This document shows positions 1 through 64,000 of a DNA stretch of 64,000 bases, piece by piece. The DNA is taken from positions 62,001-126,000 of the forward strand of contig NZ_KE383816.1 of NCBI RefSeq assembly GCF_000422305.1, written 5' to 3'. The position numbers and the translations under genes are program-made. The notes beneath the pieces were generated by a model. It made no database searches. It saw only the letters and a program-made list of their open reading frames with translations, and was not told where the DNA came from. The number at the start of each line of letters is the position of its first letter. Position 1 is the stretch's first letter. Source of the DNA: Luteimonas mephitis DSM 12574. GTDB lineage: Bacteria; Pseudomonadota; Gammaproteobacteria; Xanthomonadales; Xanthomonadaceae.

Positions 1-384
1 GAACGTGGCCTCGACGCTGACCAGCGTGATCAGCAGCGACGCCACCAGCGCGATCACGCCGACCGTGGTGAGCTGGCCGGTGTTCTGCGAGAACTCGCGC
101 AGGTAGCCCTCGATCGCGCGCGCCGAGCCGGGCACGAAGTTGGAGAAGATGTAGTCGCTGAGCTGGTCGCTCCACTTGTTGAACACCGGGAATGCCGACA
201 GCACCCCGAACACCACCATCGACAGCGGTACCAGCGCGAACACCATCGTGAACGACAGCGCGCCGGCCGATTCGAACAGCCGGTCGTCGAGGAACCGGCG
301 CCAGAGGAAGCGCAGGAACGTCCCCGTCCGCGCGCGGTCGTGCATGCGTTCGCTCCAGCGGTAGAGGGTGTCGAGCGGCTCCAT
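1..384 (-). CDS. YihY/BrkB family inner-membrane protein (C-terminus outside the window)
   Basis: Only the first 128 codons are inside the window; the frame is open to base 1. The ATG is at 384-382 and the protein begins MEPLDTLYRWSERMHDRA. The N-terminal segment around residues 20-45 (FLRFLWRRFLDDRLFESAGALS cut short here as LWRRFLDDRLFESAGALSF), followed by hydrophobic segments near residues 43-65 and 110-128, is typical of the YihY family (formerly mislabelled ribonuclease BN), multi-pass inner-membrane proteins of unsettled function. It is divergent from wrbA with an 87-bp gap. Family assignment is by pattern; the role is unknown. Confidence 0.85.
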   Translation of the reverse strand, partial: MEPLDTLYRWSERMHDRARTGTFLRFLWRRFLDDRLFESAGALSFTMVFALVPLSMVVFGVLSAFPVFNKWSDQLSDYIFSNFVPGSARAIEGYLREFSQNTGQLTTVGVIALVASLLITLVSVEATF

Positions 385-471
385 CGGGCGAAGGGTAGCA
401 AAGGGCGAAGGGCGGCACGCACCTCCCCCGACCTGCGACAATGCGTTCATTTCCGCACCGCGGCGAACGCC

Positions 472-1062
472 ATGCCCGACATCCTCGTCCTCTACTACAG
501 CCGCGGCGGCTCGGTCGCCCGCCTCGCACGCCACGTCGCGCGCGGCATCGGCGAAGTCGACGGCATGTCCGCCCGGCTGCGCACCGTGCCGCCGGTCGCA
601 GCGGCCACCCAGGTCGCCGCGCCGCCGGTGCCGGAGGACGGCGCGCCCTACGTGCAGGCCAGCGACCTGGACGAATGCGCGGGCGTGATCCTCGGCAGCC
701 CCACCCGCTTCGGCAACATGGCCGCGCCAGTCAAGCATTTCATCGACGGCCTCGGCGCGCAGTGGGCCAGCGGCACGCTGGTCGGCAAGCCGGCGGCGGT
801 GTTCACTTCCACCGCGACGATGCATGGCGGCCAGGAATCGACGCTGCTGACGATGATGGTGCCGCTGCTGCACCACGGCTGCGTGATCGTCGGCATCCCG
901 TTCACCGAGGCGGCGCTCAACACCACCCGCAGCGGCGGCACGCCCTACGGCGCCAGCCACGTCTCCGGCCTGCAGGACGATCCGCAGCCCAGCGACGACG
1001 AAGCGCAGCTGGCACGCGCGCTGGGCCGGCGCGTGGCCACGATCGCGGCGAAGCTGGCATGA
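472..1062 (+). CDS. wrbA: NAD(P)H:quinone oxidoreductase WrbA (flavodoxin-like)
   Basis: A 196-residue protein matching the usual WrbA length of about 200. The FMN phosphate loop is at residues 9-14 (YSRGGS), the isoalloxazine-contact segment GSPTRFGN at 75-82, and STATMHGGQE at 113-122 with PYGAS at 158-162; all are hallmarks of WrbA. The enzyme reduces quinones by two electrons using NAD(P)H and FMN, in the cytoplasm or at the membrane face. The ATG at 472 is chosen over an upstream in-frame ATG at 340 because the flavodoxin fold starts at once (MPDILVLYYS) and the earlier ATG lies inside the divergent yihY-like gene. Its TGA overlaps the ATG of the next gene, so the two are probably cotranslated. 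Confidence 0.95.
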   Translation: MPDILVLYYSRGGSVARLARHVARGIGEVDGMSARLRTVPPVAAATQVAAPPVPEDGAPYVQASDLDECAGVILGSPTRFGNMAAPVKHFIDGLGAQWASGTLVGKPAAVFTSTATMHGGQESTLLTMMVPLLHHGCVIVGIPFTEAALNTTRSGGTPYGASHVSGLQDDPQPSDDEAQLARALGRRVATIAAKLA

Positions 1063-1403
1063 CCGGGCGCGATACGTCACGCATCGTGCTGGCGGCCGCG
1101 CTGTTCGCGCTGTCGCTGCTGTTCGCGCTGTGGTTCCACGACGACCGCCACCGCCTCGCCGCGATGCTGGTGTTCACGCTGCCGCCGCTGCTTGCCCTGG
1201 CCGCGGTGCTGCGCGGCGGCACGACCGCGTCGAAGGGCGGATTCTGGGCCGGCGTCCTCGGCTTGTTCTGGTTTTCGCACGGGGTGATGGTGGCCTGGAG
1301 CCGGCCTGCCGACGGCGCTTACGCCTGGGCAGAGATCGTGCTGGCGCTGGTGATCATCGCGGCGGCGAACTGGCCCGGGCTGCGCGCTCGCTTCGGGCGC
1401 TAG
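1059..1403 (+). CDS. DUF2069 family small membrane protein
   Basis: A 114-residue, very hydrophobic protein with about four predicted membrane segments (near residues 8-26, 32-50, 60-78 and 88-106). A charged WFHDDRH segment lies between the first two. Length, topology and position directly after wrbA match the DUF2069 proteins found beside wrbA in xanthomonads (recalled, not searched). The ATG overlaps the wrbA stop (ATGA), so translational coupling is likely. Function is unknown; the coupling suggests a link to quinone metabolism in the membrane, which is inference only. Confidence 0.8.
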   Translation: MTGRDTSRIVLAAALFALSLLFALWFHDDRHRLAAMLVFTLPPLLALAAVLRGGTTASKGGFWAGVLGLFWFSHGVMVAWSRPADGAYAWAEIVLALVIIAAANWPGLRARFGR

Positions 1404-1474
1404 AATCCACGCCGGTGGGAGCAGCCAGGGCCGCTTCCAAAACAACCGCAACCACGTTCCCATTGCAGTACAGG

Positions 1475-1969
1475 ATGAACAGGATGGACGAGCTTCTCGT
1501 CGTCACCACCGGCGGCACCATCGACAAGGTGTACTTCGACGACAAGTCCGACTACCAGGTCGGCGAGCCGCAGATCGGCCGCATCCTCGAGGAGCTGGGC
1601 GTCGCGTTCCGCTTCCGGGTGATCCCGATCATCCGCAAGGACTCGCTGCACATCAACGCCGAAGACCGCGAGCTGCTGCGCGCGACCATCGCCGCGCAGC
1701 CGGCGCGGCAGGTGCTGGTGACACACGGCACCGACACCATGGTCGACACCGCCAAGGTGCTTGCCACGATTGCCGACAAGACCATTGTTTTGACCGGCGC
1801 ACTGAACCCGGCCCGCTTCCGCGGCTCGGACGCCGAGTTCAACATCGGCTGCGCGGTCGGCGCGGTGCAGTCACTCGCGCCGGGGGTCTACATCGCCATG
1901 AACGGTCGCATCTGGGATCCGCTCAAGGTGCGCAAGAACGTGGACGCGAACCGGTTCGAGGCGATCTGA
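1475..1969 (+). CDS. Short asparaginase N-terminal-domain protein
   Basis: A protein of 164 residues, about half of a normal L-asparaginase. It has the first nucleophile motif TGGTID at residues 12-17 and the second catalytic motif HGTDTM at 84-89. It ends after the N-terminal Rossmann-like domain, so the C-terminal domain that completes the dimeric active site is absent. Proteins of this length occur as a conserved family in xanthomonads, so this is probably not a truncation; the frame is clean and ends in TGA. Whether it hydrolyses asparagine is uncertain. A second in-frame ATG at 1484 is an alternative start. A GTAG-type repeat pair follows the gene. Confidence 0.75.
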   Translation: MNRMDELLVVTTGGTIDKVYFDDKSDYQVGEPQIGRILEELGVAFRFRVIPIIRKDSLHINAEDRELLRATIAAQPARQVLVTHGTDTMVDTAKVLATIADKTIVLTGALNPARFRGSDAEFNIGCAVGAVQSLAPGVYIAMNGRIWDPLKVRKNVDANRFEAI

Positions 1970-1997
1970 GGGCCGATCGCCCCGCACACTGCCTTTG

Positions 1998-2155
1998 GTA
2001 GGAGCGGCTTCAGCCGCGAGCTTTTGATGGCGATGACGGGCAAGCAGCCAATCGGCGCTTGAATGGGCGTCAGGGCACGTGTGGCCAATGCCCGCGGCGC
2101 GACACGATTGCTTGCCGGCACGCCGCAAAAAGCTCGCGGCTGAAGCCGCTCCTAC
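1998..2155. repeat. Inverted pair of GTAG-type REP palindromes, family 1
   Basis: The left arm at 1998-2023 reads GTAGGAGCGGCTTCAGCCGC followed by GAGCTT; the right arm at 2130-2155 is its inverse complement and ends GCCGCTCCTAC. Each arm contains the small hairpin GCGGC-TTCA-GCCGC. The spacer of about 105 bp has no gene. The layout (GTAG at the outer end, inverted doublet) resembles SMAG/REP elements described in Stenotrophomonas. It sits between convergent genes, the asparaginase-domain gene and the M28 peptidase gene. Confidence 0.85.
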
Positions 2156-2158
2156 AGG

Positions 2159-2190
2159 AAAAAAGGAATCCCGGCTCTTGCCGGGATTCC
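2159..2190 (-). terminator. Rho-independent terminator of the M28 peptidase gene
   Basis: On the minus strand a perfect 11-bp stem with a short loop (GGAATCCCGGC ... GCCGGGATTCC, 2165-2190) is followed by six T residues (2164-2159). It lies 23 bp after the peptidase stop codon. This is one of the two clearest intrinsic terminators in the window. Confidence 0.9.
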
Positions 2191-2212
2191 ATTGCTCCAA
2201 AGGCGCTACCCG

Positions 2213-4438
2213 TCAGAAGGTGACGCTCCAGCTGTCGATCCTGCCGGTGTCGCCCCGACCGCGATCGCTGACGCGCAGGCGCCAGGTGCCGTCGAGGCTC
2301 TCGGCCGACAGGTCGACGGTGTAGGCGCGGATGATGTTGTCGCTGCTGCCGCCGCTGCGGTTGTGGAGCAGGTACACGCTGCCGTCCGGCGCCACCAGGT
2401 CGACCCGCAGGTCGCCGGTGTAGGTGTGCCGGATGTCGACATCGACCTGCGCGGACGCCGGCGCCTTGCCGCCGCGACCGGATACCGTGACCGCGCTGTA
2501 CACCGTCGCGTAGTCGCCAATCGCGACGTCATCGGTGTTGGCGTAGACCTGCGTCGTTCCACCGCCGCTGTCGACGCCGTAGTCGCCCACCAGGCTCACG
2601 CCCGAGAACGCCGAGTAGCCCTTGATCCGCACGTGCCAGGTCCCGGCCGCAGGCGATGCAAACGTGCACGCTTCGCTGTTGCCCGATTTGTATGGCCGGC
2701 AGTCGTAGGTGCTGTCGGTGGGCGCACTGCCGGACTTCACGTACAGGTCGGCGTCGCCGCTGCCGCCGGACATCGTGAACACCAGGTTCGAGGCGCCGGC
2801 GGGCACTTCAAGCGTGTAAGCGAGCGACTGGCCCGCGCTGCCGGACTGGCCCGTCACCGGCACGCCCTTCTCCAGCGCGCCACCGCCGCCGCCTGCTTCC
2901 ACGGTCACCGCCAGCGTCCTGCTGCCGATGGCGCCAGAATCGTCGGTGACGGTCAGCGCCACGTCGTAGGTGCCGGCCGCCGCGTAGGCGTGGACCGGGT
3001 TCGCATCGGTGGAAGTACCGCCGTCGCCGAAGTCCCAGCTGCGTGAAACGATGCTGCCGTCGCTGTCGCTCGAAGCGTCGGTGAACGCGACCGACAGGCC
3101 ATCGACCGCCGCGTTGAAGTCCGCCACCGGCGGGGCGTTCTCGGCGCCGCCGCCCGCGGTCTTGGCCAGTTCGCCGAGGAAGCCCAGGCCGAGCTTGGCC
3201 AACGGCACGCTCGGCGAGGCATTTCCACCCATGTTCGCCAGGGTGTCGTCGGGCGTGTGGATGTCGTTGTTGAAGCCGGCCTCGAACATCATCGCCGACG
3301 GGAAGCCGGCGCTGGTCCACGAGGCATGGTCCGAACACGCGTAGCCGCAGGTGTAGGTGCTGCGGGTCAGGCCCAGCGGCGCCAGGTACGCGTCGAACAC
3401 GTCGCGCACGAACTGCTGCAGCCCGGCGTTGCTGTAGTCGGTGACCAGCTGCATGTCGTCGCTGGCGCCGATCGCATAGTTGGTCATGTCCAGCTGCAGC
3501 ACGCCGACCACGTTGACGCCCTGGTCCTGGAACGACTGCGCGATGGCGTTGGAGCCGCGCAGGCCGACTTCCTCGGCGGCGTAGCCCATGAACTTCACCG
3601 TCCGTTTCGGCTGCCAGCCGCTGGCCAGCGCGACGCGGATCACTTCGGTCAGGGTCGCAATGCCCGAGGCGTCGTCGTCGGCGCCGGGTGCGTCCATGTT
3701 GTCGCCGCTGCCGGCGTAGGAAATCGAGTCCAGGTGCCCGCCGAGCACCACGACTTCACCGGGCAGTTCGGTGCCCTGCACGGTCAGGATCACCGATGGC
3801 TGGGTCGAACAGTCGCTGCAGCCGGTGAACAATTCGGCGCTCACGTCGCTGCGGCCACCGGCCAGCGCCAGCCAGGTGTCGCGGATCCATTCCGCCGCGG
3901 CCTGTCCGTGGGTGCTGCTGTAGTAGCGGTTGGGCCAGGCGGTGGACAGGTGCTCGATGGTGTCGCGGATGTTCGCTTCGCTCACCTGCGGCAGCCACGG
4001 GCCGACGGTGGCCTGGTTGTCGACCGTGTAGTCGGCGACGGATACGGCGCTGCGCGCCAGTGCGGAGCGGTCGGCGGCGAGGAAGGCTTCCGCCTCCTCG
4101 CGGGTCGGGAACGCGAAGTAGCCGCCGCAGCGCTTCTCGCGCGTGTGCACCAGGTGGCTGACCTCGGCGAGCTGGTTGGCCTGGATCCGGGCCAGCATCA
4201 GCGCCGTGCCGACGCTGTCGCGGCGCTCGACACCGTCGCGGGCGATCGCCTGCAGGCCGCCGCGCCACGTCTCGTGCGAGGCAACGATGTAGACCGGCGC
4301 GAACGGATCGGCCGACCGCGCCAGCGCGGCGGTTTCGTCCGCGTGGTGGTCGTGCGGGGATGCGCCGGCGTGCACGGCGGGCGCGCCGGACAGCAACGCG
4401 CCGGCAAGCAGGCCGGCGAGCAGGGAATACGGTTTCAT
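2213..4438 (-). CDS. Secreted M28 aminopeptidase with PKD, PPC and P domains
   Basis: A 741-residue precursor. The signal peptide is residues 1-24 (cleavage after AVHA). Residues about 45-140 are probably a propeptide. The M28 catalytic domain (about 155-425) keeps all co-catalytic zinc ligands and the general base of the Aeromonas aminopeptidase type: H235 in GGHLDS, D254 in GADDDASG, E289-E290 in YAAEEVG, D317 in LQLD, H371 in CSDHASW. Then come a PKD domain (about 435-515, with WDFGDGG), a PPC domain (about 525-625) and a P domain to the end (SWSVTF). It should release N-terminal residues from peptides outside the cell. The start at 4438 is preferred over an ATG 36 codons upstream because the signal peptide begins there. 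Confidence 0.93.
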   Translation of the reverse strand: MKPYSLLAGLLAGALLSGAPAVHAGASPHDHHADETAALARSADPFAPVYIVASHETWRGGLQAIARDGVERRDSVGTALMLARIQANQLAEVSHLVHTREKRCGGYFAFPTREEAEAFLAADRSALARSAVSVADYTVDNQATVGPWLPQVSEANIRDTIEHLSTAWPNRYYSSTHGQAAAEWIRDTWLALAGGRSDVSAELFTGCSDCSTQPSVILTVQGTELPGEVVVLGGHLDSISYAGSGDNMDAPGADDDASGIATLTEVIRVALASGWQPKRTVKFMGYAAEEVGLRGSNAIAQSFQDQGVNVVGVLQLDMTNYAIGASDDMQLVTDYSNAGLQQFVRDVFDAYLAPLGLTRSTYTCGYACSDHASWTSAGFPSAMMFEAGFNNDIHTPDDTLANMGGNASPSVPLAKLGLGFLGELAKTAGGGAENAPPVADFNAAVDGLSVAFTDASSDSDGSIVSRSWDFGDGGTSTDANPVHAYAAAGTYDVALTVTDDSGAIGSRTLAVTVEAGGGGGALEKGVPVTGQSGSAGQSLAYTLEVPAGASNLVFTMSGGSGDADLYVKSGSAPTDSTYDCRPYKSGNSEACTFASPAAGTWHVRIKGYSAFSGVSLVGDYGVDSGGGTTQVYANTDDVAIGDYATVYSAVTVSGRGGKAPASAQVDVDIRHTYTGDLRVDLVAPDGSVYLLHNRSGGSSDNIIRAYTVDLSAESLDGTWRLRVSDRGRGDTGRIDSWSVTF

Positions 4439-4606
4439 CGGGATGGCTCCTTGGCGGCCCGCCGCGCGGAACGGCAGACCGGATTGTTCGGGACAGGGAT
4501 GCAGAGGGGGCTGGCCGCCGGAAAGGCCGGGCCGGAACGCACGCAAAGCGGGCCATGCCGATCGGCAGGCATCCTGCCCCGCCGGCCGCTAGGCCCGCTT
4601 ACGCGG

Positions 4607-4634
4607 AAAAGAGACCCCGGTCGACCGACCGGGG
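4607..4634 (-). terminator. Intrinsic terminator after the first M4 peptidase gene
   Basis: Read on the minus strand, the stem CCCCGGTC/GACCGGGG (4634-4615, 4-base loop) is followed by TCTCTTTTCC. It lies 16 bp beyond the TGA at 4650. Confidence 0.8.
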
Positions 4635-4649
4635 CCCCTGTACTGCAGG

Positions 4650-7741
<3,092 letters not shown>

Positions 7742-9346
7742 ATGCCGCATTCCCCACCGAACTCTCACGCCATCGACCCGCGCCTCGCGGCGCTTCCGCC
7801 AGAGGCGGTGCAACGGATGCACGCGGCGATGCAGGCGATCCGGCAAGGCGATGCGATGGCGGTGCTGCGACTGACCGGGGAGGTCCTCGCCATTGCGCCG
7901 GAGCACCCCGAAGCCCTGCGCCTGGCCGGCATCGCGCACAACGCCAGCGGCCGCCACGACCTCGCGCGCGACGCGCTGCAGCGCTCGCATGAGCAGCGGC
8001 CCGACGATGCCCTGGTGCTGATCGACCTGGGCAACGCCCAGCAGCGCTGCGGCGACCAGGCTGCCGCGCGCGCCAGCTGGCGCAAGGCATGCGAACTGGC
8101 GCCGAGACACCCGATGCCCTGGTACAACCTCGGCCGCGACTTGCAGCTCGAAGGCCACACCACCGACGCGATCGCCATGCTGTCGCGCGCGGTGGAACTG
8201 GCCCCGGATTTCATGCCCGCGCGCATCCTGCTCGGCGACGCGCTGGTGCACGCCGGGCATTTCGACGAGGCCGACGCGCACTATCGCGAGGCGCTGTGGC
8301 GCAACCCCGCCTGCGGCGATGCGTGGCGCGGGCTGGCCAACATGAAGACCCGGCCGCTGTCCGGCGAAGACCGCGAGCAGCTCGCCCTCAACCACGGCCG
8401 CGCCGACATCGGCGAACCCGATCGCGTCGCGATGGGCTACGCGCTGGGCAAGGTCTGCGAGGACCATGGCCGCCACGACGAAGCATTCGCCGCACTGCAG
8501 TCGGCCAACGCGCGCCTGCGCAGCGAAGCGCCGTGGGATGCGGCCGCCTTCAGCGCGCGCGTGGACGCGATCATCGCCGCCACCGCGCGGTTGCCGGCGC
8601 CCATCGATCGGGCGCTCGGCAGCGAAGTGATCTTCATCGCCGGCATGCCGCGCTCGGGCTCGACGCTGTTCGAACAGATCCTCGCCGCCCATCCGCAGGT
8701 CGAAGGTGCGAGCGAACTGCCCGACCTTGGTTACGTGCTGGACGAGGAGTCGGCCCGGCGCGAACGGGCGTTCCCGGAGTGGATCGCGCAGGCCGATGCC
8801 GACGACTGGCAACGGCTCGGCCGCGACTACCTGCAGCGCACCGCGCGCTGGCGCGAGCGACGTCCGCGCTTCACCGACAAGATGCCGGAGAACTGGCTGC
8901 ACGCGGGCGTGCTGCGCGCGATGCTGCCCGGCGCAACGGTGCTCGAAACCCGCCGCGACCCGATCGAAACCGCGTGGTCGTGCTACCGGCAGCACTTCTA
9001 CCGGCTGCCGCATTTTTCCTGCGACTTCGGCGACATCGCAGCTTTCATGCGCGACAGCCAGCGTGCGATGGACACCTGGCGCGAACGCGATCCCGGCCAC
9101 GTGCACCTGCAATCGTACGAGGCCCTGCTGCACGACCCGGACGCGGCAATCCGCGAGCTGCTCGATGCGTGCGGCCTGCCCTTCGACCCGGCCTGCCTGG
9201 CCTTCAAGGACGCACGGCGCAGCGTGCGTACCGCCAGCGCGACCCAGGTCCGGCAGCCGCTGCAATCCGATACCGCCCGCACCGGCCGCTACCGCGAACT
9301 GCTCGATCCGCTGCGCGCGGCGCTGGCACGCAGCGGCCTGTCCTGA
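7742..9346 (+). CDS. TPR-repeat sulfotransferase
   Basis: A 534-residue cytosolic-looking protein with no signal peptide. Residues about 25-260 hold several TPR-like helical repeats (for example PMPWYNLGRDLQLEGHTTDA). Residues about 295-525 form a sulfotransferase domain with the 5'-phosphosulfate loop GMPRSGST at 301-308 and the 3'-phosphate segment RRDPIETAWS at 404-413. Such proteins transfer sulfate from PAPS to an acceptor; the acceptor here is unknown and could be a peptide, as for tyrosyl sulfotransferases, or a small molecule. The ATG at 7742 is chosen because sequence upstream in the same frame is low-complexity Arg/Pro-rich. It stands alone between two minus-strand M4 peptidase genes. 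Confidence 0.88.
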   Translation: MPHSPPNSHAIDPRLAALPPEAVQRMHAAMQAIRQGDAMAVLRLTGEVLAIAPEHPEALRLAGIAHNASGRHDLARDALQRSHEQRPDDALVLIDLGNAQQRCGDQAAARASWRKACELAPRHPMPWYNLGRDLQLEGHTTDAIAMLSRAVELAPDFMPARILLGDALVHAGHFDEADAHYREALWRNPACGDAWRGLANMKTRPLSGEDREQLALNHGRADIGEPDRVAMGYALGKVCEDHGRHDEAFAALQSANARLRSEAPWDAAAFSARVDAIIAATARLPAPIDRALGSEVIFIAGMPRSGSTLFEQILAAHPQVEGASELPDLGYVLDEESARRERAFPEWIAQADADDWQRLGRDYLQRTARWRERRPRFTDKMPENWLHAGVLRAMLPGATVLETRRDPIETAWSCYRQHFYRLPHFSCDFGDIAAFMRDSQRAMDTWRERDPGHVHLQSYEALLHDPDAAIRELLDACGLPFDPACLAFKDARRSVRTASATQVRQPLQSDTARTGRYRELLDPLRAALARSGLS

Positions 9347-9387
9347 GCGGCCACCGGACACGGTTTCCAGGGGCCGGACATGCGAAC

Positions 9388-9461
9388 GGGCGGGGGAAGT
9401 CCCCGCCCGCCCAGGCATCCCTGCCTCCTCGACGAAGCCGGCCCCGGCCGTCCTGGCCGGG
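9388..9461. terminator. Two GC-rich hairpins between convergent genes
   Basis: Stem GGGCGGGG/CCCCGCCC at 9388-9408 and stem CCCGGCC/GGCCGGG at 9443-9461 lie between the convergent sulfotransferase and M4 copy 2 genes. Neither is followed by a T run on either strand, so terminator function is only likely, not shown. Confidence 0.4.
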
Positions 9462-9472
9462 ACCGGATGCGA

Positions 9473-11968
<2,496 letters not shown>

Positions 11969-12140
11969 TCATCGAAGAAGTGGAACCAAGCGCGGGACCG
12001 GTTTGGAGAACAGTCCCGCGATACCCCATGGACACAGCATCCGGCTTCGATGCGCGGACTGCCGCTTCAGCCGCAAGCCGTCGGCCAGCCGCGAAAAGAG
12101 GGTTCCGCCACCATCGAACACCGCCCCGGACATCCCCCGG

Positions 12141-12211
12141 AACATGACCCTGTGCGTCCTGATACTGACGAAAAACGGCAACTCAGCGGACGTTCACACT
12201 GAAATTGCAGC
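12141..12211 (-). promoter_or_regulatory. Upstream box shared by the two M4 peptidase genes (copy 2)
   Basis: It aligns by eye with 7373-7443, sharing CATGAC, TGCGTCCTG, TGACGA, TTCAC and TGCAGC in the same order with small gaps. It lies about 390-460 bp before the M4 copy 2 start. The inverted repeat seen in copy 1 is imperfect here (GACCC-TGT-GCGTC). Confidence 0.5.
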
Positions 12212-12441
12212 GAGGAATTGATTGATCTGTGACCAACCTCACGCTCGATGGCGAACCCGCAGCCAGCCCCGGAGCCTGCGGATTGACGTGCGCGGCCGGG
12301 TCGCGCGCAGGGACGCGCGCCATCGGGCACGAAGGGAGCGGGCAGCCCGTCAGGACTGCGCAAGTCGCGGATTCCCGCGATCGCGGGCAGTGGCCGGCGC
12401 CCGATGGTGCGCATTGGCCGGCGGAAGAATCGAACAACCCA

Positions 12442-12465
12442 GCGCCCGGGTGGAATCCCGGGCGC
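12442..12465 (-). terminator. Terminator-like stem after sufT
   Basis: A perfect 9-bp stem GCGCCCGGG/CCCGGGCGC with loop TGGAAT, 11 bp beyond the sufT stop. On the minus strand it is followed by TGGGTTGTTCG, which is only moderately T-rich. Confidence 0.5.
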
Positions 12466-12475
12466 CGGACCGGCG

Positions 12476-13027
12476 CTACAGCATCCCGGTTTCGAGCTTG
12501 GCGGCGTCGGACATCATCGCCCGGTTCCACGGCGGGTCGAACACCAGTTCGACGTCGGCCTCGGTGACGGTCGGGATCATTTCCAGCTTGCTGCGCACGT
12601 CGTCGACCAGGATGTCGCCCATGCCGCAGCCGGGCGCGGTGAGCGTCATCTTGACTTCCACCAGGCGCTTGCCGTCGTCGCCCTGGGTGACGTTGGCCTC
12701 GTAGACCAGCCCCAGGTCGACCACGTTGATCGGGATTTCAGGGTCGAAACACGTGCGCAACTGCTGCCACACCAGCTTTTCCACCGCGTCGTCGCTGGCG
12801 TCATCGGGCAGCGACAGCGGCTCGGCCGGCTCCTTGCCGATCGCGTCCCCGTCCGGGCCGGCAATGCGGAACAGGTTGCCCTCGACGAACACCGTGTAGC
12901 TGCCGCCGAGCGCCTGGGTGATGTAGCCGACGCTGCCGGCCGGCAGGGTCACGACATCGCCCTGCGGCACCAGGACGGCGGTGCAGTCGCGTTCGAAACG
13001 GACGGGTTCGCTGCTGCGGGAATACAT
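12476..13027 (-). CDS. sufT: Fe-S cluster assembly factor SufT (DUF59/MIP18 domain)
   Basis: A 183-residue protein. The N-terminal 80 residues form a small beta-rich domain (VLVPQGDVVTLPAGSVGYI). The C-terminal DUF59/MIP18 domain (about 95-175) holds VVDLGLVYE, the conserved cysteine in LTAPGCGMGD and the closing VELVFDPPWN. This two-part layout and length are those of SufT, an auxiliary factor in iron-sulfur protein maturation. The start at 13027 (MYSRSSEPV) is chosen over an ATG 68 codons upstream that lies in unrelated Arg/Pro-rich sequence. The rest of the suf operon is not in the window. It is divergent from the small membrane-protein gene. Confidence 0.88.
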   Translation of the reverse strand: MYSRSSEPVRFERDCTAVLVPQGDVVTLPAGSVGYITQALGGSYTVFVEGNLFRIAGPDGDAIGKEPAEPLSLPDDASDDAVEKLVWQQLRTCFDPEIPINVVDLGLVYEANVTQGDDGKRLVEVKMTLTAPGCGMGDILVDDVRSKLEMIPTVTEADVELVFDPPWNRAMMSDAAKLETGML

Positions 13028-13185
13028 GGTCGGTCGTGGGCCTGTGTGGAATGCGGTCCGCAGGGTCGCTTTCGCCGGGAAGGCGTGACAGGCCCAGGAC
13101 GGTGGCGGCCAGCCGCCGCGCAAGGACGCCATTGTATCGCCGCGCCGACGGTATGCTGTCGGGCTGTCGTCCCACTGGCTGGCCC

Positions 13186-13599
13186 ATGCCCCCACGTACC
13201 GGATTCCGCGGCCCCGTGCCCGCACTCGCATTGCTGCTGCTGGGCAGCCTGGGCATTGCCGCGGCGTGGGTGCTGCTGGCCCTCGCCAGCGACCGGCAGC
13301 TGGGCTGGTTGGCGGTGGTCGCCGCGCTCGACGTCACCCTGATGCTGCGCCTGGGGCGCATGCGGCCGGGCTGGCCGCGCGCTGCCTGCGCCGTGCTCGG
13401 AACCGCGCTTGCGATCGCACTGGCCAACTGGGGCATCGTCGCGGGGCAGGTCGGCAAGTCGATGGCGCTGCTGCCGTGGGAGTCGATGTTCCGGCTCGGC
13501 CCGGACTTCATCTGGACCCTGACGCTGCTCGCGAACGGCCCTGTCGAGTTCGCCTGGTGGGGCGCGGCGCTGGTGATCGCAGCGGTCGCTTCGCGCTGA
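13186..13599 (+). CDS. Hypothetical four-helix membrane protein
   Basis: A 137-residue protein with about four hydrophobic segments (near residues 13-32, 37-52, 63-84 and 112-135). I recognise no family. The ATG at 13186 gives a short basic N-terminus (MPPRTGFRG) before the first helix; an in-frame ATG at 13153 is possible. Codon use looks like the neighbours. It stands alone, convergent with pntB, and context gives no clue to function. Confidence 0.65.
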   Translation: MPPRTGFRGPVPALALLLLGSLGIAAAWVLLALASDRQLGWLAVVAALDVTLMLRLGRMRPGWPRAACAVLGTALAIALANWGIVAGQVGKSMALLPWESMFRLGPDFIWTLTLLANGPVEFAWWGAALVIAAVASR

Positions 13600-13744
13600 G
13601 CACGGGAACACCGCGTCCTGACTCGCGCGACCAGTGCAGCGCCTGCTCGATCCCGGCCCCGGCGTTCGCGCCGAACGCAACCAAACCCCGAATCCGGCAC
13701 AGCCGCCCCGCCGAAGTTGACAGGGCGTCGGCCGATCCGCCGTC

Positions 13745-15163
13745 TCAGTGCCCGCCGTCGAGCGCCTTGAGTTCGCTGACCAGCGCGTTGGCCATCTCGG
13801 CGCCGTCGCCGTAGAGCATGCGAGTGTTGTCCGCGTAGAACAGCGCGTTCTCGATCCCCGCGAAGCCCGTGCCCTTGCCGCGCTTGATGACGATGGTGTT
13901 CTTCGAATCCACCACGTCGAGGATCGGCATGCCGTAGATCGGCGAGGCCGGGTCGGTTTTCGCCACCGGGTTGACCACGTCGTTGGCGCCGATCACCAGC
14001 GACACGTCGGTGTTGGCGAACTCGGGGTTGATGTCTTCCATGTCGACGATCAGGTCGTAGGGCACGCCGGCTTCGGCGAGCAGCACGTTCATGTGCCCGG
14101 GCATGCGCCCGGCGACGGGATGGATCGCGAACTTCACCTTCACCCCGCGATCCATCAGCTTCTTCGCCAGCTCCCAGATCTTGTGCTGCGCCTGCGCCAC
14201 GGCCATGCCGTAGCCGGGCACGATCACCACGCGCTCGGCGAACGCCATCATCGCGGCGACGTCCCCGGCCTCGATCGGCTTCTGCGAGCCCGTGATCTCC
14301 TGCGCCTCGCCGCCACCGCCGAAGTTCGAGAACAGCACGCTCTTGATCGAGCGGTTCATCGCCTTGGCCATCAGGCGCGTGAGCAGCATGCCGGCCGCGC
14401 CGACCATCATGCCGGCAATGATCAGCGCCTCGTTGCCGAGCACGTAGCCTTCGAACGCCACCGCCAGGCCGGTCAGCGCGTTGTACAGCGAGATCACCAC
14501 CGGCATGTCGGCGCCGCCGATCGGCAGCGTCATCAGCACGCCCAGCGCGAGCGCGGCGATGAAGAACGCGATGATGAACGCCTGTGCGGAGCCAGGCACG
14601 CCGAGCGAATGCACGACGATGCCGCCCAGTATCACCGTCGCGATCGCGACCGCGGCGTTGAACAGCTGCTGCCCCGGGAACGTATAGCGCTTGTCCATGC
14701 GCCCGTCGAGCTTGGCCCAGGCGATGACCGAACCCGACAGCGACACCGAGCCGATCAGCGCGCCGAGCACGCCAAGCACCAGCGTGGTCTTCGACGGCGC
14801 CGCGCCGACGCCGGCGAAGCGCAGCAGCTCGACCGCGCCGATCGCAGCGGCCGAACCGCCGCCCATGCCGTTGAACAGCGCCACCATCTGCGGCATGTCG
14901 GTGATCGCCACCTTCTTGCCCCAGAACCAGGTCAGCGCGATGCCGATCACGGTCGCGGCGACGATCAACCCGAGGTTGTGCAGGCCCGGCACGAACAGGG
15001 TCGCCACCGTGGCGATCACCATGCCCAGCCCGGCCCAGCGGATGCCGCTGCGCGCGGTGAGCGGCGAGGCCATGCGCTGCAGGCCCAGCAGGAACAGCGT
15101 CGCGGCGACCAGATAGCTGGCCTTGACGACCAGCAGCAGCACTTCCGGCAGCGTCCAGCTCAC
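13745..15163 (-). CDS. pntB: NAD(P) transhydrogenase subunit beta
   Basis: A 472-residue protein. The N-terminal 260 residues hold about eight to nine membrane helices (domain II, proton channel). The C-terminal 180 residues form the NADP(H)-binding domain III, with GYGMAVAQAQ and GANDVVNPVAK. With the alpha subunits it couples proton entry to hydride transfer from NADH to NADP+, supplying NADPH. The start is a GTG at 15163 that overlaps the TGA of pntAB (GTGA), consistent with coupling; sequence before it in the same frame is the pntAB 3' end read out of frame. Confidence 0.95.
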   Translation of the reverse strand: MSWTLPEVLLLVVKASYLVAATLFLLGLQRMASPLTARSGIRWAGLGMVIATVATLFVPGLHNLGLIVAATVIGIALTWFWGKKVAITDMPQMVALFNGMGGGSAAAIGAVELLRFAGVGAAPSKTTLVLGVLGALIGSVSLSGSVIAWAKLDGRMDKRYTFPGQQLFNAAVAIATVILGGIVVHSLGVPGSAQAFIIAFFIAALALGVLMTLPIGGADMPVVISLYNALTGLAVAFEGYVLGNEALIIAGMMVGAAGMLLTRLMAKAMNRSIKSVLFSNFGGGGEAQEITGSQKPIEAGDVAAMMAFAERVVIVPGYGMAVAQAQHKIWELAKKLMDRGVKVKFAIHPVAGRMPGHMNVLLAEAGVPYDLIVDMEDINPEFANTDVSLVIGANDVVNPVAKTDPASPIYGMPILDVVDSKNTIVIKRGKGTGFAGIENALFYADNTRMLYGDGAEMANALVSELKALDGGH

Positions 15164-15471
15164 GAGTTTGCCTCCGGCTGCGCGGCCGGCTTCTTGCTGG
15201 ACTTGAACATGTCGAGCATCCGCTCGGTGACCACGTAGCCGCCCGCGGCGTTGCCCGCTCCGAGCAGCACCGCGACGAATCCGATCACCTTTTCCAGCGG
15301 CGTGTCGGCGTGGCCGAGCACGACCATGGCGCCGATCAGGACGATGCCGTGGATGAAATTGCTGCCCGACATCAGCGGCGTGTGCAGGATCACCGGCACC
15401 CGCGCGATGATCACGTTGCCGGCGATCGCCGCCAGCATGAAGATGTACAGCGCCACGAAACCGTCTTCCAT
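15160..15471 (-). CDS. pntAB: NAD(P) transhydrogenase alpha subunit, membrane part
   Basis: A 103-residue protein with three membrane helices (around residues 5-24, 37-52 and 57-75) containing NVIIARVPVILHTPLMSG, the conserved segment of the PntA membrane domain. In bacteria with three-gene transhydrogenases this domain is encoded apart from the NAD-binding part. The start at 15471 has GGGAGA nine bases upstream. Its stop overlaps the pntB start. The partner pntAA is 1.75 kb upstream on the same strand, past an inserted sigma-factor cassette. Confidence 0.92.
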   Translation of the reverse strand: MEDGFVALYIFMLAAIAGNVIIARVPVILHTPLMSGSNFIHGIVLIGAMVVLGHADTPLEKVIGFVAVLLGAGNAAGGYVVTERMLDMFKSSKKPAAQPEANS

Positions 15472-15731
15472 CGCCGCTCTCCCCATCCCAGTTGCCCGCA
15501 TCATAACCGGCCGGCCGCGGGCCGCAGGTTCCCGTCGAAGCTTGCCGGCCGGTGCTGTCAACCCGGCAGGCGGCGGGGCGTTCCCATGGGAGTTTCCACG
15601 CCGCGATGCCCGATGACATGCCCGAGGCCACGCTCCACGACCGCCAGCCCCGCTCCGCGCCCCACCGCGCGGCACGTCGGCCCGCGGCCGGGACAGCCGC
15701 GGTTGCCCGCCCTGCCGCTAAGCTCGGCCTG

Positions 15732-16304
15732 GTGAGTACCGATGCCAACGCCATCGTCGATCCCGCCGCCGCGGGCGCCGCCGCCGCGCAGGTGGCCGTC
15801 ACCCTCGACGGCTTCCTGGCCGGCGTGGGCGCACGCGCCTTCCGCTTCGCCGAGGCCGGCCTGCGCCACCGCGAGGACGCGATGGATGCGGTGCAGGAAG
15901 CGATGATGAAGATGCTGGCCTACCGCGAGCGCCCGGCGGACGAATGGACGCCGCTGTTCTGGAGCATCCTGCGCAGCCGCATCATCGACGTACAGCGACG
16001 GCGCACGTTCCGGCTGGGCTGGCTGGGCAGCAGCGGCCCCGGCGGCGAGGACGCCAGCCTCGACTGGGCCGACGACGGGCCGGATCCGTCGCGCGCGCAC
16101 GACGGGCGCGAGGCCTACGGCCGGCTGCTGGCGGCGCTGCGCGAACTGCCGCGGCGCCAGCGCGAGGCGTTCACGCTGCGCGTGCTGGAGGAGTTCGATG
16201 TCGCCGATACGGCACGGATCATGAAATGCAGCGAGGGTTCGGTGAAAACCCACCTGTCGCGCGCACGCGCGGCGCTGCAACGGCAACTGGAGGATTTCGC
16301 ATGA
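15732..16304 (+). CDS. ECF-like RNA polymerase sigma factor
   Basis: A 190-residue protein. Region 2 is at about residues 40-95 (REDAMDAVQEAMMKMLAY, then FWSILRSRIIDVQRRR). Region 4 is at about 130-185 (LRELPRRQREAFTLRVLEEF, then GSVKTHLSRARAALQ, a helix-turn-helix). It should direct polymerase to a small regulon, with the next gene as probable regulator. The start is uncertain: GTG at 15732 gives the compact family length, whereas an upstream ATG at 15606 would add 42 low-complexity residues. No strong Shine-Dalgarno is seen for either. It is divergent from pntAB and cotranscribed with the two genes that follow. Confidence 0.88.
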   Translation: MSTDANAIVDPAAAGAAAAQVAVTLDGFLAGVGARAFRFAEAGLRHREDAMDAVQEAMMKMLAYRERPADEWTPLFWSILRSRIIDVQRRRTFRLGWLGSSGPGGEDASLDWADDGPDPSRAHDGREAYGRLLAALRELPRRQREAFTLRVLEEFDVADTARIMKCSEGSVKTHLSRARAALQRQLEDFA

Positions 16305-16660
16305 ACCAAGACAACCGCGACGCACGCTTCGACGCGGCGATGCGGCAGCTGCACGGAGTCGCCACCGAGCGGATTTCCGGGCGCACCCGGCTGCAGCTGC
16401 AGCAGCGTGCGCGCACGACTTCGACCGTGCGGCCCGCAGCGCATCGCTTCGGCTGGCCGCTGGCGGCCTCGTTCGCCGCCGCGCTGGCACTGATGGTCGG
16501 CCTGCAGCTGCGGCATGATCCGGCGCCGTTGCCGGCACCTCCCGCCGCCGCCAACGTCGTTGCCGACAACAGCGACGACATCGATGCCGTGCTCGACGAG
16601 AATCCCGACCTCTACCTGTGGCTGGCATCCAACGATGCCTACGCCCTGGCCATGGAGTAA
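16301..16660 (+). CDS. DUF3619-like single-pass protein, probable anti-sigma factor
   Basis: A 119-residue protein with a soluble N-terminal half (residues 1-47), one membrane helix at about 48-66 (WPLAASFAAALALMVGLQL) and an acidic C-terminus (NSDDIDAVLDENPDLYLWL). Small one-helix proteins coded directly after an ECF sigma gene are commonly anti-sigma factors. The order sigma / DUF3619 / DUF3106 is a recurring operon in proteobacteria as I recall it. The ATG overlaps the sigma stop (ATGA), which fits stoichiometric coupling. Anti-sigma activity is inferred. Confidence 0.65.
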   Translation: MNQDNRDARFDAAMRQLHGVATERISGRTRLQLQQRARTTSTVRPAAHRFGWPLAASFAAALALMVGLQLRHDPAPLPAPPAAANVVADNSDDIDAVLDENPDLYLWLASNDAYALAME

Positions 16661-16663
16661 GCC

Positions 16664-17095
16664 ATGCGAACCTTCACCACACTCGCCCTTGCCCTGCTGC
16701 TGCCATGCAGCGCGCTGGCCTCGCCACCGCAAGCCGGCGAGGATGACGCCAGGCCGATGCCGGCATGGGAACAACTCACGCAATCGCAGCGCGACACGCT
16801 CATCGCACCGATGCGCGCGCGCTGGAACGACAATCCGGAGAAACGCGCGCGCATGTACGAACACGCCCGGCGCTGGCAGGACATGACGCCCGAACAGCGC
16901 GAGCGCGCGCATCGCGGCATGAAGCGCTGGCGCCACATGGATCCGGAACAGCGGGAGCAGGCGCGCGCACTGTTCCAGCAGATGCGCGGCATGTCGCCCG
17001 AACAGCGCAAGGAACTGCGCGATCGCTGGCACGGGATGACGCCCGAACAGCGGCGCCAGTGGGTCGAGCAGAACCCGCCGCCGCCAGAGGACTGA
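16664..17095 (+). CDS. DUF3106 family secreted protein with M-x-PEQR repeats
   Basis: A 143-residue precursor. Signal peptide about 1-19 (ends SALA). The mature part is highly charged and built from about five degenerate 18-20 residue repeats with cores LTQSQRDTL, MTPEQRERA, MDPEQREQA, MSPEQRKEL and MTPEQRRQW, followed by a Pro-rich tail. This is the DUF3106 pattern; it is probably helical and periplasmic. It is third in the sigma-factor operon, 3 bp after the preceding stop. A periplasmic sensor or chaperone role feeding back on the sigma factor is possible but unproven. Confidence 0.78.
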   Translation: MRTFTTLALALLLPCSALASPPQAGEDDARPMPAWEQLTQSQRDTLIAPMRARWNDNPEKRARMYEHARRWQDMTPEQRERAHRGMKRWRHMDPEQREQARALFQQMRGMSPEQRKELRDRWHGMTPEQRRQWVEQNPPPPED

Positions 17096-17134
17096 GCCGG
17101 CGTCCGCGAATCGGCCGGCCTTTTATTCGCTTCT

Positions 17135-17211
17135 GCAGGAGCAGCTTCAGTCGCGAGCTCTTCCAGGGCGACATCGCCGTTCGAAAAGCTCGCGGCTGAA
17201 GCCGCTCCTAC
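17135..17211. repeat. Inverted REP pair, family 1
   Basis: The left arm at 17135-17160 is degenerate (GCAGGAGCAGCTTCAGTCGC then GAGCTC). The right arm at 17186-17211 is intact (CTCGCGGCTGAAGCCGCTCC then TAC). The spacer is about 25 bp. It fills the convergent gap between the DUF3106 gene and pntAA. Confidence 0.85.
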
Positions 17212-17225
17212 AAATAAAGCAGCGG

Positions 17226-18323
17226 TCAGGCGGCCGGCGGCCCCGGCCAGGCGGTCTTCGCGAGCAGCTCGTCGTTCCAGTCGAAACCCAGCGCGCCGTC
17301 CTTGAGCAGCAACGAGACGAAGTTGAAGACGTTGCGCGCGTACATCTCGCTGGCGTGCAGAGCGCCGCTGCTGGCCAGGTTCAGGGGGCCGGCGATGACC
17401 ACGCCGCCGTGTTCGACGGTCTGCCCGGGTTGCGTCAACTCGCAGTTGCCACCGGTTTCGGCAGCCAGGTCGACGATCACGCTGCCCGGCTTCATCCCGG
17501 CCACCATCGTCGCGGAAATGATCTTCGGCGCCGGGCGCCCCGGCACTGCCGCGGTGCAGACGATGACGTCGATGCCCTTGAGGTGTTCGCCCAGCCGGCG
17601 CTGCTGCTCGGCGCGTTCCTCGTCGGTGAGTTGGCGCGCATAGCCGCCCTCGCCCGCGGCGCTGACGCCCAGGTCGAGGAACTTGCCGCCGAGCGATTCG
17701 ATCTGCTCGCGGGTTTCCGGGCGCACGTCGAAGCACTCGACCTGCGCGCCCAGGCGCCGGGCGGTGGCCACCGCCTGCAGGCCGGCGACGCCGGCGCCGA
17801 CGATCAACACCTTCGACGGCCGGATCGTGCCGGCCGCGGTGGTCAGCATCGGGAAGAACCGCGGCGCCAGCTGCGCGCCGATCAGCACCGCCTTGTAGCC
17901 GGCCATGCCGGCCTGGGAGCTGAGGATGTCCATCGCCTGCGCACGGGTGGTGCGCGGCAGGCGTTCGAGCGGGAAAGCCACGATCGCGTTCGCGCGCAGC
18001 GCTTCGGCGCGCGCCGGGTCGGCGTCCGGTTGCAGGCTGCCGACCAGGACCGCGCCGCGCTTCAGGCGCGCGATCGCAGCGGGTTCGGGCGGCTGCACGC
18101 ATAGCGCCACGTCGGCCTGCGCCAATGCGTCGTCGATACCGTCGACAAGCTGCGCGCCGGCTTCGGCATAGGCGGCATCCGGGAAGTGCGCGCCATCGCC
18201 CAGCCCGCGTTCGACGCGCACCGTGGCGCCGGCGGCGACCAGCTTCTTGCAGGTTTCCGGGGTGACGGCGACGCGCCGCTCACCGGGCGCGGTCTCGCGC
18301 GCGATTCCGATCGTCACTGTCAT
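17226..18323 (-). CDS. pntAA: NAD(P) transhydrogenase alpha subunit, NAD-binding part
   Basis: A 365-residue soluble domain I protein related to alanine dehydrogenase. The N-terminus (TIGIARETAPGERRVAVTPE) and the dinucleotide-binding segment VLIVGAGVAGLQAVATARRLG (about 165-185, shown as VGAGVAGLQAVATARRLG) are diagnostic. RVAVTP contacts substrate-side loops and KPGSVIVDLAAETGGNCE follows in the second subdomain. It binds NAD(H) and docks on the membrane subunits. The start at 18323 (MTVTIGIARE) fits homologues; an ATG 22 codons upstream is less likely. Here it is separated from pntAB-pntB by the sigma-factor operon and a REP pair. Confidence 0.93.
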   Translation of the reverse strand: MTVTIGIARETAPGERRVAVTPETCKKLVAAGATVRVERGLGDGAHFPDAAYAEAGAQLVDGIDDALAQADVALCVQPPEPAAIARLKRGAVLVGSLQPDADPARAEALRANAIVAFPLERLPRTTRAQAMDILSSQAGMAGYKAVLIGAQLAPRFFPMLTTAAGTIRPSKVLIVGAGVAGLQAVATARRLGAQVECFDVRPETREQIESLGGKFLDLGVSAAGEGGYARQLTDEERAEQQRRLGEHLKGIDVIVCTAAVPGRPAPKIISATMVAGMKPGSVIVDLAAETGGNCELTQPGQTVEHGGVVIAGPLNLASSGALHASEMYARNVFNFVSLLLKDGALGFDWNDELLAKTAWPGPPAA

Positions 18324-18435
18324 GCCTGGCTCCGAGGTCCGCTCATTCGCCATCGTAGCGAATCGCCCGGGGTGGCGCGATTGCGCCACTGCAGCGGGGA
18401 ACGCCGGCGTGCGCCGGCAACCGGGATTGGCAGGG

Positions 18436-20937
18436 TCAGTTCGCCGCGGATGCCGGTGCCGCCGGCACCTCGTTGAGGCGCTGCCAGAGCTGCTTCATCG
18501 CTTCGTCGAACGGCGCGTCCACCGAGCGCACGATCGCCTGGCCGTTGCCGACCAAAACTGCCAGTTCTTCCGGCGACACCACCATCTTGCGTGCACCGCG
18601 GCGGTTGACGATCAGCAGCCGCGATGTCAGCGGGCTGATCCAGGCCACGCGTGCCGCGGTTTCGCGCCCCTCCTCGTCAACCAGGCGCAGTCCCTGGCCC
18701 GGACGCAGGCGGCGCATGCGCGCGGCGATGGCCGGGTCGAATTCGAGTGCGTCGTGCCCGCCCACCACCCGCAGGATCGGCGGCTTCTGCTCGTCATCGA
18801 TGGCATCGGCCCCGCCCTCGTCGGCGCGCGGCACGTGCACCTTGCGCGGGGTGTCGGGCAGTCCGAGCGCGGCGATGATGCGCGCCATCGAGTCGCGCGC
18901 GCTGCCGGCATCGAGTCCACAGCTGGAGTAGCAGTCCACCAGCGGCGCCTGCAGCGCGAGCAACTGGTCGGCCACCACTGCGCCGCGGGCGTGCGCGGCA
19001 TCGGTATCGACCTGCACCATCGCGTCGCCCAGCGCGATCGCGGCGTGGTGCCGCGCCGAGTCGGCGCCGTCGCGCAGCCAGGTCTGGGTGAGGTAGTGGC
19101 GCCACTGGCCGTCGAGGAAGTTCGCGATTGCCTCGGTCAGCGGCCGATCGGCCACGCGCGACGCCACCAGGCCCTCGGCCGCGCGGCGCGCGTGCTGCAG
19201 GCGTTCGCGTCCGTGGATCGCCTCGGCGGTACGCTTTTCGGCCAGTTCGGAGCGCTTGCGCTGCTGGTCGAGCTGGTCGCGCAGTTCGCTGGCGGCCAGC
19301 TCGAAGATCGCCTGGTCGTCGTCGTACTCGGCAACCACGCGGTCGACGGCCTGCTCGGCGCGATCGAGCGTCTCGCGGTCCTGCGGTGTGTCGCCGGCAT
19401 TGCCGTCGCAGGCTTCGGTGAGCGCATCGAGCAGGCGCCGCGCCGGGTGGCTGCGGCGGTTGAACATCGAGTCGTCGGTCAGCGCGACCTTCAGGTAAGG
19501 CACCACCAGCTTGCCGTACATGGCGCGGGCACGCTGCATCAGTTCATTGGCCTCGACCAGCGACTGGAACAGGATGCCGACCAGGTCGATCGCATCCTGC
19601 TCGTCATTGCTCAGCGCGGTGGCCTCGGGATCGAAGCCGAGCTGGCGGATGCCGTCGAGGATTTCCTCGCGCAGCGCGCCGGCCAGGGCATAGTCGCTCT
19701 GGCCGGAAAGCGCGCGCACGAACGGCGCCGGGTCGTCGCCCTGCAGCAGGCGTGCGACGTTCAGCAGGTCCTCGGTGCCCAGCACGTGGTTCGCGGCGTC
19801 GGCCGCGGCGTGCTCGGCGGCCTGCCGCGCGGCCTGCTCGTTCGCCTCGGCCTGGCGCGTGCGCCAGGTGCGCAGCTGCTCGCGGACGACGTCGCGGTAG
19901 CGCGGCGCGCGACCGGCGAAATCGGGGGCCTGCTGCGACATCGACCCGCCCGCCGCGGCGACCTGCGATGCGAGGGAAGCGCCAATGGGCTGCCCCACCA
20001 TCGGACCGGCGGCGCCGTAAGCGCCCACGGGCATCATCGGCATCTGCTGCATGGGCATCTGCATCGCCATCGGCCCGGCCATGACCTGTCCCGGCTGTCC
20101 GCCGACGCCAGGCTGCATGAACGCGCCTGGCTGCACGAAGCCCTGAGTATGCTCGACCACGCCGCCGTCGGGCACCCACAGTTCGTCTGCGCCGCCCGCA
20201 TTCGCGCGGCCGCCCGCAGGCGACGATGCCGTTACTCCCCTGCCGGCGTAGCGCTGCTGCTTCGGGCCATTGGCGCCCATCCCGCCGAACCCGGCAGCCT
20301 CGAGCGCGGCGTTGGTGCGTTCGTAGATCGCGCCCAGGGCATGCGGCAGGCGTTTTTCGTGCAGCCGGAACACCATCGTGCGCAAGCCGGGGGTCAGGTC
20401 ATCGCGCTCGAACAGGCTGGTGAACGCCGACACCGCCGCTTCCGGACGCAGCGGGTTGGCGCGCTTGCCCTGCACGCCCAGGGCGTTGGCCAGCGACTGC
20501 AGGCGCTCGTCCATCATTTCCAGCGGATGCAGGAACTGGTGGTCGAGCAGCTCGGTGGTCTGCTGCCCGGCGAGATGGATCTCCAGCTCGTCCTCGGACA
20601 TCAGGCTCAGGGACTTTTCCAGCGTTTGCGGCGGTTTCGGATCCAGCCAGCGGGTGAACTCGCGCTCGATCGCGTCGCGGTAGCGCGTCGCCAGTTCCAG
20701 CGCGCGCTGGTGCAGCGCGGTGATCGCCACGCGATCGTCCTGGTTGGCGCTGTAGTCGTGCCCGGCCAGCGCCGCAAGCCGCACCTGCTCTTCGATGCTG
20801 CCCCAGAACCCCGACAGGACGCCCGCCATCTCGGTCAGCGCGTGGCGCTTGAAGGTCTCGTAGACGCGCACCGCATCGCTGCCTGCGCGCTGCCGCGTCG
20901 GTGTGGCGTGGGGGTCGATGTCGTCGAGTTGCGTCAT
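18436..20937 (-). CDS. DUF1631 domain protein
   Basis: An 833-residue soluble protein, often misannotated as thymidine phosphorylase in xanthomonads. It is mostly helical and charged. A flexible Gly/Pro/Met/Gln-rich linker at about residues 235-310 includes a methionine-rich stretch (MAMQMPMQQMPMMP). The last 110 residues form a beta-rich PilZ-like region (GQGLRLVDEEGRETAARVAW) with a conserved closing segment. A role in c-di-GMP or surface behaviour is a guess from that tail. The start at 20937 (MTQLDDIDPH) is chosen because longer frames upstream overlap the divergent nitroreductase gene. No clear Shine-Dalgarno. Confidence 0.8.
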   Translation of the reverse strand: MTQLDDIDPHATPTRQRAGSDAVRVYETFKRHALTEMAGVLSGFWGSIEEQVRLAALAGHDYSANQDDRVAITALHQRALELATRYRDAIEREFTRWLDPKPPQTLEKSLSLMSEDELEIHLAGQQTTELLDHQFLHPLEMMDERLQSLANALGVQGKRANPLRPEAAVSAFTSLFERDDLTPGLRTMVFRLHEKRLPHALGAIYERTNAALEAAGFGGMGANGPKQQRYAGRGVTASSPAGGRANAGGADELWVPDGGVVEHTQGFVQPGAFMQPGVGGQPGQVMAGPMAMQMPMQQMPMMPVGAYGAAGPMVGQPIGASLASQVAAAGGSMSQQAPDFAGRAPRYRDVVREQLRTWRTRQAEANEQAARQAAEHAAADAANHVLGTEDLLNVARLLQGDDPAPFVRALSGQSDYALAGALREEILDGIRQLGFDPEATALSNDEQDAIDLVGILFQSLVEANELMQRARAMYGKLVVPYLKVALTDDSMFNRRSHPARRLLDALTEACDGNAGDTPQDRETLDRAEQAVDRVVAEYDDDQAIFELAASELRDQLDQQRKRSELAEKRTAEAIHGRERLQHARRAAEGLVASRVADRPLTEAIANFLDGQWRHYLTQTWLRDGADSARHHAAIALGDAMVQVDTDAAHARGAVVADQLLALQAPLVDCYSSCGLDAGSARDSMARIIAALGLPDTPRKVHVPRADEGGADAIDDEQKPPILRVVGGHDALEFDPAIAARMRRLRPGQGLRLVDEEGRETAARVAWISPLTSRLLIVNRRGARKMVVSPEELAVLVGNGQAIVRSVDAPFDEAMKQLWQRLNEVPAAPASAAN

Positions 20938-21000
20938 TTCGGGGGACAATGCGCACGGGCGGAATGCCCGAGCTGAATACGATCCGTTAAGTGGAGCTTC

Positions 21001-21618
21001 ATGTCTGTGACCAAGCCCGCAAATAGCCAAAACAGGCTTTTTTCTGCGCTCGAACCGCTCGATGCGCGCCGTTCGGTTCCGGCCCGGCAGCTCCATGCGC
21101 CGGGCCCTGACCATGACACTCTCCTGCGTTTGCTGCAATCGGCTTCGCGCGTCCCCGACCACGGCAGGCGCGTGCCGTTCCGCTTCCTGCGCATCGCCGG
21201 CGACGCGCGCCTGGCGCTGGGCGAAGCGCTGGCCGCGATCACTCTGGAACGGGACGCGCAGGCCGGCGCCGGGGCCGTCGACAAGGACCGCCAGCGTTTC
21301 AGCCACGCGCCGCTGGTGGTCGCGGTGCTGGCGGTCCTCGATCCCGACGATTCCAAGATCCCCGAACAGGAGCGATTGCTCAGCGCCGGCTGTGCCTGTT
21401 TCGCGTTGCTGCAGGCCGCGCAGGCGCTGGGCTTCGGCGCAAACTGGCTGACCGGCTGGCCGGCGTACGACCCGGACGTGCATGCGTTGCTCGGCATGGG
21501 CGCGCACGAGCGCGTGGTCGGCTTCGTCCACATCGGCACGCCGGCGGTGGCGGTTCCGGAACGCGATCGACCCGACGCAAGCACCCTGCTCTCGGACTGG
21601 GTGGGCGAACCGGCCTAG
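21001..21618 (+). CDS. YdjA-type nitroreductase family protein
   Basis: A 205-residue FMN-dependent nitroreductase fold of the small YdjA subgroup. Features are the DARRSVP motif at about 21-27 (basic residues that bind the FMN phosphate), the SASRVPDHGRRVPFRF segment at about 47-62 and ACFALLQAAQALGFGANWLTG at about 131-151. Members reduce nitro compounds or quinones with NAD(P)H; the natural substrate is unknown. GGAG lies four bases before the ATG. It is divergent from the DUF1631 gene. Confidence 0.85.
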   Translation: MSVTKPANSQNRLFSALEPLDARRSVPARQLHAPGPDHDTLLRLLQSASRVPDHGRRVPFRFLRIAGDARLALGEALAAITLERDAQAGAGAVDKDRQRFSHAPLVVAVLAVLDPDDSKIPEQERLLSAGCACFALLQAAQALGFGANWLTGWPAYDPDVHALLGMGAHERVVGFVHIGTPAVAVPERDRPDASTLLSDWVGEPA

Positions 21619-21732
21619 CCGGCGCGTTGTTCGCGCTGGCAACGCAAGGGAACCCCCGGTCCGACGCTGGGCAAACGTTCCGAAGCCTGCACGGTTGCGG
21701 CGGCGGCGGCGGCCTTGTGTTACATCGACCCC

Positions 21733-22638
21733 ATGAAACCCCTCTATCTCGTCGACGCCAGCCTCTACGTGTTCCGCGCCTGGCATTCGATGCCCGACCA
21801 GTTCCAGGACGCCGACGGCTGGCCGACCAACGCGGTGCACGGATTCGCCCGCTTCCTGCTCGAACTGCTGGAGCGCGAACGCCCGAAGCACATCGTGGTC
21901 GCCTTCGACGAGGCGCTCGACACCTGTTTCCGCAATGCGATCTATCCCGCCTACAAGGCCAACCGCGACCCGGCGCCACCGGAGCTCAAGCGCCAGTTCG
22001 CGTACTGCCGCGCGCTGTGCGACGCGCTCGGCCTGGTGTCGCTGTCGCATTCGGACTACGAGGCCGATGACCTGATCGGCACTGCCCTGCACGAAGCGCG
22101 CGCGCACGGCCACCGCGGCGTAATCGTCTCGGCCGACAAGGACCTGTCGCAGCTGCTCGGCGAGCACGACGAGCAGTGGGATTTCGGCCGCAACCAGCGC
22201 TGGGGCATGGCCGGGGTCAAGGCCCGCCACGGCGTGGAGGCGCGGCAGATCGCCGACTACCTCGCACTGAGCGGCGACGCGGTCGACAACATCCCCGGCG
22301 TGCCCGGCATCGGCGCGAAGACCGCGGCGGTGCTGCTGGCCCACTTCGACAGCCTCGACGCGCTGCTTGAACGCATCGACGAGATCGAATTCCTGCGTTT
22401 CCGCGGCGCCGCGCAGGCCGGCGCGAAACTGCGCCTGCACCGCGAGCAGGCGCTGCTGTACCGGCAGCTGTCGACGATCGCACTGGATGCGCCGCTGTCC
22501 GGCGCCGCGCCGCCGTTCGCCCGCGGCAAGGCCGATGCCCCGACCCTGCTCGCGCTGTGCGAGGCGATGCGCTTCGGGCCGATGACAAGACGGCGGCTGC
22601 AAACCGCGGCCGGCGTCGAGTTTTCGCCGGGCGTCTGA
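21733..22638 (+). CDS. 5'-3' exonuclease (PIN/FLAP with H3TH domain, Xni-like)
   Basis: A 301-residue protein resembling the exonuclease domain of DNA polymerase I. The nuclease part starts LYLVDASLYVFRAWHSMP (metal-binding Asp near residue 7), followed by VVAFDEALDT, the helical arch AYKANRDPAPPEL, YEADDLIGTA and SADKDLSQLL. The helix-3-turn-helix region is SGDAVDNIPGVPGIGAKTAA. It probably acts on flap or nicked DNA. The ATG at 21733 is preferred over a TTG six codons upstream. Free-standing copies occur beside polA-type genes in many gammaproteobacteria as Xni; I leave the symbol open. Confidence 0.88.
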   Translation: MKPLYLVDASLYVFRAWHSMPDQFQDADGWPTNAVHGFARFLLELLERERPKHIVVAFDEALDTCFRNAIYPAYKANRDPAPPELKRQFAYCRALCDALGLVSLSHSDYEADDLIGTALHEARAHGHRGVIVSADKDLSQLLGEHDEQWDFGRNQRWGMAGVKARHGVEARQIADYLALSGDAVDNIPGVPGIGAKTAAVLLAHFDSLDALLERIDEIEFLRFRGAAQAGAKLRLHREQALLYRQLSTIALDAPLSGAAPPFARGKADAPTLLALCEAMRFGPMTRRRLQTAAGVEFSPGV

Positions 22639-22647
22639 GCCAGGCCT

Positions 22648-22723
22648 GCAGGAGCTGCCTCAGCCGCGAGCTTCTCGAAAGGCCCGTCGACGAACAGAAG
22701 CTCGCGGCTGAAGCCGCTCCTAC
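22648..22723. repeat. Inverted REP pair, family 1
   Basis: The left arm at 22648-22673 is degenerate (GCAGGAGCTGCCTCAGCCGC then GAGCTT); the right arm at 22698-22723 is intact (AAGCTCGCGGCTGAAGCCGC then TCCTAC). It begins 9 bp after the exonuclease stop. Confidence 0.85.
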
Positions 22724-22816
22724 AAGGCGACTTTTAGTCGTGCTGTTGCTGTTGCCGTTGCAGTTGCAGTTGCTGCTGACCTTGATCTTGATCTTCCGGG
22801 CCCCCTCCGAAGCGGC

Positions 22817-23012
22817 GGAGCCGGCGGACAAGACCCGCAGGGCGCCGCACAGGGATGTGCGGCGTTTTCCGCAGGGGCAGGAAGCCCCTTCGGAAAATCC
22901 CGCCGGCTCCGCGGACCCGGTGCGCAACACCGGGCGCGCAGGCGGGGTGTGTTTCTTTGGGTCACGTTTCTTTGCACAAGCAAAGAAAGGTGACTCGCGC
23001 CGTCACGGCGCG
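22817..23012. ncRNA. Candidate structured RNA or mobile structured repeat: array of hairpins
   Basis: An 11-bp stem GGAGCCGGCGG/CCGCCGGCTCC (22817-22827 with 22900-22910) encloses two perfect hairpins: CGCCGCACA-GGGA-TGTGCGGCG (22843-22864, followed by TTTT) and TTTTCCG/CGGAAAA around GGGGC/GCCCC (22865-22897). Three more follow: CCCGGTG-CGCAA-CACCGGG (22916-22934), a 15-bp stem with one mismatch and loop ACAA (22961-22994, core TTTCTTTGC/GCAAAGAAA), and CGCGCCG-TCA-CGGCGCG (22996-23012). Similar TTTCTTTGG...AAGCAAAGAAA sequences are common in intergenic DNA of this group as I recall. Expression and strand are unknown. Confidence 0.5.
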
Positions 23013-23199
23013 AAAGCTCTTGATCCTGGCGATATCGGCCAAACTGCAGGCGGGTCAAGACCCGCGCTGCAGCCGGCGACGAGAGGCGCATCGGGGGCGT
23101 GTCCCCGACCTACGCCGACCATGCAAGCGGGATATTGCACCATTCGCCCCTGCCCGTGATGGCAACCCAGGCCCAACCCCGCCGCGGTAGGATCAGCGG

Positions 23200-23757
23200 A
23201 TGAACGACACCACGAAAGAAACCCCCGAACTCCTTTACCAGGGCGAATGGCTGCGCATGGTCAAGCGCGGCCAGTGGGAGTCCTGCGAACGCACCCACGG
23301 CAAGGACGGCCTGGCGGTGCTGGTGATCGCGGTGACCCCCGACGACCACGTGCTGTTCGTCGAGCAGTACCGCGTGCCGCTGGGCGCGAAGACGATCGAG
23401 ATGCCGGCCGGGCTGGTCGGCGACGACGACGCCGGCGACACCCTGGAAAGCGCCGCGCGCCGCGAACTGATCGAGGAAACCGGCTGGGACGCCGGCCGCA
23501 TCGACGTGCTGCTGGTCGGTCCCACCACCGCCGGCATGAGCAACGAACGCATCGCCTTCGCCCGCGCCCGCGACCTGACGAAGGTGGGCGAAGGCGGCGG
23601 CGTTGCCGACGAGGACATCACCGTCCACAGCATCCCGCGCGCGCAGGCGCCGGCCTGGCTGATGCGCAAGTACGCGGAAGGCTATGAGCTCGACCTCAAG
23701 CTCTGGGCCGGGCTGTGGATGATCGAGCACAACCCGGACGGCTCGCCTGCGGATTGA
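23200..23757 (+). CDS. Nudix hydrolase, ADP-ribose pyrophosphatase type
   Basis: A 185-residue protein with an N-terminal beta domain and Nudix box at about residues 74-96: GDDDAGDTLESAARRELIEE then TGW. The REL-x-EE-x-GW core is intact; the first acidic position of the box is Asp rather than Glu, which the family tolerates. The QYRVPLGAKTIEMPAGLVG segment is typical of ADP-sugar pyrophosphatases of the NudF group, which cleave ADP-ribose to AMP and ribose-5-phosphate. The start is the first ATG of the frame; no alternative is needed. It is convergent with the proline iminopeptidase gene, 15 bp away. Confidence 0.88.
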   Translation: MNDTTKETPELLYQGEWLRMVKRGQWESCERTHGKDGLAVLVIAVTPDDHVLFVEQYRVPLGAKTIEMPAGLVGDDDAGDTLESAARRELIEETGWDAGRIDVLLVGPTTAGMSNERIAFARARDLTKVGEGGGVADEDITVHSIPRAQAPAWLMRKYAEGYELDLKLWAGLWMIEHNPDGSPAD

Positions 23758-23772
23758 TCTCGCCCGGGAGCA

Positions 23773-24714
23773 TCAGGCGAAGCCGTCGGTCGCGCGCACG
23801 AGCGCGTCGACGTTCTCCGGTTCGAACGCCGAATGGCCGGACGCCGGCGAGATCGAAAGTTCAGCCTTCGGCCACGCCTTGTGCAGGTCCCAGGCGTTCT
23901 GGATCGGACAGACCACGTCGTAGCGGCCGTGGACGATGATGCCGGGGATGTCCGCGATCTTCGGTGCGTCGCGCAGCAGCTGGTCATCGACCTCGAAGAA
24001 GCCGCCGTTGACGAAGTAGTGGTTCTCGATCCGCGCGAACGCCAGCGCGAAGCGCGCGTCGGCGTGGCTGTCGGCGAAGTCGGGATCGATGTGCAGGAAG
24101 CTGGTCGCGCCTTCCCACACGCTCCAGGCGCGCGCGGCGGCCAGGCGCGTGGCTTCGTCGTCGCTGGTCAGGCGGCGGTGGAAGGCCGAGATCAGGTCGT
24201 GGCGCTCGACCTCCGGGATCGCCTTGACGTAGTGCTCCCAGGCGTCCGGGAACAGGCGCGACGCGCCCTCCTGGTAGAACCACTCCAGCTCCCAGCGCCG
24301 CAGCATGAAGATGCCGCGCAGCACGAGTTCGGTGACGCGCTTCGGATGCGTTTGCGCATAGGCCAGCGCCAGCGTCGAGCCCCAGGAGCCGCCGAACACC
24401 TGCCACCTGTCGACACCGAGCTTCACCCGCAGCTTCTCGATGTCCTCGACCAGGTCCCAGGTGGTGTTGTCGACCAGGTCCGCATGCGGGGTTGAACGGC
24501 CGCTGCCACGCTGGTCGAACAGCACGATGCGGTACTTCGCCGGGTCGTGGAAACGCCGCATCTTGGCGCTGCAGCCGCCGCCCGGGCCGCCGTGCAGCAG
24601 CACCACCGGCTTGCCATCCGGATTGCCGCACTGCTCGTAGTACAGCGTGTGGCGGCTGTCGACTTCGAGCCTGCCGGTGTCGAAGGGTTCGATCTCGGGA
24701 TAGAGCGTGCGCAT
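23773..24714 (-). CDS. pip: Proline iminopeptidase (alpha/beta hydrolase, S33)
   Basis: A 313-residue cytoplasmic serine peptidase that releases N-terminal proline. The oxyanion motif HGGPGGG is at 41-47 and the nucleophile elbow GGSWGS at 108-113 (Ser110). DQRGSGRSTPHA at 67-78 is a family signature. The catalytic acid and histidine are likely in HGRYDVVCP and the SGHSAFEPEN segment near the C-terminus. Length is normal for the family (about 313-320). There is no signal peptide. It starts at the first ATG. Confidence 0.95.
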   Translation of the reverse strand: MRTLYPEIEPFDTGRLEVDSRHTLYYEQCGNPDGKPVVLLHGGPGGGCSAKMRRFHDPAKYRIVLFDQRGSGRSTPHADLVDNTTWDLVEDIEKLRVKLGVDRWQVFGGSWGSTLALAYAQTHPKRVTELVLRGIFMLRRWELEWFYQEGASRLFPDAWEHYVKAIPEVERHDLISAFHRRLTSDDEATRLAAARAWSVWEGATSFLHIDPDFADSHADARFALAFARIENHYFVNGGFFEVDDQLLRDAPKIADIPGIIVHGRYDVVCPIQNAWDLHKAWPKAELSISPASGHSAFEPENVDALVRATDGFA

Positions 24715-25003
24715 GCGTGGAATCCGTCGAAAAAAGCGTGCGCCGAGTCTATCAGTCGCGTCCGCGCGCCTTTCCGATGGCCGGGTCGGAGGCGAAGTGC
24801 ATCGTGTCGGCGGCGTTGCGCCGGGGCTCGCCGCGCCGGGCCATCCGGCGGACTTCCGTGGACCGCATCCGTGCCCCGGTCAAACCTCCCGGCCCGCCCA
24901 GCCATCGGGCGCGGCCCGATGGCGTTCGCCAGGCCGCGAGCCAACGGTTCGCACGCGCTTCGCCCCCTGCCGTCGCATGGAGATGGAGCGAAAGCTCGCG
25001 GCG

Positions 25004-25855
25004 CTAGCGGGACAGGCGATGACGGCCCAGCGTGACGCGATCCCGCTGTTCCAGGTCGCGCTCGGTCGCGACGTCGACGAAGCCGGCACCCGCGAACAGC
25101 GCGCGCACGGCGGCGCCCTGCTCCCAGCCGTGTTCGACCAGCAGCCAGCCGCCGTCGTGCAGGTGCGCGGGCGCGGCGGCGACGATGGTGCGGATCGCAT
25201 CGAGTCCGTCTGTACCCGAGGCCAGTGCGCCGCGCGGCTCGAAGCGCAGGTCGCCCTGCGCCAGGTGCACGTCGCCTTCGGCGATGTACGGCGGATTGCT
25301 GGCGATCAGGTCGAAGCGCTCGCCGGACAGCGGCGCCAGCCAGTCGCCGGACCGGAACTCCACGTTGCCGATGCCCAGCGTCGCGGCATTGCCGCGGGCC
25401 ACGTCCAGCGCCTCGAGGCTGAGATCGACGGCGACCACCTGCGCCTGCGGCCGTTCGCCCGCGACCGCCAGCGCGATTGCGCCGCTGCCCGTGCCGAGGT
25501 CGGCCACCCGCGCGGCCGCCTGCTCGGGAATCCGCGCCAGCGCGAGTTCGACCAGCAGTTCGGTCTCCGGGCGCGGGATCAGGGTGTCCGGCGTCACCGC
25601 CAGGTCGAAGCGCCAGAAACCGCGCGTTCCCAGCAGGTAGGCGACCGGCTCCCCGGCGGCGCGGCGCGCGACCAGCTGCTCGAAGCGGGCCAGGTCCCGC
25701 TCCGGCACCGGTGCCTCGCCGTGCGCATACAGCCAGCTGCGGCTGCGATCCAGGACGTGCGCCAGCAGCAACGCGGCCTCGCCGGCGGCGACGCGGCCCT
25801 GCGCGGCGCGCAGGCAGGCGTCGGCAGACACTTCCCGGCCGGCCTGGTCAGTCAT
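25004..25855 (-). CDS. prmC: Peptide chain release factor N5-glutamine methyltransferase
   Basis: A 283-residue SAM-dependent methyltransferase that methylates the GGQ glutamine of RF1/RF2. The N-terminal helical domain ends before [20 protein letters not shown], the typical PrmC linker. SAM motif I is GTGSG at 121-125 and the glutamine-binding NPPY is at 187-190. The start at 25855 (MTDQAGRE) is chosen; an ATG four codons upstream is possible. It is not next to prfA here. The 289-bp gap to the proline iminopeptidase gene start holds nothing I recognise. Confidence 0.95.
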
Positions 25856-26079
25856 GCCGTTTTGCATCGCCGGGTCGACGGAAACGCGGCCGGAGCCACG
25901 ACATGCCTATCGGAACGGCGTTCATGCGGCCGGGCACGGAAGTGGCGATGGCGCGCCTGCGCGAGTCAATCGTCTTCGGACTGCCATGATTCATTAATTT
26001 ATTTATGTAAAATCAAAGGTTTATGATTAAAAGGAAGCTGCTGGAAGCCAACAGAAGCGATCAGCGACTCTTTGGCACG

Positions 26080-26116
26080 ATAGCTGAAATCTATCGATAG
26101 TATCGATATAATCGAT
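26080..26116 (+). promoter_or_regulatory. OxyR-type binding site (four half-sites at 11-bp steps)
   Basis: The sequence reads ATAG-N7-CTAT-N7-ATCG-N7-CGAT, with half-sites at 26080, 26091, 26102 and 26113. The described OxyR consensus is ATAG-N7-CTAT-N7-ATAG-N7-CTAT, so the first two half-sites are exact and the other two differ by one base each with spacing kept. ahpC is the classical OxyR target and oxyR itself is 1.9 kb downstream. Confidence 0.75.
26107..26112 (+). promoter_or_regulatory. Probable -10 element of the ahpC promoter
   Basis: An exact TATAAT, 89 bp before the ahpC ATG, in the only AT-rich part of the region. No good -35 is seen at 16-18 bp; the nearest positions hold CTGAAA. 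It lies between the third and fourth OxyR half-sites, an overlap that would allow control by both forms of OxyR. Confidence 0.55.
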
Positions 26117-26200
26117 TTTACATATCGATAGGCAACCCCTAACCTGTGCTTCGACGCCGGCAGTCGCCGGCCTTTTCCTGCAACCAACCGAGGAACCCGC

Positions 26201-26764
26201 ATGTCCGTCATCAATACCGAAATCCTGCCGTTCCGCGCCACCGCCTACCAGAATGGCGAGTTCATCGAAGTCACCGACGCCGACCTGAAGGGCAAGTGGT
26301 CCGTGGTGGTGTTCTACCCGGCCGACTTCACCTTCGTCTGCCCGACCGAGCTCGAGGACCTGGCCCTCAACCACGACGAGTTCGAGAAGCTCGGCGTGCA
26401 GATCTTCAGCGTGTCCACGGATACCCACTTTTCGCACAAGGCGTGGCACGACACCTCTGACGCGATCGGCAAGATCAAGTACGCGATGATCGGCGACCCG
26501 ACCGGCACCGTCACCAACAACTTCGACGTGATGCGCCCGGGCGTTGGCCTGGCCGACCGCGGCACCTTCATCATCGACCCGCAGGGCGTGATCCAGGCTG
26601 TCGAAATCACCGCCGAGGGCATCGGCCGCGACGCCAAGGAGCTGCTGCGCAAGGTCAAGGCCGCGCAGTACGTCGCCGCGCATCCCGGCGAAGTGTGCCC
26701 GGCCAAGTGGAAGGAAGGCGAGAAGACCCTGAAGCCGTCGCTGGACCTGGTCGGCAAGATCTAA
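26201..26764 (+). CDS. ahpC: Alkyl hydroperoxide reductase subunit C (2-Cys peroxiredoxin)
   Basis: A 187-residue typical 2-Cys peroxiredoxin of exactly the family length. Peroxidatic Cys47 is in DFTFVCPTE and resolving Cys166 in [10 protein letters not shown]. The protein reduces H2O2 and organic peroxides in the cytoplasm and is re-reduced by AhpF. It is first gene of the peroxide module ahpC-ahpF-oxyR and lies behind an OxyR-like site. Confidence 0.98.
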
Positions 26765-26779
26765 GCGCCACCACCATTT

Positions 26780-26809
26780 CCATCCCCGCGCGAGCGGGGG
26801 TGGGGATGG
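26780..26809 (+). terminator. Hairpin between ahpC and ahpF, possible attenuator
   Basis: Stem CCATCCCC/GGGGATGG encloses a GC-rich loop, 16 bp after the ahpC stop. There is no T run, so it may only reduce readthrough or stabilise the ahpC transcript, which is usually made in excess of ahpF. Confidence 0.4.
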
Positions 26810-26921
26810 ACCGGAACCCGTGCATGCCGGCGCGGTTTGCGGTCCACCCCCACGCCGGAAGCGACCTGCCGCGCGCAGGGCGCACGTCACGCCTTTGCCT
26901 TGAACACGGAGACTCGAAGCC

Positions 26922-28514
26922 ATGCTCGACGATGACCTGAAGACCCAACTCGCCGCCTACCTGGAGCGCCTGGTGCGCCCGGTGGTGCTGGTCGCCTCGG
27001 TCGATGACGGCGACAAGTCGCGCGAACTGCTGGCACTGCTGGAAGACATCCGCGCACTGTCGGACAAGGTCGGCGTCGAGGTGCGCCGCGACGACGGCGA
27101 GCGCAAGCCTTCCTTCGCGATCACCTCCCCCGGACACGACATCAGCCTGCGCTTCGCCGGCATCCCGCTCGGCCACGAGTTCACCTCGCTGGTGCTGGCC
27201 CTGCTGCAGGTGGGCGGGCATCCGTCCAAGGCCGCGCAGGAGCTGCTGGAACGGGTGCGCGCGCTTGAGGGCGAGTATCGCTTCGAAACCTATTTCTCGC
27301 TGTCGTGCCAGAGCTGCCCGGACGTGGTCCAGGCGCTGAACCTGGCCGCGGTGCTGAACCCGAACATCCACCACGTCGCGATCGACGGCGCGCTGTTCCA
27401 GGCCGAGGTCGAGGCGCGCGAGGTGATGTCGGTGCCGTCGGTGTTCCTCAACGGCGCGCCGTTCGACCAGGGCCGGATGAGCCTGGAGCAGATCGTCGCG
27501 AAGCTCGACACCGGTGCCGCCGCGCGCGACGCCGCCGCCATCGACGGCAAGGACACGTTCGACGTGCTGGTCGTCGGCGGGGGCCCAGCCGGTGCCGCGG
27601 CCGCGATCTACGCCGCGCGCAAGGGCATCCGCACCGGCGTGGTGGCCGAGCGCTTCGGCGGCCAGGTGCTGGACACGATGGCGATCGAGAACTTCATCTC
27701 CGTGCAGGAGACCGAAGGCCCGAAGCTGGCCGCGCAGATGGAACAGCACGTGCGCCAGTACGACGTCGACATCATGAACCTGCAGCGCGCCAGCGCGCTG
27801 GAGCAGGACGACGACGGCATCACCACGGTGAAGCTCGAAAGCGGCGCCTCGCTGCGCGCGCGCAGCGTGGTCCTGTCCACCGGCGCCCGCTGGCGGCAGA
27901 TGGGCGTGCCCGGCGAGGACCAGTACCGCAACAAGGGCGTGGCCTACTGCCCGCACTGCGACGGCCCGCTGTTCAAGGGCAAGCGGGTGGCGGTGATCGG
28001 CGGCGGCAACTCGGGCGTGGAGGCGGCGATCGACCTGGCCGGCCTGGTCGCCCACGTCACCCTGATCGAGTTCGACCACCAGCTGCGCGCCGACGAAGTG
28101 CTGCAGCGCAAGCTGCGCAGCCTGCGCAACGTCGACGTCATCACCTCCGGCCAGACCCTGGAAGTGCTGGGCGACGGCAATCGCGTCACCGGGCTGGTGT
28201 ACCGGGACCGCGTCGCCGGCGACAGCCATCGCATCGAACTGGAGGGCGTGTTCGTGCAGATCGGCCTGCTGCCCAATACCGAGTGGCTCAAGGGCACCGT
28301 CAAGCTCTCGCCGCGCGGCGAGATCGAGGTCGACCACGCCGGCCGCACCTCGCTGCCGGGCGTGTTCGCCGCCGGCGATGCGACCACCACGCCTTACAAG
28401 CAGATCGTCATCGCGATGGGCGCCGGCGCGACGGCCGCGCTGAGCGCGTTCGACCACCTGATCCGCACCAGCAGCCCGGCGGTGAAGGTGGCGGCAGAGG
28501 CCGAAGTCGCCTGA
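26922..28514 (+). CDS. ahpF: Alkyl hydroperoxide reductase subunit F
   Basis: A 530-residue flavoprotein disulfide reductase. The N-terminal tandem thioredoxin-fold domain carries CQSC (Cys129/Cys132), which passes electrons to AhpC. The FAD site [10 protein letters not shown] starts at about 219. The redox-active CPHC (Cys343/Cys346) lies in the NADH domain, followed by [13 protein letters not shown] and the second FAD contact [15 protein letters not shown]. It uses NADH to reduce AhpC. It follows ahpC by 157 bp and is followed by oxyR on the same strand. Confidence 0.98.
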
Positions 28515-28635
28515 CGCGGCCTGCCGGTCCGGGATGCGCTTTGCCCTCCCCCGCGCCGCGAGGGAGTGAAACACGAACGCGCCCGGGGATCCGGGCACCG
28601 TCCCGGCAAGGGCGACATGAAGCAGAGGACCTCCC

Positions 28636-29589
28636 ATGAACCTGCGTGACCTCAAGTACTTCGTCGCCCTCGCCGAGCACCTGCACTTCGGCCGCGCCGC
28701 CGCCGCCTGCTTCGTCAGCCAGCCCACGCTGTCCACCCAGATCCGCAAGCTGGAGGAGGAACTGGGCGTGCCGCTGGTCGAACGCGCGCCGCGCAAGGTG
28801 ATGCTGACTCCCGCCGGGCGCGACGTGGCCGCGCGCGCGCGCCGCGTCGTCGCCGACATCGAGCAGATGCGCGAAGCCGCGCGGCGCAGCCAGGACCCCG
28901 AGGCGGGCACGGTCACCCTGGGCATCTTCCCGACGCTCGGCCCATACCTGCTGCCGCACGTGGTGCCCGGCATCCGCGCGCGTTTCCCGCAGCTTGAACT
29001 GCTGCTGGTCGAGGAAAAGAGCGACGTGCTGCTCTCGCGCCTGCACGAGGGCCGGCTCGACGCCGCGTTGCTCGCGCTGCCGGTACACGACGACCAGCTG
29101 CACGTCGAATTCCTGTTCGAGGAGCCGTTCGTGCTTGCCGTGCCGGAAGCCCATGCGCTGGCGCAGCACGATTCGCTGTCGCTGCGCGACCTCGCCAACG
29201 AACGCCTGCTGCTGCTCGCCGACGGCCACTGCCTGCGCGAACAGGCGCTCGACGTGTGCCACATGTCGGGTGCCAGCGAGAAGGCCGAGTTCCAGGCCAC
29301 CAGCCTGGAGACGCTGCGGCAGATGGTCGCGGCGGACGTCGGCGTGACCCTGCTGCCGACGCTCGCGGTGAAGCCGCCGGTCGCACGCTCGGACAACATC
29401 CGCCTGGTCCGCTTCCGCGACAACGCGCCAAGCCGGCGGATCGCGATGGTCTGGCGCAGGAGTTCGGCGATGGCCGGTTTCCTGGAACAGCTGTCGGGCG
29501 TGTTCCGCCAGCTGCCCGCCGACCTGCTGGTTCCCACCGCCGAAGCCGGGAGCCTGTTCACGCACGCGCCGGGCATCTCGGGCGCCTGA
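28636..29589 (+). CDS. oxyR: Peroxide-sensing LysR-type regulator OxyR
   Basis: A 317-residue LysR regulator. The N-terminal winged helix-turn-helix (residues 1-60) contains FGRAAAACFVSQPTLSTQIR. The two redox cysteines of E. coli OxyR are at the same numbers, Cys199 and Cys208 (GHCLREQALDVC). It activates or represses ahp and related genes when these cysteines form a disulfide. A hairpin GCCCGG-GGAT-CCGGGC at 28581-28596 lies in the gap after ahpF, so some transcription may stop there. ATG start with AGGACC nearby. Confidence 0.96.
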   Translation: MNLRDLKYFVALAEHLHFGRAAAACFVSQPTLSTQIRKLEEELGVPLVERAPRKVMLTPAGRDVAARARRVVADIEQMREAARRSQDPEAGTVTLGIFPTLGPYLLPHVVPGIRARFPQLELLLVEEKSDVLLSRLHEGRLDAALLALPVHDDQLHVEFLFEEPFVLAVPEAHALAQHDSLSLRDLANERLLLLADGHCLREQALDVCHMSGASEKAEFQATSLETLRQMVAADVGVTLLPTLAVKPPVARSDNIRLVRFRDNAPSRRIAMVWRRSSAMAGFLEQLSGVFRQLPADLLVPTAEAGSLFTHAPGISGA

Positions 29590-29756
29590 GTCCGCGATCC
29601 ACGCCGGCACTGGCGGCGATGCCGCGAGGCGGTTCCGGCATGCGCGGGCGTCGTGGGGCAAACGCCTCCACGCTCTGACAGGCGCGGCCTGAGCCGCGAT
29701 CTTCCGACCCGTGCCGGGCGATGTGCATGAACGCCAGGGCGTTGCCCGGAGTTCCC

Positions 29757-30677
29757 TCAGACGGGCTGTTCGGGCAGCCGCGAACGGCCCTTCAGGCCGG
29801 CGAGGAAAATGCCCGCCAGGCTCAGGCCGAGGCCGAGCCATTCGCGCGGCTGCGTGGCCCGCTCGAACAGCCAGACGTCCAGCACGAACGCCACCACCGG
29901 TTGCAGCAGCAACAACAGGCCCACCAGCGCCACCCGCAGGTGCGACATCGCGCGCGAGATCAGTACCCAGCTCAGGCAGTGTCCGACGCCGGCCAGCGCC
30001 AGCAGCACCACCAGCGACTTCAGCGACGGGATCGCGAATGCCGCACCTTCCGCCAGCCCGGCCCCGCCGAGGAACGCCGCGCTGACCAGCGCCGCGATCC
30101 CCAGCACCTGCGCCACCGGCGCCGAGCGCGCCTGGTCGACGTGCGCTTCGCGCTGCGAGCGGCGCAGGGTGAGGTTGTAGGCCGCGTAGCAGACGCCGGT
30201 GCCCAGGCCCAGCCATACGCCCCAGCGGTATTGCGGCGGCAGGGTGGACCAGTTCGACCCGAGCATCAGCCACAGCCCGGCGAAGGCCAGCAGCAGCCCG
30301 GCCAGGAAGCGCGGGCCGAGGCGTTCGTGGAAGAACAGCACGCCGGCCAGCGCCATGAAGAACACCTGCGCATTTCCCAGCAGCGTCGCCAGGCCCGGGC
30401 CGACCAGCAGGATGCTGCGATGCCACAGCCACAGGTCGGCGGCGAAGAACGCGCCGGTGACCGCGATCCAGCCCCAGGTCCGCGGCGCCAGCGCGTGCCA
30501 GCCGCCCGACGCCAGCACCCAGCCGAGCAGCATCGTCCCGGCGAACGCCATGCGCCAGAACGCCGACACCGTCGGCGGCGTGCCGGCCAGTTCCACCATG
30601 ATCCCGTTGGTGCCGATGATCGCGGCGCCGGCCAGCATCCAGGCCAGCGCCCGGGGTTCGGTCTTCGAATGGGTCAT
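29757..30677 (-). CDS. EamA/DMT superfamily transporter
   Basis: A 306-residue membrane protein with ten hydrophobic segments in two homologous halves of five, the EamA (drug/metabolite transporter) layout. The first half has ALAWMLAGAAIIGTNGIMVE and FFHERLGPRF; the second ends LVGLLLLLQPVVAFVLDVWLF. Substrate unknown. The start at 30677 (MTHSKTEPRA) is taken because 32 residues upstream are His/Arg-rich and not membrane-like. It is monocistronic, convergent with oxyR. Confidence 0.9.
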   Translation of the reverse strand: MTHSKTEPRALAWMLAGAAIIGTNGIMVELAGTPPTVSAFWRMAFAGTMLLGWVLASGGWHALAPRTWGWIAVTGAFFAADLWLWHRSILLVGPGLATLLGNAQVFFMALAGVLFFHERLGPRFLAGLLLAFAGLWLMLGSNWSTLPPQYRWGVWLGLGTGVCYAAYNLTLRRSQREAHVDQARSAPVAQVLGIAALVSAAFLGGAGLAEGAAFAIPSLKSLVVLLALAGVGHCLSWVLISRAMSHLRVALVGLLLLLQPVVAFVLDVWLFERATQPREWLGLGLSLAGIFLAGLKGRSRLPEQPV

Positions 30678-30825
30678 CGACGCGCCTGCATGGCCTCGCC
30701 GGAGCGGCGATCGCACATGGTAATGACTCCGGCGGATCCGGCCGTGGCCGTGATCGCTTCCATCGCAAGCCAAGGCACCCCGGGCTGCTCCCGCGGAAAT
30801 GCCCCGCCCGCTGGCGCTGCGGCCC

Positions 30826-33027
30826 TCAGCTGAACACGGCAGGCGCCACGTGCACGCAGTTGCGGCCGCCGCGCTTGGCCGCGTACAGCGCCTTGTCGGC
30901 GCGGTCGATCGTTTCGGGCGGCCGCTCGTCGCGCAGCCGGGTGGCCACGCCGACGCTGACCGTCAGCCGCAGCGGCTGCCCTTCCCACTCCAGCATCAGC
31001 CGCTCGACGTCGCCGCGCAGCAGTTCGCCGACCATCCGCGCCGCCGCACCGCCGCGCGCAGGCAGCACCGCGATGAACTCCTCGCCACCGTAGCGACCAA
31101 GCAGGTCGCCTTCGCCCAGCGCATTGCGCAGCGCCCGGGCCACCTCGCGCAGGCAGTGGTCGCCGCAGGCATGACCATATTTGTCGTTGATGGCCTTGAA
31201 ATGGTCCATGTCGACGAACAGCACCGAAATCGGCTGCCCGTCGCGCTCGGCCTCGCCGAAGCTGCGCACCACCCACTGGTCGATGGTGCGGCGGTTGAAG
31301 GTGCCGGTCAGGGCGTCGAGCTCGGCCGAACGGCGCAGCTGGATCGCCGTCAGCGCCTGGTCGACGTGGACCAGCGCCAGGCGCACGAACTCGCCGGCCA
31401 GCGCCAGCTCCTCGGTGGTGAAGCCCTCGCCGCCGGCGCGCTCGAGCAGCAGCATGCCCCAGGCCGGCGCGCGTATCGGCAGCGGTACCAGCGCCTCCAT
31501 CGCCAGCCCGCCGGCGTCGCCCACGCTCAGCGGCTGCTGCAGCGGGATGCCGTTGGCTGCGTGGCGCTTGAGCGACAGCTCGCGCTTGCCCAGCAGTGCC
31601 TCGGCTTCCCCCCTGCGCACCGCCGGCACCACCACCTGCACGTCCTGCCCGTGGTAACCACGGGCCAGCACGATCGCCCTGCCCGCCCGCACCAGCGGCA
31701 CGAGGTGTTCGAGCAGCTGGTGGAAGGCGGTCCATTCGATGTCGCCCTCGGCGCAGCTGCGCAGCTTGACCTGCAGCGCGGCATTGAGGTCCGACCGCGA
31801 GGCCTCGCGCTGCATCCGCCGCTCCGAATCCAGCCGCGCCAGCTGGTCGCGGTCGCGCTGGTCCCGATAGTCGCTGATGCGGTTGATCACTCCGACGGCG
31901 AGGATCGCCATGGCGCCGGCAAGCGCGACCTGGTCGCCGGAACGCACCCACGGAACGTCCTGCAGGTATCCCCACAGCATCAACTGCCTGGCGACCCCGG
32001 CGACGATGGTCAGCAGCGCCAGGATCGCCAGCGGCCATGCCATCGGCAGGCGACGGCGCGCAGCATCGAGCACCAGCCCCATGCAGGCCAGCGCGCACGC
32101 GACGCGCGCCACCATCGCCAGCGGCTGCAGCCAGCGCAGCATCGGTTGCAGGTCGAGCAGGCAGGTCGCGGCCAGCAACGCCATCGCAACGCAGGCGATG
32201 TCCACCCCGCGCGCAACCCCCGGATGCGCCCGCCGCGTTCCCGCGTAGCGCATCAGCAACTGCGGCAGCGACGCGCACAGCAGGAACTGCAGCGCCAGCA
32301 GTCCCTGCGCGCCCCACAGGGCAAGCCAGCGCAGCCCCTGCACCTGGTACAGATGGCCGTTGACCGCCGCCAGCGTGAGCAGGGTCAGCGCAGCGCAGCC
32401 GAACAGGGTCAGGAACAGGCTGTCGCGAGCCGCCGAAAACAGCGCCAGCGCCAGCAGTGCCAGGGTGAACAGGCTGGCGTAGATCGTCGCGCTGATCGCC
32501 ACGCCCTGGCGCTCCACCCGCCACGCCTCGGCATTGCCGACCACCCGCGGACGCAGCACCGCCGGCATCGCGCCGGTCACGTGCAGCTCCAGCTCGATGT
32601 CGCCCTCCCAGCCATAGGGCAGCTGGAACAGGTAGCCGGTCGGCAGCGGTCCGGCATTCGCATGCGGTTTGAAGAACCCTCGCTGTTCGCTGCGCCAGCC
32701 GTCCCGGACCAGCTGTATCCGCTCGACCGGCTTGCGTTCTACCCAGACCACCCATGGCTCGTCACGGTCGCTGCGCTGGGGCAGCGTGAACCGCATCCGC
32801 GCGACGGCCTCGCCCGGCTTGCCCGCAACCACGATGCCCCGCCCGTCGGCACTGATCGACGCCCGGTTCCCGTCCTGCCCGGGCGGCGCCGACAGCTGCA
32901 CCGGCATTGCGTCGGCTCCCTGCATGCCACCGGCGACGGCGCTGGCAAACAGCCCGCACAGCAGCAGCAGGCCGGCGGCGACCAGCCATTCGTGGTGCGA
33001 TACGCGGCGCAGGGAATGCAGGCTCAC
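30826..33027 (-). CDS. 7TMR-DISM sensor diguanylate cyclase
   Basis: A 733-residue membrane protein. A membrane anchor at about 13-34, a periplasmic beta-rich sensor (about 40-180), a seven-helix block (about 190-385), a coiled segment, a GAF-like region (about 420-565) and a C-terminal GGDEF domain (about 575-730) with signature GRYGGEEF. GGEEF is an active variant, so it should make c-di-GMP. The inhibitory I-site RxxD is absent (GEGD at that place). No EAL domain. The GTG start at 33027 has GGAG seven bases upstream; an in-frame ATG at 33141 would add 38 unstructured residues. It is divergent from glnS. Confidence 0.88.
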   Translation of the reverse strand: MSLHSLRRVSHHEWLVAAGLLLLCGLFASAVAGGMQGADAMPVQLSAPPGQDGNRASISADGRGIVVAGKPGEAVARMRFTLPQRSDRDEPWVVWVERKPVERIQLVRDGWRSEQRGFFKPHANAGPLPTGYLFQLPYGWEGDIELELHVTGAMPAVLRPRVVGNAEAWRVERQGVAISATIYASLFTLALLALALFSAARDSLFLTLFGCAALTLLTLAAVNGHLYQVQGLRWLALWGAQGLLALQFLLCASLPQLLMRYAGTRRAHPGVARGVDIACVAMALLAATCLLDLQPMLRWLQPLAMVARVACALACMGLVLDAARRRLPMAWPLAILALLTIVAGVARQLMLWGYLQDVPWVRSGDQVALAGAMAILAVGVINRISDYRDQRDRDQLARLDSERRMQREASRSDLNAALQVKLRSCAEGDIEWTAFHQLLEHLVPLVRAGRAIVLARGYHGQDVQVVVPAVRRGEAEALLGKRELSLKRHAANGIPLQQPLSVGDAGGLAMEALVPLPIRAPAWGMLLLERAGGEGFTTEELALAGEFVRLALVHVDQALTAIQLRRSAELDALTGTFNRRTIDQWVVRSFGEAERDGQPISVLFVDMDHFKAINDKYGHACGDHCLREVARALRNALGEGDLLGRYGGEEFIAVLPARGGAAARMVGELLRGDVERLMLEWEGQPLRLTVSVGVATRLRDERPPETIDRADKALYAAKRGGRNCVHVAPAVFS

Positions 33028-33266
33028 CCGGGAACTCCGGGCATGCGGCTGCCGACGGGACGTCCCATCGCGGTCATTCGTTCCAGTGGTGCTGCTCGTG
33101 ACACCAGACCCACCCCCGATTCCGTACCCCGGCGCACGCAAATTGCATGCCAGAGGCGCAGAAAAGCGTTCCAGGGCGACTTCGGAGCCGATCCGAAGGC
33201 GACGATGGCCGCACTCGCGGGCCTGCGGGCTCGGCTAAACTGTTGTTTTTCCCGGCACCCCCGCAC

Positions 33267-35024
33267 ATGAGCCACAGTATCGCCGCCGACGCAGGCGCCC
33301 CCGCCGCGCCCGCCGAAAAGCAGGATTTCGTCCGCCAGATCGTCCGCCAGGACCTCGCCAGCGGGAAGCACGTGGCGATCCGCACCCGCTTCCCGCCCGA
33401 GCCCAACGGTTACCTGCACATCGGCCACGCCAAGGCGATCTGCCTGGACTTCGGCATCGCCGCCGAGTTCGGCGGCCTGTGCAACCTGCGCTTCGACGAC
33501 ACCAACCCGGAGAAGGAGCACCCCGAGTTCGTGCAGGCGATCCAGGACGACGTGCGCTGGCTGGGCTTCGACTGGGCCAGCCTGCGCCACGCCTCCGACT
33601 ACTTCGAGGTGTTCTACCTCGCCGCCGAAAAGCTGATCGTCCAGGGCGACGCCTTCGTCTGCGACCTGTCCGCCGAACAGGTGCGCGAGTACCGCGGCAC
33701 GCTGACCGAACCGGGCCGCAATTCGCCGTACCGCGAGCGCAGCGTCGAGGAGAACCTCGACCTGTTCCGGCGCATGCGCGCGGGCGAGTTCCCGGACGGC
33801 GCGCGCACCCTGCGCGCGAAGATCGACATGGCCAGCGGCAACATCAACCTGCGCGACCCGGCCCTGTACCGGATCAAGAAGGTCGCGCACCAGAACACCG
33901 GCGACGCCTGGCCGATCTACCCGATGTACGACTACGCGCATTCGCTCGGCGACGCGGTCGAGGGCATCACCCACTCGCTGTGCACGCTGGAATTCGAGGA
34001 CCATCGCCCGCTGTACGACTGGTGCGTGGACAAGGTGGACCTGGCCAACTCGCCGGAACTGCTGGCGCCGCTGCTGGCCAGGGGCCTGCCCAACGAGGCC
34101 GCAAAGCCGCGCCAGATCGAGTTTTCGCGCCTGAACATCAACTACACGGTGATGAGCAAGCGCAAGCTGGTGGCGATGGTGAACGACAACCTCGTCGACG
34201 GCTGGGACGACCCGCGCATGCCGACCCTGCAGGGCCTGCGCCGGCGCGGCTACACGCCCGCGTCGCTGCGGCTGCTGGTCGACCGCGTCGGCATCAGCAA
34301 GCAGAACTCGGTGATCGACTTCTCGGTGCTCGAAGGCGCCCTGCGCGACGACCTCGACGCGCACGCGCCGCGGCGCATGGCGGTGGTCGAGCCGCTGAAG
34401 TTCGTGCTCACCAACCTGCCCGAGGGCCACGCCGAGACGCTGGTGTTTTCCAACCACCCGAAGGACGAATCGCTGGGCACGCGCGAGGTGCCGTTCTCGC
34501 GCGAGCTGTGGATCGAGCGCGAGGATTTCGCCGAAGTCCCGCCCAAGGGCTGGAAGCGCCTGGTGCCCGGCGGAGAAGTGCGACTGCGCGGCGCCGGCAT
34601 CGTGCGCTGCGACGAAGTGGTCAAGGACGCCGATGGCAACGTCGTGGAACTGCGCGGCACGCTCGATCCCGAATCGCGCCCCGGCATGGAGGGCGCCAAC
34701 CGCAAGATCAAGGGCACCATCCACTGGCTCGACGCGACCCGCGCCGTGGCCGCGGAGATCCGCCTCTACGACCGCCTGTTCTCGGTCGCCGACCCGGACG
34801 ACGAGAGCGAGGGCAAGACCTACCGCGACCACCTCAATCCGGATTCGCGCAGGGTGGTGCAGGGTTATGTCGAACCCGCCGCCGCGGCGGCCGCACCGGA
34901 AACCTGCTTCCAGTTCGAACGCACCGGCTACTTTGTCGCCGACCGCCGCGACCACCGCGCAGGCGCGCCGGTCTTCAACCGCAGCGTCGGCCTGCGCGAC
35001 ACCTGGATGCAGAAGGGAGACTGA
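33267..35024 (+). CDS. glnS: Glutaminyl-tRNA synthetase
   Basis: A 585-residue class I synthetase. PPEPNGYLHIGHAKA at 43-57 holds the HIGH motif (51-54), and the KMSKS equivalent is VMSKRKL near residue 295. The following beta-barrel anticodon domain is complete and the length fits bacterial GlnRS (about 550-590). It charges tRNA-Gln. The ATG at 33267 is chosen; the 40 extra residues of an upstream ATG are of random composition. The stop is 2 bp before the next gene, so glnS is translated with the lipoprotein gene. Confidence 0.97.
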   Translation: MSHSIAADAGAPAAPAEKQDFVRQIVRQDLASGKHVAIRTRFPPEPNGYLHIGHAKAICLDFGIAAEFGGLCNLRFDDTNPEKEHPEFVQAIQDDVRWLGFDWASLRHASDYFEVFYLAAEKLIVQGDAFVCDLSAEQVREYRGTLTEPGRNSPYRERSVEENLDLFRRMRAGEFPDGARTLRAKIDMASGNINLRDPALYRIKKVAHQNTGDAWPIYPMYDYAHSLGDAVEGITHSLCTLEFEDHRPLYDWCVDKVDLANSPELLAPLLARGLPNEAAKPRQIEFSRLNINYTVMSKRKLVAMVNDNLVDGWDDPRMPTLQGLRRRGYTPASLRLLVDRVGISKQNSVIDFSVLEGALRDDLDAHAPRRMAVVEPLKFVLTNLPEGHAETLVFSNHPKDESLGTREVPFSRELWIEREDFAEVPPKGWKRLVPGGEVRLRGAGIVRCDEVVKDADGNVVELRGTLDPESRPGMEGANRKIKGTIHWLDATRAVAAEIRLYDRLFSVADPDDESEGKTYRDHLNPDSRRVVQGYVEPAAAAAAPETCFQFERTGYFVADRRDHRAGAPVFNRSVGLRDTWMQKGD

Positions 35025-35026
35025 CG

Positions 35027-35449
35027 ATGCCAAGATTCCTCCATGCCGTCATCCTGTGCGCGTGCGCCATGCTGGTCGCCTGCACCGCGCCGGCGACCAG
35101 CGCGGACGCCGCGCCGCAGGATCCCGCGGCCAAGGCGCCGCCGCCGATGTCGCGGCCGCTGCCGGCCAATCGGGTGCGCGAGGCGCCGCTGATCGACTAC
35201 AGCTGCAAGGCCGACACCGACTGCGCGGTCAAGAACGTCGGCAACTGCTGCGGCGAGATGCCGGCCTGCGTCAACAAGGACAGCCCCACGGATCCCGCCG
35301 CCGTGCAGTCGCAATGCGCGAAGGAAGGCCGCATGGACGTCTGCGGTTTCCGCGAGATCAGCAGTTGCTCGTGCAACGCCGGGCGCTGCGAACCGACCGA
35401 GGCCTTCATGCCGTCGCAGTCACTGTCGCGCCCGGAGGCAAAGCACTGA
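35027..35449 (+). CDS. Cysteine-rich lipoprotein of unknown function
   Basis: A 140-residue precursor with a lipobox LVAC (Cys19) after a short basic N-terminus. The mature part has a Pro/Ala-rich spacer (about 20-55) and a compact domain with ten cysteines (for example YSCKADTDCAVKNVGNCCG and SCSCNAGRC), which probably form disulfides in the periplasm. I do not recognise the family beyond a resemblance to small disulfide-rich domains. It lies 2 bp after glnS and overlaps the deaminase start by one base, so it belongs to that operon. Confidence 0.78.
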   Translation: MPRFLHAVILCACAMLVACTAPATSADAAPQDPAAKAPPPMSRPLPANRVREAPLIDYSCKADTDCAVKNVGNCCGEMPACVNKDSPTDPAAVQSQCAKEGRMDVCGFREISSCSCNAGRCEPTEAFMPSQSLSRPEAKH

Positions 35450-36024
35450 TGTTGTACGCACAGGTCCACCTCACCCTGCCCGCATGGGTCCACGACGCGG
35501 TCGATCGCGCGCGCAGCTACGGTTCCGACGACGACAAGGTCGCGCTGGCGATCGAACTGTCGCGCCGCAACCTCGAGGCCGGCACCGGCGGCCCGTTCGG
35601 CGCCGCGGTGTTCAACGCCGACGACCGCATCGTCGCGGTCGGCGTCAACGTGGTGCTGCCGCAGAACACCTCGCTGGGGCACGCGGAAACCATGGCCTAC
35701 ATGCTCGCCCAGCAGCGGCTGCAGCGGGCACGACTCAACCGCGACGACGCCGGCCAGCCCGACGGCCGCTACACCCTGGCCACCTCGGCACAGCCGTGCT
35801 GCCAGTGCTACGGCGCCACGATCTGGGCGGGCATCGACCGCCTGCTGATCGGCGCGCGCGCGCAGGACGTGATGGAGCTGACCGAGTTCGACGAAGGCCC
35901 GCTGCCGGCGGACTGGATCGGCGAACTGGAGAAGCGCGGCATCGAAGTCGCGCGCGACCTCAACCGCGACGACGCCCGCGCGGTGCTGCGCGCCTACGGC
36001 GAGCGCGGCGGCCGGCGGTATTGA
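35449..36024 (+). CDS. Nucleoside deaminase (CDA fold)
   Basis: A 191-residue zinc deaminase. The first zinc ligand and proton shuttle are HAE in GHAETMAY (about 80-87), the other two ligands are cysteines in AQPCCQCYGA (about 113-122, PCxxC pattern), and GGPFGAAVF precedes them. It resembles guanine/nucleoside deaminases rather than the tRNA adenosine deaminase TadA. The exact substrate is not evident. It overlaps the lipoprotein stop by one base (TGATG). Confidence 0.85.
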   Translation: MLYAQVHLTLPAWVHDAVDRARSYGSDDDKVALAIELSRRNLEAGTGGPFGAAVFNADDRIVAVGVNVVLPQNTSLGHAETMAYMLAQQRLQRARLNRDDAGQPDGRYTLATSAQPCCQCYGATIWAGIDRLLIGARAQDVMELTEFDEGPLPADWIGELEKRGIEVARDLNRDDARAVLRAYGERGGRRY

Positions 36025-36042
36025 GCGCCACGGCTTTTGTTT

Positions 36043-36116
36043 GTAGGAGCGGCGGAAGCCGCGAGCTTCTCGAAACACCCCAGGATCAAAAACCTCGCGG
36101 CTTCCGCCGCTCCTAC
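36043..36116. repeat. Inverted REP pair, family 1 variant
   Basis: The arms at 36043-36068 and 36091-36116 keep the outer GTAGGAGCGGC and inner CCGCGAG parts, but the loop differs (GGAA in place of TTCA), and both arms carry the same change. This matched change shows that the two arms evolve or spread together. Confidence 0.85.
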
Positions 36117-36130
36117 GTAAGCTGCATCCA

Positions 36131-37180
36131 ATGACCGGCCTTCTTTGCTACTGCCGCGCCGGCTTCGAGCCCGAGCTCGCCGCGGAACTCACCGCGCGCG
36201 CCGCCGAGGCCGGCTTCGCCGGCTACGCACGCACCGAACGCGGCAGCGGCTTCGTGGTGTTCGCCTGCGACCAGGCCCAGGCGCTGTCGCGCGCGTTGCC
36301 GTGGCGCAGCCTCGTGTTCGCACGGCAGAAACTGCAGCTGCTCGCGGAACTGCACGGGCTGGACCCGCGCGACCGCATCACGCCCATCGTCGACGCGCTG
36401 TCCAGCCGGCCGCTGCGGTACGGCACGCTGCTGGTCGAGCACCCCGACAGCGATGCCGGCAAGCCGCTGTCCGGGCTGGCACGCGCGTTCGGCAACGCGC
36501 TGCGTCCGGCGCTGCGCAAGGCCGGGCTGCTCGCCGCCAGCGACGACGTCGCGCTGCCGCGGCTGCACGTGTGCTTCGCCGCCGGCGACCACGCCTTCGT
36601 CGCCAGCGGCGATGTCGCCGACAGCGCGCCATGGCCTCTGGGCATCCCGCGCCTGCGCCTGCTCCCCGATGCGCCGTCGCGCTCGGCGCTGAAGCTCGAA
36701 GAAGCGCTGCTGACCCTGCTCGACGACGGCGAGCGCACCAGGTTCCTGCGCGAAGGCATGCGTGCCGCCGACCTGGGCGCCGCGCCCGGTGGCTGGACCT
36801 GGGTCCTCGTCCGCCACGGCCTGCACGTGAGCGCGATCGACAACGGTCCGCTGCGCCAGCACGTGCTCGACACCGGGCTGGTCGAACACCTGCGCGCCGA
36901 CGGTTTCCACTGGCAGCCGCCGCGGCCGCTGGACTGGATGGTCTGCGACATGGTCGAGCAGCCGCGCCGCGTCGCCGAACGCATGGCCACCTGGCTGCGC
37001 GAAGGCTGGTGCAGGCAGGCAATCTTCAACCTCAAGCTGCCGATGAAGAAGCGCTGGGACGAAACCCGGCTGTGCCTGGACCTGCTCGCCGCGCAGGCGC
37101 AGCGCCCGCTGGTGGTGCGCGCGCGCCAGCTCTACCACGACCGCGAGGAGATCACGGTCTTCGCCGCGGCCAAGCCCTGA
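36131..37180 (+). CDS. rlmM: 23S rRNA 2'-O-ribose C2498 methyltransferase RlmM
   Basis: A 349-residue enzyme with a THUMP-like N-terminal part (begins GLLCYCRAGFEPELAAEL) and a Rossmann methyltransferase domain. MRAADLGAAPGGWTW at about 214-228 is SAM motif I; DWMVCDMVEQP holds the catalytic Asp; the conserved lysine is in IFNLKLPMKKRW. It methylates C2498 of 23S rRNA. The ATG is 14 bp after the REP pair. Confidence 0.95.
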   Translation: MTGLLCYCRAGFEPELAAELTARAAEAGFAGYARTERGSGFVVFACDQAQALSRALPWRSLVFARQKLQLLAELHGLDPRDRITPIVDALSSRPLRYGTLLVEHPDSDAGKPLSGLARAFGNALRPALRKAGLLAASDDVALPRLHVCFAAGDHAFVASGDVADSAPWPLGIPRLRLLPDAPSRSALKLEEALLTLLDDGERTRFLREGMRAADLGAAPGGWTWVLVRHGLHVSAIDNGPLRQHVLDTGLVEHLRADGFHWQPPRPLDWMVCDMVEQPRRVAERMATWLREGWCRQAIFNLKLPMKKRWDETRLCLDLLAAQAQRPLVVRARQLYHDREEITVFAAAKP

Positions 37181-37481
37181 CCGTGGCGGCCGGCGCGATC
37201 CCGACTGGATCGCCGACGACCGGCCGCACGCTGCGGTTCGAACGTTCAGGCGCCGTTTCGCGCAGTTGACGCCGGATTCATTGCCCCGGGCATAGTGTTC
37301 GCCGCACGACGGCTCGCCGGGAATGTCCCGACGGACCGGCCGGGTTCCCGCCCAGCATCGCCAAGACCCGGCCGCCGTGTCCCGTCCCGCGCCGGGTTCC
37401 ACGATCGAACGCAGCGCCCGCTTTCCTCCACGCCACTGCGCATATCCCGGCGTGGCCACACATACCAGCCCGGAGATCGAC
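37181..37481. other. Leader region of the EF-hand gene
   Basis: 301 bases without a gene. A TTGACG hexamer at 37266 is followed 19 bp later by CATAGT at 37291, a weak promoter candidate about 190 bp before the start. I see nothing else. Confidence 0.4.
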
Positions 37482-38234
37482 ATGAAGCACTCACTTACCC
37501 CCTCGCTGCTGGCCCTGGCACTGCTCGGCGCGTTCGCCGCGGGCACTGCCCAGGCGCAGACCGCCGTGAGTTCAGGTGCGGCGAAGGCCTCGACAAGGGA
37601 TGCGGCGCAGGCCGCGGCTGCCGAGGCCGACGTGGCCCGCAACCAGGCGCAGGCCGCCCGCGACGCTGCACAGCAGGCCGCGGCGAGCAAGCGCGCCGGC
37701 GCCCAGACCAGCGACGGTGCCGCGCATGCCGAGTACCAGGCCTACGTCGCCGACCAGTCTTCGGTGCAGGCCGAGCAGGCGGCGCGCGACGCCACCCAGG
37801 CCGCGAACCAGGCCGGCGCCGCGTACTCGGCCGCGGCCGGCGGCACCCGCCAGCCCGACAATGCCGTCTACCAGGCGCGCCAGGCCGCGAACGCCGCGCA
37901 GGCCGCCAGCAGCCAGGCCACCGCCGCCGCAACCGGCGCCTCGCTCGCCGCGCAGGCCGCGACCGACGCAGTCAACGCCCCACCGGCGCAGCCGGCACCG
38001 GTGCAGGCGGCCGCCACCGGCCCGGTGGAGCCGCAGGTCACCATCACTTCAAGCCCTTCGAATTCGATTGTCGGCGACTACAAGATCGACTTTGCGGCGA
38101 TGGACAGCAACGGCAACGGCAGCATCAGTCGCAGCGAGGCGAACTCCAATGCCACGCTGAGCGCCGAGTTCGACGCGGTCGACAACAACCACGACGGCAA
38201 GCTCGACAAGCAGGAACTGGAAGGCTGGATGTAG
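37482..38234 (+). CDS. Secreted EF-hand protein with Ala/Gln-rich helical region
   Basis: A 250-residue precursor. Signal peptide about 1-26 (ends TAQAQ). Residues about 30-190 are Ala/Gln/Asp-rich with long helical, coiled-coil-like runs (ADVARNQAQAARDAAQQAAA). Two EF-hand loops follow near the C-terminus: DSNGNGSISRSE and DNNHDGKLDKQE, both with the calcium-coordinating pattern. It probably binds calcium outside the cytoplasm; the role is unknown. GGAG lies six bases before the ATG at 37482. It ends at a strong terminator. Confidence 0.85.
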   Translation: MKHSLTPSLLALALLGAFAAGTAQAQTAVSSGAAKASTRDAAQAAAAEADVARNQAQAARDAAQQAAASKRAGAQTSDGAAHAEYQAYVADQSSVQAEQAARDATQAANQAGAAYSAAAGGTRQPDNAVYQARQAANAAQAASSQATAAATGASLAAQAATDAVNAPPAQPAPVQAAATGPVEPQVTITSSPSNSIVGDYKIDFAAMDSNGNGSISRSEANSNATLSAEFDAVDNNHDGKLDKQELEGWM

Positions 38235-38260
38235 CCGCGCCTTGCCGGCACAGCCAACGA

Positions 38261-38290
38261 AAAGCCCCGCGAAAGCGGGGCTTTTTCTTG
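38261..38290 (+). terminator. Bidirectional intrinsic terminator
   Basis: Stem GCCCCGC-GAAA-GCGGGGC (38265-38282) with five T after it on the plus strand and four A before it, so it can serve the EF-hand gene and the convergent hydroxylase gene. Confidence 0.92.
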
Positions 38291-38370
38291 CACGGGATCC
38301 GTGGACTTCAGCCGCGGGCTTCTCCGCAACCGCCGGTGGTTGCGAAGCACGCCGCGATCGAACCGGCAAT

Positions 38371-39549
38371 CTAAAGCCCGGCCGCGCGCCGCCACAGTGC
38401 GTCGGTCAGCGGCGGCAGCCGGCCCGCCAGCCCGAGCAGCGGCCCGCGCAGCAGGGTGCGGTGCATGCCGTCGCTGGAGAACAGCCGGTTGATGCCGTCA
38501 TAGGCGTGCGCGGCCAGCGCGTTGTCGCTGGCGCGCGTGCGCGCCCAGCGCGCGAGGCGGTGCGGCGATGCCCAGTCGGCGCGGCGCCCCTGCGCGGCGG
38601 CGATCACGTCGCGCAGCGCGGCCACGTCGCGCAGGCCAAGATTGACGCCCTGCCCGGCCAGCGGATGCACCACGTGCGCGGCGTCGCCGACTACCAGCAC
38701 TCGCCCGACCAGCTGCGATTGCGCCAGCTGCCGGCGCAGCGGGAACGCCGCCCGCTTCGACACCACGCGCATCCCGCCCAACCGCGCATCGAAGGCGCGC
38801 GTGAGCTCGCGCGAAAACGCCTCGTCGTCGAGCGCCAGCACCTGCGCTGCGCGCGCGTCGGGCAGCGTCCACACGATCGAGCTGCGGCCATGTGCGAACG
38901 GCAGCACCGCCAGCGGACCGGTCGGCAGGAAACGCTGCCAGGCGGTGTCCGCGTGCGGCTGCTGCGTCTCGATGTAACCCACCACGCCGCGCTGGCCGTA
39001 ATCGTGGCGGCTGACTTCACCGCCGGCGAGCCGGCGCAGCGTCGATTCGGCACCGTCGGCGGCGACCGCCACGCGCGCATCGACGCGGCTGCCGTCATCC
39101 AGGCGCAGGCGCACGCCGTCGTCGTCCTGCTCCAGCGCCTCCACCCGCGCCGGCACCCGCACGTCGACTCCGGCACGCGGCAGCGCGGCCCACAGGCGGT
39201 CGATCAGCAGCCCGTTCTCGACGATCCAGCCCAGTTCCCCGCGGCCGACCGCATCGGCATCGAACGCGAGTTCGCCGCCGCCCGCCGCGTCCCACACGCG
39301 CATGCGCCGGTAGGGCTGCGCGCGCGCATCGAGCACCTCGCGCCAGGCGCCGAATGTGTCGAGCAGCGCGGCGTTGTCGGGGGCGAAGGCGAACACGCGC
39401 AGGTCCGGCTGCTCGCGCGACCAGCGCGGCGGTTGCGCCGCTTCCACGAGCGTGGTTTCGAGGCCGAGCCCGGCCAGCGCCAGCGCGCACGCGGCACCGA
39501 CCACGCCGCCGCCCACCACCACCGCGTCGTTGCGCGCGCCGCGACTCAC
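38371..39549 (-). CDS. UbiH/UbiF/VisC-family FAD monooxygenase (UbiI/UbiF-like)
   Basis: A 392-residue class A flavoprotein hydroxylase. The GxGxxG site is VVVGGGVVGAACALALAG at the N-terminus, the DG motif is VAADGAESTLRR, and the FAD ribityl site is VGDAAHVVHPLAGQGVNLGL. It should hydroxylate a ring position in ubiquinone synthesis; which one is not clear by eye, but it differs from the UbiH copy next to it. The GTG at 39549 overlaps the ubiH stop (GTGA) and has AGGAAGG upstream. An ATG at 39564 would add five residues. Confidence 0.85.
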   Translation of the reverse strand: MSRGARNDAVVVGGGVVGAACALALAGLGLETTLVEAAQPPRWSREQPDLRVFAFAPDNAALLDTFGAWREVLDARAQPYRRMRVWDAAGGGELAFDADAVGRGELGWIVENGLLIDRLWAALPRAGVDVRVPARVEALEQDDDGVRLRLDDGSRVDARVAVAADGAESTLRRLAGGEVSRHDYGQRGVVGYIETQQPHADTAWQRFLPTGPLAVLPFAHGRSSIVWTLPDARAAQVLALDDEAFSRELTRAFDARLGGMRVVSKRAAFPLRRQLAQSQLVGRVLVVGDAAHVVHPLAGQGVNLGLRDVAALRDVIAAAQGRRADWASPHRLARWARTRASDNALAAHAYDGINRLFSSDGMHRTLLRGPLLGLAGRLPPLTDALWRRAAGL

Positions 39550-40781
39550 GAGGCCTTCCTGCACAGCGCCGGCACCTGCCCGCGATAGCCCATCGCGCCG
39601 CCCACCAGCAGGGCCTGCGCCGAGGGCACCCGATCCAGCGCGAACAGCCCGAGGCTGCGCAGCGGGCGCAGCAGCGGCGCGTCGTTCGCGGTCAGCCGCG
39701 CCAGGCCATCGCTCATCGCCAGCGTGCGGGCGCGATCCTCCCCGCGCCGCTGCGCATGCTCGGCGAGCAGGCCCGCGTCGCCCGGATCGACGGACTGGCC
39801 GCCACCGCGGGCCTCGATCAGTTCGGCCAGCGTCAGCGCGTCGCGCAGGCCCAGGTTGAAGCCCTGCGCGCCGATCGGGTGCAGGGTCTGCGCGGCATTG
39901 CCGACCAGCACCGCGCGCGGCGCGATCGTGCTGCGCGCGACCGTGCGGATCGCCGGATAGACGCTGCGCGCGCCGATCGATTCGAAGCGGCCGACGCGCC
40001 AGCCGAATGCACGCTGGATCCGTTCGAGGAACGCCGCGTCGTCCAGCGCCTGCACCGCCGCGGCTTCATCACGGGCGACGCCGTGCACCAGGCCGAAGTG
40101 GCGGTCGCCGCGCGGCAGCAGCGCGGTCGGGCCGTGGTCGCCCAGCCGCTCGTAGGCGGTGCCGTCGGGCGCGCGCGCGGCGCGCAGGCGGGCGACGAAC
40201 AGGGTCTGCAGGTAGTCGTGGCGGTCGGCTTCGATGCCCAGCGCATGGCGCACGCCGCTGCCGGTGCCGTCGGCGGCGACCAGCAGCCGCGCGTACAGTT
40301 CGCGCTCGCCCTCGTCGCCGGCGATCCGGATCACGCGGGTGGCTTCGTCGCCCTCGCCGAGGCCGATGAAGCGCGCCGGCCGGTAGCGCGTCAGCCGCTG
40401 CAGTTCCCCGAGCCGCGCCTCCAGCGCCTCGCCGAAGTCCCGCGCGACCACGACCTGGCCGAACGCCTCGCGCCCATAGTCCGCCGCCGCCAGGCATGCA
40501 CGACCGAAATCGCCGCGGCGGCTGATGTGGATGCGGACGATGGCGCCGGTGGGCGCACGCAGCTTCGCCATCACCCCCAGCGCCTCGAGCGCGTTGACGG
40601 TGGCGTCGGCGAAACTCAGGTTGCGCTCGTCGAACACCGCCGGCAGCGCGCCGGCGGGCGCGGCCTCGACCAGGCCGACGTCCAGCCCGATCCGGTCCAG
40701 CGCGATCGCCAGGCTGGCGCCGACCAGGCCGCCACCGACGACCACCACGTCGTGCCTCTTGTTGCCGGGAGCCTGGGTCAT
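39546..40781 (-). CDS. ubiH: 2-octaprenyl-6-methoxyphenol hydroxylase UbiH
   Basis: A 411-residue FAD monooxygenase paralogous to the next gene. N-terminal VVVVGGGLVGASLAIALDRIG, the UbiH-typical FDERNLSFADAT near residue 50, LVAADGTGSGVRHAL and VGNAAQTLHPIGAQGFNLGL near residue 290. It hydroxylates the benzoquinone ring in ubiquinone synthesis. It starts at the first ATG and is divergent from the btuM-like gene by 80 bp. The two genes form an operon with overlapping stop and start. Confidence 0.92.
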   Translation of the reverse strand: MTQAPGNKRHDVVVVGGGLVGASLAIALDRIGLDVGLVEAAPAGALPAVFDERNLSFADATVNALEALGVMAKLRAPTGAIVRIHISRRGDFGRACLAAADYGREAFGQVVVARDFGEALEARLGELQRLTRYRPARFIGLGEGDEATRVIRIAGDEGERELYARLLVAADGTGSGVRHALGIEADRHDYLQTLFVARLRAARAPDGTAYERLGDHGPTALLPRGDRHFGLVHGVARDEAAAVQALDDAAFLERIQRAFGWRVGRFESIGARSVYPAIRTVARSTIAPRAVLVGNAAQTLHPIGAQGFNLGLRDALTLAELIEARGGGQSVDPGDAGLLAEHAQRRGEDRARTLAMSDGLARLTANDAPLLRPLRSLGLFALDRVPSAQALLVGGAMGYRGQVPALCRKAS

Positions 40782-40861
40782 GCCGGCATGATAAGGCCCT
40801 GCCGCGGCCAGTTCGCTAGAATGGTCGCCATTCGCACGCCGCGCCCGGAGCCGCCCACCCC

Positions 40862-41464
40862 ATGAACACCAACCTGCAACGCGCCATCGTCCTGTCCCTG
40901 CTGGTGTTGCTGATGGCGGCGACGCGGTCGCACGTCTTCTCCCACTTCACCCCGGTACCCGACGCATCTTGGGCGGTGTTCTTCATCGGCGGCTTCTACC
41001 TGCGCGGCTGGTCGCGCTGGGCATTCCCGCTGCTGATGGTGCTGGCGGTGGGGATCGACTGGGCGGTGATCACCGGCCAGGGCCAGGGTTTCTGGAGCCA
41101 TTACTGCGTCTCGCCGGGCTACTGGCTGCTGGTGCCTGCGCACCTGGCGATGTGGATGGGCGGCCTGTGGCTGCGCCGCAACTACGCCGGCGCCAGCGTC
41201 CCGGCGCTGGGCCGGCTGGCCGCCAGCCTCGTCGCGACCGTGGCGCTGTGCCACCTGTTCGCGCAGGGCGGCTTCTACTGGCTGAGCAACGCCGTCGCCG
41301 AGCCGACGTTCGCCGGCTGGGCCAAGAACTACGGCGACTGGTTCGGGCCCTACCTGCAGGGCGCGGCGATGTTCGTGGCCGTGGCCGCGATCGCCCAGGC
41401 GGTGGGCGAGCAGGTGGCCAGGAACGCCGGCCCGCTCGCGCACGACCGCAAGACGCTGCGCTGA
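40862..41464 (+). CDS. btuM: BtuM-like vitamin B12 transporter (solitary ECF S component)
   Basis: A 200-residue membrane protein with about six helices. BtuM proteins are solitary S components that import B12, with a cysteine that binds cobalt. I recall conserved His28, Asp67, Cys80 and Tyr85 in the Thiobacillus protein. Here His28, Asp66, Cys82 (SHYCVSPGYW) and Tyr87 are similarly placed. The next gene, 13 bp downstream, is a cob(I)alamin adenosyltransferase, which supports a B12 role. No cobalamin riboswitch is visible in the 80-bp upstream gap. If the residue memory is wrong it remains a membrane protein of unknown substrate. Confidence 0.72.
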   Translation: MNTNLQRAIVLSLLVLLMAATRSHVFSHFTPVPDASWAVFFIGGFYLRGWSRWAFPLLMVLAVGIDWAVITGQGQGFWSHYCVSPGYWLLVPAHLAMWMGGLWLRRNYAGASVPALGRLAASLVATVALCHLFAQGGFYWLSNAVAEPTFAGWAKNYGDWFGPYLQGAAMFVAVAAIAQAVGEQVARNAGPLAHDRKTLR

Positions 41465-41477
41465 CCGGTCACTCGCC

Positions 41478-42038
41478 GTGGGCAACCGCCTGTCGAAGAT
41501 CTACACCCGCACCGGCGACGACGGCAGCACCGGGCTGGGCGACGGCAGCCGCGTGGGCAAGGATTCGGCGCGGGTGACGGCCTATGGCACGGTGGACGAA
41601 GCCAATTCGACCATCGGCCTGCTGCTGGCCGCGGATGTGCCCGATGACATCCGCGACCTGCTGACCACGATCCAGCACCAGCTGTTCGACCTCGGCGGCG
41701 AGCTTTGCATCCCCGGCCACGCCGCGATCAACGACGCCGACATCGATCGCCTCGAACAGCACCTTGACCACTACAACGAGGCGCTGCCGCCGCTGAAGGA
41801 ATTCATCCTGCCCGGCGGCGGCGATGCCGCTGCGCGCTGCCACATCGCCCGCACCGTGGTGCGGCGCGCCGAGCGCGCGACCGTGGCACTCGCACGCGCC
41901 GAACCGGTGCGGCCGCAGCCGATCCGCTACCTCAACCGGCTGTCCGACCTGCTGTTCGTGCTCGCGCGCGTGCTGGCCCGCGGCAGCGGCCACGGCGAGG
42001 TCATCTGGCAGCACGAGCGCCGCAAGCCGCAGTCGTGA
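41478..42038 (+). CDS. PduO-type cob(I)alamin adenosyltransferase
   Basis: A 186-residue protein. N-terminal KIYTRTGDDGSTGLGDGSRV binds ATP phosphates; VDEANSTIGLL, LFDLGGELCIPG and the C-terminal YLNRLSDLLFVLARVL are the remaining family blocks. It adds the adenosyl group to reduced corrinoid, giving adenosylcobalamin. It starts with GTG at 41478. It is coupled to the btuM-like gene, a pairing that points to uptake and activation of external B12. Confidence 0.93.
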   Translation: MGNRLSKIYTRTGDDGSTGLGDGSRVGKDSARVTAYGTVDEANSTIGLLLAADVPDDIRDLLTTIQHQLFDLGGELCIPGHAAINDADIDRLEQHLDHYNEALPPLKEFILPGGGDAAARCHIARTVVRRAERATVALARAEPVRPQPIRYLNRLSDLLFVLARVLARGSGHGEVIWQHERRKPQS

Positions 42039-42063
42039 CCGGCCGCCGGCGCCCGCCATTCCC

Positions 42064-42984
42064 ATGAGCCTGCCGGTCTTCACCCACTCCGCCTGCCTCG
42101 GCCACGACACCGGTGCCGGCCACGCCGAGAAGCCGCAGCGCCTGGGCGCGGTGATCAGCGCGCTGCGCAGCGAGTTCGACGACCTCGACTGGCGCGAAGC
42201 GCCACGCGCGACCCGCGGCCAGCTGCTGCGCGTGCACGAGGCATCGCTGCTCGAAACGGTGCTCGAGTCGCGGCCGGCGAACCAGCTTGAACTGGACGCG
42301 GACACGGTCCTGTCGCCGCAGTCGGCCGAAGCCGCGGTGCGCGCGGCCGGCGCAGGCGTCGCGGCCGTGGACGCGGTGATGGCCGGCGAGGCGACGACCT
42401 CGTTCTGCGCGGTCCGGCCCCCGGGGCACCACGCCACGTCGCAAACCGCCATGGGTTTCTGCCTGTTCAACAACGTTGCCGTTGCCGCGGCCCACGCGCT
42501 GGATCGGCACGGGCTGGCGCGGGTGGCGATCGCCGACTTCGACGTCCACCACGGCAACGGCACCCAGGCGATCTTCGAAGCCGAGCCGCGCGTGCAATAC
42601 CTGAGTTCGCACCAGCTGCCGCTGTACCCCGACACCGGCCATGCGCACGAGCGCGGCGTCGGCAACATCCTCAACGCGCCGCTGCCGCCGGGCACCGGCA
42701 GCCGTGGCTTCCGCGCCGCGTGGGGGGAACACCTGCTGCCGGCGCTCGACGCCTTCGCGCCGCAGCTGGTCCTGGTGTCGGCGGGCTTCGACGCGCACTG
42801 GCGCGACCCGTTGGCACAACTGCAGCTCGACGCCGACGATTTCGCCTGGATCACCGGGGAGCTGCGCAAGCGCGCCCGCCGGCATGCCTGCGGGCGGCTG
42901 GTCTCGACGCTCGAGGGCGGTTACGACCTGCAGGCGCTGCGCGAATGCAGCGTTGCCCACGTGCGCGCGCTGCGTGATGTCTGA
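42064..42984 (+). CDS. Histone-deacetylase/acetylpolyamine-amidohydrolase family protein
   Basis: A 306-residue zinc hydrolase. VRPPGHHA at 117-124 gives the catalytic His pair, DFDVHHGNGTQ at 158-168 two zinc ligands (Asp160, His162), and SAGFDAHWRDPL at 239-250 the third (Asp243). The transition-state tyrosine is in LEGGYDL near the C-terminus. Bacterial members remove acetyl groups from small amines or proteins; the substrate is unknown. It lies 25 bp after the adenosyltransferase gene and is likely cotranscribed with it. Confidence 0.9.
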   Translation: MSLPVFTHSACLGHDTGAGHAEKPQRLGAVISALRSEFDDLDWREAPRATRGQLLRVHEASLLETVLESRPANQLELDADTVLSPQSAEAAVRAAGAGVAAVDAVMAGEATTSFCAVRPPGHHATSQTAMGFCLFNNVAVAAAHALDRHGLARVAIADFDVHHGNGTQAIFEAEPRVQYLSSHQLPLYPDTGHAHERGVGNILNAPLPPGTGSRGFRAAWGEHLLPALDAFAPQLVLVSAGFDAHWRDPLAQLQLDADDFAWITGELRKRARRHACGRLVSTLEGGYDLQALRECSVAHVRALRDV

Positions 42985-43148
42985 AGCCACGGCACGCGGT
43001 TGCGTTCAGCTGGCATTGCGGGGCGGCGCATGCCCCCGCCGGGATTTTCCCCGGCCGCGACGAAGCTGAAGGGGAAACCGCGCGTGCATTGCCGCTTGAC
43101 GGGGGATGCGGCAAGCTAATCGCCGCTTTTCGCCGATCGGATGCCCGC

Positions 43149-45557
43149 GTGCGCCCAGTTTTCCGCCTGCTGCCATTGCCGCTGTGCATCGCCTTCTCGC
43201 TGGCTGCCCATGCCGACGATGACCGTCCGGAAAACTGGTCGCTGTGCCCGGTGGAAGACGCGGTCCCGGTGTTCGCCGATGCGCCGCCCCCGACCGGCTC
43301 GCCGGACGATCGCGCGCTGCAGGACACGGACCTGGCCTGCGACAGCACCGAAGGCGTGATGGGCGGGACCGTGGTCTGCAAGGGCAACGTCACCCTGCAG
43401 CGCGGCGACCAGTTCCTGCACGCCGACAACCTGCGTTTCGACCAGGAAAGTTCGCAGTACGCCGCCGAAGGCAACGTGCGCTACCAGGACTCGGGCATGC
43501 GCATGGTCGCCCAGTCCGCGCACGGCGACCAGGACGAGGACACCCACCAGATCGACAACGTCCGCTACCAGCTGATCGAGCGGCGCGGCAACGGCGGTGC
43601 CGACAGCATCCGGATGAAGGGCACCCAGGGCGCGCTGATGGGGTCGACCTACTCGACCTGCCCGCCCAACGACCGCCACTGGGAACTGCACGCCAGCCGC
43701 ATCGACATCAACACCGACTCCGGCTTCGGCACCGCGCACAACGCAAGCATCCGCGTCGGCAAGGTGCCGATCCTGTACGTGCCCTGGTTCCGGTTCCCGA
43801 TCGACGACCGCCGCGTGACCGGCCTGCTCTATCCCAACATCAGCCAGTCCGGCCGTAACGGCTTCGACTGGCGCCAGCCGATCTACCTCAACCTCGCGCC
43901 GAACTACGACATGACCCTGCAGCCCAGGCTCATGACCAAGCGCGGCCTGATGCTGAACACCGAATTCCGCTACCTCACGCCCAGCGGCCGCGGCGAGTTC
44001 GACATCGGCTACCTGCCGTCGGACGACCTCACCAGCCGCGAGCGCGACCAGGAACTGGCCGAATTCCTGGACCCGGCCAACAGGTACCCGCTGGAGAACC
44101 GGCGCAAGGACGACCGCGGGCGCTTCGGATTCGTCGGCAGGCAGAACCTCGACCGGTCGTGGCAGGCGCGCGCCAACCTCAACTGGATCAGCGACCCGCG
44201 CTACCTCGAGGACTTCAGCAACAACCTCAGCTCGCTGTCCAGTTACCGGGTCAACAGCGACATCGGCGTCTACGGTCGCGGCCGCCACTGGGACGCCGGC
44301 GTGATGGCCGACTATTACCAGCTGGCCGACTACACGCTGTCGGAAACCAGCCTGCCGTACTACCGCCTGCCGCGCGCGTACTTCAACTGGGAACAGTCCT
44401 TCGGCCGCTGGTTCACCGCCGGCGTCAACGCCGAGGCGGCGCGGTTCCAGCACATCGACGGCGATGCCCGTCCCGGCGGCAGCCGCGTCGACCTCAAACC
44501 CTACGTCAGCATGCCGCTCGGCGGGTCGAGCTGGTTCATCACCCCGACCCTGGCATGGCGCTACACCGGCTACCGGCTCGACCAGGACCTGGCCGACAAC
44601 CTTGCCGGCACCGGCACCCCGGAGACCTCGCCCAGCCGCAGCCTGCCGATCAGCTCGATCGATGCCGGCCTGTACTTCGACCGCCATGTCAGCTTCCGCG
44701 ACGAAGACTACGTCAACACGCTCGAACCGCGGCTGTTCTACCTCAACGCGCCGTACCGCAACCAGGACAACCTGCCGATTTTCGACACCGGCCCGATGAC
44801 CTTCAGTTGGGGCCAGCTGTTCCGCGACAACCGCTTCTCCGGCGCCGACCGCCAGACCGACGCCAACCAGCTGACCATGGCGGTGACCAGCCGCCTGATC
44901 CGCGAGTCCGACGGGCGCGAGAAGCTGTCGGCCAGCATCGGCCAGATCAAGTATTTCGAGGACTCCCGGGTCGGGCTGCGCTCCACCAGCCCGGTGCTCG
45001 AAAGCGGCCGTTCGGCGTGGGTCGCCGACGCCAGCTACGCGATCAACGACCGCTGGAACATCGGCGCGTCTTACCAGTGGGACCCCAAGTACGGGCGCGA
45101 GGACCTCGCCAGCGTGCGCACGCGCTATTTGATCGGCGACGACGGCATCGTCAACCTGAGCTACCGCTATCGCCGCAACGCCGGCAACGGCCGGGACCTG
45201 CTCGAGCAGGCCGATTTGTCGTTCCTGTACCCGGTCTCGCCGTCGTGGAGCCTGGTCGGCCGCTACTACTACTCGCTGCTGGACAAGCAGCTGCTCGAAG
45301 GCATCGCCGGCGTGCAGTGGGACAGCTGCTGCCTGGCAGCCCGCCTGGTCGCCCGCCGCTACGTGCGCAACCGCAGCGGCGACATGAACGACGCGATCCA
45401 GCTGGAGATCGAACTCAAGGGCCTGGGCTCGGCCGGCCCGGACACGGAGAGCCGTTTGCGCCGTGCTATCCTCGGCTACTACCGCGAGGACCTCTACCTC
45501 GTACCGCCGCCCGAAGTCCGCAGTGGCGACGACGACTCCCCCGACGACTCCCCATGA
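43149..45557 (+). CDS. lptD: LPS-assembly outer-membrane protein LptD
   Basis: An 802-residue precursor of the outer-membrane translocon that inserts LPS with LptE. Signal peptide about 1-22 (PLCIAFSLAAHA). The periplasmic jellyroll (about 60-200) includes GNVTLQRGDQFLHADNLRF and ends before IRVGKVPILYVPWFRFPIDD. A large beta-barrel follows. The consecutive cysteines near the end (WDSCCLAARLVAR), with N-terminal cysteines, fit the known interdomain disulfides. The GTG at 43149 gives a clean signal peptide; an in-frame ATG at 43089 is possible. The stop overlaps the surA start. Confidence 0.95.
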   Translation: MRPVFRLLPLPLCIAFSLAAHADDDRPENWSLCPVEDAVPVFADAPPPTGSPDDRALQDTDLACDSTEGVMGGTVVCKGNVTLQRGDQFLHADNLRFDQESSQYAAEGNVRYQDSGMRMVAQSAHGDQDEDTHQIDNVRYQLIERRGNGGADSIRMKGTQGALMGSTYSTCPPNDRHWELHASRIDINTDSGFGTAHNASIRVGKVPILYVPWFRFPIDDRRVTGLLYPNISQSGRNGFDWRQPIYLNLAPNYDMTLQPRLMTKRGLMLNTEFRYLTPSGRGEFDIGYLPSDDLTSRERDQELAEFLDPANRYPLENRRKDDRGRFGFVGRQNLDRSWQARANLNWISDPRYLEDFSNNLSSLSSYRVNSDIGVYGRGRHWDAGVMADYYQLADYTLSETSLPYYRLPRAYFNWEQSFGRWFTAGVNAEAARFQHIDGDARPGGSRVDLKPYVSMPLGGSSWFITPTLAWRYTGYRLDQDLADNLAGTGTPETSPSRSLPISSIDAGLYFDRHVSFRDEDYVNTLEPRLFYLNAPYRNQDNLPIFDTGPMTFSWGQLFRDNRFSGADRQTDANQLTMAVTSRLIRESDGREKLSASIGQIKYFEDSRVGLRSTSPVLESGRSAWVADASYAINDRWNIGASYQWDPKYGREDLASVRTRYLIGDDGIVNLSYRYRRNAGNGRDLLEQADLSFLYPVSPSWSLVGRYYYSLLDKQLLEGIAGVQWDSCCLAARLVARRYVRNRSGDMNDAIQLEIELKGLGSAGPDTESRLRRAILGYYREDLYLVPPPEVRSGDDDSPDDSP

Positions 45558-46864
45558 AGACACTCATTGCCTCTTTCCTTGCCGTCGCCCTGCTGTCCGG
45601 CACGGCGGCGCATGCGCAGCAGGTCCAGCCGCTCGACCGCATCGCCGCGGTCGTCGACGAGGACGTGATCCTGCAAAGCGAACTCGACCTCGCGCTCAAC
45701 AACGTGCTGGCCCAGTACGCAGGCCGCGAAGACCAGCTGCCGCCGCGCGACATCCTGCAGCGCCAGGTGCTCGAGCGCCTGATTTTGGTGCACCTGCAGT
45801 CGGCGCGGGCCAACGAGACCGGCGTGCGGGTCAGCGACGAGGAGATCGACAGCGCGATTTCCAACATCGCCGCGCAGAACAAGCTCAGCCCGGACCAGAT
45901 GCGCCAGCAGCTCGCCCGCGACGGCATGTCCTATGACGACTTCCGCCGCTCGCTGCGCGACGAACTGCTGAGCCAGCGCCTGCGGCAGCGTTTCGCGCAG
46001 ACCCGGATCAGCGTCAGCGAGGCCGAAGTCGAGGCCGCGCTGGCGTCCCAGGACGGCGAGCAGTACCACCTCGCGCACATCCTGGTCGCCCTCCCCGACG
46101 GTGCCACCCCCGAGCAGATCGCGACCGGCCAGCAGAAGGTCGACGGCATCAAGGCGTTGCTCGACAAGGGCGAGATGACCTTCCCGGCCGCGGCCGTGCG
46201 CTACTCCGACAGCCCCAACGCGCTGGAAGGCGGCGACCTGGGCTGGCGCAGCCTCGACGAGATCCCGGCCGCGTTCGCCAACACCATCCGCGGCCTGCAG
46301 AAAGGCCAGGTGATCGGCCCGATCCGCGGCCCCAGCGGCTTCCAGCTGCTGCAGCTGGTCGACACCCGCGCCGCCGACCAGGGCGCTGCGCAGAGCGTCA
46401 CCCAGTACCAGGCGCGCCACATCCTGGTCCGCAGCGACGGCGCGGACGACGCCAAGGCCCGCGCCCGGATCGACACCCTGCGCGCGCGCGTCGCCGGCGG
46501 CGCCGACTTCGCCGAGGTGGCGAAGGAAGATTCCGACGACACCTTCAGCAAGGACAAGGGCGGCGAACTGGGCTGGTTCACCCAGGACCAGTTCGGGCCG
46601 GAATTCGGCGCCGCGGTGGCGGGACTCCAGGATGGCCAGGTGTCCGCGCCGTTCAAGACCCAGGCCGGCTGGCACATCGTCCTGCGCGAAGCCTCGCGCC
46701 AGGCCAACGTCACCGACGACAACCGCCGCGCGCAGATGCGCGAGCGCATCGGCCAGCGCAAGCTGGAGGACGAGTGGAACCGCTACCTGCGCGAAATGCG
46801 CGGCGAGGCCTACGTCGACATCCGCACCGGCACCCCGGCTGCCGCGGACGGCAGCGGCGGCTGA
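45554..46864 (+). CDS. surA: Periplasmic chaperone and peptidyl-prolyl isomerase SurA
   Basis: A 436-residue precursor. Signal peptide about 1-21 (ends AAHAQ). The N-terminal chaperone module starts LDRIAAVVDEDVILQSEL. Two parvulin domains follow: about 170-275 (YHLAHILVALP ... GGDLGWRSLDEIP) and about 290-390 (YQARHILVRSDG ... GGELGWFTQDQFGPEF). It helps fold outer-membrane proteins, including LptD coded just upstream. The ATG overlaps the lptD stop (ATGA). Confidence 0.97.
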   Translation: MKTLIASFLAVALLSGTAAHAQQVQPLDRIAAVVDEDVILQSELDLALNNVLAQYAGREDQLPPRDILQRQVLERLILVHLQSARANETGVRVSDEEIDSAISNIAAQNKLSPDQMRQQLARDGMSYDDFRRSLRDELLSQRLRQRFAQTRISVSEAEVEAALASQDGEQYHLAHILVALPDGATPEQIATGQQKVDGIKALLDKGEMTFPAAAVRYSDSPNALEGGDLGWRSLDEIPAAFANTIRGLQKGQVIGPIRGPSGFQLLQLVDTRAADQGAAQSVTQYQARHILVRSDGADDAKARARIDTLRARVAGGADFAEVAKEDSDDTFSKDKGGELGWFTQDQFGPEFGAAVAGLQDGQVSAPFKTQAGWHIVLREASRQANVTDDNRRAQMRERIGQRKLEDEWNRYLREMRGEAYVDIRTGTPAAADGSGG

Positions 46865-46868
46865 TCGA

Positions 46869-47864
46869 ATGCGTCCGCGGCTCGCGCTGGTCCCGGGTGA
46901 ACCGGCCGGCGTCGGGCCGGAGTTGTGCATCCGCGCGATGCAGCAGCCGCACGCCGCCGACATCGTCGTGTTCGGCGACCGTGACACCCTCGCACGCGCT
47001 GCAGGCACCCTCGGCCTGCCGGTTGCCTTCGCCGCCGCCGATGCGGACGACGACGCGCCGGGCACGATCCGCCTGGTCGACCTCCCCAACGCCGTTGCCG
47101 CGCGCTTCGGCACGCCCGAACCGGCCAACGCCGCCGCGGTGATCGCCGCGCTGGAGCAGGCGGCCGCGGGCTGCCTCGCGGGCCGGTTCGATGGCCTCGT
47201 CACCGGCCCCGTGCACAAGGCCAACATCAACGCCGGCGGCATCCCCTACACCGGCACCACCGGGCTGCTCGCCGCACAGGCCGGCTGCGACGTGGTGATG
47301 ATGCTGGCCAACGACATCGTGCGCGTGGCGCTGGCCACCACCCACCTGCCGCTGCGCGAGGTCGCCGACGCGATCACGCCCGCCGCGCTCGAACGCACCC
47401 TGCGCATCCTCCACGCCGCGCTGCGCGACGATTTCGGCATCGCCGCGCCCGTCGTCGCCGTGCTCGGCCTCAACCCGCACGCGGGCGAAGCCGGGCACCT
47501 GGGCCGCGAGGAACTCGACGTGATCGAACCGCTGCTCGAACGCCTGCGCGGCGAAGGCATGGTGCTGCACGGCCCGCTGCCGGCCGACACGGCCTTCCTG
47601 CCGGCGAAGCTCGCCGGTTTCGACGCGGTGCTGGCGATGTACCACGACCAGGGCCTGCCGGTACTCAAGTACAGCGGCTTCGAGCGCGCGGTGAACCTCA
47701 CCCTCGGCCTGCCCTACCCGCGCGTGGCGGTCGACCACGGCACCGCGCTCGACCTGGCCGGCAAGGGCGCCGCCGATCCGTCGAGCCTGCTGGCCGCCAT
47801 CGAGACCTGCGCGCGACTGGCGCGGCCGCGCGCGATTGCACGCACGCAAGGGAGCACGACATGA
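46869..47864 (+). CDS. pdxA: 4-hydroxythreonine-4-phosphate dehydrogenase
   Basis: A 331-residue enzyme of pyridoxal phosphate synthesis. Metal ligands lie in TGPVHKANIN, LNPHAGEAG and MYHDQGLPVLKY, with the family end VAVDHGTALDLAGKGAADPSS. The usual N-terminal GDPAGIGPE is GEPAGVGPE here, a mild change. It starts 4 bp after surA. Its stop overlaps the start of the csaA-like gene. Confidence 0.96.
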   Translation: MRPRLALVPGEPAGVGPELCIRAMQQPHAADIVVFGDRDTLARAAGTLGLPVAFAAADADDDAPGTIRLVDLPNAVAARFGTPEPANAAAVIAALEQAAAGCLAGRFDGLVTGPVHKANINAGGIPYTGTTGLLAAQAGCDVVMMLANDIVRVALATTHLPLREVADAITPAALERTLRILHAALRDDFGIAAPVVAVLGLNPHAGEAGHLGREELDVIEPLLERLRGEGMVLHGPLPADTAFLPAKLAGFDAVLAMYHDQGLPVLKYSGFERAVNLTLGLPYPRVAVDHGTALDLAGKGAADPSSLLAAIETCARLARPRAIARTQGSTT

Positions 47865-48217
47865 GTGGCGACGGCGCCATGCAGCAGATCGGCTGGGACG
47901 ATTTCACGAAGGTGGAACTGCGCGTCGGCCGTGTGCTGTCGGCCGAACCGTTCCCGCAGGCGCGCAAGCCGGCGTACATCCTGCAGGTCGACTTCGGTCC
48001 GGAGGTCGGGGTGCGCAAGTCCAGCGCCCAGGTCACCGTGCACTACCGGCCGGAAGAACTCGTGGGGCGGCTGGTGGTGGGCGTGGTCAACTTCCCGGCC
48101 AAGCAGATCGGCCCGCTGATGTCCGAATGCCTGGTCACCGGTTTCCACGACGCCGACGGCCACGTGGCGCTGTGCGTGCCTGATCGCGACGTCCCGCTGG
48201 GGACGAAGCTGCTGTGA
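47861..48217 (+). CDS. csaA: CsaA-like tRNA-binding domain protein
   Basis: A 118-residue EMAP/Trbp111-type OB-fold protein. KVELRVGRVLSAEPFPQARK, DFGPEVGVRKSSAQVT and VVNFPAKQIGPLMSE are the CsaA signature blocks. CsaA is a dimeric tRNA-binding, chaperone-like protein. The ATG overlaps the pdxA stop (ATGA). It is inserted between pdxA and rsmA, which are adjacent in enterobacteria. Confidence 0.88.
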   Translation: MSGDGAMQQIGWDDFTKVELRVGRVLSAEPFPQARKPAYILQVDFGPEVGVRKSSAQVTVHYRPEELVGRLVVGVVNFPAKQIGPLMSECLVTGFHDADGHVALCVPDRDVPLGTKLL

Positions 48218-48227
48218 AGATCCCCGC

Positions 48228-49031
48228 ATGAGCCCGCACGCAGGCGACCAGTTCCGCGCGCCGCCGAAGAAGTCGCTCGGCCAGCACTTCCTGCACGAAC
48301 GCGGCGTGGTCGACCGGATCATCCACGCCGTCGATCCGAAACCCGGCGACCGGCTGGTCGAGATCGGCCCCGGCCAGGGCGCGATGACCTTCCCGCTGCT
48401 CGACCGCCACGGCGCGCTGACCGCCATCGAATTCGACCGCGACCTGCTGCAGCCGCTCGCCGCCGCCGCGCGCGCGCACGGCGAGTTGACCCTGGTCCAC
48501 GCCGACGTGCTGGACGTCGACTTCACCGCATTGGCCGCCGGCACGCCGATCCGCCTGGTCGGCAACCTGCCGTACAACCTGTCGTCGCCGATCCTGTTCC
48601 ACGCGCTCGACCACGCGGCCGCCGTGCGCGACATGCACTTCATGCTCCAGAAGGAAGTCGTCGAACGCGCCGCCGCCGGCCCCGGCAGCAAGATCTACGG
48701 CCGGCTGAGCGTGATGCTGCAGGCGTTCTGTGAGGTCACTTCGCTGTTCACCGTCGGGCCCGGCGCGTTCCGGCCGCCGCCGAAGGTCGACTCGGCGGTG
48801 ATGCGGCTGGTGCCGCGCGATCCGGCCGGGATCGGCATCGACGACCGCAGACGCTTTGCCGAAATCGTCCGCGCCGCGTTCGGGCAGCGCCGCAAGACGC
48901 TGCGCAACGCGCTGCGCCTGGTCTGCGACGAAGACGCGATGCGCGATGCCGGCGTCGACCCGCAGGCGCGCGCCGAGCAGCTCGAAGTCGCCGATTTCGT
49001 GCGCCTGGCGAACCGGATCGCCGCCGCGTAG
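48228..49031 (+). CDS. rsmA: 16S rRNA (A1518/A1519) dimethyltransferase RsmA (KsgA)
   Basis: A 267-residue enzyme. KKSLGQHFL near the N-terminus, SAM motif [21 protein letters not shown] and catalytic [10 protein letters not shown] are all present. It dimethylates two adjacent adenosines in 16S rRNA, a late step of 30S maturation. Length is normal. It is 10 bp after the csaA-like gene. Confidence 0.97.
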
Positions 49032-49066
49032 TCCAAGCGTTCACCGCAAGCCCTTACACTGTCGCC

Positions 49067-49450
49067 ATGGACGAAACCGCGGACTACACCCTCGAAATCC
49101 AGATCGCCACCCGCTTCCTCGACGAGGAATCGGCGCCCGACGACGATCGCTACGTGTTTGCCTACACCATCCGCATCCGCAACCTCGGCCGCCTGCCCGC
49201 GCAGCTGCTCGCGCGGCACTGGGTCATCACCGACGCCAACGGCAAGGTCGAGGAAGTGCGCGGCGATGGCGTGGTCGGCGAACAGCCGCGGATCGAACCG
49301 GGCGAGCAGTTCACCTACACCTCCGGCGCGGTGCTGGAAACCGCGGTCGGCACCATGCAGGGCAGCTACGGCATGATCGGCGACGACGGCACCCACTTCG
49401 ACGCGCCGATCCCGGCATTCACGCTGTCGATGCCGCGGACCCTGCACTGA
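49067..49450 (+). CDS. apaG: ApaG (Co2+/Mg2+ efflux protein family)
   Basis: A 127-residue single beta-sandwich (FN3-like) protein. [34 protein letters not shown] and [18 protein letters not shown] are the typical ApaG blocks. Function is not firmly known; the family name comes from its link to apaH. It lies between rsmA and apaH as in enterobacteria. Confidence 0.95.
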
Positions 49451-49472
49451 TGCGCGCGAAGGTGGCGACGGC

Positions 49473-50294
49473 ATGAGCGTGTGGGCCATCGGCGACCTGC
49501 AGGGTTGCCTCGAACCGACCCAGCGCCTGCTCGAGAAGATCGCCTTCGACCCGTCGCGCGACACGCTGTGGTTCTGCGGCGACCTGGTCAACCGCGGCGG
49601 CGAGTCGCTGGAAACGCTGCGGCTGGTGCACTCGCTGCGCGACAACGCCGTCAGCGTGCTGGGCAACCACGACCTGTCGCTGCTGGCCATCGCCGAGCGC
49701 AACGAGCAGGACCAGCGCAAGGTCAATCCCGACCTGCGTCGGGTGCTGTTCGCGCCGGATCGCGACGCGCTGCTCGACTGGCTGCGCATGCAGCCGCTGG
49801 CGCATGTCGACCGCGAACTTGGCTGGATGATGATCCACGCCGGCCTTGCACCGAAGTGGACGACGCAGCTGGCCGAGAAATACGCGCGCGAGGTCGAGGA
49901 CCGGCTGCGCAACGGCAGCTACCGCAAGCTGTTCAAGCAGATGTACGGCGACCGCCCGGGATGGTCGCCGGGGCTCAAGGGCCTGGACCGCGAGCGCGCG
50001 ATCATCAACATCTTCACCCGCATGCGCTACTGCACGCCGCGCGGGCGGATCGCGTTCGAGGAGAAGAACACGCCCGGTACGCAGCAGCCCGGCCTGTATC
50101 CCTGGTACGAAGTGCCGGGCCACGCGCCGCGCGACCTGAAGATCGTCTGCGGCCACTGGAGCGCGCTGGGCCTGTTCATCGGCCACGGCGTGCACGCGAT
50201 CGACACCGGCGCGGTCTGGGGCGGCAAGCTCACCGCGCTGCAGCTCGACAGCGACGAGCTGCGCGTGGTGCAGGTGCCCGGCCGCATCACGTAG
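49473..50294 (+). CDS. apaH: Symmetrical bis(5'-nucleosyl)-tetraphosphatase ApaH
   Basis: A 273-residue metallophosphatase. The motifs are GDLQGCL near residue 8, GDLVNRG near 39 and GNHDLSLL near 64; the later metal ligands are in MIHAGLAP and CGHWSALGL. It splits Ap4A into two ADP. The stop TAG (50292-50294) is part of the GTAG start of a family-2 repeat. A second, diverged version of the last 21 codons follows at 50322-50387, in the same frame. Confidence 0.95.
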   Translation: MSVWAIGDLQGCLEPTQRLLEKIAFDPSRDTLWFCGDLVNRGGESLETLRLVHSLRDNAVSVLGNHDLSLLAIAERNEQDQRKVNPDLRRVLFAPDRDALLDWLRMQPLAHVDRELGWMMIHAGLAPKWTTQLAEKYAREVEDRLRNGSYRKLFKQMYGDRPGWSPGLKGLDRERAIINIFTRMRYCTPRGRIAFEEKNTPGTQQPGLYPWYEVPGHAPRDLKIVCGHWSALGLFIGHGVHAIDTGAVWGGKLTALQLDSDELRVVQVPGRIT

Positions 50295-50418
50295 GTCGGG
50301 GCTACGCCCGTCCGCTCCTGGTTCACCGCGCAGCAACTCGACCGCGACGAATTACGCCTCGCGCAGGGTGTGCCTGGCCGCATCACCCGGCAAGATCTGT
50401 CGGGGCGTAGCGACCTAC
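50291..50418. repeat. Inverted REP pair, family 2, filling the apaH-folA gap
   Basis: The left arm at 50291-50310 is GTAGGTCGGGGCTACGCCCG; the right arm at 50399-50418 is its inverse, ending GCGACCTAC. The GTAG of the left arm holds the apaH stop and that of the right arm (minus strand) holds the folA stop TAG. Confidence 0.85.
50322..50387 (+). pseudogene. Diverged second copy of the apaH 3' end
   Basis: Bases 50324-50386 match 50231-50290, the last 20 codons of apaH, at 50 of 60 aligned positions with one 3-base insertion (hand alignment). Translated in the apaH frame it reads FTAQQLDRDELRLAQGVPGR against LTALQLDSDELRVVQVPGR in the gene. It has no start and no stop in the expected place. 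It lies between the two repeat arms. Confidence 0.8.
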
Positions 50419-50927
50419 CGCCGGTAATCGACGAATTCGAAAGCGAACGCGTGTTTCGCGTCGGCTTCATGCCGCTCGCGCGCCACAATGCGCCAGGCCT
50501 CCGGGTCGAACTCCGGGAAGAACGCGTCCGCACCGTCGACTGCCGCCTCGACATGGGTCAGGTGCAGCACGGTCGCCAACGGCAGCGCCAGCGCATAGAC
50601 CTGCGCGCCGCCGATCACGCAAAGCTCCGTCGCGCCATCGTCCGCGGCGATGCGCAGCGCGGCGTCGATCGACGCCACCGCTTCCATGCCGCCAAAAGGC
50701 ACACGCCCGCTGCGGGTGAGCATCAGGTTGCGCCGCCCCGGCAGCGCACGGCCGAGCGACTCGGCCGTCTTGCGCCCCATCAGGATCGGCTTGCCCAGGG
50801 TCAGCGCCTTGAAGTGGCGGAAATCGTCCGGCAGGTGCCACGGCATCGCGTTGCCGCGGCCGATGGCGCGGTTGCGGTCGAGCGCGGCGACCAGGGCAAC
50901 GCCCACCCCTGCATTGCTCCGCGGCAT
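50415..50927 (-). CDS. folA: Dihydrofolate reductase
   Basis: A 170-residue enzyme, normal length. VALVAALDRNRAIGRGNAMP starts the fold, WHLPDDFRHFK carries the catalytic Asp, and GKPILMGRKTAESLGRALP and CVIGGAQVYALALP form the NADPH site. It reduces dihydrofolate for thymidylate and purine synthesis, next to thyA. The start at 50927 (MPRSNAGVG) is chosen by family length; ATGs at 50957 and 51044 exist. It ends inside a repeat arm. Confidence 0.92.
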   Translation of the reverse strand: MPRSNAGVGVALVAALDRNRAIGRGNAMPWHLPDDFRHFKALTLGKPILMGRKTAESLGRALPGRRNLMLTRSGRVPFGGMEAVASIDAALRIAADDGATELCVIGGAQVYALALPLATVLHLTHVEAAVDGADAFFPEFDPEAWRIVARERHEADAKHAFAFEFVDYRR

Positions 50928-50982
50928 CGGCGCCCGTCGTGCCGGCAAATCATCCATCACGACCCACCGATCACTCGCGTGG

Positions 50983-51777
50983 TCACACCGCCACCGGCGC
51001 CTTGATCGCCGGCATCGGGTCGTAGCCCTCGATGGCGATGTCATCGAAGCCGAAGCCGAAGATGTCGCGCACCGCGGGGTTCAGCTTCAGCGTCGGCAGC
51101 GCACGCGGCGTGCGCGACAGCTGCTCGCGCGCCTGTTCGTAGTGGTTCGAGTACAGGTGCGCGTCGCCGAGCGTATGCACGAAGTCGCCGACGCCCAGGC
51201 CGGTCACCTGCGCCACCATGTGCGTGAGCAGCGCGTAGCTGGCGATGTTGAACGGCACGCCGAGGAAGATGTCGCCGCTGCGCTGGTAGAGCTGGCAGCT
51301 GAGCCTGCCGTCGACCACGTAGAACTGGAACAGCGCGTGGCAGGGCATCAGCGCCATCTTCGGCAGGTCGGCGACGTTCCATGCGCTGATCACCAGGCGG
51401 CGCGAATCCGGGTTGCGCCGGATCTCGTCGACCAGCCACTGGATCTGGTCGACCTCGCCGCCATCTGCGGTCGCCCAGCGCCGCCACTGTTTCCCGTAGA
51501 CCGGCCCGAGCTCGCCGTCCGCGTCGGCCCACTCGTCCCAGATCGAAACCTTGTTGTCCTTCAGGTAGGCGACGTTGGTGTCGCCCTGCAGGAACCACAG
51601 CAGTTCGTGCACGATCGAGCGCAGGTGCAACTTCTTGGTGGTGACCAGCGGGAAGCCTTCGTCGAGGTCGAAGCGCATCTGCCAGCCGAACACGCTGCGC
51701 GTGCCGGTGCCGGTGCGGTCCGACTTCTCCGCGCCGTGTTCGAGCACGTGGCGCAGCAGGTCGAGGTATTGCCTCAT
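50983..51777 (-). CDS. thyA: Thymidylate synthase
   Basis: A 264-residue enzyme of the same length as E. coli ThyA, with catalytic Cys146 in [10 protein letters not shown] at the same number. [18 protein letters not shown] (phosphate site), [14 protein letters not shown] and [19 protein letters not shown] are conserved. It makes dTMP from dUMP with methylene-THF, giving dihydrofolate for the folA product. The ATG at 51777 overlaps the lgt stop (ATGA). Confidence 0.98.
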
Positions 51778-52661
51778 GCGGCGCCTGCCTGCGCAGCCGG
51801 CTGCGGTTGCAGCGTCGGCGCGCGCCGCGACATCCACAGCCAGACCAGTCCGATCGCAACCAGCGGCAGGCTCAGCACCTGGCCCATCGTGAGCCAGCCG
51901 AAGGCGAGGTAGCCGATCTGCGTGTCGGGCAGGCGCACGAATTCAACCGCGAACCGGAACACGCCGTACAGCAGCGCGAACATGCCCGCCACCGCGTAGC
52001 GCGGCCGCGGCTTGCGCGAGTACCACCACAGGATGCAGAACATCGCCACGCCTTCGAGCCCGGCCTGGTAGATCTGCGAGGGGTGGCGCGCGAACACGTC
52101 CAGCGCGCCGGCATCGAACTGCGCGCGCAGCGCGGCGGGATCGAGTCCGAGCTTCACGATCTCCGGCGCCTGCGGAAACACCACGCCCCACCCGCCTTCG
52201 GTGAACTTGCCCCACAGCTCGCCGTTGATGTAGTTGCCCAGCCGGCCAAGTCCGAGCCCGGGCGGCACCAGCGGCGCGACGAAATCGGCGACGTCGAAGA
52301 AATGCAGCTTCTGCTTCCGCGCCCACAGCCACGCGGCGACCATCACCCCGAGCAGCCCGCCGTGGAAGCTCATCCCGCCTTCCCAGATCTTGAACACCTG
52401 CAGCGGATGGGCGAGGTAGGTGGACAGGTCGTAGAACAGGATGTAGCCGATGCGCCCGCCCAGCACCACGCCGAGCATGCCGTAGAACATCAGGTCGCCG
52501 AACGCGTTGGCGTCCACGCCCGGCAGCCGGCCCGCGCGCACGCGGCGCTGGCCGAGGAACCAGGCCGCCGCGAACCCGAGCAGGTACATGATCCCGTACC
52601 AGTGCACGGCCAGCGGGCCGACCTGCAGGGCGATCGGGTCGATCTGGTTCAGTAGCAGCAT
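51774..52661 (-). CDS. lgt: Prolipoprotein diacylglyceryl transferase
   Basis: A 295-residue inner-membrane protein with about seven helices. [21 protein letters not shown] and the signature [16 protein letters not shown] are present. It adds diacylglycerol to lipobox cysteines, the first step for the lipoproteins in this window. It starts at the first ATG and is coupled to thyA. A Gln/Pro/Ala-rich tail of about 15 residues ends the protein. Confidence 0.97.
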
Positions 52662-52792
52662 CTGGCGCGGCGCTCCGGGTTTCGTCCGCGCCTATTGTGC
52701 CGTGCCGTGGAAGGCCGCGCTTGCCCGGATCGCGTTCGCCACGCACCCGCGCGATGGCAACGTGCCGCATCGGGGTGCCCGCACCCCGCGCT

Positions 52793-53296
52793 TCAGAGCA
52801 CGCGCGGCAGGTCCGGCAGTTCGTTCTCGTCGGCGTCGCCGGGAGTGCGCGGGAAATGCGCGGCAAGCAGGTCCGAGATCGCCGCCACGCCGGCCACGAT
52901 TGCCGCCTCCGGCTCGCCGGCACGCAGGCGTTCCTCCATCAGCGCGCAGGCCCCGCGCCACTGCTCCGCGCTGACCAGGCCGGCAAGGCCACGGTCGGCG
53001 ACGACCTCGATGCGGCGATCGGCCAGCAGCAGGTAGACCAGCACGCCGCTGTTGGCCTGGGTATCCCAGACCCTCAGCTGCGCAAACACGTCGTGCGCGC
53101 GGTCCCGGGCCTGCACGCCGCGCAGCAACTGCCGCAGCGGCAGCGCGGGCTCTACCGCGAAGCAGATTTCGCCGCGATGGCGTGCCTCGCCCGCGCTGAC
53201 GGCGTCAGCGATGCGCTGCAGGCTGGCCGCGGGAAACAGGCGGCCCGCCGGCCCGGCGAACACGTGTCGCAGCAGGCGCGCGATTCGTTCCGCCAT
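52793..53296 (-). CDS. TPM-domain protein without signal peptide
   Basis: A 167-residue protein of the TPM (YgcG/COG3762) type: GEICFAVEPALPL, RVWDTQANSGVLVYLLLADR and RRIEVVADRGL lie in the domain (about 30-150). No signal peptide and no certain membrane helix. The ATG at 53296 overlaps the stop of the preceding gene (TGATG) and has GGGGAG six bases upstream; a GTG directly before it is possible. It belongs with lemA and the larger TPM gene in one operon. Function is not established. Confidence 0.82.
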   Translation of the reverse strand: MAERIARLLRHVFAGPAGRLFPAASLQRIADAVSAGEARHRGEICFAVEPALPLRQLLRGVQARDRAHDVFAQLRVWDTQANSGVLVYLLLADRRIEVVADRGLAGLVSAEQWRGACALMEERLRAGEPEAAIVAGVAAISDLLAAHFPRTPGDADENELPDLPRVL

Positions 53297-54219
53297 CACC
53301 AGCTCCCCGAGGCGCCGCCGCCCCCGCTCATGCCACCGCCGCCGGACCAGCCGCCTCCGCCACCGCCAAAGCCGCCGCCCGAACCGCCGCCGAAGCCGCC
53401 TCCGCCCCAGCCGCCTCCACCGCCGAACCCGCCCCAGCCGCCGTGGCGCGCATAGCTCCCGGCCGGCACCTTAACCAGGCCGTAGAGGAATCCGAGCAGC
53501 GCCGCAACGCCGCCGAGGCCGAGCAGCGACGACAGCAGCCACGCCACCCCGCCCGCGGCACCGCCGGTCAGCACCCCGCGCACGCCGGCCGGCGTGCGGC
53601 CGAATACGCCGCGCACGAAGCTGGCGGCGATGAACGCCGCGAACAGCGCGAACAGCCAGTCGCCGCCACTCTCCTGCCTGCCGCGGTTGTCGGCGATCGG
53701 CGCCGGCAGCGGTTCGCCGTCGATCAGCTTCACCAGCACCGCGGTGGCGTCGACGATGCCGCCGCCGTAGTCGCCGGCGCGGAACTTCGGCGCCATGTAC
53801 TCCTGGATGATGCGCCCGGCGGTGATGTCGGGAATTGCGCCCTCCAGGCCATAGCCGGGCTGGATGCGCACGCGTCGGTCGTCCCTGGCCACCACCACCA
53901 GCACCGCGTCATCGGTGCCCTTGCGGCCGAGCTTCCACTGGTCGAACACGCGCTGCGTGTACTGCTCGATCGACTCGGGCTGCGTGCTCGCCACCACCAG
54001 CACCTGCAGCTGGCTGCCCTTGCGCCGCTGCAGCGCCAGCGCCTGCTGTTCGAGCTGCTGCCTGTCCGCGGCATCGATCGTGCCGGTGGCATCGACCACC
54101 GGCGAATCCAGCGGCGGGATCGCGGCGAGCTGCTGCGCGCGCACCTGCGCCGACGGCAGCACCGCCAGCACCAGCGCCAGCAGCAGTGCGCCGGCCCAGC
54201 CCGGCCGCGGCGACATCAT
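53296..54219 (-). CDS. Exported TPM-domain membrane protein with glycine-rich tail
   Basis: A 307-residue precursor. Signal peptide about 1-28 (ends VRAQ). TPM domain about 35-165 (VVDATGTIDAADRQQLEQQA, then VVVARDDRRVRIQPGYGLEG). Two hydrophobic segments near 190-245 anchor it. The last 50 residues are almost only Gly with Trp, Phe and Ser (GGWGGFGGGGGWGGGGFGGG), ending GASGSW. This is the YgcG-like partner of LemA, coded next door, as in many bacteria. Molecular role unknown. Confidence 0.87.
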   Translation of the reverse strand: MMSPRPGWAGALLLALVLAVLPSAQVRAQQLAAIPPLDSPVVDATGTIDAADRQQLEQQALALQRRKGSQLQVLVVASTQPESIEQYTQRVFDQWKLGRKGTDDAVLVVVARDDRRVRIQPGYGLEGAIPDITAGRIIQEYMAPKFRAGDYGGGIVDATAVLVKLIDGEPLPAPIADNRGRQESGGDWLFALFAAFIAASFVRGVFGRTPAGVRGVLTGGAAGGVAWLLSSLLGLGGVAALLGFLYGLVKVPAGSYARHGGWGGFGGGGGWGGGGFGGGSGGGFGGGGGGWSGGGGMSGGGGASGSW

Positions 54220-54235
54220 CCCGGCCCGCGCCGGC

Positions 54236-54853
54236 TCAGTTGGCCGGCTGCGGCGGCGGCGGTTGCTGCGGCGTTGCAGGCGCCTGCCCGAAGTCGACCG
54301 CGGGCGCTTCCTGGATCGCGCGTTCGTTCTCGACCGTGAAGTTGGGCTTCTGCTTGTAGCCGAACATCATCGCCACCAGGTTCTGCGGGAACGAGCGGAT
54401 GTAGGTGTTGTAGTCCTGCACCAGCTGGATGTAGCGGCCGCGCGCCACGGTGATCCGGTTCTCGGTGCCCTCGAGCTGGGTCTGCAGGTTCAGGAAGGCC
54501 TGGTCGGCCTTGAGGTTGGGATAGCTCTCCACCACCGCCATCAGCCGCGACAGCGCGCCCGACAGTTCGCCCTGCGCCTGCTGGAACTGCTGCAGCGAGG
54601 CCGCGTCGTCGGCATTGACGTTGATCTGCCCGACCTTGGCGCGCGCCTCGGTCACCTGGGTGAGCACCTGCTGCTCGTGCGCCGCGTAGCCCTTCACCGT
54701 GCTGACCAGGTTGGGAATCAGGTCGGCGCGGCGCTTGTACTGGTTGAGTACCTCCGACCAGCCGGCCTTGACCGCTTCGTCCTTCTGCTGGATCTGGTTG
54801 TATCCGCAGCCGCTGAGCAGCGCGGCGAGCACCATCAACAGGATCAAGCGCAT
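54236..54853 (-). CDS. lemA: LemA family lipoprotein
   Basis: A 205-residue protein with lipobox LLSGC (Cys16) and the LemA body: NQIQQKDEAVKAGWSEVLNQ, YKRRADLIPNLVSTVKGYA, ESYPNLKADQAFLNLQTQLE and the conserved YNTYIRSFPQNLVAMMFGY. The tail is Pro/Gln-rich. LemA proteins are helical-bundle envelope proteins of unclear function, often coded with TPM proteins as here. The start at 54853 is set by the lipoprotein signal; an ATG 19 codons upstream is less likely. Confidence 0.92.
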   Translation of the reverse strand: MRLILLMVLAALLSGCGYNQIQQKDEAVKAGWSEVLNQYKRRADLIPNLVSTVKGYAAHEQQVLTQVTEARAKVGQINVNADDAASLQQFQQAQGELSGALSRLMAVVESYPNLKADQAFLNLQTQLEGTENRITVARGRYIQLVQDYNTYIRSFPQNLVAMMFGYKQKPNFTVENERAIQEAPAVDFGQAPATPQQPPPPQPAN

Positions 54854-54931
54854 GGTCCGGCTCCGTTGGGAAGACGCCGGCATTGCAGCATCCCGCGCCC
54901 TCCGGCGCAACGCCTTTCCGGGCGCGCTCCT

Positions 54932-55672
54932 TCAGGGCTCCTCGCCGCGCAGCCGCGCGCGGCGCTTGGCCCACAGGTTCAGCGATTCCACCGCGGCAGA
55001 GAAGCCCATCGCGCCGTAGATGTAGCCCTTGGGCAGGTGGATGCCGAGGCCGTCGACGAGCAGGTAGGCACCGATCAGCACGATGAACGCGAGCGCCAGC
55101 ATCTTGATCGTCGGGTTGTTGTCGATGAACTGGCCCAGCGGCCGCGCGGCCAGCAGCATCACCGCCACCGCCAGCAGGATCGCCGCCACCATCACCGGCA
55201 CGTACTGGTCGGCCATGCCGACCGCGGCGATCACCGAGTCGAGCGAGAACACGATGTCGATCACCGCGATCTGCGCGATCACCGCGCCGAAGGACGAGAC
55301 CGGCTTGGTATTGATGTCCTCGGACTCTTCCTCACCCGCGACCAGGTCGCGGATTTCCATCGTGCCCTTCACCAGCAGGAACACGCCGCCGAGGATCAGG
55401 ACCAGGTCGCGGATCGAGACGCCCTGGCCGAACAGCGTGAACAGGTCCTGCTTCATGTGCGCCAGATAGGCCAGCGTCAGCAGCAGCGCGATGCGCGTCA
55501 GGCATGCCACCGCGATGCCGAACTTGCGCGCGCGCTCGCGCTGGCTCGCCGGCAGGCGGCTGACCGCGATCGAAATGAACACGAGGTTGTCGATGCCCAG
55601 CACGATCTCGATCGAACTCAACGTCAACAGCAGGATCCAGACTTGCGGATCGGCCAGCATTTGCAAACTCAT
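54932..55672 (-). CDS. TerC family integral membrane protein
   Basis: A 246-residue protein with about seven helices. The paired acidic motifs IEIVLGIDNLVFI (helix 1) and IDIVFSLDSVIAAVG (middle) are the TerC signature; GGVFLLVKGTMEI and NPTIKMLALAFIVLIGAYLL also fit. Family members export metal ions such as manganese to protect newly exported proteins; the substrate here is not shown. The ATG at 55672 follows AAGGAAA. Confidence 0.92.
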   Translation of the reverse strand: MSLQMLADPQVWILLLTLSSIEIVLGIDNLVFISIAVSRLPASQRERARKFGIAVACLTRIALLLTLAYLAHMKQDLFTLFGQGVSIRDLVLILGGVFLLVKGTMEIRDLVAGEEESEDINTKPVSSFGAVIAQIAVIDIVFSLDSVIAAVGMADQYVPVMVAAILLAVAVMLLAARPLGQFIDNNPTIKMLALAFIVLIGAYLLVDGLGIHLPKGYIYGAMGFSAAVESLNLWAKRRARLRGEEP

Positions 55673-55742
55673 CAAACGGTTTCCTTCAGTAATGGCCCGG
55701 CGGCCTCGGGCGCGGAGGGCACGGCGGCAATGGCCACCGGCC

Positions 55743-56123
55743 TCACGTCCAGCGCGGCGCCAGGATCAATCCCCAGCACAGCAAGACATTCATCATCAGC
55801 ACGAACACCGCCGCTGACCCCATGTCCTTGGCGCGCCCGGCCAGTTCATGGTGTTCGGCGCCGTAACGTTCGATCACCGCCTCGATCGCGGAGTTGAGCA
55901 GCTCGGCGGCCAGCACCAGCAGCATCGACCCGAGCAGCAGCGCGCGCTCCAGGCCGCTGCCGCCAAGCCACGCCGCCAGCGGCGCGAGCAGCACGAACAG
56001 GCAGACTTCAAGCCGGAACGACGATTCGTGCAGCCACGCCGCACGCAGGCCCTGCAGCGACCAGATCGTGGCCTTCAGGATCCGCCGCGGTCCGCGCGGC
56101 AGGTGCCCGACTTCATCGGCCAC
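55743..56123 (-). CDS. dgkA: Diacylglycerol kinase DgkA
   Basis: A 126-residue protein with three membrane helices, as in the family (about 121). LKATIWSLQGLRAAWLHESS and the active-site helix AAELLNSAIEAVIERYG carry the conserved Glu and Asn residues. It phosphorylates diacylglycerol to recycle it to phospholipid. The GTG at 56123 gives the normal N-terminus (ADEVGHLPRGPRRI); an in-frame ATG at 56162 would add 13 residues. Confidence 0.93.
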   Translation of the reverse strand: MADEVGHLPRGPRRILKATIWSLQGLRAAWLHESSFRLEVCLFVLLAPLAAWLGGSGLERALLLGSMLLVLAAELLNSAIEAVIERYGAEHHELAGRAKDMGSAAVFVLMMNVLLCWGLILAPRWT

Positions 56124-56378
56124 CTCAGCACCCGCCACGAGAAGCGATGGCGGAACCGGCATCGCACCGGCGGAATCGATCCGTCGCGCCGTGGCCGCAT
56201 GGGGCAGATTCTGCAGTCCGCTGCATGAAAAAGACGGGGTCCCGCGACCGGAGGCTGGAATCCTGCAATTTTGCCACATGGACGGCGTCCAACGCCTGCC
56301 CGACCGCGCTGGAACCCCGGCATTTGCAATCGATTCCGGGCACTGTTCCACTGGCGGCCCCGGCCCAGGGAGCCTCGC

Positions 56379-57077
56379 ATGCGACTGATCTTCCTGCCCA
56401 TCCTGCTGGCCGCCCTCCTGGTTGCCTGCACCGCTGTCGAACAGACGACCGCCCGGGCGCCCACGCCACCTGTCGCCGAAGCGGTGTCTTCACCCAAGTG
56501 GGCCACCGACATGGCCGGCTTCGCCGCCGAGGACGCGCGCGATCCGCCGCCGGCGCATCCGATCGTGTTCACCGGCAGCTCCTCGGTGCGGATGTGGCGG
56601 ACGCTGGCGGAGGACTTCCCCGGCCGTGCGGTGCTCAACCGCGGCTTCGGCGGCTCGCAGCTGCGCGATGCGACCTGGTATGCCGACGAGGTTGCGATCC
56701 ACTACCAGCCGCGCCAGATGGTGCTGTATTCGGGTGACAACGACATCGATGCCGGGCGCACGCCCGAGCAGGTGCGCGACGATTTCCGCGCCTTCGTCGC
56801 CCGCATCCGCCGCGACCTTCCCGGCGTGCCGATCGCCTGGCTGGCGATCAAGCCGAGCCTGGCGCGCATCGACCAGCTGCCGGCACAGCAGCGCGCCAAC
56901 GCGCTGGTGAAGGCCGAGGCGGCGCGGATGCGCGATGTCGCCTTCATCGACGTCGCCACGCCGATGCTCGATGCCGACGGCAGGCCGCGCGCGGAGCTGT
57001 TCCTCGAAGACGGGCTGCACATGAACCGCGAGGGGTACGCACTGTGGCGGGGAATCGTGGCGCCGTACCTGCGCTGA
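56379..57077 (+). CDS. SGNH/GDSL-hydrolase lipoprotein
   Basis: A 232-residue precursor with lipobox LLVAC (Cys16). The hydrolase has block I VFTGSSSVRMW (nucleophile Ser), Gly block NRGFGGSQLRD, block III YSGDNDIDAGRTP (GxND pattern) and the DGLHMN block with catalytic Asp and His. It is an esterase-like enzyme attached to a membrane; the substrate is unknown. It stands alone between divergent dgkA and convergent iaaA. Confidence 0.9.
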   Translation: MRLIFLPILLAALLVACTAVEQTTARAPTPPVAEAVSSPKWATDMAGFAAEDARDPPPAHPIVFTGSSSVRMWRTLAEDFPGRAVLNRGFGGSQLRDATWYADEVAIHYQPRQMVLYSGDNDIDAGRTPEQVRDDFRAFVARIRRDLPGVPIAWLAIKPSLARIDQLPAQQRANALVKAEAARMRDVAFIDVATPMLDADGRPRAELFLEDGLHMNREGYALWRGIVAPYLR

Positions 57078-57089
57078 TCGCCTTCCACT

Positions 57090-57160
57090 CAGGTCGGGGC
57101 TAAGCCACGACGCACGGGATTGGAGCGCTGCGGGGTGTCGGGTACGTAGCCCCGACCTGC
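57090..57160. repeat. Inverted REP pair, family 2
   Basis: The arms CAGGTCGGGGCTAAGCC (57090-57106) and GTAGCCCCGACCTG (57146-57159) are inverse to each other and match the pair at 50291-50418. The spacer is about 40 bp. It follows the SGNH lipoprotein gene by 13 bp. Confidence 0.78.
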
Positions 57161-57235
57161 GGCGGTTCGCGGGCGTCGGTGCATGGCCGGCGCGCGAGGC
57201 CGGAGGATCCGCAAAGTGCCGCGGTGCAGCCCGGC

Positions 57236-58189
57236 CTATTCGCGGAAGATCGCGGTGCCGCGCGTGCCGTCCGGCCGCACCCAGCCGCGGTACATGCCCG
57301 AGGTGTTGAAGGACATGACGATGTTGCCGTCGCGGTCGAGCGCGATTGCGCCGCCGTCGCCGCCCAGGTCCGGTACCGCGCCAAGGATCACCGCGTCGGT
57401 CGCAGCCTGCAGCGTGTCGCCGCGGTAGGCCACGCGCGCGGCGATGTCGTGCGCAACGGCGCAGCGGATGAAAAATTCGCCCCAGCCGGTGCCCGAGATC
57501 CCGCAGCGTTCGTCGGCCCATGTACCGGCGCCGACCAGCGGCGTGTCGCCGACCCGGCCCCAGCGCTTGTTGGTCATGCCGCCGGTGGATGTCGCGGTGG
57601 CGATGTGGCCGTCCGCATCCAACGCCACCGCGCCGACGGTGCCGAAGTACTTGCCCTTGAGGTTCTCCGCGGCATCGGCATCGGCACATTCGCGCGCTTG
57701 CGCCTGTTCCAGCTCGCGTCGCCGGTGCGGGGTATCGAAGTACGCGTTGGGAACCTGTTCGATATCGCTGCGCGTATCGGCGAAATCCTTCGCGCCGGCA
57801 CCGACCAGCAGCACGTGCGGCGAGTGCTCCATTACCGCGCGCGCCAGCGAGACCGGATTGCGGATGCTGGTGACGCCCGCCACCGCCCCGGCGCGGCGAG
57901 TGTGGCCTTCCATCACCGAGGCGTCCAGTTCGTGCCGGCCGTCGGCATCGAAGACCGCGCCGTGGCCGGCGTTGAAGCGTGGCGAATCCTCCAGCGCGCG
58001 CACCGCGGCCTCGACCGCGTCGAGTGCGCTGCCGCCGCGGTCGAGCACGGCGTGGCCGGCGTCGAGCGCCTTGCCCAGATCGGCGTGGATCGCGCGCTCG
58101 TCCTCGGCGCCGAGCATGTCGCGTTCGATGACGCCGGCCCCGCCATGGATGACGAGCGCGACGGGCCTAGGTTGGGATTTCGTGTTCAT
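57236..58189 (-). CDS. iaaA: Isoaspartyl peptidase / plant-type asparaginase (Ntn hydrolase)
   Basis: A 317-residue precursor that cuts itself into two chains. Autocleavage is expected before Thr184 (KYFGTVGAVALD). LVIHGGAGV near the N-terminus, SPRFNAGHGAVFDADG and ATSTGGMTNKRWGRVGDTP are family blocks. It hydrolyses isoaspartyl dipeptides and asparagine. The usual KHGTVGAVALD is KYFGTVGAVALD here, with the His replaced. No signal peptide. Confidence 0.93.
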   Translation of the reverse strand: MNTKSQPRPVALVIHGGAGVIERDMLGAEDERAIHADLGKALDAGHAVLDRGGSALDAVEAAVRALEDSPRFNAGHGAVFDADGRHELDASVMEGHTRRAGAVAGVTSIRNPVSLARAVMEHSPHVLLVGAGAKDFADTRSDIEQVPNAYFDTPHRRRELEQAQARECADADAAENLKGKYFGTVGAVALDADGHIATATSTGGMTNKRWGRVGDTPLVGAGTWADERCGISGTGWGEFFIRCAVAHDIAARVAYRGDTLQAATDAVILGAVPDLGGDGGAIALDRDGNIVMSFNTSGMYRGWVRPDGTRGTAIFRE

Positions 58190-58229
58190 CGCGACAGGAT
58201 ATTCGATTGGCGGCGATGCCCCGGGTTTT

Positions 58230-58255
58230 GCAGGAGCGGCTTCAGCCGCGAGCTC
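58230..58255. repeat. Single REP arm, family 1
   Basis: GCAGGAGCGGCTTCAGCCGC followed by GAGCTC, as in the left arms of the other pairs. Only a stub of a right arm (AAGCGCGCGGCC, 58271-58282) remains, just before the permease stop. Confidence 0.75.
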
Positions 58256-58281
58256 TCGATCTTCGGACAGAAGCGCGCGGC

Positions 58282-59517
58282 CTACTGCTGCCGTAGCGCC
58301 TCGATCGGGTCGAGCTGCGAGGCCTTGCGCGCCGGGTAGTAGCCGAAGAACAGGCCGGTGCTGATCGAGAACACCGCCGCCAGCGCCACGACCTGCCCGT
58401 TCAGCGCCACTGGCAGTTCGCTGAACTTGCCGACCAGCAGCGCCCCGGCCACGCCGATGGCGATGCCGATCACCCCGCCGATCAGCGAGATCAGCATCGC
58501 CTCGGCGAGGAACTGCCGGCGCACGTCGGACGGACCCGCGCCCACCGCCATGCGCAGGCCGATCTCGCGGATGCGCTCGGTCACCGACACCAGCATGATG
58601 TTCATGATGCCGATGCCGCCGATGACCAGGCAGATCGTCGCCACAGCGCCCAGCAGCTTGGACATCAGGTTGGTGGTGGCGGTGCGGGTGGCAACGATCT
58701 CGCTGATGTTGCGCACGCGGAAATCATCGTCGTCGCCGGGCCGGATCTTGTGGCGCTGGCGCAGCAGCGCCTCGACCTCGCCCTGCACGTAGTCCAGGTC
58801 GTCGGCGCTGGTGACGGTCAGCGCGATCTGCATCACCGCGCTCGGCGGCAGGCCCATCATCCCGAGCAGGCGCCGGCGCCCGGTTTCCAGCGGCACCATC
58901 AGGACGTCGTCCTGGTCCTGCCCGAAGCCGCCCTGTCCCTTCGGCGCCAGCGTGCCGACGACGGTGAACGGCACCCGGCCCAGGCGGATGGTCTGGCCGA
59001 CGCCGCTGTCGTCGCCAAACAACTCACGGCGCACGGTCTCGCCGATGATCACGTGCTTGGCGGCGCTGCTGTAGTCCTGCGCCTCGAACCCGTCGCCCTG
59101 GGCGATCTTCCAGTCGTTGATCGCGAACCAGTCCGGCTGCACGCCCTGCCAGCTGGTCGCGGCGTTGTTCTCGGCGAACACCACCTGGGTGTTGCCGCGC
59201 AGCGCGCCGGCGACGTACTGCACCTCCGGGATCTCGCTGCGGATCGCATCCACGTCGCCTTCGCTCAGCGTGTAGAAACTGCTTGCGCCCTGCCGCGCGC
59301 CGCCCGGGCCGCGGCCGGCACCCGGCGAAACGTCCAGGCGCTGCGAGCCCAGGCCGGACACCAGGCTGTCGATCTCGCGCTGCGTGCCCTGCCCCACGGA
59401 CACCATCACGATCACCGCGGCGATGCCGATGATGACGCCCAGCGAAGTCAGCGCGCTGCGCATCCAGTTGCCGCGCAGGGCGTGGATGGCGGTGCGCAGG
59501 ATGTCGGTGAAGTTCAT
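58282..59517 (-). CDS. MacB-type ABC transporter permease
   Basis: A 411-residue permease of the MacB/FtsX class. One N-terminal helix (about 21-42), a large periplasmic domain (about 50-280) and three C-terminal helices (about 285-310, 335-365, 375-395), with [20 protein letters not shown] and [17 protein letters not shown]. With the ATPase and MacA-like genes upstream it forms an export or mechanotransmission complex. E. coli MacB has the ATPase fused; here it is separate. The ATG has no Shine-Dalgarno: a heptamer repeat runs to it. Confidence 0.92.
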
Positions 59518-59518
59518 G

Positions 59519-59602
59519 GTTGGGGATTGGGGATTGGGGATTGGAGATTGGGGACTGGGGGCTGGGGACTGGGGACTGGAGATTGGGGATTGGGAATTGG
59601 AG
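59519..59602 (-). repeat. Heptamer tandem repeat in the ABC operon
   Basis: About twelve units of GGGGATT and close variants (GGGGACT, GGAGATT, GGGGGCT) on the plus strand, so CCCCAAT-type units in the transcript. It lies in the 146-bp gap between the ATPase stop and the permease start, ending two bases before the ATG. The G-rich strand has many GGG/GGGG runs and could form quadruplexes. It is not CRISPR: the units are 7 bp without spacers. Confidence 0.88.
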
Positions 59603-59663
59603 GAACGACGTCAGGAATTCGGGGACATGGGAGGCCATGGGAACGGCCATGGCCGCGAGCGTG

Positions 59664-60371
59664 TCACGAGCCGCGTTCCTGCTCGTGCAATTCGCCGTCG
59701 TGCATCACGAAGGTGCGGTCCGCGTGCGCGGCGACTTCGGCATCGTGGGTGATCAGCACCACGGTGTGGTCGGCATCGCGCAGCCGCTTGAACAGCGCGA
59801 GGATCTCCTCGCCGGTCTTGCTGTCCAGCGCGCCGGTGGGCTCGTCGGCCAGCAGGATCGGCGGCTGGTTGATCAGCGCGCGCGCGATCGCCACGCGCTG
59901 CTGCTGGCCGCCGGACAGCTCGCTGGGCAGGTGGCCCGCGCGCTCGGCCAGGCCGACCGCGGCCAGCGCCTGCCGCGCACGCTCATGGCGTTCGGCCACG
60001 GGCACGCGCGCGTAGCCCAGCGGCATCGCCACGTTGTCCAGCGCCGTCATCCGCGGCAGCAGGTTGAAGCCCTGGAACACGAAGCCGATCTTGTCGCGGC
60101 GCAGGGTCGCCAGCTCCTCGGCGTCGAGGGTCGACACGTCGACGCCGTCGCAGGCGTAGCGGCCGCTGCTCGCGGTATCGAGGCAGCCGATCAGGTTCAT
60201 CAGCGTGGACTTGCCCGAGCCGGACGGCCCCATGATCGCGACGAAATCGCCGCGGCCGATGCGCAGGTCCACGTCCCTGAGCGCGACCACCTCGGCCTGC
60301 GTGCCCGGCGAGTAGACCTTGCCAAGGCCGCGCGTCTCGATCACCGCGGCCTGCTGGACGGCCGCGTTCAT
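59664..60371 (-). CDS. ABC transporter ATP-binding protein (LolD/MacB-type)
   Basis: A 235-residue ATPase. Walker [10 protein letters not shown] at about 48-56, Q-loop [10 protein letters not shown], signature LSGGQQQR near 151-158, Walker [14 protein letters not shown] and the switch His in VLITHD. It powers the MacB-like permease. The start overlaps the stop of the macA-like gene (ATGA). Confidence 0.95.
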
Positions 60372-61882
60372 TGCCGCGCGCGCTCACCGGTGACCACCAC
60401 GTCGCCGGCCTTGATGTCGCCGGACACCTCGGTGCTGGTGCCGTCGCTTGCGCCGATCCGCACCATCGTCATCTGCGGTTGATCGCCGACCAGCTTGTAC
60501 AGCGGGGCGCGGCGCGCGCCGACCAGCGCGGCGACGGCGGCATCCCACTGCTTGCGCCGGGCATCGTCGAGCGACGCGCGGAAACCGGCGAAATCCTGCT
60601 GGTAGCGCTCCAGCATGCGCTGGCGCATCTGCGCCTGCATCGATCCGTCGCCACCGCCCGCGGACCGCGGACCGCCGCCACGCCCGCCGAACAGGCTGTT
60701 GCCACCGCCCTGTTGCGGTGCGGCCTGTCGCGCCGCCTGGCGTTGCCTGATCGCTTCGATCGCGGCATCGAACGCCGCCTGCTGCGTGGCGTCCAGCTTC
60801 AGCGTTGCGGCGGTGCGGGCGAGATCGTCCGCAACCCCGGCGCCGCTGCCGCGCGGGGCGCGCGCCTGCGGTCCCGCCGCGGCGGCGTCGTCGGCCGGCT
60901 TGTAGCGCAACGCCGCATTGGCGACCTTGAGTACGCCGTCGCGCTTGCTGACCTCGATCTCGGCGTTCACGGTCAGGCCCGGCAGCAGGGTGCCATCGGT
61001 GTTGTCCACGGTGACCACGACCGGATAGGTGACGACGTTGTTGGTGGTCGTCGCCGACAGCCGCACCTGTTCGACCACACCCTTGAACTGGCGGTCCGGG
61101 AAGGCGTCGGCGGTGAACGACACCGCCTGCCCGGCCTTGACCTGGCCGATGTCGGATTCATCGACCGCCAGTTCGATCTTCATCTTGCCGAGGTCTTCGG
61201 CGATGGTGAACAGCTCCGGTGCCTGCAGGGAGGCGGCGACGGTCTGGCCCGGCTCGATGGTGCGGGTGAGCACCACGCCATCCACCGGCGAACGGATCAC
61301 GGTGCGGCCGAGGTTGATGCGGGTGGTCTCGGTGGATGCGGCCTGCTGGCGGATCTGCGCCTGCGCCGAATTGACCTGCGCCCGGGCCTGGTCGCGCGCG
61401 GCGCGAGCGAGGTCGATGTCGCTCCTGGCCACCAGCTGCTGCGCGCCCAGCTCGGACTTGCGGCGGAAGTCGGCCTCGGCGTTGGCCAGCGTGGCCTGCG
61501 CCTGTCGCAGCGACGCCTGCGCACTGGCGACCTGGGCGTTGCCCTGGTTGATCTGCGCTTCGTAGGTGCTCGGGTCGATGCGCGCGATCACCTGGCCCTT
61601 GGCGACCTTGTCGTTGAAGTCGACCAGCACATCGGTGACCTGGCCGGAGACCTGGCTGCCGACGGTCACGGTCGAGATCGCGCTCAGCGTGCCGGTCGCG
61701 GAAATCGCCACCCGGATGTCGCCGCGTTCGACCGTCGTGGTTCGCCACGCGCCTTCATCGGCGGCGGCGCGATGGGCCTTCCAGTACCACCCGGCCAGCA
61801 CCGCCAGTGCAACCACGACCGCGCCCACCAGCAGGCGCCGCGTCGCGCGGGAGGGGATCGGCTTCTTGCGGGGTGTGCTCAT
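60368..61882 (-). CDS. MacA-like periplasmic adaptor with a large insert
   Basis: A 504-residue membrane-fusion protein. Anchor helix about 17-33, biotinyl-lipoyl half-motif [20 protein letters not shown], helical hairpin about 105-195, second lipoyl half [20 protein letters not shown] and beta-barrel to about 325. An extra 130 residues (about 330-460), Gly/Gln/Arg-rich with two helical pieces, precedes the final domain ([17 protein letters not shown]). Usual MacA proteins are about 370-400 residues. It links the permease to an outer-membrane channel; no TolC gene is in the window. First gene of the operon. Confidence 0.88.
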
Positions 61883-62004
61883 GCGTCGCGTTCACGGGAA
61901 AGGATATCGACGTCAATCAACGCGCAGGCAGGTGACGGGTTGACAGCCTCCGCCTGCAGCAGGCGGCCGGCGATGGAACCCTGTCTGCACGCGCGGCAAG
62001 GATC

Positions 62005-63291
62005 TCAGGCAAGCACATCGCGGGCGAAGTCGATGGTCACGACCGTCCCGACCCCCGGCGTGCTGCCCAGGTTCACGGTCCAGCCGAAGCGCTCGGCCAG
62101 CCGGCGCACGATCGGCAGGCCCATGCCCTTGCCGGTCGGGTTGACAAGGTCGGCGCGATAGAACGGGTCCCAGGCGCGGTCCAGCACCTCGGGCGCCATC
62201 CCGATGCCGGTGTCGGCGACGACCAAGCTGCCGCGCTCGATGCGCACCTCGATGCGTCCACGCTCGGTGAACACGCAGGCGTTGTCCAGCACCTGCCCGA
62301 GCATCACAGCCAGCACGCGCGGCGACGCGTGCAGGCGCGGCGACGCCGCCGCAACCACTTCCAGCTCCACGGGCTTTCCGGCGAGCAGCGGGCGCACCTT
62401 CTCGACCTCCTCGTCGACGATTGCGGCAACGTCGAAATCCTCGGTCAGCGGGGCCTCTCCACGCTCGCGGGCCAGGATCAGGAAAGCGTCGATGATCGCC
62501 TCCATGTCGCGCCCGGCCTGCCGCATCCGCAGCAGCGTGCGATGCCCCCTCGACGGAATGTCCGCGTCGGCCAGCATCATGTCGGTCGCCACCCGGATCA
62601 CGGTCAGCGGCGTACGCAGTTCATGGCTGGCGTCGCGGGTGAAGTCGCGCTCGCGGGCGACCAGGTCGCGGGTACGCCGTGCCAGGTTGCGCAGCGCGCT
62701 GGTCAGCTGCCCGACTTCGTCGCCGCCGTCACCCGGCACGTGGCCGGGCGCAATGGTGTGCATGTCCGGCCTGCCCGGATCCCAGCGGGCAACCTGGCCT
62801 GCCAGCCAGCTTACCGGGGTCACCAGCCGCTTCGACGTGCGGTAGGTCAGCCACGTGGTCAGGTAGACGGCCAGCAGGGCCAGCAGCATCGTCACCAGCC
62901 CCGCGCGACGGATGATCGCGTCGAGCAGGTCGAACGACATCACCAGGTAAAGCCGTCCCTGCGGTCGTTCTTCGACGATCAGCTTGCGATTGCGGCCTGG
63001 CAGGTCGAACACGCCGGCGCCGTAACCGCGCAGCCCGGCGGGCACGCGATCATGCTGCTCTCCGCTGGCGACGAAGTAGCCATGCAGGGTCGAAGTGCGG
63101 GGCAGCGGATACGCCGGGTCGCGCGCGCGGCCGTTCCAGAACTCCTGGGCTTCGCTGCGCAGCTGCTGCCCGGTCAACGCTTCCTTGACGATGCTGCTGG
63201 TAGCGACGGCGCCGACGATCACGACAACGCTTGCCAGCATCACCTGCAGGATGAAGGCGTGGCGAAGCTTGCGAGGCAGGCCTTCGGGCAT
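62005..63291 (-). CDS. Sensor histidine kinase
   Basis: A 428-residue membrane kinase. Helices at about 13-34 and 128-148 flank a periplasmic sensor of about 90 residues. A HAMP-like linker leads to the dimerisation domain with phospho-His223 in DASHELRTPLTVI, then the ATPase domain with N box QVLDNACVF, VADTGIGMAP (G1) and GKGMGLPIVRRLA (G2). It should phosphorylate the regulator coded just upstream. Organisation and neighbours recall ColS/VgrS of Xanthomonas; the signal is unknown. Confidence 0.9.
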   Translation of the reverse strand: MPEGLPRKLRHAFILQVMLASVVVIVGAVATSSIVKEALTGQQLRSEAQEFWNGRARDPAYPLPRTSTLHGYFVASGEQHDRVPAGLRGYGAGVFDLPGRNRKLIVEERPQGRLYLVMSFDLLDAIIRRAGLVTMLLALLAVYLTTWLTYRTSKRLVTPVSWLAGQVARWDPGRPDMHTIAPGHVPGDGGDEVGQLTSALRNLARRTRDLVARERDFTRDASHELRTPLTVIRVATDMMLADADIPSRGHRTLLRMRQAGRDMEAIIDAFLILARERGEAPLTEDFDVAAIVDEEVEKVRPLLAGKPVELEVVAAASPRLHASPRVLAVMLGQVLDNACVFTERGRIEVRIERGSLVVADTGIGMAPEVLDRAWDPFYRADLVNPTGKGMGLPIVRRLAERFGWTVNLGSTPGVGTVVTIDFARDVLA

Positions 63292-63312
63292 GATGGCGAG
63301 CAGGCGCCGGCG

Positions 63313-64000
63313 TCAGCTCGGCGGCTGCTCGATGTCGGCGATCCGGTAGCCGGCGCTCTGCACGGTATGCAGCAGCGGCTTGTCGAACGGCTTGTCGATG
63401 GTCTTGCGCAGGTTGTACAGGTGGCTGCGCAGGGTGTCCGAGTCGGGCAGGCTGTTGCCCCAGATCTCGCGCTCGATCTCCTGCCGGTTGACCACCCGCG
63501 GCGACTCGCGCATCAGGATCGTGAGCAGCTTCAGCCCGATCGGCGAGAGCTGCAGCTCGTTGCCGCCGCGGGTGGCGCGCAGCGAGGCCGGGTCCAGCAC
63601 CAGGTCGGCGACCTTGAGCACTTCCGAGCCGACCTGCCGGCGCTCGCGCCGGATCAGCGCGCGCAGGCGGGCCTCGAGTTCCTGGATCGCGAACGGCTTG
63701 GTCAGGTAGTCGTCGGCGCCGGCGCCCAGGCCGGTGAGCTTCTCGTCAAGCGTGTCGCGGGCGGTCAGCATCAGTACCGGCGTCGACTTGCGCGCTTCCT
63801 CGCGCAGCCGCTTGCACACCTCGATGCCGTCGAGCCGCGGCAGCATCAGGTCGAGCACGACGACGTCATAGGTGTTCTCGGCCGCGAGGCGATAGCCATC
63901 CAGGCCGTCGGAGGCGTAGTCGACTTCGAACCCGCGACCCTCCAGGTATTCGCCCACCATTTCCGAGATGTTGCGGTTGTCCTCGACGATGAGGACGAGA
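63313..64000 (-). CDS. OmpR-family response regulator, ColR/VgrR-like (N-terminus outside the window)
   Basis: 229 codons can be read; the start is beyond base 64000. The visible N-terminus is LVLIVEDNRNISEMVGEYLE, so only the first few residues are missing. Phosphoacceptor Asp in VVVLDLMLPRLDG, TARD and the KPF lysine are conserved. The C-terminal winged helix has ELQLSPIGLKLLTILMRESP and SHLYNLRKTIDKPF. It lies 21 bp before the kinase gene. It resembles ColR/VgrR regulators. Confidence 0.9.
   Translation of the reverse strand, partial: LVLIVEDNRNISEMVGEYLEGRGFEVDYASDGLDGYRLAAENTYDVVVLDLMLPRLDGIEVCKRLREEARKSTPVLMLTARDTLDEKLTGLGAGADDYLTKPFAIQELEARLRALIRRERRQVGSEVLKVADLVLDPASLRATRGGNELQLSPIGLKLLTILMRESPRVVNRQEIEREIWGNSLPDSDTLRSHLYNLRKTIDKPFDKPLLHTVQSAGYRIADIEQPPS

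What the first reader, a model, noticed from the sequence alone, without database searches (positions are those of the whole stretch)
22817..23012. Dense hairpin array, candidate structured RNA or mobile structured repeat
Six strong stems are packed in 196 bases. An 11-bp stem closes over two adjacent perfect hairpins, forming a three-way junction, followed by three more. The first inner hairpin is followed by TTTT like a terminator. The TTTCTTTGC/GCAAAGAAA hairpin resembles a sequence I recall in many xanthomonad intergenic regions, where small proteins have been called across it. No gene explains it. I know of no assigned function.
Basis: partly seen in the sequence, partly recalled or inferred. 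Interest (0 to 1): 0.6.

Follow-up and report, generated by a model that had tools for sequence, protein, structure and literature searches.

The report
Mobile hairpin repeat with CsrA-type loops
The hairpin cluster is one of about sixteen dispersed, apparently mobile copies of a structured RNA-like element whose two conserved hairpin loops look like docking sites for the global bacterial regulator CsrA/RsmA, and relatives of it are scattered through many gammaproteobacterial genomes.

Summary
In detail: the stretch folds far better than shuffles on either strand. The element (22797-23014) is a dispersed repeat with 16 full and 7 diverged copies in this genome. The site, between a 5'-3' exonuclease gene and a NUDIX gene, is empty in 29 of 29 congeners inspected (of 51). 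A covariance model hits 84 of 149 family genomes and 22 of 143 class genomes (own included). The core is two adjacent hairpins whose stems are rewritten between lineages while the loops stay C-A(N)GGA(N)-G, the high-affinity CsrA/RsmA target form. It is a diverged branch of Rfam's TwoAYGGAY motif (RF01731), already predicted in print to bind CsrA. Rfam's model finds nothing in this genome, and I show the motif to be the heart of a high-copy dispersed element (41-107 matches in four pseudomonad-like genomes). One-sided hexamer arrays at the 5' end and inverted pairs are further traits. CsrA binding, transcription and the means of spread are inferred. Against a simple 3'-UTR role: single elements between co-directional genes are antisense in 20 of 29 cases, and Pasteurellaceae relatives lack the GGA loops although they have csrA.

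The parts
22797..23014 (+). Full element core (218 nt), one of 16 full copies in this genome
   Evidence: R1 match 248.5 bits, E 5.1e-63 (the copy is one of those R1 was built from); 16-copy alignment with unrelated flanks
22741..22796 (+). Hexamer array (TTGCTG/TTGATC type) against the 5' end
   Evidence: Direct repeats; lag-6 identity >= 0.5 in the left flank of 34 of 73 own and same-family copies, right flank 2 of 73, background 51 of 3437
22801..22814 (+). 5' strand of outer stem P1
   Evidence: Consensus fold
22935..22950 (+). 3' strand of outer stem P1
   Evidence: Consensus fold
22815..22827 (+). 5' strand of the 13-bp stem P2 that closes over the two GGA hairpins
   Evidence: Perfect inverted repeat
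22900..22912 (+). 3' strand of P2
   Evidence: Perfect inverted repeat
22843..22864 (+). GGA hairpin H1; ACAGGGATGT at 22849-22858 = CsrA/RsmA-type hexaloop A-N-GGA-X closed by C-G with an A-U pair below
   Evidence: Sequence; GGA fixed in 16 of 16 copies while N takes all four letters
22865..22897 (+). GGA hairpin H2; CAGGAAG at 22878-22884 = pentaloop AGGAX
   Evidence: Sequence, fold; AGGA fixed in 16 of 16 copies; compensatory changes among own copies
22916..22934 (+). Hairpin H3 (CCCGGTG/CACCGGG)
   Evidence: GC/AU and UA/CG exchanges among own copies
22952..22959 (+). Unpaired first copy of TTTCTTTG, repeated in the next hairpin
   Evidence: Direct repeat D8
22961..22994 (+). TTTCTTTGC hairpin H4
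   Evidence: Inverted repeat I3; one pair near its base is C-G in 11 and U-A in 5 of 16 own copies
22995..23013 (+). Terminal hairpin H5
   Evidence: Inverted repeat I13; 8 of 8 pairs show a change on both sides across genera
23015..23026 (+). Short 3' border (AGCTCTTGATCC) resembling the hexamer units at the 5' end
   Evidence: Alignments, by eye
23040..23120 (+). Extra right-hand module seen beside only a few own copies (L002, L003, L007)
   Evidence: Alignment, by eye

Best explanation
It is a non-autonomous, dispersed genetic element whose + strand is an RNA that presents a rigid pair of CsrA/RsmA-binding hairpins: a diverged branch of the TwoAYGGAY kind. SHOWN: dispersed copies, a site empty in related species, a conserved architecture over many families, covarying stems, GGA loops of the CsrA form on one strand only, near-constant spacing. 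INFERRED: when a copy is transcribed, one CsrA/RsmA dimer clamps the two loops; many copies together act as a distributed decoy that buffers free CsrA/RsmA, or locally mark or stabilise the transcript that contains them. INFERRED: copies spread by an unidentified machinery acting in trans and are tolerated mainly in gaps without a promoter.
For: Repeat: 16 near-complete copies by BLAST and 23 double-hairpin hits at E <= 1e-6, the 16 plus 7 others. Insertion: gap 18-187 bp in 29 of 29 congeners printed, against 561 bp here; presence/absence at a Xanthomonas locus and a pseudomonad-like locus. Structure: 95.0% of cells paired against 76.1% in shuffles, 68 of 77 pairs with a change on both sides against 42 (58 distinct rows, alignment fitted to the model). 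Loops, with loci chosen only by the other (TTTCTTTGC) hairpin: 59 of 114 upstream segments hold a C-A(N)GGA(N)-G hairpin, 37 hold two or more, against 15 of 5675 background segments; permuted cores 0-1, antisense 0, downstream 1. Own copies, found by BLAST: GGA fixed in both loops in 16 of 16. A-U below the closing pair in 45 of 80 distinct hexaloop hairpins against 0-17% at the next four pairs; letter after GGA is U in 60 of 80. Spacing: 27-30 nt in all 139 of 206 rows that had two such hairpins 20-40 nt apart (overlapping loci counted more than once). G-U exceeds A-C in these stems, 16 to 3 and 24 to 5 (overlapping data). PMC4005645 (passages): ANGGAX hexaloop directly on a stem = high affinity. 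PMC4066749 (passages): one dimer bridges sites 10-63 nt apart. csrA in 12 of 14 element-bearing genomes. PMC4333381 (passages) predicted CsrA binding for TwoAYGGAY.
Against: No binding or transcript data. Single copies between co-directional genes are antisense to them in 20 of 29 cases, which does not fit simple read-through sponges. 55 of 114 segments lack the GGA hairpin at the threshold used: some are pseudomonad copies with 4-bp stems, but Pasteurellaceae, Hydrogenophilus and some Stenotrophomonas copies carry a TGTTTGAGCGNAGCGAGTTTG-like hairpin instead, and Pasteurella and Actinobacillus do have csrA. The 23-copy alignment (91.5% against 57.5% paired) is weaker than it looks, since its rows were picked for having the loops and at least 4 Watson-Crick pairs per stem; its count of pairs changed on both sides (17 of 19) is reached by 107 of 500 shuffles. 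In the 16 own copies alone the number of further pair types (23) is below the shuffles (27.6), and G-U against A-C over all stems is only 17 to 13 (hand count). H2 lacks the N of ANGGAX, which PMC4005645 rates lower. RsmU with all four GGA changed still bound RsmA (PMC7694677), so GGA is not the whole story. Single-stranded DNA recognition would also give one-strand loops and G-T over A-C. The transposing machinery was not found.
Confidence: 0.65

Rival explanations
1. A purely DNA-level mobile element: the hairpins are recognised as folded single strands by an unknown transposase or relaxase, and the GGA loops are its contact points; the likeness to CsrA sites is accidental.
For: Dispersed copies, presence/absence at sites, inverted pairs, one-sided hexamer arrays; antisense excess; subtypes without GGA loops; weak G-U/A-C asymmetry over all stems of the own copies (17 to 13).
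Against: The CsrA signature goes beyond GGA: A-U pair below the closing pair and mostly U after GGA. No transposase-like cluster was recognised among recurrent proteins of 124 loci, judged by eye from one example each.
Confidence: 0.21
2. A REP/REPIN or BIME-type repeat spread by a RAYT.
For: REP-like palindrome beside the window copy (22647-22724) and beside many of 17 copies aligned in G410; Y1_Tnp in 14 of 16 genomes.
Against: The core carries no GTAG-tagged short palindrome of its own (sequence); REP tags within 400 bp are at or modestly above background (own 4 of 16, other same-family 16 of 57, others 10 of 74, background 298 of 1995); G410 has 52 RF01731 matches at E <= 0.01 and no Y1_Tnp match, while G028 and G097, without an R1 match, have Y1_Tnp.
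Confidence: 0.07
3. A bidirectional transcription terminator or mRNA 3'-end stabiliser kept in gaps between convergent genes.
For: Strong hairpins; among 88 placed clusters 27 lie between convergent and only 6 between divergent genes.
Against: One terminator-like site in the region against 0.8 expected, and not at the reported TTTT; would not explain the GGA loops, their spacing or the dispersal; avoidance of promoters alone could explain the gap types, as PMC2718517 argues for other Pseudomonas repeats (passages).
Confidence: 0.07

Closest known systems
TwoAYGGAY RNA (Rfam RF01731, clan CL00106; Weinberg 2010 PMC2864571; CsrA prediction in PMC4333381)
   Same: Two adjacent hairpins with GGA loops inside an outer stem; 10 of 20 relatives scanned score above its gathering cut-off, and in six of these (L297, L301, L304, L308, L310, L311) the RF01731 match overlaps a match of the window-derived model R1 at E <= 1e-4
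   Different: RF01731 finds nothing in this genome, in G006 (genus of Xanthomonas) or in G043 at E <= 0.01, and only 2 weak matches in G029 of the same family; H2 here is a pentaloop; the element has further conserved parts (H3, TTTCTTTGC hairpin, terminal hairpin, hexamer array). Weinberg's table marks it probably RNA and probably not cis-regulatory; the passages I saw do not mention that it is a high-copy repeat
CsrB/CsrC/RsmX/Y/Z sponge RNAs
   Same: GGA hairpin loops of the CsrA/RsmA type; the best weak Rfam match of the window core in that clan is rsmX, 14.2-17.5 bits
   Different: Two loops per copy instead of many (recalled for the sponges), dispersed copies instead of one gene; rsmX cut-off is 56 bits
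RsmU of Xanthomonas campestris (PMC7694677)
   Same: GGA-bearing RNA from a 3' UTR that binds RsmA
   Different: Processed from one locus (comEA 3' UTR), 77-117 nt, reported as found only in Xanthomonas; I did not compare its sequence with the element
REP/REPIN and Pseudomonas R-family intergenic repeats (PMC2718517)
   Same: Dispersed intergenic repeats with hairpins that favour convergent gaps
   Different: Several have flanking inverted repeats, two of them shared with IS elements; no CsrA-type loops in the passages read. Whether any R family is this element was not tested

Membership tests
TwoAYGGAY (RF01731) | Score above Rfam gathering cut-off (43 bits) | tested here: not met
   0 matches in window; 0 in own genome at E <= 0.01
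TwoAYGGAY (RF01731) | Two adjacent hairpins both with AYGGAY hexaloops | tested here: inconclusive
   H1 is ANGGAX in 16 of 16 own copies (second letter T or C in 11 of 16; G in the window copy), H2 is AGGAX
TwoAYGGAY (RF01731) | Intermediates linking it to accepted members | tested here: met
   Six loci where RF01731 (above cut-off) and R1 (E <= 1e-4) overlap; these loci were found with R2, built from 23 diverse double hairpins
CsrA/RsmA-binding RNA | A(N)GGA(X) loop closed by C-G on a stem | tested here: met
CsrA/RsmA-binding RNA | Binds CsrA/RsmA in vitro or in vivo | not testable with these tools
   needs gel shift or CLIP-seq
CsrA/RsmA-binding RNA | Is transcribed | not testable with these tools
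   no RNA-seq at hand
REP/REPIN-RAYT | Tagged short palindrome with a RAYT in the genome | tested here: not met
   Core lacks the tag; G410 has 52 RF01731 matches without a Y1_Tnp match
MITE of a known IS | Terminal inverted repeats shared with a transposase gene, and target duplication | tested here: inconclusive
   No transposase-like cluster recognised by eye in 124 loci; no duplication visible at two compared sites, whose gaps had diverged
Protein-coding gene | Frame conserved over copies | tested here: not met
   Net indels not a multiple of 3 in 8 of 16 copies; 0 Pfam matches for four frames

The most novel reading that the evidence does not exclude
A selfish, high-copy mobile repeat has been recruited as, or is itself, a genome-wide distributed CsrA/RsmA buffer: tens to about a hundred copies per genome each offer one dimer clamp, so that copy number sets the free level of a global regulator, perhaps standing in for CsrB-type sponges where these are missing (as PMC7694677 reports for Xanthomonas).
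Probability: 0.3. Interest if true: 0.85.

Novelty: new variant of a known kind. Interest (0 to 1): 0.62.

Why it matters
TwoAYGGAY was published in 2010 without a function and has, in what I could search, only a computed CsrA prediction. These results suggest that it is the core of a family of dispersed, apparently mobile elements found in many gammaproteobacterial lineages, including branches that Rfam's model does not reach. If the loops bind CsrA/RsmA, the number of copies becomes a tunable buffer of a global regulator of metabolism, motility and virulence, which CLIP-seq and RNA-seq can test directly.

Tried and rejected
Terminator: one site, no excess over shuffles. Known RNA in the window: none at gathering score; permissive matches are mostly microRNA families on the neighbouring palindrome, and rsmX at 17.5 bits on the element. 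tRNA/tmRNA: none. Plasmid copies: no blastn match. Linked mobility gene: proteins of 124 loci clustered by BLAST; I looked at one example per cluster by eye and saw frames across the element and what look like common regulator and transporter domains, with no family search. RAYT: see rivals. A SINE-like origin with the hexamer array as a tail was considered (only at one end, A-rich on the minus strand); it was not tested: no clean target duplication was seen at two sites and truncated copies were not surveyed. Literature: ten searches; by their titles and abstract starts none of the papers listed describes this element in xanthomonads or calls TwoAYGGAY a repeat. The library holds open-licence papers only, so this is weak. 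The CsrA SELEX consensus RUACARGGAUGU is recalled, not seen in a call. One search aligned copies in mixed orientation and one search scanned one strand only; both were superseded.

Full report
WHAT IS THERE. The reported stretch is strongly structured on both strands, and the 16-copy consensus fold adds an outer stem. The element spans 22797-23014. It sits between a 5'-3' exonuclease gene (Pfam PF02739/PF01367, 21736-22638, +) and a NUDIX gene (PF00293, 23200-23757, +). Upstream lie a REP-like palindrome pair (22647-22724) and a hexamer array; downstream lies an extra module seen beside a few other copies.

REPEAT AND INSERTION. BLAST of the region against the own genome (3.42 Mb, 18 contigs; 40 of 96 candidates scored) gives 16 near-complete copies and ten partial or diverged ones. 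The covariance model R1, built from the 16, lists 15 and 16 in two searches, each time at its scoring cap, so it does not check the number. The double-hairpin model R2 (150 candidates scored) gives 23 hits at E <= 1e-6: the 16 and 7 others, six of which form three inverted pairs. Mean column identity of the 16 is 91%, and beyond two common borders the flanks are unrelated except for hexamer units. All 52 genomes of the genus match the region somewhere. In the 29 loci of other species whose gap I printed it measures about 18-187 bp without the element, against 561 bp here; the other 22 were not inspected. At a Xanthomonas-genus locus the element is present in five and absent in two of the seven stretches aligned; one of the five (G345) shares only the right flank there. 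In three of the five (G085, G341, G345) it carries an added block inside one hairpin and matched extra arms on both sides of the TTTCTTTGC hairpin, which keeps the pairing. At a locus of G410 the relative G658 (flanks 96% and 90% identical) lacks the element and has an unrelated palindrome there.

RANGE. R1 hits 84 of 149 genomes of the same family (38 of 54 genera; own included), with at most 15 scored per genome, and 22 of 143 genomes, one per genus, over the class (own included). Listed MAGs of other phyla gave no R1 match at E <= 1e-4 (which took L107-L195; L196-L230 were not given). R2 hits 31 of 299 genomes of the phylum. 'Pseudomonad-like' for family f145 is a guess from genome size and from the named Pseudomonas loci that carry the element. 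Plasmids gave nothing.

STRUCTURE. On 58 distinct rows 95.0% of cells pair (shuffles 76.1%), 68 of 77 pairs show a change on both sides (shuffles 42.3), in 735 cells (189.3) (that alignment is fitted to the model). In the 16 own copies the signal is smaller and mixed: 36 cells against 11.3, 7 pairs against 5.7 (116 of 500 shuffles reach it), further pair types 23 against 27.6. A MAFFT alignment of 23 diverse double hairpins gives 91.5% paired against 57.5% and a covariation score of 0.81 against 0.20. Its rows had been picked for the loops and for at least 4 Watson-Crick pairs per stem, so its invariant loops and part of its pairing are by construction; it shows that the stems are rewritten, not that the loops are kept.

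THE LOOPS. Two tests are free of that circle. First, in the 16 own copies found by BLAST, GGA is fixed in both loops while the letter before it in H1 takes all four states. Second, I took loci chosen only by the TTTCTTTGC hairpin. Of 114 full 200-nt upstream segments (15 short ones and near-duplicates dropped) 59 hold a C-A(N)GGA(N)-G hairpin with at least 5 Watson-Crick pairs and 37 hold two or more, mostly near 123 and 95 nt upstream. Background is 15 of 5675, permuted cores 0-1, the antisense form 0, downstream segments 1 in 104. Some of the 55 without it are pseudomonad copies whose stems have only 4 pairs; others belong to lineages with a different hairpin. With loops fixed by the search, the pair below the closing C-G is A-U in 45 of 80 distinct hexaloop hairpins, against 0-17% at the next four pairs, and the letter after GGA is U in 60 of 80; in 37 pentaloop hairpins A-U is 14 of 37. 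The two motifs start 27-30 nt apart in all 139 of 206 rows that had two within 20-40 nt, the range I allowed, with repeated loci. G-U beats A-C 16 to 3 in these stems (24 to 5 in an overlapping set), but only 17 to 13 over all stems of the own copies (hand count). This points weakly to the + strand and does not tell RNA from single-stranded DNA. PMC4005645 (passages) defines the high-affinity target as an ANGGAX hexaloop directly on a stem, lower if N is missing. PMC4066749 (passages) states that one dimer can bridge sites 10-63 nt apart.

LINK TO TWOAYGGAY. The window has no Rfam match at gathering score. Of 20 relatives scanned, 10 score above the RF01731 cut-off; in six of them the match overlaps an R1 match at E <= 1e-4. 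RF01731 finds 41, 52, 107 and 69 matches at E <= 0.01 in four pseudomonad-like genomes (G406, G410, G535, G629; at most 109 scored), none in the own genome, G006 or G043, and 2 weak ones in G029 of the same family. Weinberg 2010 marks TwoAYGGAY as probably RNA, probably not cis-regulatory (one passage). PMC4333381 predicted CsrA binding from motif matches, with validation left open (passages). So the CsrA idea is not new. New here, as far as the ten searches named in Tried and rejected go, are the unseen branch, the larger conserved architecture, the dispersed and apparently mobile nature and the hexamer arrays.

WHERE IT SITS. Of 88 placed clusters 55 lie between co-directional, 27 between convergent and 6 between divergent genes; 29 further clusters had no usable flank. 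Gene calls are from a simple codon model of mine and some loci are orthologous. Singles between co-directional genes are antisense in 20 and sense in 9. Divergent gaps are rare, but there is no sense preference, which tells against a plain 3'-UTR sponge. The 5' flank is hexamer-periodic in 34 of 73 own and same-family copies and 26 of 85 others, the 3' flank in 2 of 73 and 2 of 85, background 51 of 3437; I cannot explain this. REP tags within 400 bp: own 4 of 16, other same-family 16 of 57, others 10 of 74, background 298 of 1995. Inverted pairs are common, mostly with 3' ends facing in Xanthomonas and 5' ends facing in Pseudomonas, Solimonas and some other genera.

CSRA. csrA is found in 12 of 14 element-bearing genomes. 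It is not found in G231 (81% complete) or in the Hydrogenophilus MAG, whose copies lack GGA loops; Pasteurella and Actinobacillus have csrA and also lack GGA loops. PMC7694677 (abstract, sections 2.1, 2.3, 2.4, first part of 2.5, Discussion) reports no CsrB/RsmX/Y/Z homologue in Xanthomonas and one RsmA-binding RNA, RsmU, from a single locus; RsmU with its four GGA motifs changed still bound RsmA.

VERDICT. A diverged, dispersed and apparently mobile branch of the TwoAYGGAY kind, most likely a CsrA/RsmA-binding RNA element; binding, transcription and mobility mechanism are open.

Noticed in passing
22647-22724: A separate REP-like inverted pair (TGCAGGAGC...GCTCCTACA) lies just upstream of the hexamer array; similar REPs sit beside many of 17 copies aligned in G410.
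   Followed up: partly
L047, L048, L054; L316, L327, L329 (left flanks): Some copies carry long hexamer arrays at the 5' end, such as (GGCTCT)n in G410, whose unit differs from copy to copy; origin unknown.
   Followed up: partly
L264, L265, L266 (Xanthomonas-genus G085, G341, G345): An enlarged variant with about 90 extra bases inside the second GGA hairpin and matched arms added on both sides of the TTTCTTTGC hairpin: paired insertions that keep the fold.
   Followed up: partly
L148, L119, L186, L190, L147, L166, L191: A subtype in which the GGA hairpins are replaced by a TGTTTGAGCGNAGCGAGTTTG-like hairpin (Pasteurellaceae, Hydrogenophilus, some Stenotrophomonas partner copies).
   Followed up: partly
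G000 C2:372061/372412, C3:307055/307406, C1:518597/518948: Diverged copies in the own genome occur as three inverted pairs about 350 bp apart.
   Followed up: no
window 23040-23120: Right-hand module (GGGTCAAGACCCGC ... GGGGGCGTGTCCCCGACCTACG) shared with only a few own copies, apparently another dispersed repeat.
   Followed up: no
G000 C6:147155-150474: Three Y1_Tnp (RAYT-like) matches lie within 3.4 kb of each other.
   Followed up: no
L369 (G658, about 360-450): The site without the element in G658 holds another GTAGGATGG...CCATCCTAC palindrome where G410 has the element, hinting at an insertion hot spot after the stop codon.
   Followed up: no
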